Below are positions 1 through 54,091 of a DNA stretch of 54,091 nucleotides, one piece after another. The notes under the pieces are model-generated. The model was given only the letters and a program-made list of their open reading frames with translations. It had not been told where the DNA came from and did not search any database. The position numbers and the translations under genes are program-made. Each line of letters opens with the position of its first letter. Positions within the stretch are counted from its first letter, which is position 1. The stretch lies in the NCBI GenBank assembly GCA_025455065.1, contig JALONG010000029.1, forward strand, positions 1 through 54,091, given 5' to 3'. The stretch is from Candidatus Kapaibacterium sp. (lineage in GTDB: Bacteria; Bacteroidota; Ignavibacteria; Kapaibacteriales; UBA4661).

Positions 1-57
1 ATTGCGAATCTTCGTTGTATCTCTACCAAGCCTGAGTTTATCGGGCTTTGGGTGTAA
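1..57 (+). CDS. possible 3' end of an upstream gene
   Basis: Frame 1 is open from the left edge to a TAA at 55-57, giving an 18-residue tail rich in hydrophobic residues. It may be the end of a gene lying outside the window. The stretch is too short to identify, and an open frame of this length can occur by chance. Confidence 0.2.
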   Translation: MANLRCISTKPEFIGLWV

Positions 58-90
58 ACCATTGAGAAAAAAATTAGTTATCTCTAAATT

Positions 91-2067
91 TTGTCTATTC
101 CAAATACACAACTACAAACATGGCTTAAAATCTACTCACTAGATATTCTTGAACAAACATTGCTGCAAGAATATTGTGCTTCCCATGCCCTAGAATGGCG
201 CAAAAGCACCGTTTTAAGTACATACTTCGCTGACAATGCCTATTCACCTTCATTAGCCAAGCATCTTGGGTTATTTTCGATTGATTCTTTATCTGAGCTT
301 GAGTCGTGCTTAGAGTTGATGATACCTGCCGAAGACCGCAAACTCAATGGTGCTTTTTTTACACCGACATATATTATTGATGCGATTGTGAACCGTTTGT
401 CACCACGTCCCGAGGAAACAGTTTTTGACCCAAGTTGCGGGAGTGGTGCATTCCTGCTGGGTGTAACTCGGTATATGATGAAGCAGTATCAAATGCCGAT
501 TCGACAGCTTATTCGAGAGAATATTTTCGGTGCTGATATTTTGCCGTATAATATCCGCCGTGCCAAAATTCTCCTCGCCTTGTTTGCTCTGCAACAAGGA
601 GAAATACTTGATGAAACTGACTTCCGGCTCACGTGTATTGATAGCTTGCAAGCGGATTGGAACGATATTTTTTCTCATTCAAAGTTTGACGTTGTTTTAG
701 GTAATCCTCCCTACGTGAAGTTCCAGGATTTATCTGATGTTCAGCGCGAAAATTTAGCAAAAAATTGGTCTTCGGTTGATAGCGGAACGTTTAATACCAA
801 CTTGAGTTGATAACTGTGCAAAAAAATCCGGCTTCAGTGGCACAGACATTCTTGTCTGTGCGAGTATTTATGCTGCTTCCAGAGAAAAGCACTTGGGTAT
901 GACCTTCTTTCGCAGCAGGGGCACTTAGGCTACATTACGCCAAATAACTATTTTACCTCGCTTGCAGGGGAATCTCTCAGAGATTTTTTTGAGCGTCGTC
1001 GTTGTATTGAGGAAATTTGGGATTTTTCGCACATCAAAGTTTTTGATGCTCAAACCTATACCGCAATTACCTTTCTCAGTAAGCAGCCAAACGAAAATAT
1101 CCTCTTTGACCGCATTGACACTCCTCAAACTCCTCAAGAATTTGTTGCCTCGCCACAGGTATCTTCTAACAGCTATGCTGCATTAGACAGAAAAAAATGG
1201 CGTTTGCTTCGGAGTGATGAACAGAATATTATTCGTGCTTTAGAATCAGCAAATACGCCGCTTTCAGAGGTTCTTGATATTAAGGTTGGCATTGCTACGC
1301 TCAAAGATGAAATCTTTTTTATTGATGGCTCGTATCAAGCAGACAGGTTTTATTTCAAAGAATGGCAAGGGCGTGAATACCCCATAGAATCAAGCATTAC
1401 CAAAGCTATTGTGAAAATTTCCGATTTTACGACCCAAGCAGAATGTGATGCTAATTCGCGGCGAATTATCTCGCCCTACACGGTAAAAAACAATACGGCA
1501 ACAATTATTGACGAAGTAATTCTCCGTGAACAATATCCCTTTTGCTACGAGTATTTGTGCGCTGTTCGGGACGAATTGGCAAAACGCGATAAGGGCAAAA
1601 TGAAAGGTGCGTGGTATGGATATGGACGAACACAAGGCATAGCCAAGCGCGGACGGAAGTTGATTACACCGACCTTCAGCAAAGAGCCGCGCTTTTTGCG
1701 CATTGACGATGCGGAAGCATATTTTTGCAACGGGTACGGATTATTTGTAAAAGAAGCACCCAATCAAGGCTTATTTGCTGATGTTTCGCCGCTTACACGG
1801 TTAGAAAACTTAGATGTGGTACAGAAAATTTTGAATTCAGGAATAATGCACTACTACGTTACACGAACAAGTGTGAGCATTGAAGGCGGTTACTATTGCT
1901 ATCAAAAAAACTTTATCGAAAAATTCACACTTCCGAGTATTTCAGATGTAGAAATTAAGGAAATACGCGCCTTACAAGACCATATTGCTATTGATGAGTA
2001 TTTGTGCGGTTTATATGATATTCCCGCTTCATCTGTCATCAAAGCGGTCGGTGTAAGTGTGGAGTAA
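91..2067 (+). pseudogene. broken N6-adenine DNA methyltransferase (Eco57I/TaqI type)
   Basis: This would have methylated adenine as the protective half of a type II R-M system. The first part (91-810, TTG start) has the SAM-binding motif region DPSCGSGAF and the catalytic motif NPPY in VVLGNPPYVKF. It hits TGA at 808 and TAA at 811. From about 892 to 2067 the same frame is open again and continues the methyltransferase (LGYITPNNYF), followed by a TaqI-like C-terminal specificity region. The segment of about 90 bases between the halves contains a hairpin repeat found again at 54034-54091. Both halves are in the same frame, so the inserted or replaced DNA, not a frameshift, destroys the gene. 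The 3' end overlaps the convergent endonuclease-like gene by 39 bases. The C-terminal piece (ATG at 1204) could still be translated but lacks the catalytic domain. Confidence 0.85.
834..891 (+). repeat. family D hairpin repeat, copy 1
   Basis: A 58-base block matches 54034-54091 in inverted orientation at 57 of 58 positions. It holds a 9-bp perfect stem (GCACAGACA / TGTCTGTGC, 840-861) with a TTCT loop. It lies inside the disrupted methyltransferase. ACTTG occurs at 800-804 and again at 891-895, a possible short target duplication, but removing that unit would shift the reading frame, so the true ends are unsure. Confidence 0.85.
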
Positions 2068-3084
2068 ATGTGGTACGAAGTTAGTAAAAATGAGATTTTC
2101 GATAGTTGCTGGAGAAGATTGCGGTAACAGCCCGTCACGCTTCAAATCGTCGGTTTTTGTGTACACAAGCGGCTGCTTTTTACTGAAATCCACCAGAAGC
2201 AAGCATACTTTTTCGTATTTGTATTCGTCTCCTTTGTAGTTCTCGTTTCTTGTTGTTATGCGGTTATTGAGTGCCTTGAATCCCAAGACATATTTTTCCA
2301 CATTCTGTACGCTGCGAACAAACTGAATTTCATGGTGTGCAGCCGCCGCAGCGTCGTACTCGTACACGGGAATCAAGTAAACCTCACCGCAACACATTCG
2401 TGGACATCGCAGATGCAGGTTGAGTGCCTCTGCAAAGGTGCGCTCATACATCGGTCAAAGTTTTTTGATAAACTGCTCAGTTGGCTGCGAACATTAATAG
2501 AAACTATGCGCTCGGTGTATTTTTTGCCAAATTCATCTTGCTGACCGATAAGTAAGCCGTTGGTCAAAACCTCTGAATGTTGCTCTATATCATGTGGCAC
2601 AACGCAAATATCTTGGTCTTTTCGTTTGAGGAAACCTGCTACCGCGAGTTCACCATTACTTTCACCCAAAGCAGGTTTGATACGGTCTTGAGGAATACCG
2701 TTCCTTTGTAATTCAGCTTTTACCACATCATGCAGGAGTTTGATAGGTTTTTGTGAGCGAATGAGATTATTTTTTCCTTGTTCGCCGCCTTGCAGTATGG
2801 CTGTTTCTATCAGGCGTTTGAACTCTTGGAGTGCTTTGGGGAGGGTTAGATTTGGTGTTTTCACTGAGAGCAAACGATTCGTGATCGAAAAAATCTCGCA
2901 AAGAAATATTGAGCGCACGAGCAATTTTTTCGATATTTTCAATCGAAATATTTCGTTTTCCGTTCTCCACACTGCCGATATAGGTGCGGTCTAAATCGCA
3001 GAGAAACGCCAAATACTCCTGACTGAGTTTTTGTGCCTTGCGGAGTTCGCGGATTCGTGCGCCGATGGTATCTTTGATATTCAT
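2029..3084 (-). pseudogene. frameshifted HTH-fused restriction endonuclease-like gene
   Basis: The first ~70 residues (start codon at 3084) form a Xre/controller-type helix-turn-helix domain: IRELRKAQKLSQEYLAFLCD, then a recognition helix in DRTYIGSVENGKRNIS. The coding sense then continues in a second frame from about 2870 to about 2450 and in a third frame to 2029, so there are two frameshifts. The downstream part is soluble, shows no membrane segments, and contains an AERTF/LHLRCP region followed by GEVYLIPVYEYD and KVCLLLVDF. I do not recognise the family. Convergent 3' overlap with the adenine methyltransferase makes the cognate endonuclease the best guess. Neither frameshift lies in a homopolymer, so decay is somewhat more likely than sequencing error. 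The fusion of a C-protein-like HTH to the nuclease would give autoregulation. Confidence 0.6.
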
Positions 3085-3109
3085 AATGCGCGTAAAATCG
3101 GGATATGAT

Positions 3110-3135
3110 GACTTTATGACAACGGACTTTACGTC
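3110..3135 (-). promoter_or_regulatory. C-box-like operator upstream of the HTH gene
   Basis: Two 11-base copies, GACTTTATGAC and GACTTTACGTC, are separated by AACG, 26-51 bases upstream of the HTH gene start. Controller proteins of R-M systems bind paired GACT/AGTC-type boxes at this kind of position. The assignment is by resemblance and location only. Confidence 0.4.
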
Positions 3136-3168
3136 ACATTTTTAGAAAAATCAGATTGAAAAAGTGTA

Positions 3169-3414
3169 ATGCAAACCTCACCAAATCTACACGCAGAGAT
3201 TTCTGAGCCGATGCTACGTGAATTACAAGGTATCGCCGAATAAGAACACAGCACGATTGAACAACTTGCCCTGACCGCGATACGGGAAAAGGTTTCCGCG
3301 TTGGTGCATGACGACTACATCCGCACCCGCGCAGAACGTAGTAGCCGTGCGGCGTTTGAGGAGGCATTGGCGAGTGTTTCTCGGCAGGAGCCGGAGGAGT
3401 GGAATAGGATTTGA
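3169..3414 (+). pseudogene. antitoxin-like small gene with an in-frame stop
   Basis: An ATG at 3169 opens a frame that runs to TGA at 3412-3414, interrupted once by TAA at 3241-3243 (codon 25). The product, reading through the stop, is about 80 residues. It has the features of a small antitoxin-like protein: LRELQGIAE, then STIEQLALTAIREKVSALV, a charged DDYIRTRAERSSRAAFEEAL helix, and an ending like PEEWNRI. No toxin gene lies beside it. It looks like a relic. The minus-strand open frame over this stretch is less protein-like. Confidence 0.55.
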
Positions 3415-3494
3415 CAGAATATTCCATCGTTGTTTTCCTGCTTATCACTAATTTAATGCTATAATTCTAGCATCTTTCACAGATACATAAAATT

Positions 3495-4670
3495 ATGAAA
3501 TGGCGTTGGGACCAAGGTCGCTTAGACTATCTGCGTTTTGAGAATATCCGCTCTATTGCGCGGTGTTGTTATGACCTAAATGGTGTAAACCTCAAACAGA
3601 CTGACGATATTTTACGTCCTGCGTTAGAACGCGCTACTACGCTGCCTTTTGCACCAAAGCACTATAAAGTTTGGCGAAACTATGGTCGTGTGTTTGAATG
3701 TGCGATGGTAGCAACAGACTTGGGTGGAAGGCTCACCATTACTGATATTGGAAAGCGTTTGGCGGAAGATGCGGAGTGGACAGTTGATGAATATATTGCT
3801 GTGATTATTACACGCTTTGCCTATCCCTATCCTGCCTTTCAGGACTATGCCGTGTCGCTCACTCCCGTCTTCCCATTCTGTGCGATTATTCGGTATCTCC
3901 TTGCTTCTTTGATGACTGGGAAGTCTGCAAAAATAACGGTGGAAGAGGTGTTTTCCATCTTGATTGGCAATAATGCGCAAGGTACAGAATCACTTGATTT
4001 TTTCGCACAATTACGCCCGACTGACGTAAAACCACAAGGCGACGAAGAACGCCAAGTGCGAGAAATGCTCATTTTTTTGAGCCAAACGAATTTCTTAAAA
4101 TGGTCAGCAGGCTCACTGTTCCTAGACATTGAAGCAAATGACACGGAAAGCATTGCTCAAATCGAAGCACTTGCCTCACCAATGTTGCGAACACGCGAGC
4201 CAATAACACAAGCAGAAATACTCTCTTGTGCAAGTCTTCAAAGCGATACTATCCTCATAATGCCGACATTGACAACACGCGAAACTACTCTGGATGCCGT
4301 GTTTACTGAAGGTAAGCGCATCCGTACCGAGCATTTACGCCTTGAGCGCAGCCCGCGCCTACGAAAACTTTATTTTGCCCAAGCCCCAAAACCCCATAAA
4401 TGCGATATGTGTACTGGCAATATGCAGACACGCTACCCTTGGACGGATAATATCCTTGAATTGCATCATCTTTTACCACTTTCCTCCAGCCTTACCATTA
4501 CCACCAAAGGCACATCACTGGCGGATGTTGTGCCGCTTTGCCCAAATTGCCACCGCAGTATCCACGTATTCTACAAAAACTGGCTCAATAGCGAAAATCT
4601 GAATGATTTTCGTACTCCATCGGAGGCATTCAATATTTACAACACCGCAAAACAACAGGTACAGATATGA
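3495..4670 (+). CDS. HNH type II restriction endonuclease
   Basis: 391 residues. The C-terminal ~90 residues form an HNH nuclease: a first zinc-knuckle pair CDMC at about 302, the core LELHHLLPL at about 321, and PLCPNCHRSIH at about 349. The N-terminal 300 residues look like winged-helix DNA-reading domains (an FENIRSIARCC start, then TITDIGKRLAEDAEWT). The stop codon overlaps the start of the m5C methyltransferase (ATGA, 4667-4670), so the two are translationally coupled and most likely form an R-M pair in which the nuclease cuts sites the methyltransferase protects. The gene appears intact. The recognition sequence cannot be read from the protein. Confidence 0.8.
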   Translation: MKWRWDQGRLDYLRFENIRSIARCCYDLNGVNLKQTDDILRPALERATTLPFAPKHYKVWRNYGRVFECAMVATDLGGRLTITDIGKRLAEDAEWTVDEYIAVIITRFAYPYPAFQDYAVSLTPVFPFCAIIRYLLASLMTGKSAKITVEEVFSILIGNNAQGTESLDFFAQLRPTDVKPQGDEERQVREMLIFLSQTNFLKWSAGSLFLDIEANDTESIAQIEALASPMLRTREPITQAEILSCASLQSDTILIMPTLTTRETTLDAVFTEGKRIRTEHLRLERSPRLRKLYFAQAPKPHKCDMCTGNMQTRYPWTDNILELHHLLPLSSSLTITTKGTSLADVVPLCPNCHRSIHVFYKNWLNSENLNDFRTPSEAFNIYNTAKQQVQI

Positions 4671-5896
4671 CCGTACTTTCACAGCTATCGCTCAAACATC
4701 AAACAGACATTTTACAACGCTGCATTCGTGAAAACCTCGACTTAAACGAGGAACTTCAACGCGAAGGCTTAGACTACGAAATGCTTCGATACCGCACCAA
4801 CACTACCAGAGAAAAGCCATATTCCGGGCTTTTTGACACAACTCATTATACCTTACCATATCAAACGCCAGAGGATTTTGATTTTGCACTGCATGGTGTA
4901 CCGTCAGTGAGCTTTTTCTCTGGTGCAGGTGGCTTAGATACTGGGTTTCATTATGCTGGCTTCGCGCATGTTGCCTCTGTCGAGCATAATGCCCTTTTCT
5001 GCGAAACACTACGCCACAACCACCCAACGTGGACGGTCATTGGACCACCAGAACAAAGCGGTGATGCGCGTCATCACGAGGAAATAGCTTCCGAACTGCG
5101 TAAGGCTGGCGTAAAAGTGCCGTTTGAGGGGGTTTTTCATGGCGGACCGCCGTGTCAGCCGTTTAGCATTGCTTCCAATCAAAGGTTTTCCAAAAATAGC
5201 GACAATTTCAAGCGCATCGGCTTCGCCAATGAGGAGCATGGCGGTTTGTTGTTTGATTTCGTTTGGTTTATTAAAGAATTTCAACCACGTGTGTTTTTAA
5301 TTGAAAATGTCGCCGGATTGCTCAGTGTCGGCGAAGGTGATGAACTCGCACAAGCATTGAAGATACTCCGTGAAATTGGCTATACGTTTACTCACCCAGA
5401 AGTCTTCAATGCGGCGGATTATGGTGTTCCGCAAAGTAGGCAAAGGGTGTTCATTGTTGGTATTCGTGGCTCTGGCAATCCGTTTGTTTTTCCCCCTAAA
5501 GAATCTGCTATTGTGCCGTGTGGCGCGGCATTTGAACGACCTTTAGACGGCGTTGCAAATCATCTCACCCGCCAACACAAGGCAGAATCCGTGCTGCGGT
5601 ATATGGAATTGGACTTCGGGCAGCGCGACGCGCTTGGACGTGTTGATAGGCTTGACCCTGAACGTGTCTCCAAAACCGTGATTGCAGGCGGTGTAAAGGG
5701 AGGCGGACGATCACATTTGCATCCTTTCATTCCGCGTACTATTTCGGTGCGCGAAGCCGCTCGATTACAAACATTTCCCGATAGCTACGTTTTTGTTGGA
5801 CCTGTTGCACGCCAATTCACCCAAGTAGGGAACGCCGTTCCACCACTTTTGGGAATGAAATTAGCACGAGCAATTTTTGAAACTCTTTATGATTGA
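4667..5896 (+). CDS. DNA (cytosine-5)-methyltransferase, first of operon
   Basis: 409 residues, transferring methyl from SAM to C5 of cytosine. All core motifs are present: motif I FSGAGGLDTGF (84-94), catalytic PCQ loop GGPPCQPFS with Cys163, motif VI ENV (213-215), motif VIII QSRQRVFIVG, motif IX region ISVREAARLQTFP, and motif X QVGNAVPPLLG near the end. An ~80-residue N-terminal extension precedes motif I. The start overlaps the HNH endonuclease gene by 4 bases, and its stop overlaps the TTG that could start the next methyltransferase. It is likely the protective partner of the HNH enzyme. Confidence 0.95.
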   Translation: MTVLSQLSLKHQTDILQRCIRENLDLNEELQREGLDYEMLRYRTNTTREKPYSGLFDTTHYTLPYQTPEDFDFALHGVPSVSFFSGAGGLDTGFHYAGFAHVASVEHNALFCETLRHNHPTWTVIGPPEQSGDARHHEEIASELRKAGVKVPFEGVFHGGPPCQPFSIASNQRFSKNSDNFKRIGFANEEHGGLLFDFVWFIKEFQPRVFLIENVAGLLSVGEGDELAQALKILREIGYTFTHPEVFNAADYGVPQSRQRVFIVGIRGSGNPFVFPPKESAIVPCGAAFERPLDGVANHLTRQHKAESVLRYMELDFGQRDALGRVDRLDPERVSKTVIAGGVKGGGRSHLHPFIPRTISVREAARLQTFPDSYVFVGPVARQFTQVGNAVPPLLGMKLARAIFETLYD

Positions 5897-5904
5897 GAAA
5901 CCCC

Positions 5905-6006
5905 ATGCCTGAATTCATCCACCTCCACAACCACACCCACTACTCCCTCTTGGACGGTGCAGCCACACCCGAAACACTGCTCAAAGCCGCTTCTGAGCAG
6001 GGACAT
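5905..6006 (+). repeat. duplicated 5' end of dnaE (other copy 8109-8210)
   Basis: Codons 1-34 match between the two copies at 94 of 102 bases. The eight differences are mostly in third positions. Protein similarity fades out after about codon 40 (GHKAAPLT against GHTAVALT). A shorter resemblance extends just upstream of both ATGs (GAGAAACCCC against TAGAAAAACC). The methyltransferase and nuclease genes lie exactly between the copies. Confidence 0.95.
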
Positions 6007-7203
6007 AAGGCGGCTCCATTAACAGTCTTGGACACCTTTGCTGGCGCGGGCGGTTTTAGTTTAGGCTTTGCATTAGCCGGCTATACTGTTGGAGGGGCAA
6101 TAGAAATTGATAAATGGGCGGCTGAAACATTTCAGCATAACCACCCTGAATCGCAAATGCTTATCGGAGCTATTGAGCAATACTCAGATGAAGAAATCCA
6201 GGAAAAATATTTGCCCATGCGCCCGAACATTCTTTTAGGTGGTCCGCCATGTCAAGGGTTTTCAATAGCAAATAAACAAGCAGGTGATCCCAATGACCCA
6301 AGAAATTCATTATTCATGGAATTCGTCCGCATAGCACGATTACTTGAGCCTCAATATCTTATCTTAGAAAACGTTCCGAATATTGTGAAGTCAAAAAATC
6401 ATGCAGGGGAATTTGTCATTGATATTCTTCGACGCGAAATTGAGGCATTGGGATATATCGTCTATCATTCGATTCTTGATGCTACACATTTTGGCGTTCC
6501 TCAGATACGGAAGCGTTTTTTCCTGATTGCCTCTCGGCACGAACTATTACAACCCTTCCCATCTGCAACACATACACTCATAGAAAATGAATCACCAATG
6601 TTTGGTTCTGACAAATTGCCCTGTCCAACGCTTTGGGATGCAATTTCTGATATGCCTGTGATTGAAGCAGGCGAAGGAAGCGAGGAAATGTGCTACTCTC
6701 AAGCTCCGCAAACTGTGTATCAAGAAATGTTGCGGCACAATGCAAATGCCGTTCACAATCACAAAGCAATGAAGCACTCTAAACGAATGGTTGAGCGTTT
6801 TGCGGCTATGTCGTGGGGTGATTCCGTTGCTGATGTGCCCGAGCATTTGCGACCATTTGCAAGAAATAGTAACGGTAAAATCTCTGATAAAGTTTATGAC
6901 CAAAATAATCGAAGAATGTATCCCCATAAGCCTTGCCATACTATTCCTGCCTCATTTTATGCTAATTTTGTCCATCCATATTTGCATCGTAATTTTACCG
7001 CACGAGAAGGCGCACGAATTCAATCTTTTCCCGATTGGTATGTGTTCAAAGGCAAGCCGACAGTCGTAAGCCAAAAACTTTTACAGCGCGAAGAGCGAAC
7101 AGATGAAAAATTTATTTGTCAGTATAGCCAAATCGGTAATGCTGTTCCGCCACTTCTGGCAAAAGCGATTGCACAAAATCTTCTCCAACAAATCAAACAA
7201 TAA
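5905..7203 (+). CDS. DNA (cytosine-5)-methyltransferase with a DnaE-derived N-terminus
   Basis: 432 residues from ATG 5905. Residues 1 to about 40 are not methyltransferase: they repeat the DnaE N-terminus (IHLHNHTHYSLLDGAATPE, including the PHP HxH motif), and 94 of the first 102 bases match dnaE at 8109. The methyltransferase begins at about residue 41: motif I FAGAGGFSLGF (45-55), catalytic GGPPCQGFS with Cys116, ENV, GVPQIRKRFFLI, and QIGNAVPPLLA near the end. An in-frame TTG at 5893 overlaps the previous stop, but ATG 5905 corresponds to the dnaE start and is preferred. The 40-residue leader has only the first PHP motif, so it should not hydrolyse anything. It probably supplies the translation start. 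The gene ends 2 bases before the Bpu10I-like nuclease gene. Confidence 0.93.
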   Translation: MPEFIHLHNHTHYSLLDGAATPETLLKAASEQGHKAAPLTVLDTFAGAGGFSLGFALAGYTVGGAIEIDKWAAETFQHNHPESQMLIGAIEQYSDEEIQEKYLPMRPNILLGGPPCQGFSIANKQAGDPNDPRNSLFMEFVRIARLLEPQYLILENVPNIVKSKNHAGEFVIDILRREIEALGYIVYHSILDATHFGVPQIRKRFFLIASRHELLQPFPSATHTLIENESPMFGSDKLPCPTLWDAISDMPVIEAGEGSEEMCYSQAPQTVYQEMLRHNANAVHNHKAMKHSKRMVERFAAMSWGDSVADVPEHLRPFARNSNGKISDKVYDQNNRRMYPHKPCHTIPASFYANFVHPYLHRNFTAREGARIQSFPDWYVFKGKPTVVSQKLLQREERTDEKFICQYSQIGNAVPPLLAKAIAQNLLQQIKQ

Positions 7204-7205
7204 TA

Positions 7206-8075
7206 ATGCACGTTCACGGCGATAATCTCCAACAAAAAGAACAGCATACAAGCAAATACCTTGATGCTGAGTCAAAGCAATACCTTTCTGAAATTCGACA
7301 CCAATACGAAATTTGGCGTAGCCAAAATGAGGTATTGAAAGGTCCGAGCATTGAAAAGAGTACCATAGATGCGGAAATTCTACAGAAACGAGTTGCTGCA
7401 TTTGCTACATACAAAGATTTTCTAGACCAACAACATTATGCGGAAAAATTTGACTCGCGCTCAAATCTTCATTCCTCAGTCTTAGAGGAATTTATGTTTT
7501 ATCTCTTCCGAGATATTGCATACAGCTTTTCACAACAAGCACTTCTTGGCAAATCTCATACGTTCAAAGATATATTTTTCATGCCCTCGAATTTTAAGGA
7601 GATGGTCGCTCAACCATCTGCTCGTATAGAGAAAAAAGACCATGATTTTGTTATTGGGGCTTCTGTACAAGCGCGGTTTCAAACCGCAGGCAGCAACACT
7701 GTAGAAGAGCATCTTTTTCATATTCCCGCAATTGCTATTGAGTGTAAAACCTACCTTGATAAAACCATGCTCGAAGGCTCATCTACTGCTGCCGAACAGG
7801 TGAAAATACGGAGTCCCAACGCGCTGTATATCGTTGTTGCCGAATGGCTCAAACTTACAGAATCTGTCAATTTGCGCAAATTCAAAGTAGATCAAATTTA
7901 CATCTTGCGTAAGCAGAAAAATACAGACCGTGAATTTCGTTACTTGTCTACCTACACGAAAAATCCAGTTTTTGCCGATGTAGTGGAACATCTCTTTAAC
8001 ACAGTACGCACCCACTTGACAAGCGAATGGGAGAGTGGTATTTCCTTTGGTTTGGAACGCGGATATTTGCTATAA
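7206..8075 (+). CDS. Bpu10I-like type II restriction endonuclease
   Basis: 289 residues. A PD-(D/E)XK-type core is visible: KDHDFVIG followed by PAIAIECKTYLDKTMLEG at about 173-190, in which Asp of the first strand and Glu-x-Lys (ECK) would bind metal. The next segment, ALYIVVAEWLKLTE with VDQIYILRKQKNTDRE, matches my recollection of the Bpu10I restriction endonuclease family; this is from memory, not a search. It follows the second m5C methyltransferase by 2 bases and ends 33 bases before dnaE. Bpu10I-type enzymes can be heterodimers with two methyltransferases, but the only other nuclease here is of the HNH type, so two separate R-M pairs are the simpler reading. Confidence 0.7.
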   Translation: MHVHGDNLQQKEQHTSKYLDAESKQYLSEIRHQYEIWRSQNEVLKGPSIEKSTIDAEILQKRVAAFATYKDFLDQQHYAEKFDSRSNLHSSVLEEFMFYLFRDIAYSFSQQALLGKSHTFKDIFFMPSNFKEMVAQPSARIEKKDHDFVIGASVQARFQTAGSNTVEEHLFHIPAIAIECKTYLDKTMLEGSSTAAEQVKIRSPNALYIVVAEWLKLTESVNLRKFKVDQIYILRKQKNTDREFRYLSTYTKNPVFADVVEHLFNTVRTHLTSEWESGISFGLERGYLL

Positions 8076-8108
8076 TTTCCTCACTAGAAAACTCCTTTTA
8101 GAAAAACC

Positions 8109-11100
8109 ATGCCCCAATTCATCCACCTCCACAACCACACCCACTACTCCCTCTTGGACGGTGCAGCCACACCCGAAACGCTGCTCAAAGCCGCCTCAGC
8201 ACAGGGACACACCGCCGTCGCGCTCACCGACCATGGTGTGATGTTTGGCACGTTTGAGTTTTACAAAAAAGCGAAGAAGTACAATATCAAGCCCATTCTG
8301 GGTTGCGAGCTGTACATCGCTGCCGGAAGCCGCTTCGATAAGACTTCCGGGAAAACCAAGACCAAAAATTATTATCACCTCATCGCGCTGGCGAAAAACA
8401 ACAAAGGCTACGAAAACCTGATGAAACTGAGTTCCATCGGGCATACCGAAGGTTTTTATTACAAACCCCGCATTGACAAAGAAGTGCTGGAGCAGCATAG
8501 CGAGGGTTTGGTGATTACCTCCGCGTGTGTGGGCGGCGTGTTGGGGGCGCATTTTGTGAATCACGACTACGACAAAGCCCGTGAGGAAGCCGTTTGGTAC
8601 AAAGAACGCTTCGGTGAGGATTTCTACGTCGAGGTGCAACAGCACTTTATTGATTTAGACAAACCCGTGTTGGAATATGCCCCAAAGCTGGCTTCAGAAC
8701 TCGGTTTGAAGATGGTTGCTACGAATGATTGCCATTACATCAAAAAAGAACACGCCACCGCGCATAACGTCCACCTCTACATCAAAGACGCTTCGCAGGC
8801 AAACGCCGGAACGCTTGATGTAACGCGCCTTCGCTACGGTACGCCAGAATATTATTTCAAAACCGCCGACCAAATGGCGGAACTTTTGGGACACCTTCCG
8901 GGGGCAATCGAAAATACGCTCGAAATCGCGGAAAAATGCAATGTCAATCTCAAGACCGATTTGCATATGCCGGAGTTCCCCATCCCTCCTGAATCCAAGG
9001 CGACAAACCTTGATGAATACATGGAGGAACTCACGTTCAAGGGCATCGAAAAACGCTACAATGTGGCGGACTACAGCGCGGCAAGCACGGAAGTACGCGA
9101 GCGCACGGAGTTTGAACTCGGCGTTATCAAAAAAATGGGCTTTGCGGGGTATTTCCTCATTGTGCAAGATTTCATCAATGCGGCAAGGAATATGGGCGTG
9201 AGCGTCGGTCCGGGGCGTGGCTCTGCTGCCGGTTCTCTCGTTGCATATGCGCTTGGCATTACGAATGTGGACCCGCTTCAGTACGACCTCCTTTTTGAAC
9301 GCTTTTTGAACCCCGACCGCGTTTCTATGCCTGATATTGACGTGGATTTCAACGACGAGCGACGCGAGGACGTGATTGAGTATGTCCGTCAAAAGTACGG
9401 TGAAAACTCTGTTGCACAAATTATCACCTTCGGAACGCTTTCAACGAAAGCCGTTATCAAAGACGTGGCGCGGGTTCTGGGGATTCCACTCGCTACGGTG
9501 GATCAAATCACGAAGCCCATTCCGACGATTTTGGGAAAAGTTACCCCGCTCAAAGAAGCACTCGAACTCCCTGAACTGCGCTGGATTAAAGAGGCGAATG
9601 ACCCCAAACTGAACCAACTCATTGAGTACGCCTCCGTGTTGGAAGGCTTTGCGCGGAACTCCTCGCTCCATGCGGCGGGCGTGGTGATTGCTCCGGGTGA
9701 TATTTCGCAGTACGTTCCGCTCTACAAGTCGGATTCTGGCTTGGCAACACAGTACAACATGAAGGATTTGGAAGACGCGGGACTGCTTAAAATGGACTTT
9801 CTGGGGCTTCGGACGCTTTCGATTATTGACAATACCGTTGCAATGATTGAACGGAATCACGGTGTAAAAATTGATGTAGATGCACTGGATTTATTCGACA
9901 AAAAAACCTACGAAATGCTGAGTGCGGGAAAAACGCTTGCCGTGTTCCAGTTTGAATCCGAGCCGATGCAGAAGTATTTGAAGATGCTCAAACCCACGAA
10001 TCTTGAGGATTTAACGGCGATGAACGCGCTCTACCGTCCGGGTCCGATGGGCAACATCCCCGATTTTTGCGACCGCAAGCAAGGAAAGCAAGCAATCACG
10101 CTGCTGCATGAGAAGATGGAACCCGCTCTGCGTGCCACTTACGGCATTATCGTCTATCAGGAACAAGTAATGCAACTTGTACGCGACCTTGCGGGATTCA
10201 GTCTCGCGCAAGCCGACATCATGCGCCGCGCAATGGGCAAAAAAGATGCGAAACTCATGGCGGAGCAAAAAGAGGCATTTATCAAAGGTGCGAAGGATGT
10301 GCATGGAATTGATGCGAAATTGGCAGGAGAAATTTTCGATTTGATTGAAAAGTTCGCCAGCTATGGTTTTAACAAGTCTCACGCGCTTGCGTACTCGTAT
10401 TTGGCGTTCCAAACCGCATGGCTTAAAGCGCATTATCCGGCAGAATTTCTTGCAGCGAACATGACAGCCGAACTCGGCAACCTTGATAAAATCGTGGCGC
10501 TGATTGATGAAGCAAAATATTTCGGCATTGAAGTTCTGCCGCCGGATGTGAATGAATCCTTTGCGAGCTTTACCGCTATTCCCCCAAAACCAAGTAACCA
10601 AGACCCAAGCAACCAAGTAACCAATGGCAAAATCCGCTTCGGTCTCGCCGCTATCAAAAACGTTGGAGAGGGAGCAGTGGAAAGTATCATCCGAGCAAGG
10701 AATGAAGCGGCTTTTACGTCGTTTTTTGATTTTGCAAAGCGGGTGGATACGAAGGCAGTAAACAAGCGGGCTTTAGAGGCATTGGTGTGTGCCGGTGGCT
10801 TTGATTCGCAGAATCTGGGGCATCGCGCACAACTTTTCGCAGCGATTGACGACGCAATCAAATTTGGCAATGCCCAAAGCAAGGAAGAAGATACGGGCAT
10901 GGACAGCCTGTTTGGTGCGGCTGATGTGCCGATGGTTTCCGAGCCGAAACTGCCCACCGTACCGCAATGGAGCTATTTCGAGCAGCTCAAACGGGAGCGT
11001 GAGTTTTTGAACTTCTATGTGAGCGGACACCCGCTAGAGCGCTACCGTCCTCACGTGGAGACCTTTGCGACGCTACAACTTGGGCAAAAAAACAGTCCGC

Positions 11101-11627
11101 TTATTGGCAAAAACGTGCGTGTGTGCGGTATTGTGAGCGGTGTACGAACAAAATTGGACAAGAAAGAACAGAAAATAGCGTTTGTGCAAATTGAGGACTT
11201 TTCAGGTAAAGCGGAGTGCATTTTTTGGAGTGATTCCTATGCACGATTTCAACACTTGCTCACGGAAGACACGATTCTGATGGTTTCGGGGAAATCACAA
11301 ATTGACGGCTCGGATTCGCTGAAAATTGTGGTGGATGATGTATTCCCGATAAGCGAGGCGGCATCACGCTTTGCGAAGGGGGTCAAAATTGTTGCTTCGC
11401 GCCAGCGCACCAAACCGGAAGCCGTCAAACAGGCGCGGCGTATTGTCGAGGCGCATCCGGGCAAGGCGGAAGTGCTGTTTGTGGTCTATGACGACAACGC
11501 GCACGACGGCTTAAAACCTATTGCTCAGTACCGCGCAAAAGAACTGCGCTTTGCTCCGGATGATGCTGCAATCGAAGAACTGATGCGCCTTTTCGGACAT
11601 AAGCAGGTGAAGTTTTGGTTGGAGTAA
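8109..11627 (+). CDS. dnaE: DNA polymerase III alpha subunit
   Basis: 1172 residues, the usual size for DnaE, the replicative polymerase of the DNA polymerase III holoenzyme. Domains in order: N-terminal PHP (HLHNHTHYS, then ALTDHG), polymerase palm with GPGRGSAAGS and the metal-binding PDIDVDF at 408-414, fingers (NALYRPGPM, FNKSHALAYS), tandem HhH region, and a C-terminal OB fold (RVCGIVSGVRTKLDKKEQKIAFVQIEDF). Intact. It follows the Bpu10I-like gene by 33 bases, so R-M transcription may read into it. No clear Shine-Dalgarno sequence is seen. A low-complexity segment PKPSNQDPSNQVTNG near residue 827, encoded by heptamer repeats, interrupts a normally short loop before KIRFGLAAIKNVGEGA. Confidence 0.98.
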   Translation: MPQFIHLHNHTHYSLLDGAATPETLLKAASAQGHTAVALTDHGVMFGTFEFYKKAKKYNIKPILGCELYIAAGSRFDKTSGKTKTKNYYHLIALAKNNKGYENLMKLSSIGHTEGFYYKPRIDKEVLEQHSEGLVITSACVGGVLGAHFVNHDYDKAREEAVWYKERFGEDFYVEVQQHFIDLDKPVLEYAPKLASELGLKMVATNDCHYIKKEHATAHNVHLYIKDASQANAGTLDVTRLRYGTPEYYFKTADQMAELLGHLPGAIENTLEIAEKCNVNLKTDLHMPEFPIPPESKATNLDEYMEELTFKGIEKRYNVADYSAASTEVRERTEFELGVIKKMGFAGYFLIVQDFINAARNMGVSVGPGRGSAAGSLVAYALGITNVDPLQYDLLFERFLNPDRVSMPDIDVDFNDERREDVIEYVRQKYGENSVAQIITFGTLSTKAVIKDVARVLGIPLATVDQITKPIPTILGKVTPLKEALELPELRWIKEANDPKLNQLIEYASVLEGFARNSSLHAAGVVIAPGDISQYVPLYKSDSGLATQYNMKDLEDAGLLKMDFLGLRTLSIIDNTVAMIERNHGVKIDVDALDLFDKKTYEMLSAGKTLAVFQFESEPMQKYLKMLKPTNLEDLTAMNALYRPGPMGNIPDFCDRKQGKQAITLLHEKMEPALRATYGIIVYQEQVMQLVRDLAGFSLAQADIMRRAMGKKDAKLMAEQKEAFIKGAKDVHGIDAKLAGEIFDLIEKFASYGFNKSHALAYSYLAFQTAWLKAHYPAEFLAANMTAELGNLDKIVALIDEAKYFGIEVLPPDVNESFASFTAIPPKPSNQDPSNQVTNGKIRFGLAAIKNVGEGAVESIIRARNEAAFTSFFDFAKRVDTKAVNKRALEALVCAGGFDSQNLGHRAQLFAAIDDAIKFGNAQSKEEDTGMDSLFGAADVPMVSEPKLPTVPQWSYFEQLKREREFLNFYVSGHPLERYRPHVETFATLQLGQKNSPLIGKNVRVCGIVSGVRTKLDKKEQKIAFVQIEDFSGKAECIFWSDSYARFQHLLTEDTILMVSGKSQIDGSDSLKIVVDDVFPISEAASRFAKGVKIVASRQRTKPEAVKQARRIVEAHPGKAEVLFVVYDDNAHDGLKPIAQYRAKELRFAPDDAAIEELMRLFGHKQVKFWLE
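10589..10624 (+). repeat. ACCAAGY heptamer array inside dnaE
   Basis: Degenerate tandem 7-mers (ACCAAGT, AACCAAG, CCCAAGC type) are translated in frame as SNQ/PSNQ repeats. The same heptamers occur at 13102-13200 and 28602-28637 in unrelated genes and in other reading frames. Confidence 0.7.
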
Positions 11628-11732
11628 AAAACACCAATGACCAATGACACAAAAACTCCCCGAAACCTTTGGTGTGAAGCATCACGCAGGGCTTTTTTGT
11701 TGGTTGGTATCGCGCAAATGGCTAGATTTGTA

Positions 11733-11754
11733 CGAAATAGGACTTTTGCGAAAG
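11733..11754. repeat. family B end-like palindrome
   Basis: AGGACTTTTGCGAAAGTCCT is almost perfectly palindromic and contains TTTTGCGAAAGT, the terminal inverted repeat of the family B element at 47734-47847. It may be a remnant in which the two ends are fused. Confidence 0.55.
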
Positions 11755-11984
11755 TCCTGCACTTGATAAATACTTGTGGCAAAGACGGTGTACAGCGCTC
11801 AATCAGTCTGCGTTTTGTGGAGTTTTACCCTATTTTAGTAGTGACCCAATTGTCGCAGAAGAAATTGCAATGAAAACTGACGATGAGAAAAACGAGAAAG
11901 AAAGACCATACGCAAGATAAAATCGTCTTAAATTCAATAGCTTTTACTCTCAAATAGTCATGAAAAAAATAATATTAAAGAATT

Positions 11985-12174
11985 TCTAGTCGGATTCAGT
12001 TGGCAACAAAAATACAAGCGGCTCAAACGCAAGTAATGAAGCGCTCTTTGTAACAAGAGGTTCAACCCCTTGTCTCACTAATTATCGCCGACAAGGGACT
12101 GAAGCCGCCTTGTTACAGGCGTGACTGAGGCAATAATGCAAAAGTATTTTTCCAACTAAAACCAAGTAGCGCCA
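11985..12174. repeat. family C non-autonomous element, copy 1
   Basis: A 190-base element flanked on both sides by ATTAAAGAATT (11974-11984 and 12175-12185), a target duplication. Ends are related inverted repeats (GGATTCAGTTGG on the left; CCAACTAAAACC on the right). The interior has two hairpins with CAACCCCTTGT and ACAAGGGACTGAAG arms. It matches 44477-44670 in length (194), ends and two-hairpin plan. It has no coding capacity. Confidence 0.75.
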
Positions 12175-12402
12175 TTAAAGAATTATTGCTGAGAATATTC
12201 TGTAAAACGTTTTTTCTCTGATGCGTGAAGAATACAAATGCGTTGACTGTTAAAAAATCATGTACTTCGGGCTATATTGGCGGTGAGTTTGCCAACAATG
12301 CTTGTTCTTAAATCCTCCAAATCATACTCATTCTCGACAGCAGCCATACACACCACAAAACCGTTATACGTAGAAGGTATTTCAGAAAAATTACATTTAG
12401 TT

Positions 12403-12855
12403 ATGGTATCATTTTTCCGCTCATTGAGCAGTCGCGGACGCTTCGTTTTGCTTGTTGCGGCGCTTGCAGGCTTGCCGCTTGCGTTTTCGGGTGTGATGCA
12501 ACTGTACCGTACAAACCGCGAAATTTCGACGGGTTTGCGCGTGAAAGGTGTGGTTATTCGCTCGCAAGAGGCACAAGGCGGATATTATCCCGTTGTGCGC
12601 TTTGAGGCTGTAGGGCAAGGCATTATGCGCTTTACCGACCGCTCCGGTTCGTATCAGGCGGAATTTCAAGACGGGCAGGAAGTGGAAGTGATATATCAAC
12701 AATACGAACCCGAAAAGGCGCGTATTTACACGCCGCAGCGCCTTTGGTTTGCGCCTGTGTTAATGGCTTCGGCAGGGCTGTTGCCGCTTGTGATTGGTGT
12801 TCTTGTTGCGTGGTTTACCGAGAGGAAAACGCAGATTTCGGAGCGTAAAATTTGA
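12403..12855 (+). CDS. DUF3592-like membrane protein
   Basis: 150 residues from ATG 12403. A hydrophobic helix near the N-terminus (FVLLVAALAGLPLAFSGVMQL) is followed by a beta-rich stretch typical of DUF3592 (GVVIRSQEAQGGYYPVVRFEA, then DGQEVEVIYQQYEPEKARI) and a second helix (FAPVLMASAGLLPLVIGVLVA). The soluble part would be held outside the membrane. The function of this family is not known. An upstream in-frame ATG at 12277 would add 42 residues with no family-like features, so the shorter form is preferred. Confidence 0.7.
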   Translation: MVSFFRSLSSRGRFVLLVAALAGLPLAFSGVMQLYRTNREISTGLRVKGVVIRSQEAQGGYYPVVRFEAVGQGIMRFTDRSGSYQAEFQDGQEVEVIYQQYEPEKARIYTPQRLWFAPVLMASAGLLPLVIGVLVAWFTERKTQISERKI

Positions 12856-12895
12856 GCGAGACCCTCGCCCCAAAGACGGGAAGCGAGAGCCTCGC
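12856..12895. repeat. pair of 13-base palindromes
   Basis: GCGAGACCCTCGC (12856-12868) and GCGAGAGCCTCGC (12883-12895) are each palindromic (GCGAG/CTCGC, 3-base loop) and 14 bases apart, directly after the DUF3592 gene. They resemble REP-type sequences and could act as a weak terminator or mRNA stabiliser. Confidence 0.55.
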
Positions 12896-12941
12896 GGGAG
12901 TGTGGAAATAGTTGAAGAAATTTTTACAAATTGCTTGTTGT

Positions 12942-14342
12942 ATGTTCAAATCCGCTTCATTACGGTGTTGCTTGAACTTACTCACCGAATGTACTTCGGT
13001 GAAAGCCTTGCTGTTCTTACTCCCTATTGCTGTTATTGTTTCCGAACTTGAAGCAAAAGAGCCAAAAAAGAAAACAGCATCCCAACAAGCCTCCACAAAG
13101 AAAACCAAACCTCAAACGACCAAGCGCACAAGCCCCAAGTCCCAAGCAACCAAGCACCAAGTAACCAAGTCCCAATCTACCAAGCCCCAAGCAACCAAAC
13201 AAGAACTCGCCACTATTCGGAAAGCTATTGAGCGCGACAAAGCCAAATTACGCGAAGTAAAACAGAAAGAACGTCAGGTTTCATCGAAGTTGCAGCAGAT
13301 TCGGCAAAAAGACGCTGCGGTTTCTGCAACGCTACAAAAACTCACAACCTCGCTTCAGCGTGTGCAAGATTCGATTCGTACTGCCACACAGCGCATTAAT
13401 ACTGCATCGGTCAGTGCCGCCATGTTGCGCCGCGAATATGCGGATTTGGCATATACCGTCAGTCGTGCCGATGCCCCACTGACCGATGAAATGATGCTTG
13501 GTGTGGTTTCCATGCCCGAAACGGCACTTTGGGAAGGCACGATGAAGCATCTCAGCTACGCTGCTTTCGGGAAAATCGCTGAGTCCGACAAACGGCGTGA
13601 TTCCTTGGCTGAAGTCAAAGAGCGCTTTGCGACAAAGCAAACGGAGACCGCTGCGCTGAAAGCAGCAAAGGAAGCAGAGAAAAATAAGGTGCAATCCGCG
13701 CTTACAGGCAAAACGAAGGAGTTACAATCCGTTCAAGCCGACAAGCAGGAACTTATTCGCCGCTTGGAAGAACGTAATGCCAGCGCTCGGAAGCTGGAAG
13801 CGATGATGAATACGCTTGTGAACAAATCAGAAAGCGGAAAAACAGATGCTGCGAAGCATAATTCCACGATGATGAAAAACGCCAACAAAGGGGACGACAA
13901 CAGCAAAGAACAATCCGCAATTGAAGCCCGCGCAGCCAGCCTGAAAAGCGGCTTCCGTCGCCATTCGCTGCCTTGGCCCACCGACAGCCGTACTATTTTA
14001 CACAAGTTTGGGCGTTACACCAATCCTGCCACCGGAACATTGATTGAAAATTTGGGTATCGGTATCGCTTCCAAGAGCGGAAGCAGTGTTCGTGCGGTTG
14101 CGAAGGGGGTTGTGTCGCTGGTGAATTGGCTTCCGGGTTATGGTTCGCTGGTTATCATTGACCATGGGAATACCTTTCGCACGGTCTATGCAAATCTCGC
14201 TTCGGTGAGTATTCAACAAGGACAAACGCTCAAAGCAGGCGCAGTGCTGGGGCGGAGCGGTCGCTCGGTGGATGGAGAATATCTACACTTTGAACTGTGG
14301 CACGACCGCGATAAATTGAATCCTGCTGTGTGGTTGGAGTGA
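12942..14342 (+). CDS. EnvC-like murein hydrolase activator (degenerate LytM/M23)
   Basis: About 466 residues. Order: a hydrophobic signal (ALLFLLPIAVIV), a Lys/Thr/Gln-rich low-complexity segment encoded by heptamer repeats, long coiled coils (ELATIRKAIERDKAKLREVK onward), and a C-terminal LytM (peptidase M23) fold from about NPATGTLIENLGIGIAS to YLHFELWHDRDKLNPAVWL. The catalytic zinc ligands are missing: the first His/Asp position reads NLGIGI and the HxH pair reads YLH. This is the pattern of EnvC/NlpD-type proteins, which switch on cell-separation amidases instead of cutting murein. The start is uncertain: TTG 12912, ATG 12942, or GTG 12999, the last giving the most compact signal peptide. 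Confidence 0.85.
   Translation: MFKSASLRCCLNLLTECTSVKALLFLLPIAVIVSELEAKEPKKKTASQQASTKKTKPQTTKRTSPKSQATKHQVTKSQSTKPQATKQELATIRKAIERDKAKLREVKQKERQVSSKLQQIRQKDAAVSATLQKLTTSLQRVQDSIRTATQRINTASVSAAMLRREYADLAYTVSRADAPLTDEMMLGVVSMPETALWEGTMKHLSYAAFGKIAESDKRRDSLAEVKERFATKQTETAALKAAKEAEKNKVQSALTGKTKELQSVQADKQELIRRLEERNASARKLEAMMNTLVNKSESGKTDAAKHNSTMMKNANKGDDNSKEQSAIEARAASLKSGFRRHSLPWPTDSRTILHKFGRYTNPATGTLIENLGIGIASKSGSSVRAVAKGVVSLVNWLPGYGSLVIIDHGNTFRTVYANLASVSIQQGQTLKAGAVLGRSGRSVDGEYLHFELWHDRDKLNPAVWLE
13102..13200 (+). repeat. ACCAAGY heptamer array inside the EnvC-like gene
   Basis: About a dozen degenerate heptamers (CCCAAGC, AACCAAG, CACCAAG, TAACCAAG, CTACCAAG) are translated as a Thr/Lys/Gln/Ser-rich spacer between signal peptide and coiled coil. 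The repeat type is shared with dnaE and the giant secreted protein. Confidence 0.75.
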
Positions 14343-14439
14343 TAGCTTGTGGATTAAGGAATTTTCCGTAATTTCTGCACGTCGCCTTGCTTGCTTGAAT
14401 GTAAGCCAGTTTTATTCATTCCATTGTTAATGAAAAATC

Positions 14440-14685
14440 ATGCTTCAAGTCCATTATCGTTTTCAACGAATCACCATCAACCCTGATATTTGCTTGGGTA
14501 AGCCTTGTATTCGCGGGATGAGAATGCCCGTGTCGTCCATTTTGGATTATCTGAGTGGTGGTATGGCAGTTGATGACCTTTTGAGAGATTTTCCGTATTT
14601 GGAGCGAGAAGATATTACTCAGGCGCTCGCTTTTTCTGCTGTTATGCTGCAAGACGAGTTTGTACCTCTTGCTGTGGCATCATAA
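14440..14685 (+). CDS. DUF433 antitoxin
   Basis: 81 residues matching the DUF433 family: RITINPDICLGKPCIRGMRM, then PVSSILDYLSGGM and LLRDFPYLEREDITQALAF, a helix-turn-helix-like fold. DUF433 genes commonly precede DUF5615 PIN-like genes and are taken to encode the antitoxin. The next gene starts 25 bases downstream and is such a partner. The pair most likely forms an autoregulated two-gene operon. Confidence 0.9.
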   Translation: MLQVHYRFQRITINPDICLGKPCIRGMRMPVSSILDYLSGGMAVDDLLRDFPYLEREDITQALAFSAVMLQDEFVPLAVAS

Positions 14686-14710
14686 CATATCCCACTTTTC
14701 GATAAGCCGA

Positions 14711-15085
14711 ATGAAATTTCTTTTGGATGTGAACGTTGCTCCGCGTCTTGGTGATATGCTGCACAAAGAAGGGCATTCGTATCGGCACATAGCGCTGATT
14801 GGGCTTGGAGACAGCACTGATACTGCTATTTTGGAACTAGCTCGCAGGAATAATGAAGTTGTTATTACCCACGATTTAGATTTTGGTGCTTTGTTGGCAT
14901 TTAGCAACGCTTCATCGCCTTCGGTTATCACATTACGGTTGCATCAAATCAACACTGAGGCAATGTTCAAGATTCTTTCCGTCAATTGGCACAATATAGA
15001 AAAACCCTTGATTGACGGGGCATTGGTATTGATAGAGCAAGAACATATTCGTATTCGGCATCTTCCTATTGAGCGCAGAAGATAA
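14711..15085 (+). CDS. DUF5615 PIN-like toxin
   Basis: 124 residues from ATG 14711. The fold signature is KFLLDVNVAPRLGDML at the N-terminus, GDSTDTAILELARRNNEVVI, and THDLDFGALLAF. The acidic residues (Asp in LLDVN, Asp in GDSTD, Asp in THDLDF) fit a PIN-type ribonuclease site. Together with the DUF433 gene it makes a type II toxin-antitoxin module. An earlier in-frame GTG/TTG start (from 14660) would overlap the antitoxin gene, but ATG 14711 fits the family. Confidence 0.88.
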   Translation: MKFLLDVNVAPRLGDMLHKEGHSYRHIALIGLGDSTDTAILELARRNNEVVITHDLDFGALLAFSNASSPSVITLRLHQINTEAMFKILSVNWHNIEKPLIDGALVLIEQEHIRIRHLPIERRR

Positions 15086-15116
15086 AATTAGCAAGAGGAA
15101 CTCACTCCGCTAGATT

Positions 15117-16034
15117 TCACGCCGCTTTCACCCGCTTACTATTCCCCGCCGCCTGTTCGTGCAAACCAAGTAATGTTCGCAAGTGTGCACTGATACTCTC
15201 TTTTTCGGGTATGAAGCCTTGCTGTTTTTCAATATCCATTGCCATAAGTTCCACAAAAAGCGGTTCTAATTGTGTGAAAAGCGATGTCCACGCCTCGGCA
15301 AGGTTATTGTCTGCGGCATCATATTTTATGCGCTTTGCTTGGGAAAGTTCGCCGGTGGTCATGGACACAAAGCGTGAGAAAAACTTGCGTACTGCTGCCA
15401 CGTCCGAATCAACGTCAAAAAGCCTTTTCGCTTCAACACTGGTGAGTTCCACAAATAATTCCTCAAACTCCTGTACAACACTCGCCCATGCGTCGGAAAG
15501 AGCGGAAGTCATATTGGCACTTTTCTTTTTCAACCGTTCTTGGCAAACCTTCTCCGCCCGCGTAAATGCTGTGCCGGAGACTGCAATGCGATAGGAAAGA
15601 TAATGCTTCAAAATATGCTCACATTCTTCAATCGGCTGCGTACCCAAGCTACATTTTGCAAACTCCTTTTCGTTTAATGTGCCGCGTAGCATTGGTGCGA
15701 AAAATTCCCAATGTATGCCGTCGGTAAGTACAGCCATGCGCACATTTTCTGCTGCCGCTAATTTGACAATTTTGTCTTTCTGCTCGCGTGTCGTGTCGTC
15801 AAGCGGTTTGACGATGTGCAGGTAAATCATGCTGTGCGTGGGTGTTTGCAGGGCATAATCAATCGTCATGCCGCCTGCAGTGTGGTCAGCCTGTACTTTG
15901 GTCAAATCAAAGGCATCCCAACCCAGCAAATGCAGGACTTTCAAGATAAGCGCCTGTTTGAGTTGCAGCGCACTAAAGCCCGGAATACGGGTGTCGTTTT
16001 GGATGCTTGTCAGGAATGTTGCTAATTGCGACAT
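15117..16034 (-). CDS. HsdR_N-like protein with an altered nuclease motif
   Basis: 305 residues from the ATG at 16034. The N-terminal half resembles the N-terminal nuclease region of type I restriction R subunits: LKQALILKVLHLLGWDAFD, then TIDYAL, and AVLTDGIHWEFF. The Asp of the PD-(D/E)XK fold is present (IDYAL), but the Glu-x-Lys position reads HIVKP, so the second acidic residue is missing and cutting is doubtful. The C-terminal half is helical with two similar WxSxxxxFEELFVEL / WTSLFTQLEPLFVELMAM segments. It lies 35 bases after pyrF in the same direction. No type I partners (hsdM, hsdS) are nearby. Upstream in-frame sequence to 16397 overlaps pyrF and is not protein-like. Confidence 0.6.
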   Translation of the reverse strand: MSQLATFLTSIQNDTRIPGFSALQLKQALILKVLHLLGWDAFDLTKVQADHTAGGMTIDYALQTPTHSMIYLHIVKPLDDTTREQKDKIVKLAAAENVRMAVLTDGIHWEFFAPMLRGTLNEKEFAKCSLGTQPIEECEHILKHYLSYRIAVSGTAFTRAEKVCQERLKKKSANMTSALSDAWASVVQEFEELFVELTSVEAKRLFDVDSDVAAVRKFFSRFVSMTTGELSQAKRIKYDAADNNLAEAWTSLFTQLEPLFVELMAMDIEKQQGFIPEKESISAHLRTLLGLHEQAAGNSKRVKAA

Positions 16035-16069
16035 AATTGAGGAAATAAAAATTGACAAAAGAAAAGGTG

Positions 16070-16924
16070 TTACACACTCGCAGTAGAGGCTGTTTGAACA
16101 CCTCGCACTGCAATATGCACATTCCGAAATTGTTCTACAAACGATAACGCCGAAAGCCGCGCTGCTTGGTCGAAATCGCGGTCTTGCGAAGCAAAAATTA
16201 CTGCCCGTGAAACATTGATAAGCGCCGGAGCGCCGGCATTTGCTTGAAGCGTGGCTGCGAGGTCGCCGCCTTGTGTGCCGATGCCGGGGATGAGAAACAT
16301 CGTTTCGGGATATTTCAAGCGAAGTTCGGCGAGTTCTTGCGGATGTGTCGCTCCGACCACAAACCCCAGATTTTTCGAGCCTTCCGAGCGTGTCCACGCC
16401 ATAGTGGATTGCATAACGGCTTGGTAGAGGGCTTTGTTACCGACTTCCAAACGCTGAAAATCGTGCGAACCCGCATTGGATGTGAGTGCCAGCACGAATG
16501 TCATTTTATCGTCATACTCCAAAAACGGTGCGACGGAATCCTGTCCCATGTAAGGTGCAACCGTCAGCGCATCACAATCGTATTTCTCGTAAAATGCTTT
16601 TGCGTATGCTTTCGATGTGTTCCCGATGTCACCCCGTTTGGCATCAGCAATCACGATACATTCCGGAGGAATGGCTGCAAGTGTGTGTTCAAAGGCTATC
16701 CAGCCGTCCAAACCGTATTGTTCGTAAAACGCGAGGTTGATTTTATACGCAACGGCAATATCGTGTGTGGAAGCAATGATGCGGCGGTTAAATTCGGTTA
16801 TCGCCTGCGAAACGCTCAAACGTTGCAGATGAGGAGGTATCTGCTCGAAAACGGTATCTAATCCGACGCACAAAATAGAGCGTTTTTGTGACCTGCCACG
16901 ATGAAATTTTTGCCAAAAGCGCAT
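16070..16924 (-). CDS. pyrF: orotidine 5'-phosphate decarboxylase
   Basis: 284 residues, the last step of UMP synthesis (OMP to UMP plus CO2), a cytosolic TIM barrel. It belongs to the longer type-2 PyrF group. Visible features: ILCVGLDT, AYKINLAFYEQYG, the catalytic IADAKRGDIGNTSKAYAKAF loop with the Asp-Lys-Asp network, VAPYMGQDSVAPF, FVVGATHPQEL and the phosphate-binding IPGIGTQGGD. A family A element lies 36 bases upstream of its start, so its promoter region may have been affected. The HsdR_N-like gene follows it closely. Confidence 0.96.
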   Translation of the reverse strand: MRFWQKFHRGRSQKRSILCVGLDTVFEQIPPHLQRLSVSQAITEFNRRIIASTHDIAVAYKINLAFYEQYGLDGWIAFEHTLAAIPPECIVIADAKRGDIGNTSKAYAKAFYEKYDCDALTVAPYMGQDSVAPFLEYDDKMTFVLALTSNAGSHDFQRLEVGNKALYQAVMQSTMAWTRSEGSKNLGFVVGATHPQELAELRLKYPETMFLIPGIGTQGGDLAATLQANAGAPALINVSRAVIFASQDRDFDQAARLSALSFVEQFRNVHIAVRGVQTASTASV

Positions 16925-16959
16925 GAAATCAAGGGTTGTGAAGGGAATAGAAAAATGTA

Positions 16960-17123
16960 GTAACTGTTTAGGTCATAAAATTTTGACGCAGATTCTCATG
17001 ATTCAACAGATTTTCATGATTGTTTCAATACAAACGACAATCCGAAAACCATCTCGAAAGCCGCTCAAAATCAGCGCAATCAGTTTAATCATGATAATCT
17101 GCGTCGAAGAGCTAAATAATTAC
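16960..17123. repeat. family A non-autonomous element, copy 1 (holds the family B empty site)
   Basis: A 164-base element with imperfect terminal inverted repeats (GTAACTGTTTAG at the left; AATTAC at the right; inner arms GACGCAGATT/AATCTGCGTC). Its flanks are AAAATGTA and AAAATGTG, a 7-of-8 target duplication. It is nearly identical, inverted, to 47574-47861, apart from the family B insertion in that copy. It lies in the divergent spacer between pyrF and the sigma factor gene. It does not encode a protein. Confidence 0.88.
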
Positions 17124-17315
17124 AAAATGTGCGAATCAATCTCCAACGCACTCAAGCAGAATAAACGGAGTTCAACTTAAAAAAAAAATCGCTTTTCACC
17201 GCATTTTTGCTCAATGAGAAAATTTTTTCGCAGATTGATGTGACTTTTGGAAAAACTGCGACACTTACCTGAAGAAACCAACAGCTACAGCGAAAAGCAT
17301 ACCTGTTCCCAACCG

Positions 17316-17936
17316 ATGCAACACGAAGCCAGCGACATAGCGCACGACCAATCCGCCCGAAAGCAAGAACGCTTTTTGGCGCTCTTGAAACCGCACCACG
17401 ACAGTTTGGCGCGGTTTGCACGGGCGATGACCAAAACGCCCGACGATGCGCGAGATTTGGTGAGCGATACGATTGAGCAGGCGTACAAAAATTTCCATGC
17501 ACTGAACAATGACGCAGCGTTTTTGAGTTGGCTTTTTACGATTGCAAGCCGCATTGAAAAGCGCCGTCGCTGGCGAGAACGCTTGTTTGAACGCTTCGAC
17601 CCGCTTTTGCATGATACCGACGACATCGCCGCAATGCACTCCGGCGCACCAAACGCAGAAATTCACTACGACACAGGACTGCTCTACGAAGCGCTTCAAC
17701 GCTTGCCTCACAAGCAACGCGAGGCTTTTACGTTGTTTGAAATATCGGGCTTTTCTTTGCAGGAAATTCAGGAATTGCAAGGCGATTCGCTTTCTGCGGT
17801 GAAAATGCGTGTTGTCAGAGCGCGAGAAGCGCTTCGCACCATGCTTGGCGACACTTCGCAGGAGCGAGCAACGATTCATCATCTGACCACAGCACCGGAA
17901 CGCGGCGGAATCACCGTTCTCAAAAAGCATCCGTAA
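17316..17936 (+). CDS. ECF-type sigma-70 family RNA polymerase sigma factor
   Basis: 206 residues from ATG 17316 (a TTG at 17247 would add 23). Region 2 (DSLARFARAMTKTPDDARDL, then SDTIEQAYKNFHAL and FLSWLFTIASRIEKRRRW) should bind core polymerase and the -10 element. Region 4 (YEALQRLPHKQREAFTLFEI, then GFSLQEIQELQGDSLSAVKM) should read the -35 element. There is no sigma region 1 or 3, as expected for the extracytoplasmic-function class. The next gene, 39 bases downstream, encodes a membrane protein with a cytoplasmic N-terminus, the expected place for an anti-sigma factor. Confidence 0.9.
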   Translation: MQHEASDIAHDQSARKQERFLALLKPHHDSLARFARAMTKTPDDARDLVSDTIEQAYKNFHALNNDAAFLSWLFTIASRIEKRRRWRERLFERFDPLLHDTDDIAAMHSGAPNAEIHYDTGLLYEALQRLPHKQREAFTLFEISGFSLQEIQELQGDSLSAVKMRVVRAREALRTMLGDTSQERATIHHLTTAPERGGITVLKKHP

Positions 17937-17975
17937 CATTGCATCAGTAAACGAAGAATTTTCAAGGAATCACCA

Positions 17976-19445
17976 ATGAAAAAGCACATTTCCAAACTTG
18001 ACGACCTCGTGCAGGCAGCCCGCACCGAAGCGCCCGTTGTGTCTTTCGAGGAAACAGCGCGACAGATTGCATCATTGGAGGAAAAACGTCGTAAGCCGCT
18101 TTGGACAATGCTTCGTGATGCGTATGCGTTCCCACTTCGGCAGATGCAGTATTGGAAGGGCGCATGGAATCTTGAGGGATTGGCACAAAGCACCTTTGCA
18201 AAAGGCGCTTTTGTACGCGGTTTCGCGGGAGTATGTGCTGTGATGCTTGTTATGGCAGTGTTTCCCGCGCTTATTCACGATTTATCTTTGCCGGAAATTC
18301 GCTTGGAAAATATCGTTTCTTCCGAAATAGCACCAATGCCCAATACCGTATCAAAACAGATGTTCGCGGATGTTCTGCCTACAAAATCTTCAAACGAAAA
18401 ATCTTCGATGTCACTTTCAACATTATCGGCAAAAAATACTCCGCCGAACAGCCCTGAAAGTAGCATTGCTGCTTCATTCCCTGTTGCCGTTATTGCGGAC
18501 AGCGTAATTGAGCAATCCAACGCATCGTCAAACCCATCATCAAAAACATCATCATTGGCTGAACACGGTATCAATAGTGACGTAAACACCCCACTTAACA
18601 ATCATTTGCGAAAAAATTCTGCGGATATTGCGTTAGCTGCAACCGCACTGCCGGAACAAGAACGCAATTCTTCAAAACAGTATAATTCTTCACAAAAGAA
18701 CAATGCCTCTACGCAAGGTGCAGAGCGCTCGTTAGGGCAAGTAGAAACGACGATATTTGCTCCAAACGAACAGCCGACATTTTGGCAGCGTTTATCGCTG
18801 GAAGCCCGCATGGCTGCTCGCACAGACCTTGCTGTCAGCGCAGCATCCAACGAGAGCGTTGTTTTTGCTGCTGACCAAAACCAACAGGCATTTTCCTCGC
18901 AAAATACCGCCGCAACGCCGCTTCAAAACATCGCATTGGGGATGTATTACGCTGTTTCCAATGAGCATACCATCGGCATTGAAGGCGGCTCGGAGCCGTT
19001 TTTTACGGCGCAAATGCAGCGTGTGGCATCGAACAATAACGTTGTAAATTCAATGAATTCAATGACCAATACTCCAACGGGTATAGTTTCTATGCCTTCA
19101 AATACCGTCGGCATCAATCTTGCGCCTTCACAAGGCACTGGCTCACGCTCACTAGATGTTGCCGTGCGCACTGCCACCAACCGCACCTGGATTGGTGCAG
19201 CGTATCAGTATAATGCCGAAGCGTGGGATGTTCTGGGAGGCGTGCAGCCCTTAGCCCGCATCACGCTTGGCGGCGGCGAGTTAGGCGCAGTTGGGCGGAC
19301 ACTTGTCGGAGCGAAATTTCTCTCACGAGAGCGCTTTTCGTTTGTGCTGGCAGGTGAAGGTGCGGCAGTGGCAAGTCAGCTCTTGGGCGCATGGAATCTC
19401 ACGCCGCGACTTGGTGTGACGCTTGGTTTGTCGGTGAAATTTTAA
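17976..19445 (+). CDS. putative membrane anti-sigma/sensor with a barrel-like C-terminus
   Basis: 489 residues. Residues 1-78 are soluble and helical (DDLVQAARTEAPVVSFEETA), in the place of an anti-sigma domain. One membrane helix follows at about 79-101 (FAGVCAVMLVMAVFPALI). A Ser/Asn/Thr-rich linker of about 170 residues comes next, then from about 270 a region of alternating hydrophobic strands (LGMYYAVSNEHTIGIEGG, TWIGAAYQYNAEAWDVLGG, FSFVLAGEGAAVASQLLGAW) ending in LGVTLGLSVKF. A terminal Phe is usual for outer-membrane barrels. The reading as an inner-membrane anchor, periplasmic linker and small outer-membrane barrel is inference. I do not recognise a named family. It sits between the sigma factor and serpin genes. 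Confidence 0.6.
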   Translation: MKKHISKLDDLVQAARTEAPVVSFEETARQIASLEEKRRKPLWTMLRDAYAFPLRQMQYWKGAWNLEGLAQSTFAKGAFVRGFAGVCAVMLVMAVFPALIHDLSLPEIRLENIVSSEIAPMPNTVSKQMFADVLPTKSSNEKSSMSLSTLSAKNTPPNSPESSIAASFPVAVIADSVIEQSNASSNPSSKTSSLAEHGINSDVNTPLNNHLRKNSADIALAATALPEQERNSSKQYNSSQKNNASTQGAERSLGQVETTIFAPNEQPTFWQRLSLEARMAARTDLAVSAASNESVVFAADQNQQAFSSQNTAATPLQNIALGMYYAVSNEHTIGIEGGSEPFFTAQMQRVASNNNVVNSMNSMTNTPTGIVSMPSNTVGINLAPSQGTGSRSLDVAVRTATNRTWIGAAYQYNAEAWDVLGGVQPLARITLGGGELGAVGRTLVGAKFLSRERFSFVLAGEGAAVASQLLGAWNLTPRLGVTLGLSVKF

Positions 19446-19489
19446 CACTTGTTTCATAACTCTCTTTTATTTTCACAAGGAATCTTTCT

Positions 19490-20749
19490 ATGAACACCTC
19501 GAAATATCTGGTCTCGTGTGCTGTTGTCGTTATTGCTTTAGCAGGTGCTTCCTGCACAAATCCCATCGGTCCCGCGCCGTCCGCACAAGTGCGTGCTTTG
19601 TCGGCAAATGAACAAAAAGTTGCCGAAGCAAACGGACTGTTTGCATTGCGATTTTTCCAGCAATCAAGCCGGATTGAAGGTGAAAAAAATATGTTCATTT
19701 CGCCTCTGAGCTATAAGCAAGCACTCACAATGGCGGCAAACGGCGCAGCAAATGCAACACGCGATTCCATGCTGAAGGCACTACAAATAAGCGGTACGCC
19801 TATTGCCGACATTAACGACGGTTCGCGCACCTTGAACGAGTATTTGCTTGGCTTAGACCGCAATGTCGAGTTTCGCATTGCTAACGGTATTTGGTACAAT
19901 CAGCAATTCACCGTTGAACAGCCCTTTTTAACCGCCGTGCGTCAGGCGTTTGGCGCGGAGGTGCGCGGAATGGCGTTTGGTAGCGCCGATGTGAAGGGTG
20001 ATATCAACCGTTGGGTGGAGCAGCAAACAAACAATCGCATCAAAGACCTCATTACGAAGGATTTTTCGGCAAATGATTTGATGTGCCTCGTGAATGCGGT
20101 GTATTTTAATGCTGTTTGGAAATCACAATTTGCCGCAGCCGACACTAAAGACGAGCCGTTTAAGCGAGAAAACGGCACGACGCTGACGTGCAAAATGATG
20201 AATCTCACCAAGCCGACTGACGTGCGCACTTCCAGCATCGGCAAGGCGCGTTTGGTGGAACTTCCTTACAGCAATGGTCAATTCACGATGACGATTTTGC
20301 TGCCGAATGACGGTGAGCGCTTAAACAGTGTGATTGCATCACTCACACCTGCAACCTTTACTCAAGCCCTGCAAAACCTCAGTTCCACAGCTACACTTAT
20401 TGCACTACCGAAATTCACGATGGAAACCCGCTACGAAGAGCGCCAAACCCAGCCGCGTGAACTTCACGCACTCGGCATGGGACTTGCTTTTACACCTGCT
20501 GCTGACTTTTCGGCAATGTACCGACCGCCGCTTCGCGCTGCGATTAGCTTTGTGATTCACAAAACGTTCTTGCAGGTGGATGAACGCGGAACGGAAGCTG
20601 CTGCGGCAACGGCTGTAGGCATTGAACTGACTTCTGCTCCTGCGCAGCCGCGTATCATTCGCTTCGACCGCCCGTTTGCATTTTTTATTCGTGAAAAAAG
20701 CAGCAACATGATTCTTTTTGCCGGAACACTCTATGAGCCGAAAATATAA
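19490..20749 (+). CDS. serpin (serine protease inhibitor) lipoprotein
   Basis: 419 residues. A signal peptide ends with Cys22 (ALAGASC), suggesting a lipid anchor. The serpin fold is complete: NMFISPLSYKQALTMAANGA, LVNAVYFNAVWKSQF, LVELPYSNGQFTMTILLPND, and the C-terminal FDRPFAFFIREKSSNMILFAG. The reactive-centre hinge at 367-376 reads GTEAAAATAV, the small-residue pattern of inhibitory serpins. Counting from the hinge, P1 falls near Thr381 with Ser382 as P1'. It would trap serine or cysteine proteases at the cell surface or in the periplasm. It is the third gene of a co-directional cluster starting with the sigma factor. Confidence 0.95.
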   Translation: MNTSKYLVSCAVVVIALAGASCTNPIGPAPSAQVRALSANEQKVAEANGLFALRFFQQSSRIEGEKNMFISPLSYKQALTMAANGAANATRDSMLKALQISGTPIADINDGSRTLNEYLLGLDRNVEFRIANGIWYNQQFTVEQPFLTAVRQAFGAEVRGMAFGSADVKGDINRWVEQQTNNRIKDLITKDFSANDLMCLVNAVYFNAVWKSQFAAADTKDEPFKRENGTTLTCKMMNLTKPTDVRTSSIGKARLVELPYSNGQFTMTILLPNDGERLNSVIASLTPATFTQALQNLSSTATLIALPKFTMETRYEERQTQPRELHALGMGLAFTPAADFSAMYRPPLRAAISFVIHKTFLQVDERGTEAAAATAVGIELTSAPAQPRIIRFDRPFAFFIREKSSNMILFAGTLYEPKI

Positions 20750-20792
20750 GTCTATGAGCCGAAAATATAAGTCTAGGAACCGAAAATATAAA
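20730..20792. repeat. 21-base tandem repeat, three copies
   Basis: The unit TCTATGAGCCGAAAATATAAG is present twice exactly and a third time with changes. The first copy encodes the serpin C-terminus and stop (YEPKI). The extra copies lie in the spacer before the small lipoprotein gene. Confidence 0.9.
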
Positions 20793-20816
20793 ATATAAGG
20801 AAAGGATGAAGGAAGA

Positions 20817-21242
20817 ATGAAAAACAATGCAATGAAAAACGTAGTATTGATAAGCCTTGCAGCAGTTTTTGCTACAGTCTTGTTTTCCTGCGGCAATGGC
20901 ACAGACCCCGCACAAGAGTTCACAATGCAAGGAACGGTGCGGATTGCGCCGCTTTGCCCTGTCGAGCCATGCACATTGAGTGATGCCGAAACTGACCGTA
21001 TTTACGGCAATTACACGATTTTTGTCCGTCAGGAAAAAGGTGGCGTGATTCTGCAAACGATTCAAAGCCTGAACCGCTCCGGCAAATTTACGCTGAAATT
21101 GAAGCCGGGGCGCTATGTTCTCGACTATACCTCTGCGCCAACGATGAACAGAACACTCACGGCAATTTCGCCCGACACATTTGAGATTGGCGCGGGAAAG
21201 CCGATAGATATTGGCTTTCAGATTGATACGGGGATTCGGTAA
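20817..21242 (+). CDS. small secreted lipoprotein of unknown function
   Basis: 141 residues. A signal peptide with a lipobox (LFSC, Cys at about 25) is followed by a beta-rich domain of about 110 residues. The mature part (QGTVRIAPLCPVEPCTLSDA, then FVRQEKGGVILQTI and GKFTLKLKPGRYVLDYTS) resembles short carboxypeptidase-regulatory or transthyretin-like beta sandwiches. Two Cys in PLCPVEPC may form a disulfide. It is the last gene of the sigma/serpin set and is followed by a hairpin terminator. I do not recognise a family with confidence. Confidence 0.7.
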   Translation: MKNNAMKNVVLISLAAVFATVLFSCGNGTDPAQEFTMQGTVRIAPLCPVEPCTLSDAETDRIYGNYTIFVRQEKGGVILQTIQSLNRSGKFTLKLKPGRYVLDYTSAPTMNRTLTAISPDTFEIGAGKPIDIGFQIDTGIR

Positions 21243-21320
21243 CGAGGCTTCGTTCAATAGTTTCAACCGAAAAAATCTTCCATGAATGCGTTCTCCTTAG
21301 CGACAGTTTCCTCTCCCTCC

Positions 21321-21358
21321 ATGCCGCATATTCGCAGCGTTTCTGCAATATGCGGCAT
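21321..21358. terminator. strong hairpin after the serpin/lipoprotein genes
   Basis: A perfect 12-bp stem (ATGCCGCATATT / AATATGCGGCAT) encloses a second small stem (GCAG/CTGC). It starts 79 bases after the lipoprotein stop. A short T-rich stretch follows, so intrinsic termination is plausible. Confidence 0.65.
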
Positions 21359-21489
21359 TCTGCGTTTTGTACCGAAGCGCATTGTTCGGCGTGGAGAAAA
21401 TTTTTTGTCAATGTGCAAACATTTCGGAAAAACGTCGTATCATTGTGCGAGTTGAGGTTGAGTTTTCTCCATTATTATTGCCTATTTCC

Positions 21490-23919
21490 ATGAAATTCCG
21501 CCCTTACCGCAATTCGGCTGTAAGGCTGCTTGCTTGCGTTTGCCTTGCATTCAGCCTGTTTATACTGCCTGCCTTTGCGCAGCAATCGGTTGTGGACAGC
21601 CTCGAAAAAGAGTTAGTAGCGCATCCGCAGCCCGATACAACGCGCGTCAATATCTTGAACGAACTTGCGTTTAACCTGCTCCAACGCAGCCCGCAGCGCG
21701 GGTTTGAGATGGTGCAGGAAGCGCGAGATTTAGCAGAAAAACTCAAATTTTCTGTCGGTATTGCGCGGTCATACAGCACTATCGGCAATTTCAAATCGCA
21801 AGAAGGCAAAACTGCTGAAGGGCTTGAATGGATGCGGAAATCGCTGGCAATGGCGGAGAAAAACAACGATAAACAGGGCATCGGCAGGGCAAGCAACAAT
21901 CTCGCGCTCATGCACACACGCTTCAACGATTACGCAACGGCGCTGGAGTATTTTTTCAAAGCCGTGAAAATCGGTGAAGAGCTAGAAAATAAGCGGCTTT
22001 TGAGTACCTCATTGGGAAATATCGGTCAAATCTACAAAGACCAGCGTAATTTCCCGCAAGCGCTGGAATACTTGAACCGCGCCATAGCCATTAGCAAAGA
22101 AGCAAATAATTTGAACGGAATTATTTCCGGCGGTTTGACCATCGGTGATGTTCGCAGGGCGCAAGGCGATTTGAGCGCTGCACAAGCCGAGTATTCCGCA
22201 GCCGTTGAACTCTCCCGTGCGAACAATGAACGGGGCAATTTAGCGCGAGGACTGAACAGCCTTGGCTTGATATACGAAGCACAACGAGAGACCGCAAAAG
22301 CGCTTGTTATCTACACGGAGTCGCGTGATATGCTGGAAGCAATGAAAGCCCGCATCAATCTTGCCGAAAGCTACAATGGCATTGGGCGCTGCCAAACAGT
22401 GCTTAAAAACTACGCTTCTGCTTCGGCAAGCCTCGAAAAGGGCTTGGAAATTGCTTGGGCTATCAAAAACAACAAAGCAGTGATTGATGCCTACAAGTCT
22501 CTTTCCGCCTTGCGCGAAGCCGAGGGAAACAGCACGGAAGCGCTTCGGCTCTACCGCCGTGCTGGGGAAGTGCAAGACAGCGTGTTTGACACCAATGCCG
22601 CCACACAGTTTTCTGCCGCCCAAAGCCGCATAGATGCTGATAAGCGTGAACGTGAAGAACTTCGCGCTGCCGAGCAGCAAGCCTCATTCCGCCGGACGCT
22701 GCTGTGGGGTGGTGCGGCTGTGCTGGGCATAGCGGGAATCCTCGTGTGGTTCACCGCACAAAGCCGTCGCCGTTCATTGCAATTATCGCTGCAAAACGCT
22801 GAAATGCAGGCTCAACAAGCCCAACTCGCCGAACAAACCGCCGCAATACAAGCCGCAAACGCCGCCGCCGCCGAACGCAATGCCGAATTGGACACGCTTC
22901 GTCAAAAATCGGAAGAATCGCGGGAATATCTGGCAAAAAGCGTTGAAACGATGCTCCAAGCAATGGAGAGGCTTTCAAGCGGTGATTTAACATTGCGTTT
23001 GGAGAGCGGTTCCACCAATGACGACGTAGGGCGCTTGCGTGCAGGCATCGGCTCAACCATAACAACCATGCGCCAAATTATCGGGCAGCTCAGTCACACA
23101 ACCCGCTCCGTTACTGACGCTGCGCGAGAAATGAACGAAACCGCTTTTGCGCTGCAAGAAGCCGCACAGCACCAAGCCAAGCAAGCAGACAATGCCGTAA
23201 ACGTGATTACCGATACCTCACGCTTGATTGAAACCAATGCTGCAACCGTTCAAACAAGCTCTGAAGCGGCATTGCGGAATCAGCGTATTGCCACCGAAAG
23301 CGGCGAAACGATTCAGCAAACTATCGCAAAAATGCGCCGTATTGCCGATGTTATCAGCACAAGTTCCGAAATGACCAATAAACTTGCGGCTTCCAGTGAG
23401 CATATCGTGGAATTTGTCGAGATTATCAAAGAAATTGCCGACCAAACGAATCTTTTGGCACTGAACGCTTCGATTGAAGCGGCACGCGCAGGCGAGCAGG
23501 GGCGCGGTTTTGCGGTGGTTGCCGACGAAGTGCGTAAACTCGCCGAGCGCAGCGCACAAGCAACGAAAAGCATCGTGGGAATTGTGAAGGAAATTATGCG
23601 AGACACAAGCAACGTTGCCGCAGCCATGAAAACCGGTACACACGAGGCAGAAGAGGGCATTGCGCTTGCAGACAAGACGGTGAGCGTTCTGCAAAGCATT
23701 ATTCAGGGTGCGGGGGCAAACGCCAAAGCAATGAGTGCTATTGCGTTGGCAGGAGAAGAGCAGATGCGCAAAGGAACGATGGCACAAAGTGCCGTGCAAG
23801 AAATCGTGCGGACTTCGGAGGTGTCGCTGGGACGCATCGAAACGCTGACCAATCTCGCGGAACAATTAGCTCAAGAAACCGAAGAACTGGAGCAGCATTT
23901 GACGCGCTTCCGCTTGTAG
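21490..23919 (+). CDS. TPR sensor-methyl-accepting chemotaxis-type transducer
   Basis: 809 residues from ATG 21490. Signal peptide ([18 protein letters not shown]), then about 350 residues of tetratricopeptide repeats ([59 protein letters not shown]), a membrane helix at about 402-423 ([19 protein letters not shown]), a coiled coil, a HAMP-like segment ([17 protein letters not shown]), and an MCP signalling domain with a conserved tip ([20 protein letters not shown], then [15 protein letters not shown]). Outside TPRs replace the usual Cache or four-helix sensor. There are no che genes nearby, so it may control something other than flagellar taxis. An upstream in-frame extension to 21367 is not preferred because the signal peptide starts at 21490. 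Confidence 0.92.
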
Positions 23920-23947
23920 TCGCGTGTTACGAAGGGGTGTGTTTGAG

Positions 23948-24763
23948 TTACGGAGCAAGACCAAGTGCGCGCAACCGCTCTTCAAGTTGTTTTATTCGTT
24001 CACGTTCTGCCGCGAGTGCGGTTAAAGCGGAATCTCGCTCCGCTTCTGCTTTTACGCGCTCCGCTTCTGCTTTCATGCGCTCCGCTTCTGCTTTTACGCG
24101 CCCTGCTTCCGATTTCATGCGCTCTTGCTCTAATTCGACAAACGTGAGAAACCGCGAGCCGTCGGCATAGTAGATAAGCAAATCCGGCGTTCCGAAGCCT
24201 TCTTTGCCACCGCTCCAGACGACTTCAAAGGAAATACCAAGGCGCGGGCTTGACCAGCCTTTCAGGTCGGGTTCGATTGGCTGCAATTCCCCGCCATAGC
24301 GCACAAAACCTGTAAGCGTGCCGAAGTCAATCGAATAGAGATAGTATTCCTCTACGCCGTAACGGTCGAAAAATAGCGCTTTGCGGGTCATTTCGTCGGG
24401 TGTGTTTGATTCGGAAAGAAATTCAAACACTACGTGAAACGGCGTGTTATCTTCCTGCCACTGCTTGTAGGAACTACGATGCCCGGGCGGACGACCAAAA
24501 GCGACCATCACATCGGGTGCAACGGCAATTTTCGGATTTCCTTTGACGGGATACCAAAAAAGGTCTGCCGCCACGAACACATCATCGCGGTCAAAATACT
24601 GTTTTTCCAAACCACTTTTGGTTGTGGTTATCAGTTCCAAATGTTTCGTGTTATTTGCCACAGGCTGCCCGTCCGATGAAGGGTAAATATTATTGTCTGT
24701 CTCCAAAGCCGCATCGTATATGGTCGCGGGAGGAGTGCTTGAAGATGCGGTATTTGCGTTCAT
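23948..24763 (-). CDS. Uma2 family protein (putative endonuclease fold) with a coiled-coil tail
   Basis: 271 residues from the ATG at 24763. The Uma2 (DUF820) core is visible: VAPDVMVAFGRPPGHRSSYK with the Asp, PFHVVFEFLSESNTPDEMTRK with the Glu, and YGVEEYYLYSID. These fit a PD-(D/E)XK-type fold, though the biological role of Uma2 proteins is unsettled. The last ~60 residues are a coiled coil made of a repeated 7-residue unit (RVKAEAE, RMKAEAE), encoded by a 21-base tandem repeat. It is convergent with the TPR-MCP gene (28-base gap). A longer start at 24829 is possible. Confidence 0.88.
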   Translation of the reverse strand: MNANTASSSTPPATIYDAALETDNNIYPSSDGQPVANNTKHLELITTTKSGLEKQYFDRDDVFVAADLFWYPVKGNPKIAVAPDVMVAFGRPPGHRSSYKQWQEDNTPFHVVFEFLSESNTPDEMTRKALFFDRYGVEEYYLYSIDFGTLTGFVRYGGELQPIEPDLKGWSSPRLGISFEVVWSGGKEGFGTPDLLIYYADGSRFLTFVELEQERMKSEAGRVKAEAERMKAEAERVKAEAERDSALTALAAERERIKQLEERLRALGLAP

Positions 24764-25008
24764 TGCAGGATACTCCAAAAGTGAAGCGAAAAAGAACATT
24801 CCCTCACAACTGAGGTTCTGTCGTAACAAAAGATACGATTTTTTGTGGTGAGATGCAATGGTTTGAAACTCTGCCTTTTCCGCATCTGTGCCAATATCCC
24901 GCCAGCGCTGCTAAAATTCTCCTCGCCGTATTATCTTCTTGTCTATTTCCCGCTCAAAGGCTAGATTGCGCTTCGCAGGGAGGTTTGTTCATTTTTTTCG
25001 TTGCTGCT

Positions 25009-28000
25009 ATGCTTTGCCGCTTTGTTTCGGGTCTGCTTGGACACCGCACTTTTTCGACGTTCCCGTTGTCTTTGGTGATGCTTGCTTTATTCTGCCTCAC
25101 GTCGCACACCCTTTCGCCCTCGCTTCATGCTCAAACGCCCACACCGCACCCTGAATCGGAAGTTGGCATAAACGGCGAGTCGCGTGATTTCCGCTCCGTG
25201 CGCTCAGGCAGATGGGTGGATTTGTCCACGTGGCAGGTGTATCGGAGTGGCGTGTGGGTTGCGGCTGGGCGAGATGTCGGTGTGCCGAACCCTCAATCCA
25301 ATGCGTTTATTGAGGCAGGGCATACCGTCACTGCGACACGGGCTGTTACAGAGGTTGTTGGGTACAATGGCGCTCAAGGCTTGGCTTTTATTGATATAAA
25401 TAATCTTCACATTCACACAACCGCTTCTATCACAACCACATGGGGTTCAGTTGTCGGAGGTTTTGCGCCACAAGATTGGTACGACGGCGATAGATTTGGC
25501 GGCATAATCAGTACAAGGATTTCAGAATTTTCAAGAAATGATAATCCCAATAATTTAATTGGTAATCGTGATATTATTGACTTAACAACTCACCCTTTTG
25601 AACCGATCCGTATCCCCCGCCCCCGCAACAACGAACTCCGTATCTATGGCAAACTCCGCTACTATGCGGGTTCTGCCTTTGACCGCAGCGACCGCGATGC
25701 ACGAATGCAAGTAACAGCTGCGACTATCGGCACAGGCTCTACGCTGGTTTTTCGTGGTGTAAGCCGGACCATTACTACGCCCGAAGAGTGGAGTACGACG
25801 CTTGCCACACAAACCGGACATTTCGACAACACCGCCTACACCGCATCCATGCTTGCTTCCAATCCGCCGGAGCGCCATAATAATTTTCGCGGGCTGATGG
25901 GGCGGAACAGTTTTTGGACGGCAATTTTTGATTTGGGGCGCGTGGTGGATAGAAATTTTTCCAGCGACCAATTCACCGGACCGACCGACGACCCTTCCAC
26001 TGCCATCGGGACGCTGGGCGGTGCGTTCACGGCGGGCATTATTCAGGTGCGGCGCGGTACCTTGCGCGTGGAAGCACCTGCTTTGCTTGCGAATGAAGGC
26101 TCGGTAACATCGGGCATTCTGCACGTGATGAATAATGCGGTCTTGCAACTTGCCACAAATACCAACGTCGGGCGCACGGGTGTTTTTGCGGAACAGTTTG
26201 CTCGCAGCGCAGACGTTTCTCGTGGCGATGTTGATATTGTGCGCTCCACAGAGTGCCGCGTTACCTCACGAATGCGGTATTGCGTGGTGGAAGAAGGCGG
26301 TGCGATTGATTTTACCTCGCGTGTCGGCAGCATCAGTGCGGCGGATGTGCGCTTTAACGGCACGGTGATATACAGCAGATTGGGCGACCAAACGCTCGTG
26401 CAAGATTCGCCGTATTTGTCCTACAACCCCGCCGGACCCGTGATTGCAGGCGGCATCTGCGCCGGAGAAAACGGTCTTTTCGACCCGTACAACAATAATT
26501 TTAACGCGAATGTTGGTGTGCAACAGCAAGGCGACCCCACAAGCGGCGTACTCACAGCGTTTGGTTCGTCTCCGTCGGGGCTAGGTATTGGCACGGCTGC
26601 GCTTTTCCAGCCTTCCACTACTGCCGCATACAGCCATTTGACGCTGCGCGGCACAGGCACGAAGTTTTTGCCCGTGACCACCGTGACGATTTCCCGTGCG
26701 CTGCTTTTTCAGGGCGAAGCGCGTTTGGGCTTGCAAAACCTCGCTTATCCGGGCGTTCCCGTGAGTGCTTTTTCCGCACAAACACCCCAAACACAAGGCA
26801 TAACACCGATTCTGCCGTATTACCTTTCTCAGGCGCACGGCGGCGAACTCCGCACCAGTCATGCAGCAAGCAAAGCAGGATTTTTCCCACCGCTCGTGTA
26901 TTTGCGCAGCACAGGACTGACGGGCTTCCGCGAGGAAAATAATATCGGAACAACGCTTCGCACCTCGCTTTCTCGTGATGGTTCGGAAATGCTTCCTGCC
27001 AATGCCACACCGCAGCCGATGTGGTCTGCTTACGGCGGAAACACCGATGCTGTCGCCTTTGTCGGTTTCACAACGGCTTCCACGCGGATAATTATTTATG
27101 ACCAAATTCTCTACCCCGAAGGCGCGTCGTTTCCTGTCGGCATCACGCTTTCTGCCGCGACAAACCGTGAACAGGTTGATATGTCGCCAAGCGTTAAAAC
27201 GCCCGTTATTCACGGGCTTCCGGCTGAACCGTCGTATTTTTCCTCCGGCGGAAACCCGCTTGGCGGAAACCCGCACGGACACGGCTTTTCCGCAAGAGCC
27301 GTCTGGTACGGCGATACTCCGCAAACGCTGGACGGCGCACGGTTTGGGCAGGTTATCCGCCAAACGCTTGACCGCGTGAACGGAACACAGTTGAACGGTA
27401 CGCAAACCGCCACCGAACCAATGCAGAAGCCCACTCGCGGCGTTCCAAACTTCGTGAACGGTTTTCCCGTGATTACGAACAGCCTTTACAATGCGCCTAT
27501 CAACACCACCGCCACAACGACGCTGCAATACGATACGGAACTTTCTCAAACTATCGCGCAAGCCGCATTGCCACAAGGTGTGTGGGGTCCGCATAACCTC
27601 GTCATCAATGCTGCGCAAGGTGTTTCGCTGACGCTTCCCGTGCGCACTGCTGATGTTCAAACCGCTTCGGAAAGTGGCGTAAATTGGGGCGCACCGCATT
27701 TGAACTTCGCAAACCGCATGAATGCTATCACCGGAGCAAGTTCCGGTACAATCATCGTTGGACCGGAACACGTCATCACCTCCAACGGGCATCTTCCCAG
27801 ACACGCCTTCAACCCGCGCACAGGCTTGTTTCAGCCGCAAGCGGTCTATGTCGAAACAGAAAGCGGACGAGACACTATCACGCCCGGAACGCTTGCCAGC
27901 TCTATGATAGACACTCGCCCCGACGAAGCGCAGGAGCGCACGAAACTTTTTGACCGTTATTATACAACGGGAATTGGTACACGCTCTATGCTATCTTCGC

Positions 28001-31000
28001 AGATGTCTTTCGACGGGCGTGTTCGTGCTGCTTTTTCACAAGATTTTATCAGTGTTCCCAGCGTTTTTGGTACAACCCAAACAATCAGCACACTTGCGCC
28101 AAATGACTTTGGTCGGCGAGGTGATTGGAATAATTTTGGTGTTTTGGAGCTACGTCAGGGAACATTGATTGTACCTAACCTTGTAGGCAATCCATCATAT
28201 ATTTTTTCGTTGTCTTCCACAGCGATTATCTCTGCCGAACAGCGCAATGTTACTTATCGTGGGGACAAAGTTGGGTCGGAGCATCCGCAAGCGAAAGTCT
28301 GTCTTTCGGAATTATCCGCACAGTATCTTGATGCACCTAAAACACAGCCGAGCGCAATCGGGGTTCGTGAAAGCAGCACTACGGGACAGATTTTGGTGCG
28401 CGGCTCTGCCGGACCGAATCTACTAAACGGTATACTCCAAATGGGAAATCGCATAAGCCTTGTTATTACAGGCGGCACAGGCGGAACGATTGATGTGGCT
28501 TCTCGCTCTCCAATGCTCCGTTTTGCCGCTCCAAGCAGGGTCAATACAGGCTTTGATGAACTTCCCGCGACGCTCGGTATTCCCGGACTTACCGCCTTTC
28601 CACCAAACAACCAAGCACCAAGTAACCAAGTAACCATCAACCCCGCTCCTGACCCGAACAGTTTCAATAACTCATGGAATCTGGATTTGCCGTTTATTAA
28701 GAATGGTGTCGGGAATATGACGATGCTGCGCGGAACAAGCAATATCCTTACTCTTGTTGGAAATTTTGAGGGAATGTCCCAAGGTAGAGAAACATCATCT
28801 TTCCCGGAGCAAGCCGGATTACAAGCCTTTGGAACGGTTGCAACGGCACGTGGAAGAATAGATTTGAATGGTCGGAACATAGAGCTAGATGGCTTAAACT
28901 CAAGCCTTGTTGAAGCATTTGAACGCACTGATATTTCTTCAACTGTTGTCAATCGCCACTTGAAAGTGCTTGCATACATTGGCACAAGTACCTTTAGGCA
29001 AGCACAAAGGATTGATTCAGCACAAGCAGCACAAATGCTTGCTTCCGGTGGTTTGCCGCTTGCAATGTCTTTTGCGGGATTGGGTGCAACGATTATCAAT
29101 GCGGATTCGACGAGATTCCAGATTCAGCGTTGGCAGAGTGCGACAACTGCAAGTATTTTACGGCGGCAAAGTCCAATTTCTCTACGCTCGTGGCTTATTG
29201 TTACAAGCGGAACATTTTTTCAGACACCTGCACCAAGACAGAATTTTGGTCTTGTTCTGAATTTTACCACGTCCGACCTTCCTGCCACAGGTGTTCAACC
29301 CAGCAATTTTGCTATTTTACGAGCGCAAAGATTTGGATTATACCAAGCCCTCATACCTGAAAGTACGCCATCGCTCAACCGTTTCAAGCAATTTTCACTC
29401 CTTGCACTTTCGCAGATTATTCGAGGTCGTCAAATTCTTAATGTCACTACTTTTGCCGCATTACCGCTCTACAATACACTACCTCGACAATTTCCTGATA
29501 TAAATAACCCTTTTAATAGTACCGCAGGTTTTGAACGCTGGACTCTCGGCACACCCGCACCCGCAGCACTCGTCCTGCGCGGGCAGCGCTTCGGCGGGAA
29601 GTTCGGCGACCCGATTGGTGCAGGGTTTGAAGGTGCGGGGGCGGATATTGTCGGTTTTCCGCGCCCCTTTGGTTCGTTTACTGCGGATGCGCCCGATGGC
29701 GGTATTTCGCGGGCAACAGCGCAACAGTATGGCGCAATCATCGGTCCTTTCAAAGCAGGCGTTCCCACGTGTGCGACGATTATCGGCGAAGTGGTTGATG
29801 AATTTGGCAACACCGCGCAGTTCCTCACCAGCACAGGTGCAGCGCTGGTTGTGGGGCAGGTTGGCGGGGGGAATGGTCCTTGGAATACGGGTGTGCCGCG
29901 GTTGTTGTCGCAGGGCGCATCACGGCTTGATGTAGAGGCTCATCTTGACGGCAGAATGGGCGCTCTCTCGCAAAACGGGCGTTTTGAATGGTCAGGAGTG
30001 CGTTTAGACGGCATTGCTTCGACGACGGTAACGTTTTCTCTCGCCTCTGCTTTTGTAGATACCGCGCAAAGACTTTCCACGATAAACACCGCTTCACTGC
30101 TTCGTTTTGCAGACCCGCATCCCGTTCAAGTGTCGTTGCAGGGTGGTTTTCCCTTCAGCGTTACATTTGCCACGCAGAACGCGAATAATACCGAAGCGAC
30201 GCGGCTGTATCCGGGTGCGCCGGGTCCGTTTGCCGCTCCCGGGCGCGTTGCAGGAACGCCCGGCGTTGAAAATTCGGGCTATGACGGCTCTATTCCCACA
30301 AATTTACAGGGAACGCCCACAAATGGCGTGGTTGTTGGGCAGACGGTCAGTTTTAATAATGCTTATTCCACGCCCGGGTTTAGTTCAATAACGGTTGTTG
30401 TCAAAGACCGCTTTGGTAATTATGCCTCGTTTCCCACGACGGCAACAATTTCGATTAGCGGTGGCAGTCCGCCTGTTGATCGACTGCGCACGCCGATTGT
30501 CGGGCAGCAAGCTGCTTCAGTGGTTGTCTGGGGTTTAGGGAATCTTGGGCAGGAAGGCGTAGGCGCTCCGCAGCTAGCCGAACCCGGGCTTGCGCGGGTC
30601 TATGGCGACGGACGGAACGGAACACGTATTGCGCAAACGCCCTTTCAGGTGAATCCCGTACAACTTCCAAGCGGCAGCGCTTTACTCACAAACAATGCAT
30701 CGCTTGTTTCACCTGCACTTGCGCCCACCGGCTCAGGATATGCGCCGTTTAATAACCCGCAAATCGCATACCATATCGCTCAATTCCCGAATTTCCAAAT
30801 TTGGGGCGCAACGTCGAGTAACGTTACCTTGACCGTTTCCTCCACAAATTTTGACCCGAATGGTGTTATTGGTATTGGTGCGCCCGGCAGCACTTCGGCT
30901 ATTATCAACATTGTTCCCGATGTCGCCATCGCTCTCTTTCCTGTCGTAATGCCTGACCCCTATAACAACGACCGCCCAGACCGTATGCCGTCCAGAATGT

Positions 31001-32778
31001 TTATCGGGAAATCGAACAGAAACGACCCGCGCACGTGGTTTTATGCGCAAGCGGTGGACAGATTCCGGAACCGTGTGGATAATGGACCGAATGTGTATAA
31101 TTATGGCGGTGTGGCAACGATTACCTTTAACGGTCCCGATAAAGGATTGCCAAGAAGCGATTTCGGTAACTTTCAATTTAGCCCTTCAGATGACCCGCAC
31201 ACAAAAGTGAACAACCAGCTATACCGCGCAACAGGAACAAGCGCTGTCGCGGTTAATGGGCTTTTTACGTTTAATGATTTTACGCCTCTTGGACCTTCCA
31301 GCATTGATGCGCTGGGGAAGGATGTTTGTTTGACTATTCAAGACCCCGCTTTACCCGGATTTCGCGGTGTGCGATTTCCATTTGATAATGTTTTAAGAAT
31401 TTTTCCGCCTCCACCCCCCATCACCACCGCCACGACAACCTTTGTCGAACCGCCCATTCTCACACTGGCGGTGAGCGACAGCCTGCTGAATGGCGCACGG
31501 AAAGCCGCTCCCGGAGGATTTCCCTCCGGCTTATTTCTCCGAGAACGCGCCCGCACCTATCTCAGCACAAGTAATCTACTCGAAACAGGATTTATCGAAG
31601 TGCAGCGCCCGCAGACGGCGCGGGCGTTTTCAATTCCCGTGCAGATTGGTGTGGAGTATTTCACAGCGAACGGCGGTTTTGATACGACAGGCTTCCGCAT
31701 AAGCAACCGTGCGCTGTTTACGCCATTGCCGGAGCAAGGGAATACGAGCATCTCATTGCCTGCTCTGATTATTCCTGCGGCAGATATTGGCGTTCCGACA
31801 CTTTTTCCGCCATTCCCGCGCCCGACATTTACGTCAATAAACGGGCTTCTAGGCGACCTCAGTCCAATAACTACAGGGAGAAATCAAGCTCTTTTGAGAA
31901 CTGGCACACAAAACGTTGAGTTCGATAGTGGAGCAACAACCCAGCGCATCCGCTTCAGCGCTCGTTTCAGCGACCAAGTCTATCCGCGAAATTCCGCACG
32001 TCAGGGCTTGCGGCTTGCTGTGGTGCGGCTGAGAAGTGATTTGTCGTCGGCTTATACGGTTCAACAAGATTCGGCATTTGTTGTACTGGCTGATCCCGCG
32101 CCCGTGCCGCCTGTGTGCGTGAACCCTCTACCCGACAGACAGGTACTGCTTCCTGTGGGCAACCCCGCACCAATTCAAGAAACCATTGAAATCGAAACTC
32201 CTGAATGGCGGATTGCGGGGAATACGTCGCTGCCGCAAACGGTCTTTTACGACGACAACTACGAACCGCTTCGGTACGAGGTTTCTTCGTCTGATACGAC
32301 GCTCGTGCAAGCCTTTATAACGTCTGCCGATATGCGCTTTGTCGGTCGCCCGACGCTGACAACCGTGATTCCACCCTTTGTGCGCGTGGAAACAAGCGCA
32401 AGCATCATTCTGAGCGCATCTGATGGTGCATTTACAGTGCGGGATACGTTTGTTGTGGTCTTGCGCCGTCCCGTCGGGGTTGTGGAAAAAAATGTAACAG
32501 AAAAAACCTCACAAGGCTCACAGAACCTCGCGTTGTCGGTCATGCCGAATCCGCTTCAATCCAATTCGCTTATCGAAATCACCACGCCGGAAGCGGGTTT
32601 GCTCAGGGTGAGCGTGTTGAACGGCATCGGCGCAGTGGTTTGGCGTGAGGAGCGCTTTGTGAGCGGCTTAGGAGTTGAGCGTTTGACCATGCCCGTTGTA
32701 AATCTGCCAAGCGGAGTGTATATGGTGGAAGCAAGGATTGGCGTGCATTGGAAGAGTGTGAGGGTGGTGAAACAGTAA
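25009..32778 (+). CDS. giant secreted protein with T9SS-type C-terminal sorting domain
   Basis: About 2589 residues from ATG 25009 (an in-frame ATG at 24853 would add 52). A signal peptide (PLSLVMLALFCLTSHTLSPS, then LHAQ) is followed by a FRSVRSGRWVDLSTWQVY motif of the type found at the start of many Bacteroidota surface proteins, then long beta-rich Thr/Asn/Gly-rich regions. An Ig/cadherin-like domain lies near the end (YEVSSSDTTLVQAFI, then IILSASDGAFTVRDTFVVVL). The last ~80 residues form a sorting domain (VMPNPLQSNSLIEITTPEAG, LPSGVYMVEARIG, SVRVVKQ). It is presumably exported across the outer membrane and attached to the surface. No enzyme motif was recognised. A heptamer array is embedded at 28602-28637. 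Confidence 0.85.
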   Translation: MLCRFVSGLLGHRTFSTFPLSLVMLALFCLTSHTLSPSLHAQTPTPHPESEVGINGESRDFRSVRSGRWVDLSTWQVYRSGVWVAAGRDVGVPNPQSNAFIEAGHTVTATRAVTEVVGYNGAQGLAFIDINNLHIHTTASITTTWGSVVGGFAPQDWYDGDRFGGIISTRISEFSRNDNPNNLIGNRDIIDLTTHPFEPIRIPRPRNNELRIYGKLRYYAGSAFDRSDRDARMQVTAATIGTGSTLVFRGVSRTITTPEEWSTTLATQTGHFDNTAYTASMLASNPPERHNNFRGLMGRNSFWTAIFDLGRVVDRNFSSDQFTGPTDDPSTAIGTLGGAFTAGIIQVRRGTLRVEAPALLANEGSVTSGILHVMNNAVLQLATNTNVGRTGVFAEQFARSADVSRGDVDIVRSTECRVTSRMRYCVVEEGGAIDFTSRVGSISAADVRFNGTVIYSRLGDQTLVQDSPYLSYNPAGPVIAGGICAGENGLFDPYNNNFNANVGVQQQGDPTSGVLTAFGSSPSGLGIGTAALFQPSTTAAYSHLTLRGTGTKFLPVTTVTISRALLFQGEARLGLQNLAYPGVPVSAFSAQTPQTQGITPILPYYLSQAHGGELRTSHAASKAGFFPPLVYLRSTGLTGFREENNIGTTLRTSLSRDGSEMLPANATPQPMWSAYGGNTDAVAFVGFTTASTRIIIYDQILYPEGASFPVGITLSAATNREQVDMSPSVKTPVIHGLPAEPSYFSSGGNPLGGNPHGHGFSARAVWYGDTPQTLDGARFGQVIRQTLDRVNGTQLNGTQTATEPMQKPTRGVPNFVNGFPVITNSLYNAPINTTATTTLQYDTELSQTIAQAALPQGVWGPHNLVINAAQGVSLTLPVRTADVQTASESGVNWGAPHLNFANRMNAITGASSGTIIVGPEHVITSNGHLPRHAFNPRTGLFQPQAVYVETESGRDTITPGTLASSMIDTRPDEAQERTKLFDRYYTTGIGTRSMLSSQMSFDGRVRAAFSQDFISVPSVFGTTQTISTLAPNDFGRRGDWNNFGVLELRQGTLIVPNLVGNPSYIFSLSSTAIISAEQRNVTYRGDKVGSEHPQAKVCLSELSAQYLDAPKTQPSAIGVRESSTTGQILVRGSAGPNLLNGILQMGNRISLVITGGTGGTIDVASRSPMLRFAAPSRVNTGFDELPATLGIPGLTAFPPNNQAPSNQVTINPAPDPNSFNNSWNLDLPFIKNGVGNMTMLRGTSNILTLVGNFEGMSQGRETSSFPEQAGLQAFGTVATARGRIDLNGRNIELDGLNSSLVEAFERTDISSTVVNRHLKVLAYIGTSTFRQAQRIDSAQAAQMLASGGLPLAMSFAGLGATIINADSTRFQIQRWQSATTASILRRQSPISLRSWLIVTSGTFFQTPAPRQNFGLVLNFTTSDLPATGVQPSNFAILRAQRFGLYQALIPESTPSLNRFKQFSLLALSQIIRGRQILNVTTFAALPLYNTLPRQFPDINNPFNSTAGFERWTLGTPAPAALVLRGQRFGGKFGDPIGAGFEGAGADIVGFPRPFGSFTADAPDGGISRATAQQYGAIIGPFKAGVPTCATIIGEVVDEFGNTAQFLTSTGAALVVGQVGGGNGPWNTGVPRLLSQGASRLDVEAHLDGRMGALSQNGRFEWSGVRLDGIASTTVTFSLASAFVDTAQRLSTINTASLLRFADPHPVQVSLQGGFPFSVTFATQNANNTEATRLYPGAPGPFAAPGRVAGTPGVENSGYDGSIPTNLQGTPTNGVVVGQTVSFNNAYSTPGFSSITVVVKDRFGNYASFPTTATISISGGSPPVDRLRTPIVGQQAASVVVWGLGNLGQEGVGAPQLAEPGLARVYGDGRNGTRIAQTPFQVNPVQLPSGSALLTNNASLVSPALAPTGSGYAPFNNPQIAYHIAQFPNFQIWGATSSNVTLTVSSTNFDPNGVIGIGAPGSTSAIINIVPDVAIALFPVVMPDPYNNDRPDRMPSRMFIGKSNRNDPRTWFYAQAVDRFRNRVDNGPNVYNYGGVATITFNGPDKGLPRSDFGNFQFSPSDDPHTKVNNQLYRATGTSAVAVNGLFTFNDFTPLGPSSIDALGKDVCLTIQDPALPGFRGVRFPFDNVLRIFPPPPPITTATTTFVEPPILTLAVSDSLLNGARKAAPGGFPSGLFLRERARTYLSTSNLLETGFIEVQRPQTARAFSIPVQIGVEYFTANGGFDTTGFRISNRALFTPLPEQGNTSISLPALIIPAADIGVPTLFPPFPRPTFTSINGLLGDLSPITTGRNQALLRTGTQNVEFDSGATTQRIRFSARFSDQVYPRNSARQGLRLAVVRLRSDLSSAYTVQQDSAFVVLADPAPVPPVCVNPLPDRQVLLPVGNPAPIQETIEIETPEWRIAGNTSLPQTVFYDDNYEPLRYEVSSSDTTLVQAFITSADMRFVGRPTLTTVIPPFVRVETSASIILSASDGAFTVRDTFVVVLRRPVGVVEKNVTEKTSQGSQNLALSVMPNPLQSNSLIEITTPEAGLLRVSVLNGIGAVVWREERFVSGLGVERLTMPVVNLPSGVYMVEARIGVHWKSVRVVKQ
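28602..28637 (+). repeat. ACCAAGY heptamer array inside the giant secreted protein
   Basis: Tandem degenerate heptamers (AACCAAG, CACCAAG, TAACCAAG) encode NNQAPSNQVT. The third coding location of this repeat type. Confidence 0.65.
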
Positions 32779-32975
32779 CGCGCTTGCCTTCGTTGCAATG
32801 CGAGATTTTGCCTTGCGGCATGGCGATTTTTTGTATTTTTGTTTGCGGGAAATGTATTTGACCACTCCCCGCCGCTCCGTCTCTTCTTTCCGGGTAACCC
32901 GCACTACCGCTAAGAAGCGGTAGGACGAGGCAATACCTGACGAAATATGTTTTGTCATCCCGAAGTCATATCGCA

Positions 32976-35900
32976 ATGGTTATCGCTACACACTTCATAT
33001 CATCATTCCACCGCATAGTTTCTCACACCTTGACGAAGGCGCTTTGCTTTTGTGCCGTGTTGTGTTGCGCTTTGCCGCCCTTATCCGCACAAACGCAACA
33101 ATTACGCCTTGTTGCTCCGGCGCAGGGTGAACGCTTGACACCGGGTGGGGAGTTTCTTATTCAATGGTCGGGTGTGTCGGCGCAAGATACGGTTCAAATC
33201 TCCTTCAGTTCCGATGCCGGAAGGACGTGGCAACTTGTAACGCCGCTTGCAACAGGCTTGGCGTTTCGCTGGCGGAATATCCCCTTTTCCGTGAGTGATT
33301 CGTGCATTATGGCAATCACCACCAAGCCGCGTGATGTCAGCGCTTCAGTGCAAAACAGCATCCAGCAGCAATCTCGCGCATTTGCTTTGCAATATGGTCA
33401 AAGGCGCTCATCGGCACGGTGGCTAAACCGTTGGGCGGGATTTACCTTTGACGGCAGCCGTCTTTTGACGACCCAAAGCGTCGGGAATGACGATTCATTG
33501 CGCCAACTCTATCGAACACAGATTTGGGATGCTGTCTCGGGGCAGCGACTTTTTGCGTTACCGGATTTTATTCGAGATTCTTCCTTGCGATTTTCTGCTT
33601 CCACTTTCACACCTCGTGTGGTTCAAGGTGCATGGAGTCCTGATAATACGTTGATTCTGAGCGTTATTGACGAAAACAGTTTTGGGATATATGAAGCGGC
33701 TTCGGGGCGTTTGGTGCGGCGCGTTTCCATTCCTGCTGACGGCTTCAAAACGTCACTTCAGTATTTGACATGGAGCAACGACGGACGCGAGATGATAGCG
33801 CGGGTTCTCTACAGAGTGCAAGGCACGGGCGGAGCGGGAACGGTGATTGCAGACCGACTCATTCGGTATGCGCTCAACGATATGCAGGATACTCCCACAA
33901 CGATTTTTTCATATGTAATAACATTTGACCGTTGGGGAAATACTTCACTGGGGCTGTTGCCAAATGCTCGGCAGTGGCTTTCGGTCAGGCGCTCACAGGC
34001 GACGGGGCAGGTTGAAGAATTAGTCTTGCATACCCCGAATAATACTGATTCAATACGTTCTTTTCCGCCTCCAAGCGGCTTTATTTGGCAGCCTGAAACG
34101 CTCTTGTCATCCCCGAATAGCGATGTTGTTGCGCTTCGTGCTGCTCCGACAGCACCGAATCGCCCTTCGTTGTTGGTCTTGTTAAATTTGCAAACAGGCG
34201 TACAGCGTAGTATTGGAGCGTCTCGTGCGATTGCTTGGAGTCCCGACGGCAAAAAATTACTGGTGAAACAAGATAATTCCGCTCAAGCGGAAATCCTTGA
34301 TGTTGAGACCTTACGCATGGAAGCCTCATTGCAAAGCCTCCATACCGCGTCATCCGGTCTTGTCCTTTCCACAACAAACATTGTAGGATTTGTGCCGACT
34401 GCCGAGACCACAATTCTCTGGGGGGCAGGAGGAAGGCGCATTATCGGATATACGCAACCCTCTGTTTCCGGCACATCACCGATGTTCACCGGCACAACAA
34501 GCGCTTCCACACTCGGTGTGTGGGATGTAGCGAACGGCTGTATGACCGATATACTCTCGCTTCCGCGCCTTCCTTCCAGCCCATTGCCAACGCAATACTC
34601 GCTGAGTGAAGTGGCAAGTTTAATTGCGAATAATGGAGAAAATCAGATAGTCCTCACGCACCAAGTTAATGATACAACGCTTGTCTTGCCATTGCCAAGC
34701 ATTGGGGCAAGTTGCCAAACGGCGCTTTCAAGCGGACGTTGGGCGATTCGGTTGCCGAATCTTCTTCAAGCTCCCGAAACAATCACTGCCGCTCCTGTCG
34801 TGTGCGAAACATCTGCTCTCGTGCGTGTTCCCGTTGCCAGTCTCGCCGATTTTGCCCTTCAATTGGAAACGCAGATTCAATCCCTCTCCGGCGCAGAATT
34901 GAACGAACGGGAATTTCGTTTGGAGCGTGGTGTATTGCCTTTGCTTGCCAATCGTGCCTTCGACACAGTGCTGGTGCGCTTTACGCCGCAAACCTTTGGT
35001 AACAGCAGTGTTCAAGTTGTTGTGCGCAATTTGCTGGATAATCTAGTCATCGCACGCACAATCATCAATGTTCGCAAAGATTCGCTTGCGTTTGAGCCTG
35101 CTGCGCCAATAGTGAATTTGGGTCTTATTCCTGCCAATACTATCATCACGACGACAATCACTATTCGTAACACAGGAAATACGCCGCTTCTGTGGTCCAC
35201 AAGTGCATCCAGAACGACGCTTGGTAATATCTTCGTTTCTGAGATTACGCCTTTGCTTACGCCTGTTGGCGGCACGGCGGAACTGCGTTTGCGGGTGCAG
35301 CCTGTTGATTCGCTCGGATTGCTACGCACATCATTTCCAATCTATCGTTGCGGTGCCAATACATCGGTTCTTACCGTGCAAGCCCGCGTGTTACCTGAGT
35401 TTCAGCAAATTGAAGCGCCCGCAGCCGTCAATGGTGGTTTGCTGACGTGCGTTGGCACGATTACGCGCACGGTCGTCCTGCGAAACGTCGGTGGAAGACC
35501 GCTCACTGTGCGCATTGTGAGTATTGCCGACACAAATTTTCGCATTGTCAATCGTCTGCAATTTCCTCTCACCCTTGCTCCGCTTGACTCTCTGGTGCTG
35601 ACACTGCGCCTTTCCACACCGAATAACGGTATCAGGGAATCTCGTCTGTCTGTGCTTTCCGATGACCAAACGCGAGCGCTTTTAGAAATTCCTGTGCGAT
35701 TGGAGCAGCAAGCCCCGATTTACTCATGGATTCCGGCACAATACCGTTTTGAAAATGTTGATATTCGCCAGCCCGCCGAAGCGACGTTGGAGTTCCAAAA
35801 TACGGGACAGGCGTATCTGTGGGACAGGCTACCGCGCCAAATTTCACCGGATTTTTCCATCGTCAGTGCCGTACCGAATCCCACGCCGCAAGGCGGCACA

Positions 35901-38027
35901 TCACGTGTTACGGTGCGCTTTGGCGGCAATGCGCTCAGTGGCATTACGACGACGTTGGCATCGTTTAATTTGGGAGATATTTGCAATACGCAATCACAAC
36001 TTTCTCTCGAAGCAATTACCGTACAGCCCGCAGCAAAGCTGACTGTACGGACTATTCGCCCCTTTGATACGCTGCTTTGTGAAAACGAACAAACGCAGCG
36101 TGCGGAACTGCTCAACACGGGGCGGGCAGATTTGCGCATAGATTCGATATACGTCGAAAGCAGTATTGGTGCAGGACGTAGCCCGAACCCTGATTTTCTT
36201 GTACGGTTGGACAACGCAGCGCCCTTTCCTGTGCGTATTGGTGGCGTTCAGACGATTGCGCAAGTATTTTTTCTCAATATCGTTTTTCGACCGCAAGCCT
36301 CAGGACTCCGCGAAAATTGGTTAGTCTTTCATTCCAACGACACGACAGGCGGCTCACGCGGCATAACGCGGATTCTTCTTACAGGCTTTCGGCAACTTGC
36401 CGCATTTACGCTTACGCCGGATGTGGTACGGTTTCAGGTGCAGTCTGACTTTATGCGCGATACAACAAGCGTGATTTTGACAAATACAGGAACAGAGCGG
36501 CTTGTGTGGCAAGGTTTTCCGCGCACCATTGACCCGCTTTTTTCCTTGGAGCGCATAGAACCTGCCGTTACGCCGCCGCAAGGCACATCCCGCGTTGTAC
36601 TGCGTTTTTCCGGCAGTCGTATGAACGAGAATACATCAGGCTCATACACCCTGTCAAACCCACTTTGCAATGCCGCACAAGTGCTGCGTTTTAGCGCTGG
36701 AAGCGCTCCTGAAGCCGCTCTTGCGTCGGTACAATCCCTGTCGGCAAGATTGCTGTGTGCTGCCGATACGACGCTTCAACTTACCTTGCTGAACACAGGC
36801 AACGCGCCGCTTACCTTCAGCGAAGCACCGCGTGTGCTGGATGATGCGTTTGGTGAGGTGCGCATTGTGCAAACGCCAATGATGATTGCTCCGGGCGCAA
36901 CGGGAACGCTTCGCGTAAACATCCGTCCGCAGCGTACAGGAACTCGTTCTGTGCGAGTTCTGCTTGCCACAAACGACCGATTTACACCGCAACAAGAGCC
37001 GCGCATCACCTTCACGAAAGATTCATCGGGGCTTGTGTTTGAGCCTGTAATGCTGAATTTAGGGAACATTCGTATCGGCGAAAGTATCCGAAGAACCGTT
37101 CGAGTGCGGAATGTCGGGACGGTGGAACAGCGCATTAACACAGGCTTGCAAGGCACGAATGTCGTTGGTGATTCGGTAACTCCCAATCCCATTCCCGCAG
37201 GAGGCAGTGCGGAAATAATTGTGAGAATGATGCCGACAAATGCAATGATAATGAACGGTATCTTTTCCGGGAGCCTCTCTCTCCAAGATTCATGCGCTCG
37301 TGTGAGTATTTTGACGGTGCGGGGAACGGTGCAGGATGGAGAAATCGCTATGCCGGATACACTGCAACTTGCGCCGCTTCAAGAAGCACAATTCCCGATA
37401 TTCCTCCGAAAGCGCACAGGACTGAGCGCGGGAGACACGGTGCATTTGACGTTCCGCATTGCCAATACATCGCTTTTGCAAGTTCTTTCGCCGACAAGCA
37501 CCGCACAAGGCTTACGCGAAAACCGCGTTTCGGGCGGCGCACGGATACTGCGTTTGAGCCTTCCTGTGCAGGCAGTGTCCGACACGCTTGTTTCTCTGCG
37601 CCTTCGCGGGCTTTTGGGGAATGATTCTTCGACCACGCTGCATATTGACAGCGCTCGTGTGGGTGAAACGGCTTTGCGTGGCTCTGTTTCGAGGTTTCGC
37701 ACGGTGGGGCTGAATTTTGCCGGTTCTGCGCCGCGATTGTATTTTGCGCCCAGTGTACGGTTTGTTGCCCCCAACCCCGCATCAGGGCGTATTTCGGTGA
37801 AGATTGATGCAGTCGAATCGGCACTTATTTCGCTGCATTTGGTGAATGTATTGGGACAATCGCTTACGCTCTTTGAAGGCAGTATTGGTGCCGGTGAGCA
37901 GGATATTGAATTGCCCTTGGATGAAGTTCCCACAGGAACGTATTCGCTGGAATTACGCTCACGCCCACAACGTTTCCCGAGCGCAGCACTGGAGCGTTCT
38001 GCGGTGCGTGTGAATGTGGTGAAATAA
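32976..38027 (+). CDS. large secreted beta-propeller/ASH-repeat protein with sorting domain
   Basis: 1683 residues from ATG 32976. Signal peptide (ALCFCAVLCCALPPLSAQ), a Kre9/KNH-like Ig domain (VAPAQGERLTPGGEFLIQWS), then a WD40-like propeller (AWSPDNTLILSVID, LTWSNDGREMIARV, AWSPDGKKLLVKQD). About seven ASPM-SPD2-Hydin (choice-of-anchor-D) repeats follow (NLGLIPANTIITTTITIRNT, NLGNIRIGESIRRTVRVRNV). The C-terminus is a sorting domain (FVAPNPASGRISVKIDA, VPTGTYSLELRS). It follows the giant protein in the same direction. It is a surface protein with probable binding or adhesion roles, and no catalytic site was seen. Confidence 0.88.
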   Translation: MVIATHFISSFHRIVSHTLTKALCFCAVLCCALPPLSAQTQQLRLVAPAQGERLTPGGEFLIQWSGVSAQDTVQISFSSDAGRTWQLVTPLATGLAFRWRNIPFSVSDSCIMAITTKPRDVSASVQNSIQQQSRAFALQYGQRRSSARWLNRWAGFTFDGSRLLTTQSVGNDDSLRQLYRTQIWDAVSGQRLFALPDFIRDSSLRFSASTFTPRVVQGAWSPDNTLILSVIDENSFGIYEAASGRLVRRVSIPADGFKTSLQYLTWSNDGREMIARVLYRVQGTGGAGTVIADRLIRYALNDMQDTPTTIFSYVITFDRWGNTSLGLLPNARQWLSVRRSQATGQVEELVLHTPNNTDSIRSFPPPSGFIWQPETLLSSPNSDVVALRAAPTAPNRPSLLVLLNLQTGVQRSIGASRAIAWSPDGKKLLVKQDNSAQAEILDVETLRMEASLQSLHTASSGLVLSTTNIVGFVPTAETTILWGAGGRRIIGYTQPSVSGTSPMFTGTTSASTLGVWDVANGCMTDILSLPRLPSSPLPTQYSLSEVASLIANNGENQIVLTHQVNDTTLVLPLPSIGASCQTALSSGRWAIRLPNLLQAPETITAAPVVCETSALVRVPVASLADFALQLETQIQSLSGAELNEREFRLERGVLPLLANRAFDTVLVRFTPQTFGNSSVQVVVRNLLDNLVIARTIINVRKDSLAFEPAAPIVNLGLIPANTIITTTITIRNTGNTPLLWSTSASRTTLGNIFVSEITPLLTPVGGTAELRLRVQPVDSLGLLRTSFPIYRCGANTSVLTVQARVLPEFQQIEAPAAVNGGLLTCVGTITRTVVLRNVGGRPLTVRIVSIADTNFRIVNRLQFPLTLAPLDSLVLTLRLSTPNNGIRESRLSVLSDDQTRALLEIPVRLEQQAPIYSWIPAQYRFENVDIRQPAEATLEFQNTGQAYLWDRLPRQISPDFSIVSAVPNPTPQGGTSRVTVRFGGNALSGITTTLASFNLGDICNTQSQLSLEAITVQPAAKLTVRTIRPFDTLLCENEQTQRAELLNTGRADLRIDSIYVESSIGAGRSPNPDFLVRLDNAAPFPVRIGGVQTIAQVFFLNIVFRPQASGLRENWLVFHSNDTTGGSRGITRILLTGFRQLAAFTLTPDVVRFQVQSDFMRDTTSVILTNTGTERLVWQGFPRTIDPLFSLERIEPAVTPPQGTSRVVLRFSGSRMNENTSGSYTLSNPLCNAAQVLRFSAGSAPEAALASVQSLSARLLCAADTTLQLTLLNTGNAPLTFSEAPRVLDDAFGEVRIVQTPMMIAPGATGTLRVNIRPQRTGTRSVRVLLATNDRFTPQQEPRITFTKDSSGLVFEPVMLNLGNIRIGESIRRTVRVRNVGTVEQRINTGLQGTNVVGDSVTPNPIPAGGSAEIIVRMMPTNAMIMNGIFSGSLSLQDSCARVSILTVRGTVQDGEIAMPDTLQLAPLQEAQFPIFLRKRTGLSAGDTVHLTFRIANTSLLQVLSPTSTAQGLRENRVSGGARILRLSLPVQAVSDTLVSLRLRGLLGNDSSTTLHIDSARVGETALRGSVSRFRTVGLNFAGSAPRLYFAPSVRFVAPNPASGRISVKIDAVESALISLHLVNVLGQSLTLFEGSIGAGEQDIELPLDEVPTGTYSLELRSRPQRFPSAALERSAVRVNVVK

Positions 38028-38062
38028 GGCACGACCAAAATACGAACATTTGGACTTGAAGA

Positions 38063-40456
38063 ATGACCAACAACCAACGATATACAGAAGTTAAAAACCA
38101 GTATTCACGAGCATTACAAGCGTGTGTTTCAATGCTTATCTTCAGCGTTTTATCACTGACAGCACAGAAATCTTCAGCGCAAGAACTCTCAACGCAAGTG
38201 CCTGAGCGAACAAATCCTTTTCGTTTGGGGTTATGGGGCGGATACGGCATAAACACACACACCGCAGACTTTCCTGAATTTACGGGCTTTCCCGTGTTTT
38301 TTCCGCGAACAAGCGTTAATCGGGGTCCGGAGAATTTTCGTGGTGGTCAGGGCATGGGAATAAGTTTTGGTGCGCTCTACGAAATGCCCTTAGCGCAAGC
38401 ACTGTCACTGACGGCACGGCTTTCGTACGCAGCCCACGACGGCACGATGACCACGACACAGCCGACTGTTTTGGGCGATTTGCAGGGCAATGTCCTTGAC
38501 GCAATGCACGAATACCGCATCAATGCTGCTTTGGGAAGTATTGGTGCTGACATCGGCGTAAAATGGTATCCTCTGAACGGCTTGTATGCTGCATTGTCGC
38601 TGCGCGGTGCGTGGATGCTGCAAACAACGTTTGTGCAACATGAGCGTTTGCTTGAAGCTGCACAAACTTCTTCGCCACCCGCAACCATTGCAGGCGGCTT
38701 CACACCTCAAACATTCTCCAAAACGTGGAACGAGCAGCGCGGAACAATTCCGAATCTTGCTCCTGTGCAGGTATTTGCGTCTGCATCGGTGGGCTACGAA
38801 ATCCCGCTTGGTTTTATGAGGCTTGCGCCGGAAATCGGGTACACGGTCGGGCTGACGAATTTTTTTGCCGGAAATGGGCAGTCGCAAGAACAGTGGCGCG
38901 TAAGCCAGATTCGGGGCGGTATTTCGGCACTGTTTACCTTTCAAACGCTTCAAGACGGCGTATTGCAGATGTCCGGCGAAACATTTGATGATATTCTCAG
39001 AGACCGCATGAGACCTACTGTTTCTTCACAAGAACGTAGCAATGACACCGATAGCGCACTCGCGCTGTCCTCCAAAGAAAACCGCTCAATTACACTTGGG
39101 AAATCCGCGACAACAGCACCAAATAACGGCAATATCAATACCGCAAAAGCCGCTCCATTGCTTGATGTGGAGGCATTTGGCATTATCCGTACCGGAAAGC
39201 GTGCGCCAAGCACCAAAGCACTTGGAAAGCCGACAACACCAGTGTTCGATGAGAAACCCTTTGAAGAGCGACGCGAAACAAGCGTCATCCTGCCCAAGCA
39301 GGAACTTATTGTGCGACATAATTACTCGCTTCTGCCCTATATTTTCTTTGACGCGGAGCGCTCTGCCGTTCTTTCGGAGCGTTATGTGCGGCTTTCTACC
39401 GAAGCAACGGCAACATTTGCGCCTGAGCAACTGCGTCCTTCGACTGTGCTGAATAGCGGTAATCATCCGTATTATCACCTGCTGAACATCGTCGGGCAGC
39501 GCATGAAACGGTCGCCGGAGTCGAAATTGAACATTTTGGGCGGCATTGACGGTTCGTCGGCGGAGCGCGATAATTTGCGGCTCGCACGGCAACGGGCGCT
39601 CGCTGTGGCAACGTATTTACGCTCGGTTTGGGGTATAGATTCTGCGCGGTTAGTTATCGGGGAAGCGCGGTTGTCGAACAAAATGGGACGCAGTTTCAAC
39701 GAACAAGACCGTCAGGCGGAATACCGCCGCGTAGAGCTTTCCAGCGATACAACGGCGCTTTTGGAGCCGATTCAACTTTTTGACACCCTCCAACGCGCCT
39801 TGCCGCCTAAAATTCGCCTTTTTCCGCGCATTGCGGGAAATGCCGTGATAAGTTCATGGAATCTGGGTTTGAAGCAAGAAGGGCGCACACTTAAAGAATG
39901 GCAGGGCGAAGGAGCATTGCCCGAAACCCTGAATTGGCGCGGCGATGAGCGAGATACGCCCGAAATCCTTCCCGAAAAACCTGTCCAGATAAGCCTCAGC
40001 GCCCGCACTGCCGAAGGGCAGACGCTGATTGCACCGCAGCGCTCCTTGCCTGTGCAGGTGCGGCTTTTTCGCAGCGCAGAGGAAGAATACGCGGATAATG
40101 CGCTCTTGGAAAAATTCAACGTGATTTTGTTCGATGTTACCAAAAGTTCCGTTGCTCAAACGCAAGCACTGACGCTGAAAGCTATGAACACCCGCATCAC
40201 GGCGAGGTCGAAGGTCTTAGTGGAGGGCTTTATGGACAAATCCGACGACGAAGAAGCAAACAAGCGGCTTTCACGCACACGAGCGCAGGCAGTAGCGCAA
40301 TCGCTGAAGTTTCTTTCGCGTGGTGCGCAGTTGGAAGTGCAAGGCTACGGCTCTCAGAAACCGCTTTATGACGAGCGTTTGCCTGAAGGGCGCATCTACT
40401 CTCGCACGGTGTTGATTACGATAGAAACGCCACTTGTGGATAGTGCTGAAAAGTAA
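38063..40456 (+). CDS. OmpA-family outer-membrane protein 1
   Basis: 797 residues. Signal peptide (SMLIFSVLSLTAQKSSAQ), an N-terminal barrel-like region of about 280 residues (FRLGLWGGYGINTHTAD, SLTARLSYAAHDG, MRLAPEIGYTVGL), a disordered linker, then an OmpA-like domain (LLPYIFFDAERSAVL, YYHLLNIVGQRMKRSPESKL, AVATYLRSVWGIDSARLVIG). A second OmpA-like domain closes the protein (NVILFDVTKSSVAQTQ, VLVEGFMDKSDDEEANKRLS, QAVAQSLKFL). It should anchor the outer membrane to peptidoglycan. It starts 35 bases after the preceding sorting-domain gene and has the same length and plan as the next gene. Confidence 0.85.
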   Translation: MTNNQRYTEVKNQYSRALQACVSMLIFSVLSLTAQKSSAQELSTQVPERTNPFRLGLWGGYGINTHTADFPEFTGFPVFFPRTSVNRGPENFRGGQGMGISFGALYEMPLAQALSLTARLSYAAHDGTMTTTQPTVLGDLQGNVLDAMHEYRINAALGSIGADIGVKWYPLNGLYAALSLRGAWMLQTTFVQHERLLEAAQTSSPPATIAGGFTPQTFSKTWNEQRGTIPNLAPVQVFASASVGYEIPLGFMRLAPEIGYTVGLTNFFAGNGQSQEQWRVSQIRGGISALFTFQTLQDGVLQMSGETFDDILRDRMRPTVSSQERSNDTDSALALSSKENRSITLGKSATTAPNNGNINTAKAAPLLDVEAFGIIRTGKRAPSTKALGKPTTPVFDEKPFEERRETSVILPKQELIVRHNYSLLPYIFFDAERSAVLSERYVRLSTEATATFAPEQLRPSTVLNSGNHPYYHLLNIVGQRMKRSPESKLNILGGIDGSSAERDNLRLARQRALAVATYLRSVWGIDSARLVIGEARLSNKMGRSFNEQDRQAEYRRVELSSDTTALLEPIQLFDTLQRALPPKIRLFPRIAGNAVISSWNLGLKQEGRTLKEWQGEGALPETLNWRGDERDTPEILPEKPVQISLSARTAEGQTLIAPQRSLPVQVRLFRSAEEEYADNALLEKFNVILFDVTKSSVAQTQALTLKAMNTRITARSKVLVEGFMDKSDDEEANKRLSRTRAQAVAQSLKFLSRGAQLEVQGYGSQKPLYDERLPEGRIYSRTVLITIETPLVDSAEK

Positions 40457-40513
40457 CATTGCTACTTTGGCGAACAGAAAAAGTTCTCCAAACCTCAGAA
40501 ATTCCTTGCGCTA

Positions 40514-40541
40514 AAGCCTTGTGCTTAGTAGATTAAGGCTT
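40514..40541. terminator. weak hairpin between the two OmpA-family genes
   Basis: A 7-bp stem (AAGCCTT/AAGGCTT) with a 14-base loop and no long T run. It could reduce read-through, but the support is thin. Confidence 0.3.
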
Positions 40542-40625
40542 CTTCTCACGTCGTTGGTGCAAATAAGAAAACCCAAACAACACGATAACAACACAATTTC
40601 CTCACATTTTTAGGGATGCCGCGCT

Positions 40626-43019
40626 ATGAAACGCTTTGCTTCTCAACGTTTTACTTCTCGCTTTTGGCTTTGTGTGATTTTTTTTGCTGCACAATCTTTT
40701 GCGATATACGCCCAAAACTCTTCTGCCCCGCAAGTACGCTCCGATGAAGAGGATTTCAAAAAATTTCTCCCACCGAATGAGGTGATAAATTGGGGTGTGG
40801 GGGTGTATGGCGGTATTCGCGGTACGGTCAATACGACGTTTCGCACACTGAACCCAACATACACACCCACGTTCAGTTTTGCCAGCGAAGCAGGCTTGAC
40901 AGTGGATATTTTTCCCCAAGCGGATTTTGGTTTAACGCTGTACGCGCCGATGCTTTTTGCGGAAAAAATCGGATTGAACTTGGATGTCGGACTTTCGACG
41001 TATTCCTTTGGAACGCAGATGTGGTCTCGTTTTATCCTCAGTGATACAGCACGCGACCGCTATTTGAATTATGTGAACACCTTACCCGATGTCAATGGTA
41101 ATCCTCTCACTCGTTCACGCCGCGAAGTGGCAAAATTTCAAACGACGGTGCAATTTATCAATATCGCACCAATGCTGAATATCGGCGGCTTTTTGCTTGG
41201 GTTGAATATCGGAGTGCCGTTGTCGGGAATGACCACACCCTTTGATACAAGCGCTCTCAGGGTAAATACTGCACAGCAGGCGATTGATGCCGAAAATCTT
41301 CAGTTGCTGATTGAACCGCGTGTGGGCTTGCAAATACCGCTCTTTTCCATTAAAAACGTTGGAACATTTTTCCTTACAGCCAACGCAAGCTATAATCTGC
41401 CAATTTTTGATTCGCCGATGAAATTCGGTGCAATGCAGCCTGTCAATCAACTGACAGAAGCCGCTATTAGGGCGCTTCCTCTTGGGTTTACCGATGCAAG
41501 TTTCCGATATCCCGTCCCCACAATGCCCGGCAGACCGAACATTGATGCGAACAGAACACGATTTGACACCATCAGTGTCCGCCCTTTTTCCGCTTCGGTT
41601 GGTCTCAGTTTCGTCCTCAATTTCACCAACAAAACCGAACAAGAGGAATTTCTCCAAGAAGAGCGTAAGGCAGACAGTCTGCGCATTACAGCCACGAAAT
41701 TACGCGGTCAGCAAGAGTATTTGCGGAATAAATCTATCAACCTTGCCGATTCCGCCATTAACACGATTATCGTTTCTGCCAAAATCAGCGACCGCCTTGC
41801 GCAAGCAGAACAAGCCGTTTTGGAGCAGCAAAAGAAAGTGCTAAAAACCGAATTGACCGAAACGAAAAAGAAAGTTTTTCAAGCACAAATCGTGAGCATA
41901 AGTGGCACACGCGAAGACGGAACGGAAGTAGAAAACCCGACCGTGCGCGTGGAGCAGTTCGCCGCAACAGCGCAACGCGCCTTGCTTCCGATGGTGTATT
42001 TTGACCAAGGCTCGGCAATTCCGCCAAGCTCTCGTTATCGCCGTATTCAAAGCGCGGAGCGTGAAAATTACAAACTGCCTTCCGATGTGAACGCATCGGC
42101 AACAAGTGTTTATCAGCATTTACTGAATATCATCGGAAAACGCATGGCTGCTTCATCGGCGAAACTCACTATCACAGGACAGCAAACACGTGATGAAGCC
42201 GATACCAAACTCGCGGAAAAACGCGCTGAAGCTATTGCGACCTACTTTATGGACGTGTGGAAAATTCCCGCAAACCGCCTTCAACGCACCACAAAACCCG
42301 CCGATGCAAGTAACCAAGCGGATAAACGCAGCGTCGAGTTTGCAAGCGACAACGCAGAAACGCTTGCACCTCTTACCATTGACTACACAACGCGCCTAGC
42401 TTCGCCTCCGGTGGTGAATTTCGGCATAGACATCAACACCGGTGCGGGACTCAAGCAATGGGAATTGGAGTTCCAGCAAATAGTGGATAATCAGCCCGTA
42501 ACTATCAAAGAAGCGAAAGGCGGCGACCCTTACCCGCAGCGCTACGAATGGCGTTTGAACGACGAACCCGCAACGATGCCACAGTCCGCCGAACCCGTAA
42601 CGGTGCGCATTGGCGCTTACGACATCAATAACGCTGCTGCGCCGGATGCTGTATTGCGCTCGGTGAAAGTGGAGCAAGTATCGCTGGAAAGCAAGCGTAA
42701 AAGCGGTGCGGCAGACCGAAAGGTCAGCACGTTTGAATGTCTTTTCGGCGGTAGTTTAACCGACATGGACGCAAGTTCCAAAGCGGCTTTTGAGGCAGCA
42801 AAACGCAGTATTACGCCGCAATCCCGTGTAAGCGTGATTGTCTCCGGCGGCAATGCGTCGGTCAATGCACGGGCAGTCGCACAGGCACTGAGTTTGGATG
42901 CACGCAGCGCTGTTTTACGCGATGCAGCTACTCCCACAACAGCCGCCGCAACAAACACTCCCGAAGCCGATGCGTACAAACGTTTGGTAAAAATTCGTGT
43001 GGAATCGCCCGTGAAATAA
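40626..43019 (+). CDS. OmpA-family outer-membrane protein 2 (paralogue)
   Basis: 797 residues, the same length as its upstream neighbour. Signal peptide (FWLCVIFFAAQSFAIYAQ), N-terminal barrel-like region (WGVGVYGGIRGTVNTTF, FGLTLYAPMLFAEKIGLNLD, SASVGLSFVLNFT), a coiled coil (EEFLQEERKADSLRITATKL, LAQAEQAVLEQQKKVLKTEL), then an OmpA-like domain (LLPMVYFDQGSAIPPSSRY, YQHLLNIIGKRMAASSAKL, AIATYFMDVWKIPANRL). A diverged second domain closes the protein. Shared order and shared insert (SRYxR...HLLNIIGxRM) with the first copy indicate an old tandem duplication. The coiled coil is not seen in the first copy. A probable peptidoglycan-linked outer-membrane protein. Confidence 0.85.
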   Translation: MKRFASQRFTSRFWLCVIFFAAQSFAIYAQNSSAPQVRSDEEDFKKFLPPNEVINWGVGVYGGIRGTVNTTFRTLNPTYTPTFSFASEAGLTVDIFPQADFGLTLYAPMLFAEKIGLNLDVGLSTYSFGTQMWSRFILSDTARDRYLNYVNTLPDVNGNPLTRSRREVAKFQTTVQFINIAPMLNIGGFLLGLNIGVPLSGMTTPFDTSALRVNTAQQAIDAENLQLLIEPRVGLQIPLFSIKNVGTFFLTANASYNLPIFDSPMKFGAMQPVNQLTEAAIRALPLGFTDASFRYPVPTMPGRPNIDANRTRFDTISVRPFSASVGLSFVLNFTNKTEQEEFLQEERKADSLRITATKLRGQQEYLRNKSINLADSAINTIIVSAKISDRLAQAEQAVLEQQKKVLKTELTETKKKVFQAQIVSISGTREDGTEVENPTVRVEQFAATAQRALLPMVYFDQGSAIPPSSRYRRIQSAERENYKLPSDVNASATSVYQHLLNIIGKRMAASSAKLTITGQQTRDEADTKLAEKRAEAIATYFMDVWKIPANRLQRTTKPADASNQADKRSVEFASDNAETLAPLTIDYTTRLASPPVVNFGIDINTGAGLKQWELEFQQIVDNQPVTIKEAKGGDPYPQRYEWRLNDEPATMPQSAEPVTVRIGAYDINNAAAPDAVLRSVKVEQVSLESKRKSGAADRKVSTFECLFGGSLTDMDASSKAAFEAAKRSITPQSRVSVIVSGGNASVNARAVAQALSLDARSAVLRDAATPTTAAATNTPEADAYKRLVKIRVESPVK

Positions 43020-43058
43020 GGTGTAGAGTTGTCGGCGATCATCGAATATCTCAACATA

Positions 43059-43087
43059 CAAGCCCCGACATACATTATCGGGGCTTG
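43059..43087. terminator. bidirectional terminator between convergent genes
   Basis: A perfect 10-bp stem (CAAGCCCCGA / TCGGGGCTTG) with a 9-base loop, between the converging OmpA-family and K+ channel genes. T-rich bases follow on either side. Confidence 0.75.
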
Positions 43088-43092
43088 TGCGT

Positions 43093-44169
43093 TTATGATG
43101 CGGCGTTCTCATCGGGAACAACTCCCTCCGCGACATGGAACATTGCCGCAATCGTTGGTGATTGCTCGCCGTTGAGAATAAAAATAAGGTAATCTCCTGC
43201 TTCGACAATCGTTGTGTCCGGCGGGAGTTTTATCAGCACTCGCTGTTCGTCATGAATTTTGACAATACCAATGGGTAAACATCCGAATCGTTGTTTAATA
43301 TCGGCAAAAACCTCACCGTATAGCTTCCCTGCGTAAGGATTGCTTGCCAAAACTTTGTATTCCTGCACATCGTAATCGCTGTTGGTGAGCGCATGAGAAA
43401 GCAGGTCATTGTTGAAATGCGCTACGTCCGGCTCGAAAATATAGCTGGCAACAAGTTTTGCGGCAATATCGTTTTTTGACAGCACGTACATCACCCCTGC
43501 GCCTTGGAATGTCTCTTTGAGGCGCGTTTGTTCAAGGACGACAAGAAATTTTGTTGTGGGATTGATCTGTTTGATGTTGAGGATACTAATCAGTTTGTCG
43601 GTGTCGTTTGGCAGATTCACAAATACCAGTGCTGCGTGATGCAAATTCACTTTTTCAAGATTGTGAAGATGCTCAAACTGAGAATACAACACAAAGATAT
43701 TTTTCGGCGAAAATTCCTCGTAAATGCCATCTACTGCGTCTTTGTCATTAACCACAACGGCAACCTGCCGCCCAGCCGCAAGCAGACATTCCGTCACGGC
43801 ATGGGCAAAGGCATCCCACCCCAGAATAACGACGTGATTATTGAATGATGTTCCACCGTAGCCCATTTTGTGCCGCTCCCTTATGTCGTTGATAAATGAA
43901 GAAATAATACTAATGAGAAAACCAATGATTCCGATACTGCTCACCAAAAAAATCGCCCCGATAATTTTTCCGGTTGTCGTTATCGGGTACATATCGCCGT
44001 AACCGACGGTTGTGAGTGTTACCAAGATGTACCATGCTGCGTCGCCGAAGCCTTTAATTAAGGCTCGTTCCTGATGTTTTTCTACCTCGACCAGCACCAC
44101 AAATAAATGTACATACAGCGCCAAAAGCAAAAGTATCCATGATAATTGTCGTTTTTTTGTCCATGCCAT
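43093..44169 (-). CDS. two-TM potassium channel with RCK/TrkA-N domain
   Basis: 358 residues in the inner membrane. First helix (LSWILLLLALYVHLFVVLVE), pore loop with the K+ selectivity filter TTVGYGD (53-59), second helix (GAIFLVSSIGIIGFLISIIS), then an RCK N-domain (NHVVILGWDAFAHAV, VAVVVNDKD) and a C-terminal TrkA-C region (RVLIKLPPDTTIVEAGDYLI). It is an MthK/Kch-like channel gated by ligand binding to the RCK ring. The Rossmann glycine loop reads GWDAFA, without the full GxGxxG, so NAD(H) binding is uncertain. It has a strong ribosome-binding site. Confidence 0.95.
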   Translation of the reverse strand: MAWTKKRQLSWILLLLALYVHLFVVLVEVEKHQERALIKGFGDAAWYILVTLTTVGYGDMYPITTTGKIIGAIFLVSSIGIIGFLISIISSFINDIRERHKMGYGGTSFNNHVVILGWDAFAHAVTECLLAAGRQVAVVVNDKDAVDGIYEEFSPKNIFVLYSQFEHLHNLEKVNLHHAALVFVNLPNDTDKLISILNIKQINPTTKFLVVLEQTRLKETFQGAGVMYVLSKNDIAAKLVASYIFEPDVAHFNNDLLSHALTNSDYDVQEYKVLASNPYAGKLYGEVFADIKQRFGCLPIGIVKIHDEQRVLIKLPPDTTIVEAGDYLIFILNGEQSPTIAAMFHVAEGVVPDENAAS

Positions 44170-44175
44170 TATTGC

Positions 44176-44182
44176 ACCTCCT
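44176..44182 (-). promoter_or_regulatory. strong Shine-Dalgarno sequence of the K+ channel gene
   Basis: AGGAGGT on the minus strand, 6 bases before the ATG at 44169. Most genes in this window lack such a site, so this start is unusually well marked. Confidence 0.8.
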
Positions 44183-44476
44183 GTAGCAAAAAATGTGTCG
44201 TCATCGTGCAGAGAACGGTGGAAAGTGAGGGCTGTTTATGCAGTAAAAATACAAAAAATTTCCGTACTGTTGAGTTCTTCCCGCATGATGGCGGGGGAGT
44301 GCAACAATAATGCTTTTAGAAGAGCTTCCACACATTTTGATTTCATAATGAATGTTCGCAAAACGGCTGTTCACCTTCATTTGCCGTTTGAAGGGCTTTT
44401 GTGTATTTTGTCTCACCCCATTGAGGTAATTGAAAAAAATTTGAACTGCCCCCCATAATCTGGACAAAGAAATGGG

Positions 44477-44670
44477 GGTTCTAAATGATTTCAGTTGGAA
44501 ACGAAAACTGTATTGGAATATCACAAGAATCAAGTAACAATGCGGCTTTAGCCTATTGTATTTCTCTCGGAGCGGGTGCAAGGAGCTGAAGCCCCTTGTT
44601 TCAAAAGCCGCACCAAACCTTGCTTCTGCAAGCGGCTTAAGGTGCTTTCTAACTAAAATCATTTAGAACC
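44477..44670. repeat. family C non-autonomous element, copy 2
   Basis: A 194-base element with 25-base terminal inverted repeats (GGTTCTAAATGATTT then AGTTGGAAA; 23 of 25 match the other end). It is flanked by an exact 8-bp target duplication GAAATGGG (44469-44476 and 44671-44678). The interior has two hairpins (GGCTTTAGCC; GAGCTGAAGCCCC). It sits inside the IS3 remnant, so it inserted after the IS. Confidence 0.9.
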
Positions 44671-44694
44671 GAAATGGGTCAACATAAGTGGATT

Positions 44695-44829
44695 TCAGGA
44701 TTTATTGACCATGCGATTGCTGTGGATGCCATAGTGCGAACTCAGTTTGCTCAAGGTTTCTTGTTCCCGTAAAGCCGCTAACGCGACTTTCGTTTTGAAT
44801 TCCGCACTGTGCGGATTGCCTTTTGCCAT
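44695..44829 (-). pseudogene. truncated IS3 transposase orfA
   Basis: 44 residues from the ATG at 44829. The sequence SAEFKTKVALAALREQETLS then KLSSHYGIHSNR is the start of the IS3-family OrfA helix-turn-helix. Shortly after SNRMV, where the family normally continues with an I-x-x-W-K-x segment, it stops. The leucine-zipper part and orfB are missing, so no active transposase is made. Confidence 0.8.
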
Positions 44830-45129
44830 ACTGTTTCTCCGTTCTTGGAATGAGTAAAGACCAATATACTCGACCTTTATTTTCTGTCCAACTTTGGGGG
44901 GGGGGGGGCCGTACAGGTTTCAGGCAAACAAAACCTCCAATCTTCTGGGGCAACTCCTTTTCTCAACATCCTCGCAGAGCCGCTTCCAGCATGATGTGAA
45001 CTGTCAAAACTACTGTAAGCCTCATATTTTCAAGCAATACTGTCAAGACACGACTAGAAAAATTTGCATCAGGCAAAAATTTTTTGCATCTTGCTAGACC
45101 ATGATGACAACACGTAATTTTCTTTTGCA

Positions 45130-45198
45130 ATGAACAACGCATACACACATAGCTGGCTTTGGTGGTGGCACTTCTCGCATTCCCGTTGGGCGGCGTAG
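45130..45198 (+). CDS. trpL: trp operon leader peptide
   Basis: A 22-residue open frame, MNNAYTHSWLWWWHFSHSRW followed by AA and TAG, carries five Trp codons (TGG), three in a row. It lies 137 bases before trpE and just before an intrinsic terminator. Trp shortage would stall the ribosome on the Trp codons and leave the following RNA free to form an antiterminator. It is too short for usual gene finders. The dense Trp content and its position make chance unlikely. Confidence 0.88.
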   Translation: MNNAYTHSWLWWWHFSHSRWAA

Positions 45199-45295
45199 CG
45201 CTTTTTTACCCATGCAGCTATCACATTTCAAGTTTTTGATACAATGATGAGCAACAACTAGCAAAGCCTACTGCCCAATGCAGTGGGCTTTTTTT
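45187..45295 (+). promoter_or_regulatory. trp attenuator (antiterminator strand and terminator)
   Basis: The terminator is a 10-bp stem (AGCCTACTGC / GCAGTGGGCT, one T-G pair, 45265-45289) followed by seven T (45289-45295). The end of the leader frame (GGGCGGCGTAGCGCT, about 45188-45202) can pair in part with the 5' arm AGCCTACTGCCC, an antiterminator. A ribosome that finishes the leader peptide would cover this strand and let the terminator form. One that stalls at the Trp codons would not. Confidence 0.8.
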
Positions 45296-45335
45296 ATGAC
45301 AACAACTGTGGAAACAACAAGAACATACTAACATT

Positions 45336-46769
45336 ATGAACCATACAACACGCCTACAAACCCGCTTCAAAACTGTGCTTGCGGATACCTACACACCCGT
45401 CAGTATCTATTTGCAAGTACGCGACATCTTCCCGAATACGATTCTGCTTGAAAGTTCGGACTATCACGGCAACGACAATAGCTGTTCGTATATTTGCTGT
45501 AAACCGATTGCCGGGTTTGTCGTTGAAAATGATGAAATCAGTGTTCGGTTGCCCAATGGTAAACATGAACAACGGACAATCGAACGGTACAACCAAGTTT
45601 TTGAATCTCTTCGTGAGTTTTTACGAGGCTTTCAGCCTGACAATGCTGCTACACATTTTCCGCACTTCGCTTACAACGGCGTGTTTGGGTATATCACCTA
45701 CGATGCCGTTCAGTACTGTGAAGATATTACGCTGACTCAAGGCAGCGAGGAAGAGCGCCGCATCCCGCTTATGCAGTTTCATCTGTATCAATACGTGATA
45801 GCGATGAATCATTTCACCAACGAACTTTCGATTATCGAACACGTCCCGGAAGTCAGTATTTACGCGGACTCCGGGGATTCTGTGGAAACGATTGCGTCGC
45901 TCATTGGGAAAAAGACCTTTGCCGGCTACCGTTTTGAGGCTTCCAACGAGGAAACATCGAACTTTTCGGATGAAGAATTTATCGAAACATTACTCAAAAT
46001 AAAGAAGCACATTTTTCGTGGTGATGTCTTTCAAATCGTGCCTTCACGCCGTTTTCAGCGCTTTTTCAAAGGTGATGATTTTAATGTTTATCGTGCGCTG
46101 CGCAGCGTAAATCCTTCGCCGTATCTTTTTTACTTTGACTACGGTTCTATGCGGCTTTTCGGCTCTTCGCCGGAAGCGCAAATTATCATCAAAGGCAATC
46201 ACGCGGAAATTCACCCGATTGCAGGAACATTTCGCCGCACCGGTCACGATGCCACCGATGCTGAACGCGCAGCCGCATTGCAACAAGACCCCAAGGAAAA
46301 TGCCGAACACGTGATGCTGGTGGACTTAGCGCGAAACGACCTCAGCCGCCATTGTTCGGGTGTGAAGGTGGATGTGTATAAGGAAATTCAGTATTATTCT
46401 CACGTCATTCATCTCGTCTCGAAAGTAAGCGGCACACTGCGCGAAAATCAAGATTCTCTCAGCATCGTAGCCGATACCTTTCCCGCAGGAACACTTTCCG
46501 GCGCTCCGAAATATATGGCAATGACGCTGATAGACCGCTATGAGCGCGGTGCGCGAGGATTTTACGGAGGTGGTGTAGGGTTTATTGATTTTAACGGCGA
46601 CGTAAATCTCGCCATTATGATTCGCTCCATGATGAGCAAAAATAATACCCTGACCTATCAAGCCGGTATGGGCTTGGTTGCTGCTTCCGAACCGGAAAGT
46701 GAATTGCAGGAAGTCAATAACAAACTGGGCGCGTTGCGCAAGGCAATCGCTTTTGCACAAAATTTGTGA
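45336..46769 (+). CDS. trpE: anthranilate synthase component I
   Basis: 477 residues. With TrpG it converts chorismate and glutamine to anthranilate. The chorismate-binding domain shows FRGDVFQIVPSRRFQRFF, GSSPEAQIIIKG, HPIAGTFRRTGHDATDAERA, LVDLARNDLSRHCSGVKV, FPAGTLSGAPKYMAMTLIDR and GFIDFNGDVNLAIMIRSM. The N-terminal LLESSDYHG motif fits the tryptophan feedback site. It follows the leader peptide and attenuator and is 46 bases from trpG, so it should be controlled by attenuation plus feedback inhibition. Confidence 0.97.
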   Translation: MNHTTRLQTRFKTVLADTYTPVSIYLQVRDIFPNTILLESSDYHGNDNSCSYICCKPIAGFVVENDEISVRLPNGKHEQRTIERYNQVFESLREFLRGFQPDNAATHFPHFAYNGVFGYITYDAVQYCEDITLTQGSEEERRIPLMQFHLYQYVIAMNHFTNELSIIEHVPEVSIYADSGDSVETIASLIGKKTFAGYRFEASNEETSNFSDEEFIETLLKIKKHIFRGDVFQIVPSRRFQRFFKGDDFNVYRALRSVNPSPYLFYFDYGSMRLFGSSPEAQIIIKGNHAEIHPIAGTFRRTGHDATDAERAAALQQDPKENAEHVMLVDLARNDLSRHCSGVKVDVYKEIQYYSHVIHLVSKVSGTLRENQDSLSIVADTFPAGTLSGAPKYMAMTLIDRYERGARGFYGGGVGFIDFNGDVNLAIMIRSMMSKNNTLTYQAGMGLVAASEPESELQEVNNKLGALRKAIAFAQNL

Positions 46770-46815
46770 AGTTTTCCTAACCCGTAACCTGAAACCAACA
46801 ACCTTACTCTCAACA

Positions 46816-47379
46816 ATGAACATCCTTTTACTTGACAATTACGATTCCTTTACCTACAACGTTGCACATCTTATTCGTGAACTTGGCTTTGCGGTAGAGG
46901 TGATTCGCAACGACAAAATCACGCTTGACGACGTGCAAAACTATGATAAAATCGTCCTTTCGCCCGGTCCCGGTATTCCCGAAGAAGCAGGAATAATGCC
47001 GGATCTCATCAAACGGTATGCTTCTGAAAAGCCGATATTCGGTGTGTGTCTGGGGCATCAAGCCATTGGTGAAGCGTTTGGGGGACGCTTGCAAAATTTG
47101 TCCCGTGTTTTTCACGGCTTGGCAACCAAAGCGCGTGTTACCGTGCCGGATGTGCTGTTCGAGGGATTGCCGAAAGAATTAACCGTTGGGCGGTATCATT
47201 CATGGGTTGTCGCGGAGCAGGATTTTCCTGCTGACCTCGAAATAACGGCAATGGATGAAGAAGGGCAGATAATGGCGCTTCGCCACCGCGCTTACAACGT
47301 GCGTGGAGTGCAGTTTCACCCTGAATCTGTCTTGACGGAACAAGGTGCGGTTATTATGAAAAATTGGTTGAATAGTTAA
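46816..47379 (+). CDS. trpG: anthranilate synthase component II (glutamine amidotransferase)
   Basis: 187 residues from ATG 46816. A class I amidotransferase: LLLDNYDSFTYNVAHLIREL, VLSPGPGIPEEAG, the nucleophile Cys78 in FGVCLGHQAIGEAFGG, and the HPE motif in VQFHPESVLTEQG. It supplies ammonia to TrpE. A longer in-frame start inside trpE is possible but not family-like. The gene is followed by about 490 bases of repeats that separate it from the HAD and trpD genes. Confidence 0.96.
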   Translation: MNILLLDNYDSFTYNVAHLIRELGFAVEVIRNDKITLDDVQNYDKIVLSPGPGIPEEAGIMPDLIKRYASEKPIFGVCLGHQAIGEAFGGRLQNLSRVFHGLATKARVTVPDVLFEGLPKELTVGRYHSWVVAEQDFPADLEITAMDEEGQIMALRHRAYNVRGVQFHPESVLTEQGAVIMKNWLNS

Positions 47380-47418
47380 AATTCTCTGCTGTAATCACGT
47401 AGTGCTGTGTCTGCTTAA

Positions 47419-47542
47419 TTTTTGTATCTTCCGGCTGCCGGCTGAGGAGTGGAAGTGCGGTGCTGGCTGTCGGATTTTTGACGCGAATCCGACAGCCCGC
47501 CCACGTAAGAACGTGGAAGCGGACAGCCGGAAGGTATAAAAA
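47419..47542. repeat. palindromic element after trpG
   Basis: Ends are 19-base inverted repeats (TTTTTGTATCTTCCGGCTG against the complement of CAGCCGGAAGGTATAAAAA). Inside lie an 11-bp perfect stem (GCTGTCGGATT/AATCCGACAGC, 47466-47496) and a 6-bp stem (CCACGT/ACGTGG). It could terminate trpG transcription or be a non-autonomous element. No target duplication was identified. Confidence 0.7.
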
Positions 47543-47573
47543 CTAAATAAACACAGCAGTAGTAACATTTTTC

Positions 47574-47861
47574 GTAACTATTTAGTTTAGCTCTTCGACG
47601 CAGATTATCATGATTAAACTGATTGCGCTGATTTTGAGCGGCTTTTGAGATGGTTTTCGGATTGTCGTTCATATTAAAACAATCATGAAAATCTGTTGAA
47701 TCATGAAAATCTGCGTCAAAATTTTATGACCTATAGGACTTTCGCAAAACCATACTTTTGAGGCAAGGGGTTGAAACCCCTTGTTGCGTAAATCATTGTT
47801 TAACAAGGGGCTTTAGCCCCTTGCAACTTGCTTTTGCGAAAGTTCTAACCTAAACAGTTAC
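47574..47861. repeat. family A element, copy 2, interrupted by family B
   Basis: Inverted relative to 16960-17123 and nearly identical to it once the inner insertion is removed (169 against 164 bases). It is flanked by an exact 8-bp target duplication CATTTTTC (47566-47573 and 47862-47869). A family B element is nested at 47734-47847. Confidence 0.9.
47734..47847. repeat. family B element nested in family A
   Basis: 114 bases with 16-base ends TAGGACTTTCGCAAAA and TTTTGCGAAAGTTCTA (one mismatch). It is flanked by the 5-bp duplication ACCTA (47729-47733 and 47848-47852). The uninterrupted family A copy at 16960 has a single ACCTA (as TAGGT), which is the empty site. The interior carries two perfect or near-perfect hairpins (CAAGGGGTT/AACCCCTTG and CAAGGGGCT/AGCCCCTTG). 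Confidence 0.92.
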
Positions 47862-47890
47862 CATTTTTCTTGAATAATTCTCTACTACAA

Positions 47891-48700
47891 ATGAAATCAC
47901 ATGCAATCAAACTTATTGTCTCCGATGTTGATGGGACATTTTTGCCCAAAAGCCGCATCATTACGGACGCTACACGAAAGGCGCTTGCCGCACTCCATGA
48001 GTGCGGTATTCTCGTTGTGTTGGCGAGTTCTCGCCCACCGCGAGGCATGGTGCATATCCTTGAGAATGCAGGGATGATGCGGACTCCAACGCCCTTTATC
48101 AGCATGAACGGCGCAATAATTTCCCGCACCGATAAAACTGTTCTCCACAGTGCGATGCTTGATGCAGCAACCATTCAAGCGGTGTACAACCTTGTTCACG
48201 ATACAGGTGTAAATTTCATGCTGTTGGATGAAAAGGGGTGGTGGAGTTCGGGCAATGATGATTTGGTCAGGCGTGAAGCGGCTTCGCTGAGGTTTGAACC
48301 GATTCTTGACGGCTTGCATGAGCGGATGAAATTTTCGGTGAACAAAATTACGTTGCTTGGCAAGCCCGAACACAGTGCCGAAGCGAAACGCCGTATTGAT
48401 GCGCATTTGGGCAATGCCGTTTCTGCTTCAAGTCCTGCTAATCCGAAGTTTATTGACATTACCGCTCCAAATGTCCACAAAGGCACGGCTGTGGTGGGTT
48501 TGGCAACAATGCTTGGCATTAAGAGTGAGGAAATATGCGCCATTGGCGATGGTGAGAATGACGTGGAAATGTTTCGTGTGGCAGGCATGAGCATCGCAAT
48601 GGGACACGCTGACGAAAAAGTTCGCAATGCCGCATCACATCTTACTTCTTCGCACGAAGAAGACGGCTGGGCAAAAGCAATGATGGACTATATTTTGTAA
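47891..48700 (+). CDS. HAD superfamily Cof-type phosphatase
   Basis: 269 residues from ATG 47891. Motif I VSDVDGTFLP (nucleophile Asp), motif II LASSRPP, motif III Lys within the KGTAVVGLATMLGI segment, and motif IV GDGENDVEMF. The cap is of the large C2 (Cof/YbiV) type (FISMNGAIISR start). Likely a sugar-phosphate or nucleotide phosphatase in the cytosol, substrate unknown. It lies between trpG and trpD, 91 bases before trpD, but no link to tryptophan synthesis is shown. It starts 43 bases after the family B element ends. Confidence 0.92.
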   Translation: MKSHAIKLIVSDVDGTFLPKSRIITDATRKALAALHECGILVVLASSRPPRGMVHILENAGMMRTPTPFISMNGAIISRTDKTVLHSAMLDAATIQAVYNLVHDTGVNFMLLDEKGWWSSGNDDLVRREAASLRFEPILDGLHERMKFSVNKITLLGKPEHSAEAKRRIDAHLGNAVSASSPANPKFIDITAPNVHKGTAVVGLATMLGIKSEEICAIGDGENDVEMFRVAGMSIAMGHADEKVRNAASHLTSSHEEDGWAKAMMDYIL

Positions 48701-48746
48701 ATTATTCCCCAAAATTGCCTCCAAGCCTTCATAAAACCTATACCCC

Positions 48747-48781
48747 ATAACCTAAGACCTCTAACCACAGACCTAAAACCA
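48747..48781 (+). repeat. degenerate heptamers before trpD
   Basis: Five 7-base units (ATAACCT, AAGACCT, CTAACCA, CAGACCT, AAAACCA) fill the spacer upstream of trpD. A shorter similar run (CTAACCC, GTAACCT, GAAACCA, ACAACCT) lies at about 46777-46804 before trpG. Confidence 0.5.
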
Positions 48782-48791
48782 ACTCTTCCAG

Positions 48792-49787
48792 ATGAAAGAA
48801 ATTTTACAACATCTTTTCGACCACAAAACCCTCACAAAGCATGAAGCAAAGGCAGTTTTGACTGATATTGCTGCGGGAAAATACAGCGAAGCACATATAA
48901 CCTCGTTTTTAACGGTGTTTATGATGCGCAGTATCACCGTCGAGGAATTAAGCGGCTTCCGAGAAGCACTCCTAGAATTGTGTCATCGGGTGGATTTGGG
49001 CGGGCTGCCGACGATTGATATGTGCGGCACGGGTGGTGACGGCAAAGATACGTTTAACATCTCGACAACGGCAATGTTTGTCGCTGCGGGAGCGGGTGTG
49101 AAGATTGCAAAGCATGGTAATTACGGCGTTTCGTCGGTGTCGGGTTCGTCGAATGTGCTGCAGTGCTTGGGGTATTCGTTTACTAATGATGTTGATACTC
49201 TGCGGCGCTCCATAGAACAATCGGGTGTTTGTTTTATGCACGCTCCTTTGTTTCATCCGGCAATGAAGGCGGTTGCGCCTATTCGTCAGGCGCTTGGGAT
49301 GCGGACGTTTTTTAATATGCTCGGTCCGCTTGTTAATCCTGCCTTTCCGCCGTTTCAGATGACAGGTGTATTTAGCATGGAACTTGCCCGAATTTACGGG
49401 TATCTACTCCAAAATGATGCCGCAAAACAAGGCTACATCGTCCTTCGCTCCTTGGACGGTTATGATGAAATTTCTCTCACCGGAAATTTCAAACTCATTT
49501 CTCGCGGCGCAGAAGAACTTTCAGAGCCGTCAAACCTTGGCTTGGAGCGCCTTCGGGCGGAAGATTTGCGTGGCGGTAAAACTCCGGAAGAAAGCGCACA
49601 GATTTTTTTGCGTATTTTGGAAGGGCAAGGAACATCGGCACAAAACGCTGTTGTTGCTGCGAATGCGGGGCTTGCGATTCATTGCGTTCTGCCGCACATC
49701 ACCAAGCACGATGCCGTTGCAATGGCGCGTGAATCATTGGCTTCCGGCAAGGCTCTGGCTTCATTTCGTGCGTTTATGCAGGATTAA
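48792..49787 (+). CDS. trpD: anthranilate phosphoribosyltransferase
   Basis: 331 residues. It joins anthranilate and PRPP to give phosphoribosyl-anthranilate. Key motifs: DMCGTGGDGKDTFNISTTAM (PRPP binding), KIAKHGNYGVSSVSGSSNVL, and FHPAMKAVAPIRQALGMRTF, then FNMLGPLVNPA. It is third of the trp genes here. trpC, trpF, trpB and trpA are not in the window. The next gene encodes an unrelated membrane protein, so the trp locus appears split. Confidence 0.97.
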   Translation: MKEILQHLFDHKTLTKHEAKAVLTDIAAGKYSEAHITSFLTVFMMRSITVEELSGFREALLELCHRVDLGGLPTIDMCGTGGDGKDTFNISTTAMFVAAGAGVKIAKHGNYGVSSVSGSSNVLQCLGYSFTNDVDTLRRSIEQSGVCFMHAPLFHPAMKAVAPIRQALGMRTFFNMLGPLVNPAFPPFQMTGVFSMELARIYGYLLQNDAAKQGYIVLRSLDGYDEISLTGNFKLISRGAEELSEPSNLGLERLRAEDLRGGKTPEESAQIFLRILEGQGTSAQNAVVAANAGLAIHCVLPHITKHDAVAMARESLASGKALASFRAFMQD

Positions 49788-49846
49788 CAAAAATCGAGAA
49801 AAATCACAGTTGTATTTTTTTCCAAGCAACACCATAGTTTACCGTT

Positions 49847-51535
49847 ATGAGCAAGAAACATTCTTCAAGCAATTCCACTGCAAACAGTACGTCCAAAACA
49901 AAACAACGAAATGCAGAACCAAGGAAAGTGGCTTGGTATCTGCTACTGATGCCTCTTCTGGTTTTGGTGTACGGCTTGGCATATTTTCACAAAGGAGAAG
50001 TTTTGGCGCTCAATTATGGCGGCGGCTGGGACGGTACATCGTATGTGTACTTGGCTGCTGCCCCGCCGAATGAGGTAAAAACCGATGCGTACCGCTCACA
50101 GCGTATATTGCCGACGCTTGTGGTCAGAGCCGGTGCGGAGATTGTCCAACGCTACGTTTCCGACCCAAATGTTCTTTTCGGTGACCTGTTTTATCGCTGG
50201 TTTTACGGGAGTAAGGCAGAATATGATAAAAAACCGAACCCTAGTCTTGCAGTTGAAGCAATTGTGGTGTATTTCTTTATGTGGTATTCGCTGGGCGTTT
50301 TGGTATTGTGTGGACTACTGTGGGCGGGAATTGCTTTCGCAGCGCAATTATCGTTTGCAGCGCGTTGGCTTGGTTTTATCGGCATTATGGGGAATTTTGC
50401 CGTGATGAAAATGACGCTGTTTTATCCTACACTGACCGACCTAACCGCGCTTTTCCTCGGCTTATTGGCGCTTTTCGGTTATGTTGCAAAATACCAGTGG
50501 ATTGTTCTTCCGGCGGCATTAGGTGGGCTTTTGACGTGGCCTACTGCATTCCCGCTAGCGGCAATATTGTTCCTTTTTCCCCTTACAACTTTGCCCGGCG
50601 CTCAATCTTCAACGGCAAAAGAGTATCGGAAAGAGGAGGCTTTTTTCACGCAAAGCCGCGTTATTGCTATTGTTGTGGCAGTTCTTGTTGGTATGCTGAC
50701 AGCGTATTTCCTATTGTTTCAAAAACTACGCTTCCCCGGTGTCGAAGAATCGCAAGGTTTTATAGCCATTGTCGGCATCATATTCCAAATGGTGTATGTC
50801 GTGTTTAGTGTTGAAGGGCTTTTTCGTGTCATGCAAGAAGAGCAGATTGTATCACGGATTCAAGTGTATTACCGCCAATCATCGGTGTATCTTCCCATTG
50901 TTATCCGAGTGTGTATGCTTGTTGCCATCTGGGGATTAGGGTGGTATTTGCGTCAGGGCTACATCAACAATGCAGCACCTGTGCCACTCAATACCGAAAT
51001 TTTTCTTGCCGGAAGTTTCTCCGTGAGTGTATCGAAGCCGCTATTGAACATTGTTGCTACGTGCGCGTATTTCGGACCAATTATTGCGCTCTTCTTGGTG
51101 CTGTATATTCCTATTTTGCGTACTATCGGCAAATTTGGGTTGGGTCTACCTATACTTGTTGTCGGTACGGTTTTTCTTGCAAGCATTATGACCGAATCGC
51201 GCCAACTTATCAACCTCTTTCCCTGCCTTGTTTTTGCTGTTGCCGTAACGATTGACCGCACGTTCAAACGCTCTACCGTCGGAATGACATTACTGCTCAC
51301 CACTACTGGTGTCATCGGTATTCTTGGCTCTAAAATTTGGCTGCCGCTCAATTTTCCGGGGCTGCAAGAATTTGTGATGAAAGGCGGTTCATACACAGAA
51401 TTTCCCATGCAACGCTATTTTATGAGTCACGGTCCGTGGATGACATGGGAAAGCTATTGGTGGCAAGCACCGATTGTTACAGCAGTAGTTCTTCTTCTTG
51501 CCTTTGTACTGCGATATATCCGCAAAAGCTCATAA
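49847..51535 (+). CDS. polytopic membrane protein of unknown function
   Basis: 562 residues. A hydrophilic Ser/Asn/Lys N-terminus is followed by roughly ten or more membrane helices (VAWYLLLMPLLVLVYGLAYF, LGVLVLCGLLWAGIAFAAQL, WIVLPAALGGLLTWPTAF, TAVVLLLAFVLRYI). After the first helix comes a periplasmic loop with YGGGWDGTSYVYLAAAPP and YRSQRILPTLVV. The Asp-bearing first loop and the overall plan recall GT-C-like or DUF2029-like membrane glycosyltransferases, but no family was recognised. It starts 59 bases after trpD. Confidence 0.65.
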   Translation: MSKKHSSSNSTANSTSKTKQRNAEPRKVAWYLLLMPLLVLVYGLAYFHKGEVLALNYGGGWDGTSYVYLAAAPPNEVKTDAYRSQRILPTLVVRAGAEIVQRYVSDPNVLFGDLFYRWFYGSKAEYDKKPNPSLAVEAIVVYFFMWYSLGVLVLCGLLWAGIAFAAQLSFAARWLGFIGIMGNFAVMKMTLFYPTLTDLTALFLGLLALFGYVAKYQWIVLPAALGGLLTWPTAFPLAAILFLFPLTTLPGAQSSTAKEYRKEEAFFTQSRVIAIVVAVLVGMLTAYFLLFQKLRFPGVEESQGFIAIVGIIFQMVYVVFSVEGLFRVMQEEQIVSRIQVYYRQSSVYLPIVIRVCMLVAIWGLGWYLRQGYINNAAPVPLNTEIFLAGSFSVSVSKPLLNIVATCAYFGPIIALFLVLYIPILRTIGKFGLGLPILVVGTVFLASIMTESRQLINLFPCLVFAVAVTIDRTFKRSTVGMTLLLTTTGVIGILGSKIWLPLNFPGLQEFVMKGGSYTEFPMQRYFMSHGPWMTWESYWWQAPIVTAVVLLLAFVLRYIRKSS

Positions 51536-51653
51536 ATACTCAGTCTTTCAGTGTCGTTTTTTCTCTCATGCCCCACACGCAACCTTTTTCCATGCTCTTC
51601 GTCTAAAATATACAGCATAATGCCTTGATTTGCGTTCAACCAACGGAAAAAGT

Positions 51654-53960
51654 ATGAATCCCCTCTTTGCCGAATATCGAAAATATCTGCTTACTGCGCT
51701 CTTGCTCGTGCTGCTATTGGCTTCACTGCTTGCTCCGGTAGGGCTTTTCGCTGGAGATGACTATGGAGAACGCTCACATCTGAAAGTAAATTCTGATGGT
51801 GTAATTTCGCTTACCCCAAAAGATTTGACGGGAACGGCAAACCCTGAAAAATACTTTATCGGCGTGTGGCATCCGACCGTTTGGCGGTATTTGCAAGACG
51901 ATAAGCCAGAGTTTGCTTCGCAACATCTCGACGACGCGCATTGGCGTTTAGTCAAAAACAACAGCCCTGAAGAAATTAAGCCCGATTGGAATCGTGTTTT
52001 TTGGCTGCGTTCGCATATTCGCATTGATTCTAGCTTGCGCTACGCAGCAATTGCGCTGTTGCCGCGGGGAGTAGGTGCTGCGGAGTATTATTTGAATGGA
52101 CGCTTGGTAGCTGTGATGGGGCATCCAAGCAATAATCCGTCGGAAGAAGTCGTTATCTCTGCGCGTGGAAAGCCTGCAATTATGCAGTTTGGTGGAGAAT
52201 TGGATAATGTTCTCGCCGTGCGCTATTCTTTCCATCGAATGCCAGTCGGATTTGCAGTCGCTCCTTCCGTCAAAAGCGAGCCTTTCCTGGGCGTGAGATT
52301 TGCACCCATCGAAGACGCGCTTGCTTTGCAACGCCAAAAAGAATCGTTTTATTCTGTGCGGTATTTGGTCGCTATCGGCATGATGCTTGCTTTGGGGCTG
52401 CTGCATATAGCACTTTTTGCCTTTAACCGTACGCAGCGTTTTCATTGGCTTTATGCGCTTTTTACATTCCTTGTGGCATTGCGCTTTTTGACCGTGTACA
52501 TGGAAAATATGAGTGAGCCGCATCCGGGAGTGTTGCTCTTCTTCAATTTTGTTCCGAAAGTCTATAACAACCTTATCCCTTTTGTGTGCTGGCTCTTTTT
52601 CTATGCGCTTTTTGCCGAAAAACTGTCTCGTCGGCGCTTGCGGATAAGTGCGGGGCTGACATTTGCTGTCATTATAGGGCTTTTTATTACATCCTCATCC
52701 CCCAATGTTTACCACTTCGTGTACGACGTTTCGATGGTGGTGATTATCTTGCAAGCCTTCGATGCCGGTCGTATTACGATTCGTGCGCTCCGTAGGAATG
52801 AAGCAGGTGCGGGGTTGATGCTCTTTGGTATTGCGGACTTTGGCGTGATGTGGACGATACGGTGGATTACCATGTTCTCTTTTTTCTCGTGGAAAATCTC
52901 ACAAAATGCTATGGAGACTTTTGTGTATGTGGGCTATATGTCCGTACCACTTGCAATGTCTCTCTACATAGCGCTTGTGGTCTCACGCACGCAGCGAAAA
53001 TTGGAGGAGCAGATTGTCCATGTCCAAGAACTTTCCGAGCGCACCTTAGAGCAGGAGCGCCAAGCGAAAGAGGCAGAAATCAGCCGCAAACTCCTCGAAG
53101 CCGACAACGAGCGCAAAACCCGTGAACTCGAAGAAGCCCGCACGCTTCAGCTTTCCATGCTTCCCAGCAAACTCCCCGACCACCCGCGCTACGAAATGGC
53201 AGCATTTATGCGCACAGCAACCGAAGTCGGCGGTGATTACTATGATTTTCGCTATGCTCCTGAAAGTGGCGCACTCGTCGCAGCTATTGGTGATGCTACC
53301 GGACACGGCATGAAAGCCGGGTATTTGGTTTCTACGACCAAAAGTTATTTTCAAACGCTGGCTATCAGCGAAAACGGTTCCGGCTTTTTGGCAAAACTTT
53401 CCGACGGCATCAAAAACATGAATTTGCGCGGGATGTATATGTGCCTAGCATTGGTGCGGTGTTTGGGTAGCGATGTGCATATTGCCATTGCGGGAATGCC
53501 TCCGGTGTTGATTTACCGTGCAGCAACGCGGAAACTTGAGCAAATCTGCGTCAAAGCGCTTCCGCTCGGCAGTGTGAGCAATTTTGAGTACCGCGAAGTA
53601 ATTACCTCGCTGGAAGCAGGTGATGTGATTTTGCTGATGACCGACGGACTGCCGGAACTCTTCAACGAACACGGAGAAATGCTGGATTACAGCCGCATTG
53701 AGGAATGTTTTCTTGCCAATGCCGAACGCTCTCCCATCGAAATTGTCAATGCTCTGAAAACCTGTGCTGAAGCGTGGTTGCAGAAGGCAACACTGCTTGA
53801 CGATATGACGTTTGTCGCACTGAAAATGAAATCTTCTGCTGCGCAAAATGCCTTTATTCCCACACAAAGCGCTCCACTACAACAAAGTACACGCCCAAAC
53901 GTCTTGACAAGCACTATCCACAGTTCACGTAAAGAAGCCGCTGAGGTGCTTTCTGCGTAG
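51654..53960 (+). CDS. 7TM receptor-type sensor with SpoIIE/PP2C phosphatase domain
   Basis: 768 residues from ATG 51654. Order: N-terminal signal/TM (YLLTALLLVLLLASLLAPVG), a jelly-roll-like extracellular domain (WNRVFWLRSHIRI, AAEYYLNGRLVAVMGHP), a seven-helix 7TMR-DISM region (YLVAIGMMLALGLLHIALFA onward), a coiled coil (LEEQIVHVQELSERTLEQER) and a C-terminal PP2C/SpoIIE domain with metal-binding Asp in EVGGDYYDF, AIGDATGHGMKAGYL, MTDGLPELFNEHGEMLDYS and DDMTFVALKM. It should dephosphorylate an anti-sigma-factor antagonist or similar regulator on an outside signal. No anti-sigma partner lies beside it. Confidence 0.93.
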   Translation: MNPLFAEYRKYLLTALLLVLLLASLLAPVGLFAGDDYGERSHLKVNSDGVISLTPKDLTGTANPEKYFIGVWHPTVWRYLQDDKPEFASQHLDDAHWRLVKNNSPEEIKPDWNRVFWLRSHIRIDSSLRYAAIALLPRGVGAAEYYLNGRLVAVMGHPSNNPSEEVVISARGKPAIMQFGGELDNVLAVRYSFHRMPVGFAVAPSVKSEPFLGVRFAPIEDALALQRQKESFYSVRYLVAIGMMLALGLLHIALFAFNRTQRFHWLYALFTFLVALRFLTVYMENMSEPHPGVLLFFNFVPKVYNNLIPFVCWLFFYALFAEKLSRRRLRISAGLTFAVIIGLFITSSSPNVYHFVYDVSMVVIILQAFDAGRITIRALRRNEAGAGLMLFGIADFGVMWTIRWITMFSFFSWKISQNAMETFVYVGYMSVPLAMSLYIALVVSRTQRKLEEQIVHVQELSERTLEQERQAKEAEISRKLLEADNERKTRELEEARTLQLSMLPSKLPDHPRYEMAAFMRTATEVGGDYYDFRYAPESGALVAAIGDATGHGMKAGYLVSTTKSYFQTLAISENGSGFLAKLSDGIKNMNLRGMYMCLALVRCLGSDVHIAIAGMPPVLIYRAATRKLEQICVKALPLGSVSNFEYREVITSLEAGDVILLMTDGLPELFNEHGEMLDYSRIEECFLANAERSPIEIVNALKTCAEAWLQKATLLDDMTFVALKMKSSAAQNAFIPTQSAPLQQSTRPNVLTSTIHSSRKEAAEVLSA

Positions 53961-54033
53961 TGTTGTGCTAACGTAAGACTGCTCATCTTCCCTTATACCA
54001 ATTTACGTTGAGGATTGTGCATTATTTTTTCAA

Positions 54034-54091
54034 TGCTTTTCTCTGGAAGCAGCATAAATACTCGCACAGACAAGAATGTCTGTGCCGCTGA
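54034..54091 (-). repeat. family D hairpin repeat, copy 2
   Basis: The reverse complement matches 834-891 at 57 of 58 positions, with the same 9-bp stem. It reaches the window edge, so its right boundary is unknown. Confidence 0.9.

Follow-up and report, generated by a model that had tools for sequence, protein, structure and literature searches.

A restriction-modification pair flanked by two copies of the dnaE start, with a methyltransferase that likely uses a captured host start codon, in Candidatus Kapaibacterium

The locus studied here lies in the window, a 54,091-nucleotide stretch of DNA from Candidatus Kapaibacterium sp. that was analyzed as a whole. It suggests the insertion of a restriction-modification (R-M) unit with long target duplication, a type of event already known, with new features added: the apparent capture of a start codon from the host, accumulation in series at the ends of housekeeping genes, and joints suggestive of entry by dnaE homology. 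On balance, we favor the reading in which the start of dnaE received the R-M pair as an insertion, the incoming DNA derived from the dnaE locus of a relative with dnaE homology as its anchor, and the methyltransferase uses the ATG of the dnaE copy. In related species, dnaE and further housekeeping genes carry comparable insertions, which point to an acquisition of defense genes that proceeds without an integrase.

All features described here are on the forward strand. The intact dnaE, identified by Pfam as DNA polymerase III alpha (1172 aa), occupies 8109..11627, and its start is the second copy of a 113-bp direct repeat with 91% identity (5893-6005 versus 8097-8209). The first copy, at 5893..6005, is a partial dnaE start running from about -12 to +102; both were delimited by repeat search and comparison across genomes. 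Counted from the two ATGs (5905-6006 versus 8109-8210), 94 of 102 bases are identical, a match proposed in a first-pass annotation of this DNA and reproduced by base-by-base comparison, whereas the runner-up 102-bp match elsewhere on the plus strand of the window reaches 47/102 and the mean is 25.4. With 5893-6100 as the query, the whole draft genome yielded two places only (E up to 0.001), the two repeat copies, and within positions 1-5900 of the window no score for older dnaE-start or promoter remnants exceeded the highest of 40 shuffles. The eight base differences are spread over seven codons and, as claimed earlier, are mostly silent: five codons are unchanged in meaning, and the other two give the copy, read against the gene, the changes Q3E and A31E. 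They are unevenly placed: none falls within bases 8-71, and an unbroken match of at least 64 bases has P = 0.002 if eight differences fall at random. These differences are also compatible with an old single-source duplication followed later by conversion.

The first copy continues in frame into a complete m5C DNA methyltransferase (5905..7203; Pfam, ORF calls, and homologue comparison), giving a chimera of about 34-40 dnaE codons and a full core. Pfam places DNA_methylase at residues 40-426 and a partial hit to PHP at residues 6-55, in agreement with the earlier statement that the end of the match is the point at which the core starts. Two homologues (66% and 61% identity) have no such leader, and in them a Met immediately precedes the core; their N termini read MKVLDTFAG and MKFKILDTFAG, and the window sequence at that point reads GHKAAPLTVLDTFAG. 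Between the ATG of dnaE and the core there is no ATG or GTG, and the in-frame ATG, GTG, or TTG codons before residue 85 of the chimera are at residues 1, 16, and 42 only. The TTG at residue 42 is a possible leader-free start. It is likely that the methyltransferase no longer has a start codon of its own and that its translation begins at the ATG of the dnaE copy. The dnaE leader claimed in the first-pass annotation is present in that the reading frame opens with dnaE codons; its use as the start of translation is the part that we infer. The same leader was found on no methyltransferase far from dnaE among 52 loci or 10 family genomes.

It is improbable, in our judgment, that the leader has been retained as a functional coupling, with methylation tied to dnaE expression or with a PHP-derived tail on the enzyme. 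The open frame, the silence of five of the seven changed codons, and the lost start codon would suit such a coupling, but the comparison of leader with gene covers just 102 bp with eight changes, and in the other four dnaE-adjacent copies in the genus the frame meets a stop without fusion to a methyltransferase, the window copy being the sole fused one. A structure prediction of the chimera (three sequences) had a mean pLDDT of 53, too weak for a judgment on this point, and was dropped as evidence.

The partner gene at 7206..8075 encodes a Bpu10I-family restriction endonuclease (PF09549, 102.6 bits against a cutoff of 25), the one PF09549 ORF among eight window proteins scanned. It shares 64% identity with the gene next after a homologous methyltransferase at locus L038; at another locus, L037, a homologous methyltransferase adjoins an integron integrase. 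Methyltransferase and nuclease are the only ORFs longer than 120 aa between the repeat copies of the window, with no integrase among them.

The empty site of the window insertion is present in G007, a genome of the same genus. G007 carries a single dnaE, preceded directly by the 3' end of a homologue of the methyltransferase that lies upstream in the window, and the 486 bp 5' of that gene match, at 88%, the stretch that precedes the dnaE copy in the window. Together with the two leader-free homologues, this empty site, which the first-pass annotation had proposed to look for in related genomes, supports its claim of an R-M insertion at the dnaE start that duplicated dnaE in part. The upstream gene (4667..5896; Pfam and G007 comparison) belongs to an older R-M unit as its m5C methyltransferase; the presumed nuclease partner is an HNH protein at 3495..4670 (PF01844 exactly at the cutoff and a weak type IV REase match). 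Farther left, comparison with relatives identified a small pseudogene with an internal stop (3169..3414), antitoxin-like by context, the 3' half of which is similar to the left-hand terminus of a dnaE-linked insert in another species; Pfam gave no credible match for its intact relative. That the layout is an assembly artifact, with contigs made chimeric by the repeat, we regard as scarcely credible. The drafts are in many contigs and the G003 copy is at a contig end, but the layout recurs with different cargos, G002 and G004 match separately deposited records, and the empty site of G007 matches the left flank.

The event is not the single one described in the first-pass annotation: relatives show it again at dnaE and also at further genes. 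In four of the seven same-genus genomes that have dnaE, dnaE-start copies are followed by R-M genes, in one case as two in series; all five of these dnaE-adjacent copies are followed by such genes. Locus and relatives display a series of states at one essential gene: empty, one insert, and two inserts. The copies end at different points within dnaE, at about +79, +98 to +102, +192, and +196, and the repeat of G002 extends from -131 to +102. In G002 and G003, one end of the insert is an illegitimate joint, at which the dnaE copy at about +98 meets the interior (3' half) of a small gene. Sequence of this small gene occurs at five places in 10 family genomes, four of them upstream of dnaE, including 3310-3408 of the window and contig C20 of G004. 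This mostly upstream position is expected if what entered was a fragment of the dnaE locus of a relative.

The repeated use of the same gene end, and the joining of two unrelated R-M units to dnaE within a few bases (+98 to +102), might recall a genomic island driven by an integrase with the dnaE start as its attachment site. The varying end points in dnaE, the different target genes, and the finding that no ORF between the two copies in the window encodes an integrase make such an island very improbable. A site-specific joint at +102 was likewise rejected: the joints at about +98/99 in G002 and G003 and at +101/102 in the window are a near coincidence, and the window joint could extend to +120 if weak similarity is counted.

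In the favored reading, entry by homology from a relative's dnaE locus, the insertion left dnaE codons 1 to about 34 to the left of the R-M pair and the complete dnaE to the right. The incoming DNA would have comprised the R-M genes with the adjoining dnaE start of that relative, and the fragment would have been anchored by homology to dnaE; we hold both of these steps with less certainty. One end may have been joined illegitimately and directly, by homology-facilitated illegitimate recombination (HFIR), or, alternatively, the fragment may have closed into a circle and entered by a single crossover within dnaE. Either route would produce the order of gene-end copy, cargo, and whole gene, would leave the essential gene intact, and would be repeatable without an integrase. 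For Escherichia coli, the results given in PMC3240628 include a PCR product diagnostic of partial lacZ duplication in 56 of 60 Lac- clones, with duplications of 109-950 bp in the 14 sequenced, ascribed there to a single crossover of a circular molecule. In the HFIR experiments described in the same source, deletions and not duplications were the general outcome (PMC3240628).

The main competitor, which we consider unlikely though by some way the strongest of the alternatives, is an R-M insertion with long target duplication in which both copies derive from the recipient's target. R-M insertions with long, variable duplications of about 100 bp are described in PMC3874152 and PMC3031569, and some copies are near-identical to their partners (99% for G003 dnaE, 98.5% for G002 thrS, and 96% for a tRNA-Asp). 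In G003 metH, the last codons appear to have been replaced by insert sequence, a loss that plain target duplication explains no less well than homology does. Against target duplication stand mosaic copies and the insert of G002 and G003, which starts with a fragment that elsewhere adjoins dnaE-linked defense genes. Bases 151-180 of the G004 dnaE copy match G007 at 28/30 versus 22/30 for G004's own gene. The partial thrS copy of G005 equals its own thrS over the first 33 bases, and over bases 39-64 it matches G007 at 21/26 versus 14/26 for its own thrS. As proof of donor origin the G005 case is weakened, since three species share the position of the thrS joint, which probably reflects one old event and later spread, and since the thrS of G005 is itself mosaic. 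Plain target duplication, as advanced in the first-pass annotation, does not clearly stand as the best explanation, given that some copies combine alleles from different species and that one insert starts with a gene fragment of dnaE-locus type.

The dnaE genes themselves were compared between their first 300 bp and bases 500-1378. Among the four copy-bearing genomes (six pairs), the 5' part is on average 7.3 points more alike, versus 1.3 points in 16 pairs of copy-bearing with copy-free genomes, a contrast that counts in favor of entry by homology to dnaE. In the eight pairs with G005 and G007 alone, the mean excess is 3.3 points (6.5 for the window with G005), and third positions are more alike at the 5' end (69.1 versus 60.5). 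On these sequence comparisons, constraint accounts for part of the 5' similarity.

Other R-M units in the genus are flanked by partial copies of the ends of thrS, acnA, metH, a mutase gene, and tRNA-Asp; across the genus, dnaE included, bracketing repeats measure 53-233 bp. The acnA insert in G005 carries cargo other than R-M genes. Brackets containing an ORF start or stop were found at 17 of 88 methyltransferase places and at 1 of 60 control loci (p = 0.0007), by a criterion chosen after the cases had been seen; the single control, L282, is a low-complexity repeat. The 88 places are rows merged per gene where adjoining, and the sample leaves out about 39 matches (8 to PF01555 and about 31 to PF02384, most below 60 bits). 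The automatic rule includes L152, a terminator-like repeat, in the 17 and omits L090, L131, and L141, which we regard as genuine; L152 and the dispersed repeat at L132 are counted as bracketed and not taken for gene-end cases. Direct repeats as such were rejected as a mark of R-M insertion, as any bracket occurs at 21/88 places versus 10/60 controls (p = 0.31). The corresponding comparisons give 21/86 versus 2/20 for the first 20 controls alone (p = 0.23) and 21/86 versus 4/36 for the genus versus other genera (p = 0.14). Among all 234 control ORFs, 36 are bracketed, six of them at an ORF end, and the controls inspected (L171, L182, L267, and L282) have neighboring coding repeats resembling paralogues, low-complexity repeats, or dispersed palindromic repeats.

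We tentatively propose, as a possibility that falls somewhat short of even, that the ends of housekeeping genes (dnaE, thrS, acnA, metH, and tRNA) serve as homology docks. Defense cassettes would carry the adjoining gene end, enter relatives by homology, restore the gene, and accumulate serially without an integrase; sometimes they would capture the start codon of the dock, giving a host/defense chimera such as the dnaE-methyltransferase. The locus shows how an immune gene could capture a host start codon, and its explanation through homology to an essential gene is open to test. A housekeeping-gene end that occurs as a truncated copy would be a simple signature for horizontally acquired defense cargo. 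Of the papers that a literature search returned, none dealt, by its title, with R-M insertion or duplication at dnaE.

The unit resembles the Bpu10I R-M family in that a PF09549 nuclease adjoins an m5C methyltransferase and differs in having one nuclease gene; Bpu10I requires two different nuclease subunits. In the minimal mobile elements of Neisseria, cargo including R-M genes is swapped beside conserved genes without mobility genes of its own, and we know of no systematic gene-end duplication in them. HFIR and circular single crossover, as presented in PMC3240628, share with our loci a homology anchor at one end, an illegitimate joint at the other, and a partial duplication; there the reaction is a laboratory one, whereas here it is inferred from genomes, with defense cargo and reuse of the same genes. 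The closest known case is R-M insertion with long target duplication (Nobusato et al. 2000 and Furuta et al. 2010, as cited in PMC3031569, PMC3874152, and PMC1643837), for which these accounts, as far as they extend, name no settled mechanism and for which this locus offers joints readable base by base. As there described, the likeness lies in an R-M unit between direct repeats of about 100 bp, an empty site in a relative, and no mobility gene between the window's copies. What differs here is the apparent capture of a host start codon by the methyltransferase, the serial build-up at the same housekeeping-gene end, the mosaic copies, the joint that leads into a fragment typical of dnaE loci, and the non-R-M cargo at acnA in G005.

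The first-pass annotation had reported a duplicated dnaE start at 5905-6006 and 8109-8210 of the window, and this was borne out. Aligned from their ATGs, the two copies are identical at 94 of 102 bases, and with a leader of ~12 bp included (5893-6005 and 8097-8209) the repeat shows 91% identity over 113 bp. In the rest of the window's plus strand, no 102-base stretch exceeds 47/102 identical bases. The differences were also correctly described as mostly silent, as five of the seven changed codons are. The second copy is the opening of dnaE (8109-11627). The first begins a 432-codon frame (5905-7203) that holds a complete C-5 cytosine methyltransferase at residues 40 to 426. Apart from this methyltransferase, the only ORF longer than 120 amino acids between the copies is a Bpu10I-family nuclease gene (7206-8075).

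The closest methyltransferase homologues found come from a Thiotrichaceae MAG (66% identity) and a Rickettsiales MAG (61%); they have no dnaE leader and begin MKVLDTFAG and MKFKILDTFAG, respectively. At the corresponding place the window reads ...GHKAAPLTVLDTFAG. The gene after the Rickettsiales methyltransferase is a 64% relative of the window nuclease, and the ORF after the Thiotrichaceae methyltransferase, truncated by the contig end, resembles it by eye. At the Thiotrichaceae locus (L037; 4888-5856 and 6359-8193), the methyltransferase-nuclease pair adjoins an integron integrase (TIGR02249, 441.9 bits) and is perhaps a gene cassette. In-frame ATG, GTG, or TTG codons before residue 85 of the window methyltransferase are limited to residues 1 (the dnaE ATG), 16 (within the leader), and 42 (already within the methyltransferase core), and for this reason the dnaE ATG is likely the start of the protein, judging from the reading frame. 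A further in-frame TTG lies four codons 5' of that ATG. Conceivably, translation begins instead at the TTG of residue 42, which would place the start inside the core.

The empty dnaE site sought in related genomes was found in G007, a member of the same genus. There, a methyltransferase gene homologous to the upstream one of the window (4667-5896; 3' part 86% identical) ends just 5' of a single dnaE, and the 486 bp 5' of that dnaE are 88% identical to the sequence 5' of the window copy. Since G007 joins these two genes directly, the window insert sits between the upstream methyltransferase gene and dnaE. The upstream methyltransferase belongs to an older restriction-modification (R-M) unit, 5' of which (91-2067 and 2767-3084) are an N6 methyltransferase fragment (91-810; Eco57I/N6_Mtase match), a neighboring ORF that has no matches, and an XRE-type regulator; this contig end looks like an R-M graveyard.

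A dnaE start is present in seven of the eight same-genus genomes. Extra copies lie beside dnaE in four, namely, the window genome, G002 (two in series), G003, and G004; G005, G006, and G007 have one dnaE start each. R-M genes follow every dnaE-start copy beside dnaE. The cargo in G002 and G003 comprises an m5C methyltransferase and a REase, together with a small ORF that looks C-like by eye; G002 has, in addition, a 766-aa protein and two ORFs of the N4/N6 methyltransferase type. In the second G002 module (L089, 11376-15532), the N6/N4 methyltransferase matches of a 326-aa ORF fall in separate stretches; the 766-aa protein has a 4Fe-4S motif and no nuclease match. The G004 copy is followed by a 230-aa ORF that has no matches and by an N6 methyltransferase carrying a type I specificity domain; on the 5' side of this copy, an AbiLi/AriA-like AAA ATPase gene lies together with a gene that matches HEC-01B weakly.

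Fusion to a methyltransferase is absent from all other dnaE-start copies beside dnaE. A scan of genome contigs listed 52 loci, for the most part dnaE-like starts, and among them two methyltransferases without a leader; the locus spanning both copy and methyltransferase most fully is that of G002 (L039), where they are adjacent, not fused, and on the G007 contig (L041) the methyltransferase end and dnaE are separate. Among matches listed to an E value of ~3e-7 in 123 genomes of the order, there is no second strong dnaE-start match outside the genus. The second matches listed there are ~30 to 50% identical, mostly to other long or ~300-aa frames, and a few single matches fall in short frames (e.g., G117, G030, and G040). 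Away from dnaE, near the start of a G002 contig (L096, C179), an eroded dnaE-start copy of ~79 bp adjoins an apparent C-gene remnant (by eye), similar to one in the window.

Repeats flanking other R-M loci proved to be housekeeping-gene ends. Approximately the first 70 bp of thrS are duplicated in G002, G004, and G005, and the thrS 3' end is a flanking repeat in G003. The gene is intact in G007, which is an empty site because its upstream sequence matches that of the G005 partial copy (85% over 571 bp). In the window's own genome (L101, C126), acnA carries inserts at start and end alike, accompanied in each case by a partial copy of the gene (the first 73 bp at 7960-8032 and 11477-11549; the 3' end at 14088-14184 and 17989-18086). 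Four acnA 3'-end copies in G002 (L123, C178, 6293-10546) have modules between them, two holding methyltransferases, and represent serial build-up. Three such copies in G005 (L222, C72, 2471-4746) surround aspartate racemase and hexapeptide-transferase genes; as acnA cargo here includes the racemase gene, the insertion mode is not confined to R-M cargo. Other flanking repeats correspond to metH (a 5' end, and a 3' region in G003), to the 5' end of a gene that looks hicB-like by eye, and, in G002, to the 3' end of a methylmalonyl-CoA mutase gene (L127, C40, 6229-6299 and 8505-8575). Following the mutase 3' end is a gene that reuses the opening bases of the one after it (ATGGGGA), which may be a second and shorter instance of start capture. 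In the window's genome, a tRNA-Asp 3' half and terminator are duplicated (L131, C97, 3886-3983 and 9207-9303; 96%) on either side of a type III R-M system, and the ORFs listed between the repeats all belong to that system. Outside the genus, 4/36 loci are bracketed. Two, from other families of the order, lie at a gene 3' end (L229) and 5' of ribosomal protein genes (L234; gene names read from ORFs), with serial repeats surrounding m5C methyltransferases in both; for the repeats of L217 and L233, no tie to gene ends was found.

Brackets were defined as repeats of 50 to 400 bp, with the central ORFs of 60 loci as controls. Any repeat brackets 21/88 methyltransferase hits versus 10/60 controls (p = 0.31), and brackets containing an ORF start or stop (a post hoc criterion) enclose 17/88 versus 1/60 (p = 0.0007). 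Hits at loci that are orthologous between related genomes are not independent of one another. The sole control with such a bracket is a low-complexity repeat.

The dnaE repeat of G002 spans -131 to +102 relative to the ATG, and at ~+98 its copy abuts a small antitoxin-like gene, of which just the 3' half is present. When intact, this gene encodes 81 aa, follows a PIN-like ORF (both names by reading), and has no credible Pfam match. The joined 3'-half sequence occurs at five places in ten family genomes, four of them 5' of dnaE (G002, G003, window 3310-3408, and G004), suggesting that the insert originated as a fragment of the dnaE locus of a relative. Mosaic structure is seen in some copies. 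The G004 dnaE copy is nearly equal to its own gene for ~120 bases and then G007-like at its end; the partial thrS copy of G005 equals its own thrS over the first 33 bases and, over bases 39 to 64, matches G007 at 21/26 versus 14/26 for its own thrS. Among copy-bearing genomes, similarity at the dnaE 5' end exceeds that of the remaining gene by 7.3 points, and constraint accounts for part of this, since the excess is 1.3 points in pairs with genomes lacking copies, or 3.3 with G005 and G007 only. A thrS joint common to three species counts against a homology-anchored model, as does metH in G003, which is consistent with plain target duplication. Partial duplications of 109 to 950 bp via a single crossover have a laboratory precedent, reported in PMC3240628.

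In a title-level literature search, with the primary papers on such insertions outside it, we found no description of a methyltransferase appropriating an essential gene's start, or of R-M insertions in series at dnaE that each leave behind a copy of the gene end. Insertion of R-M units with long, variable duplications is already known (PMC3874152, PMC3031569), and the window arrangement is a variant of this kind.
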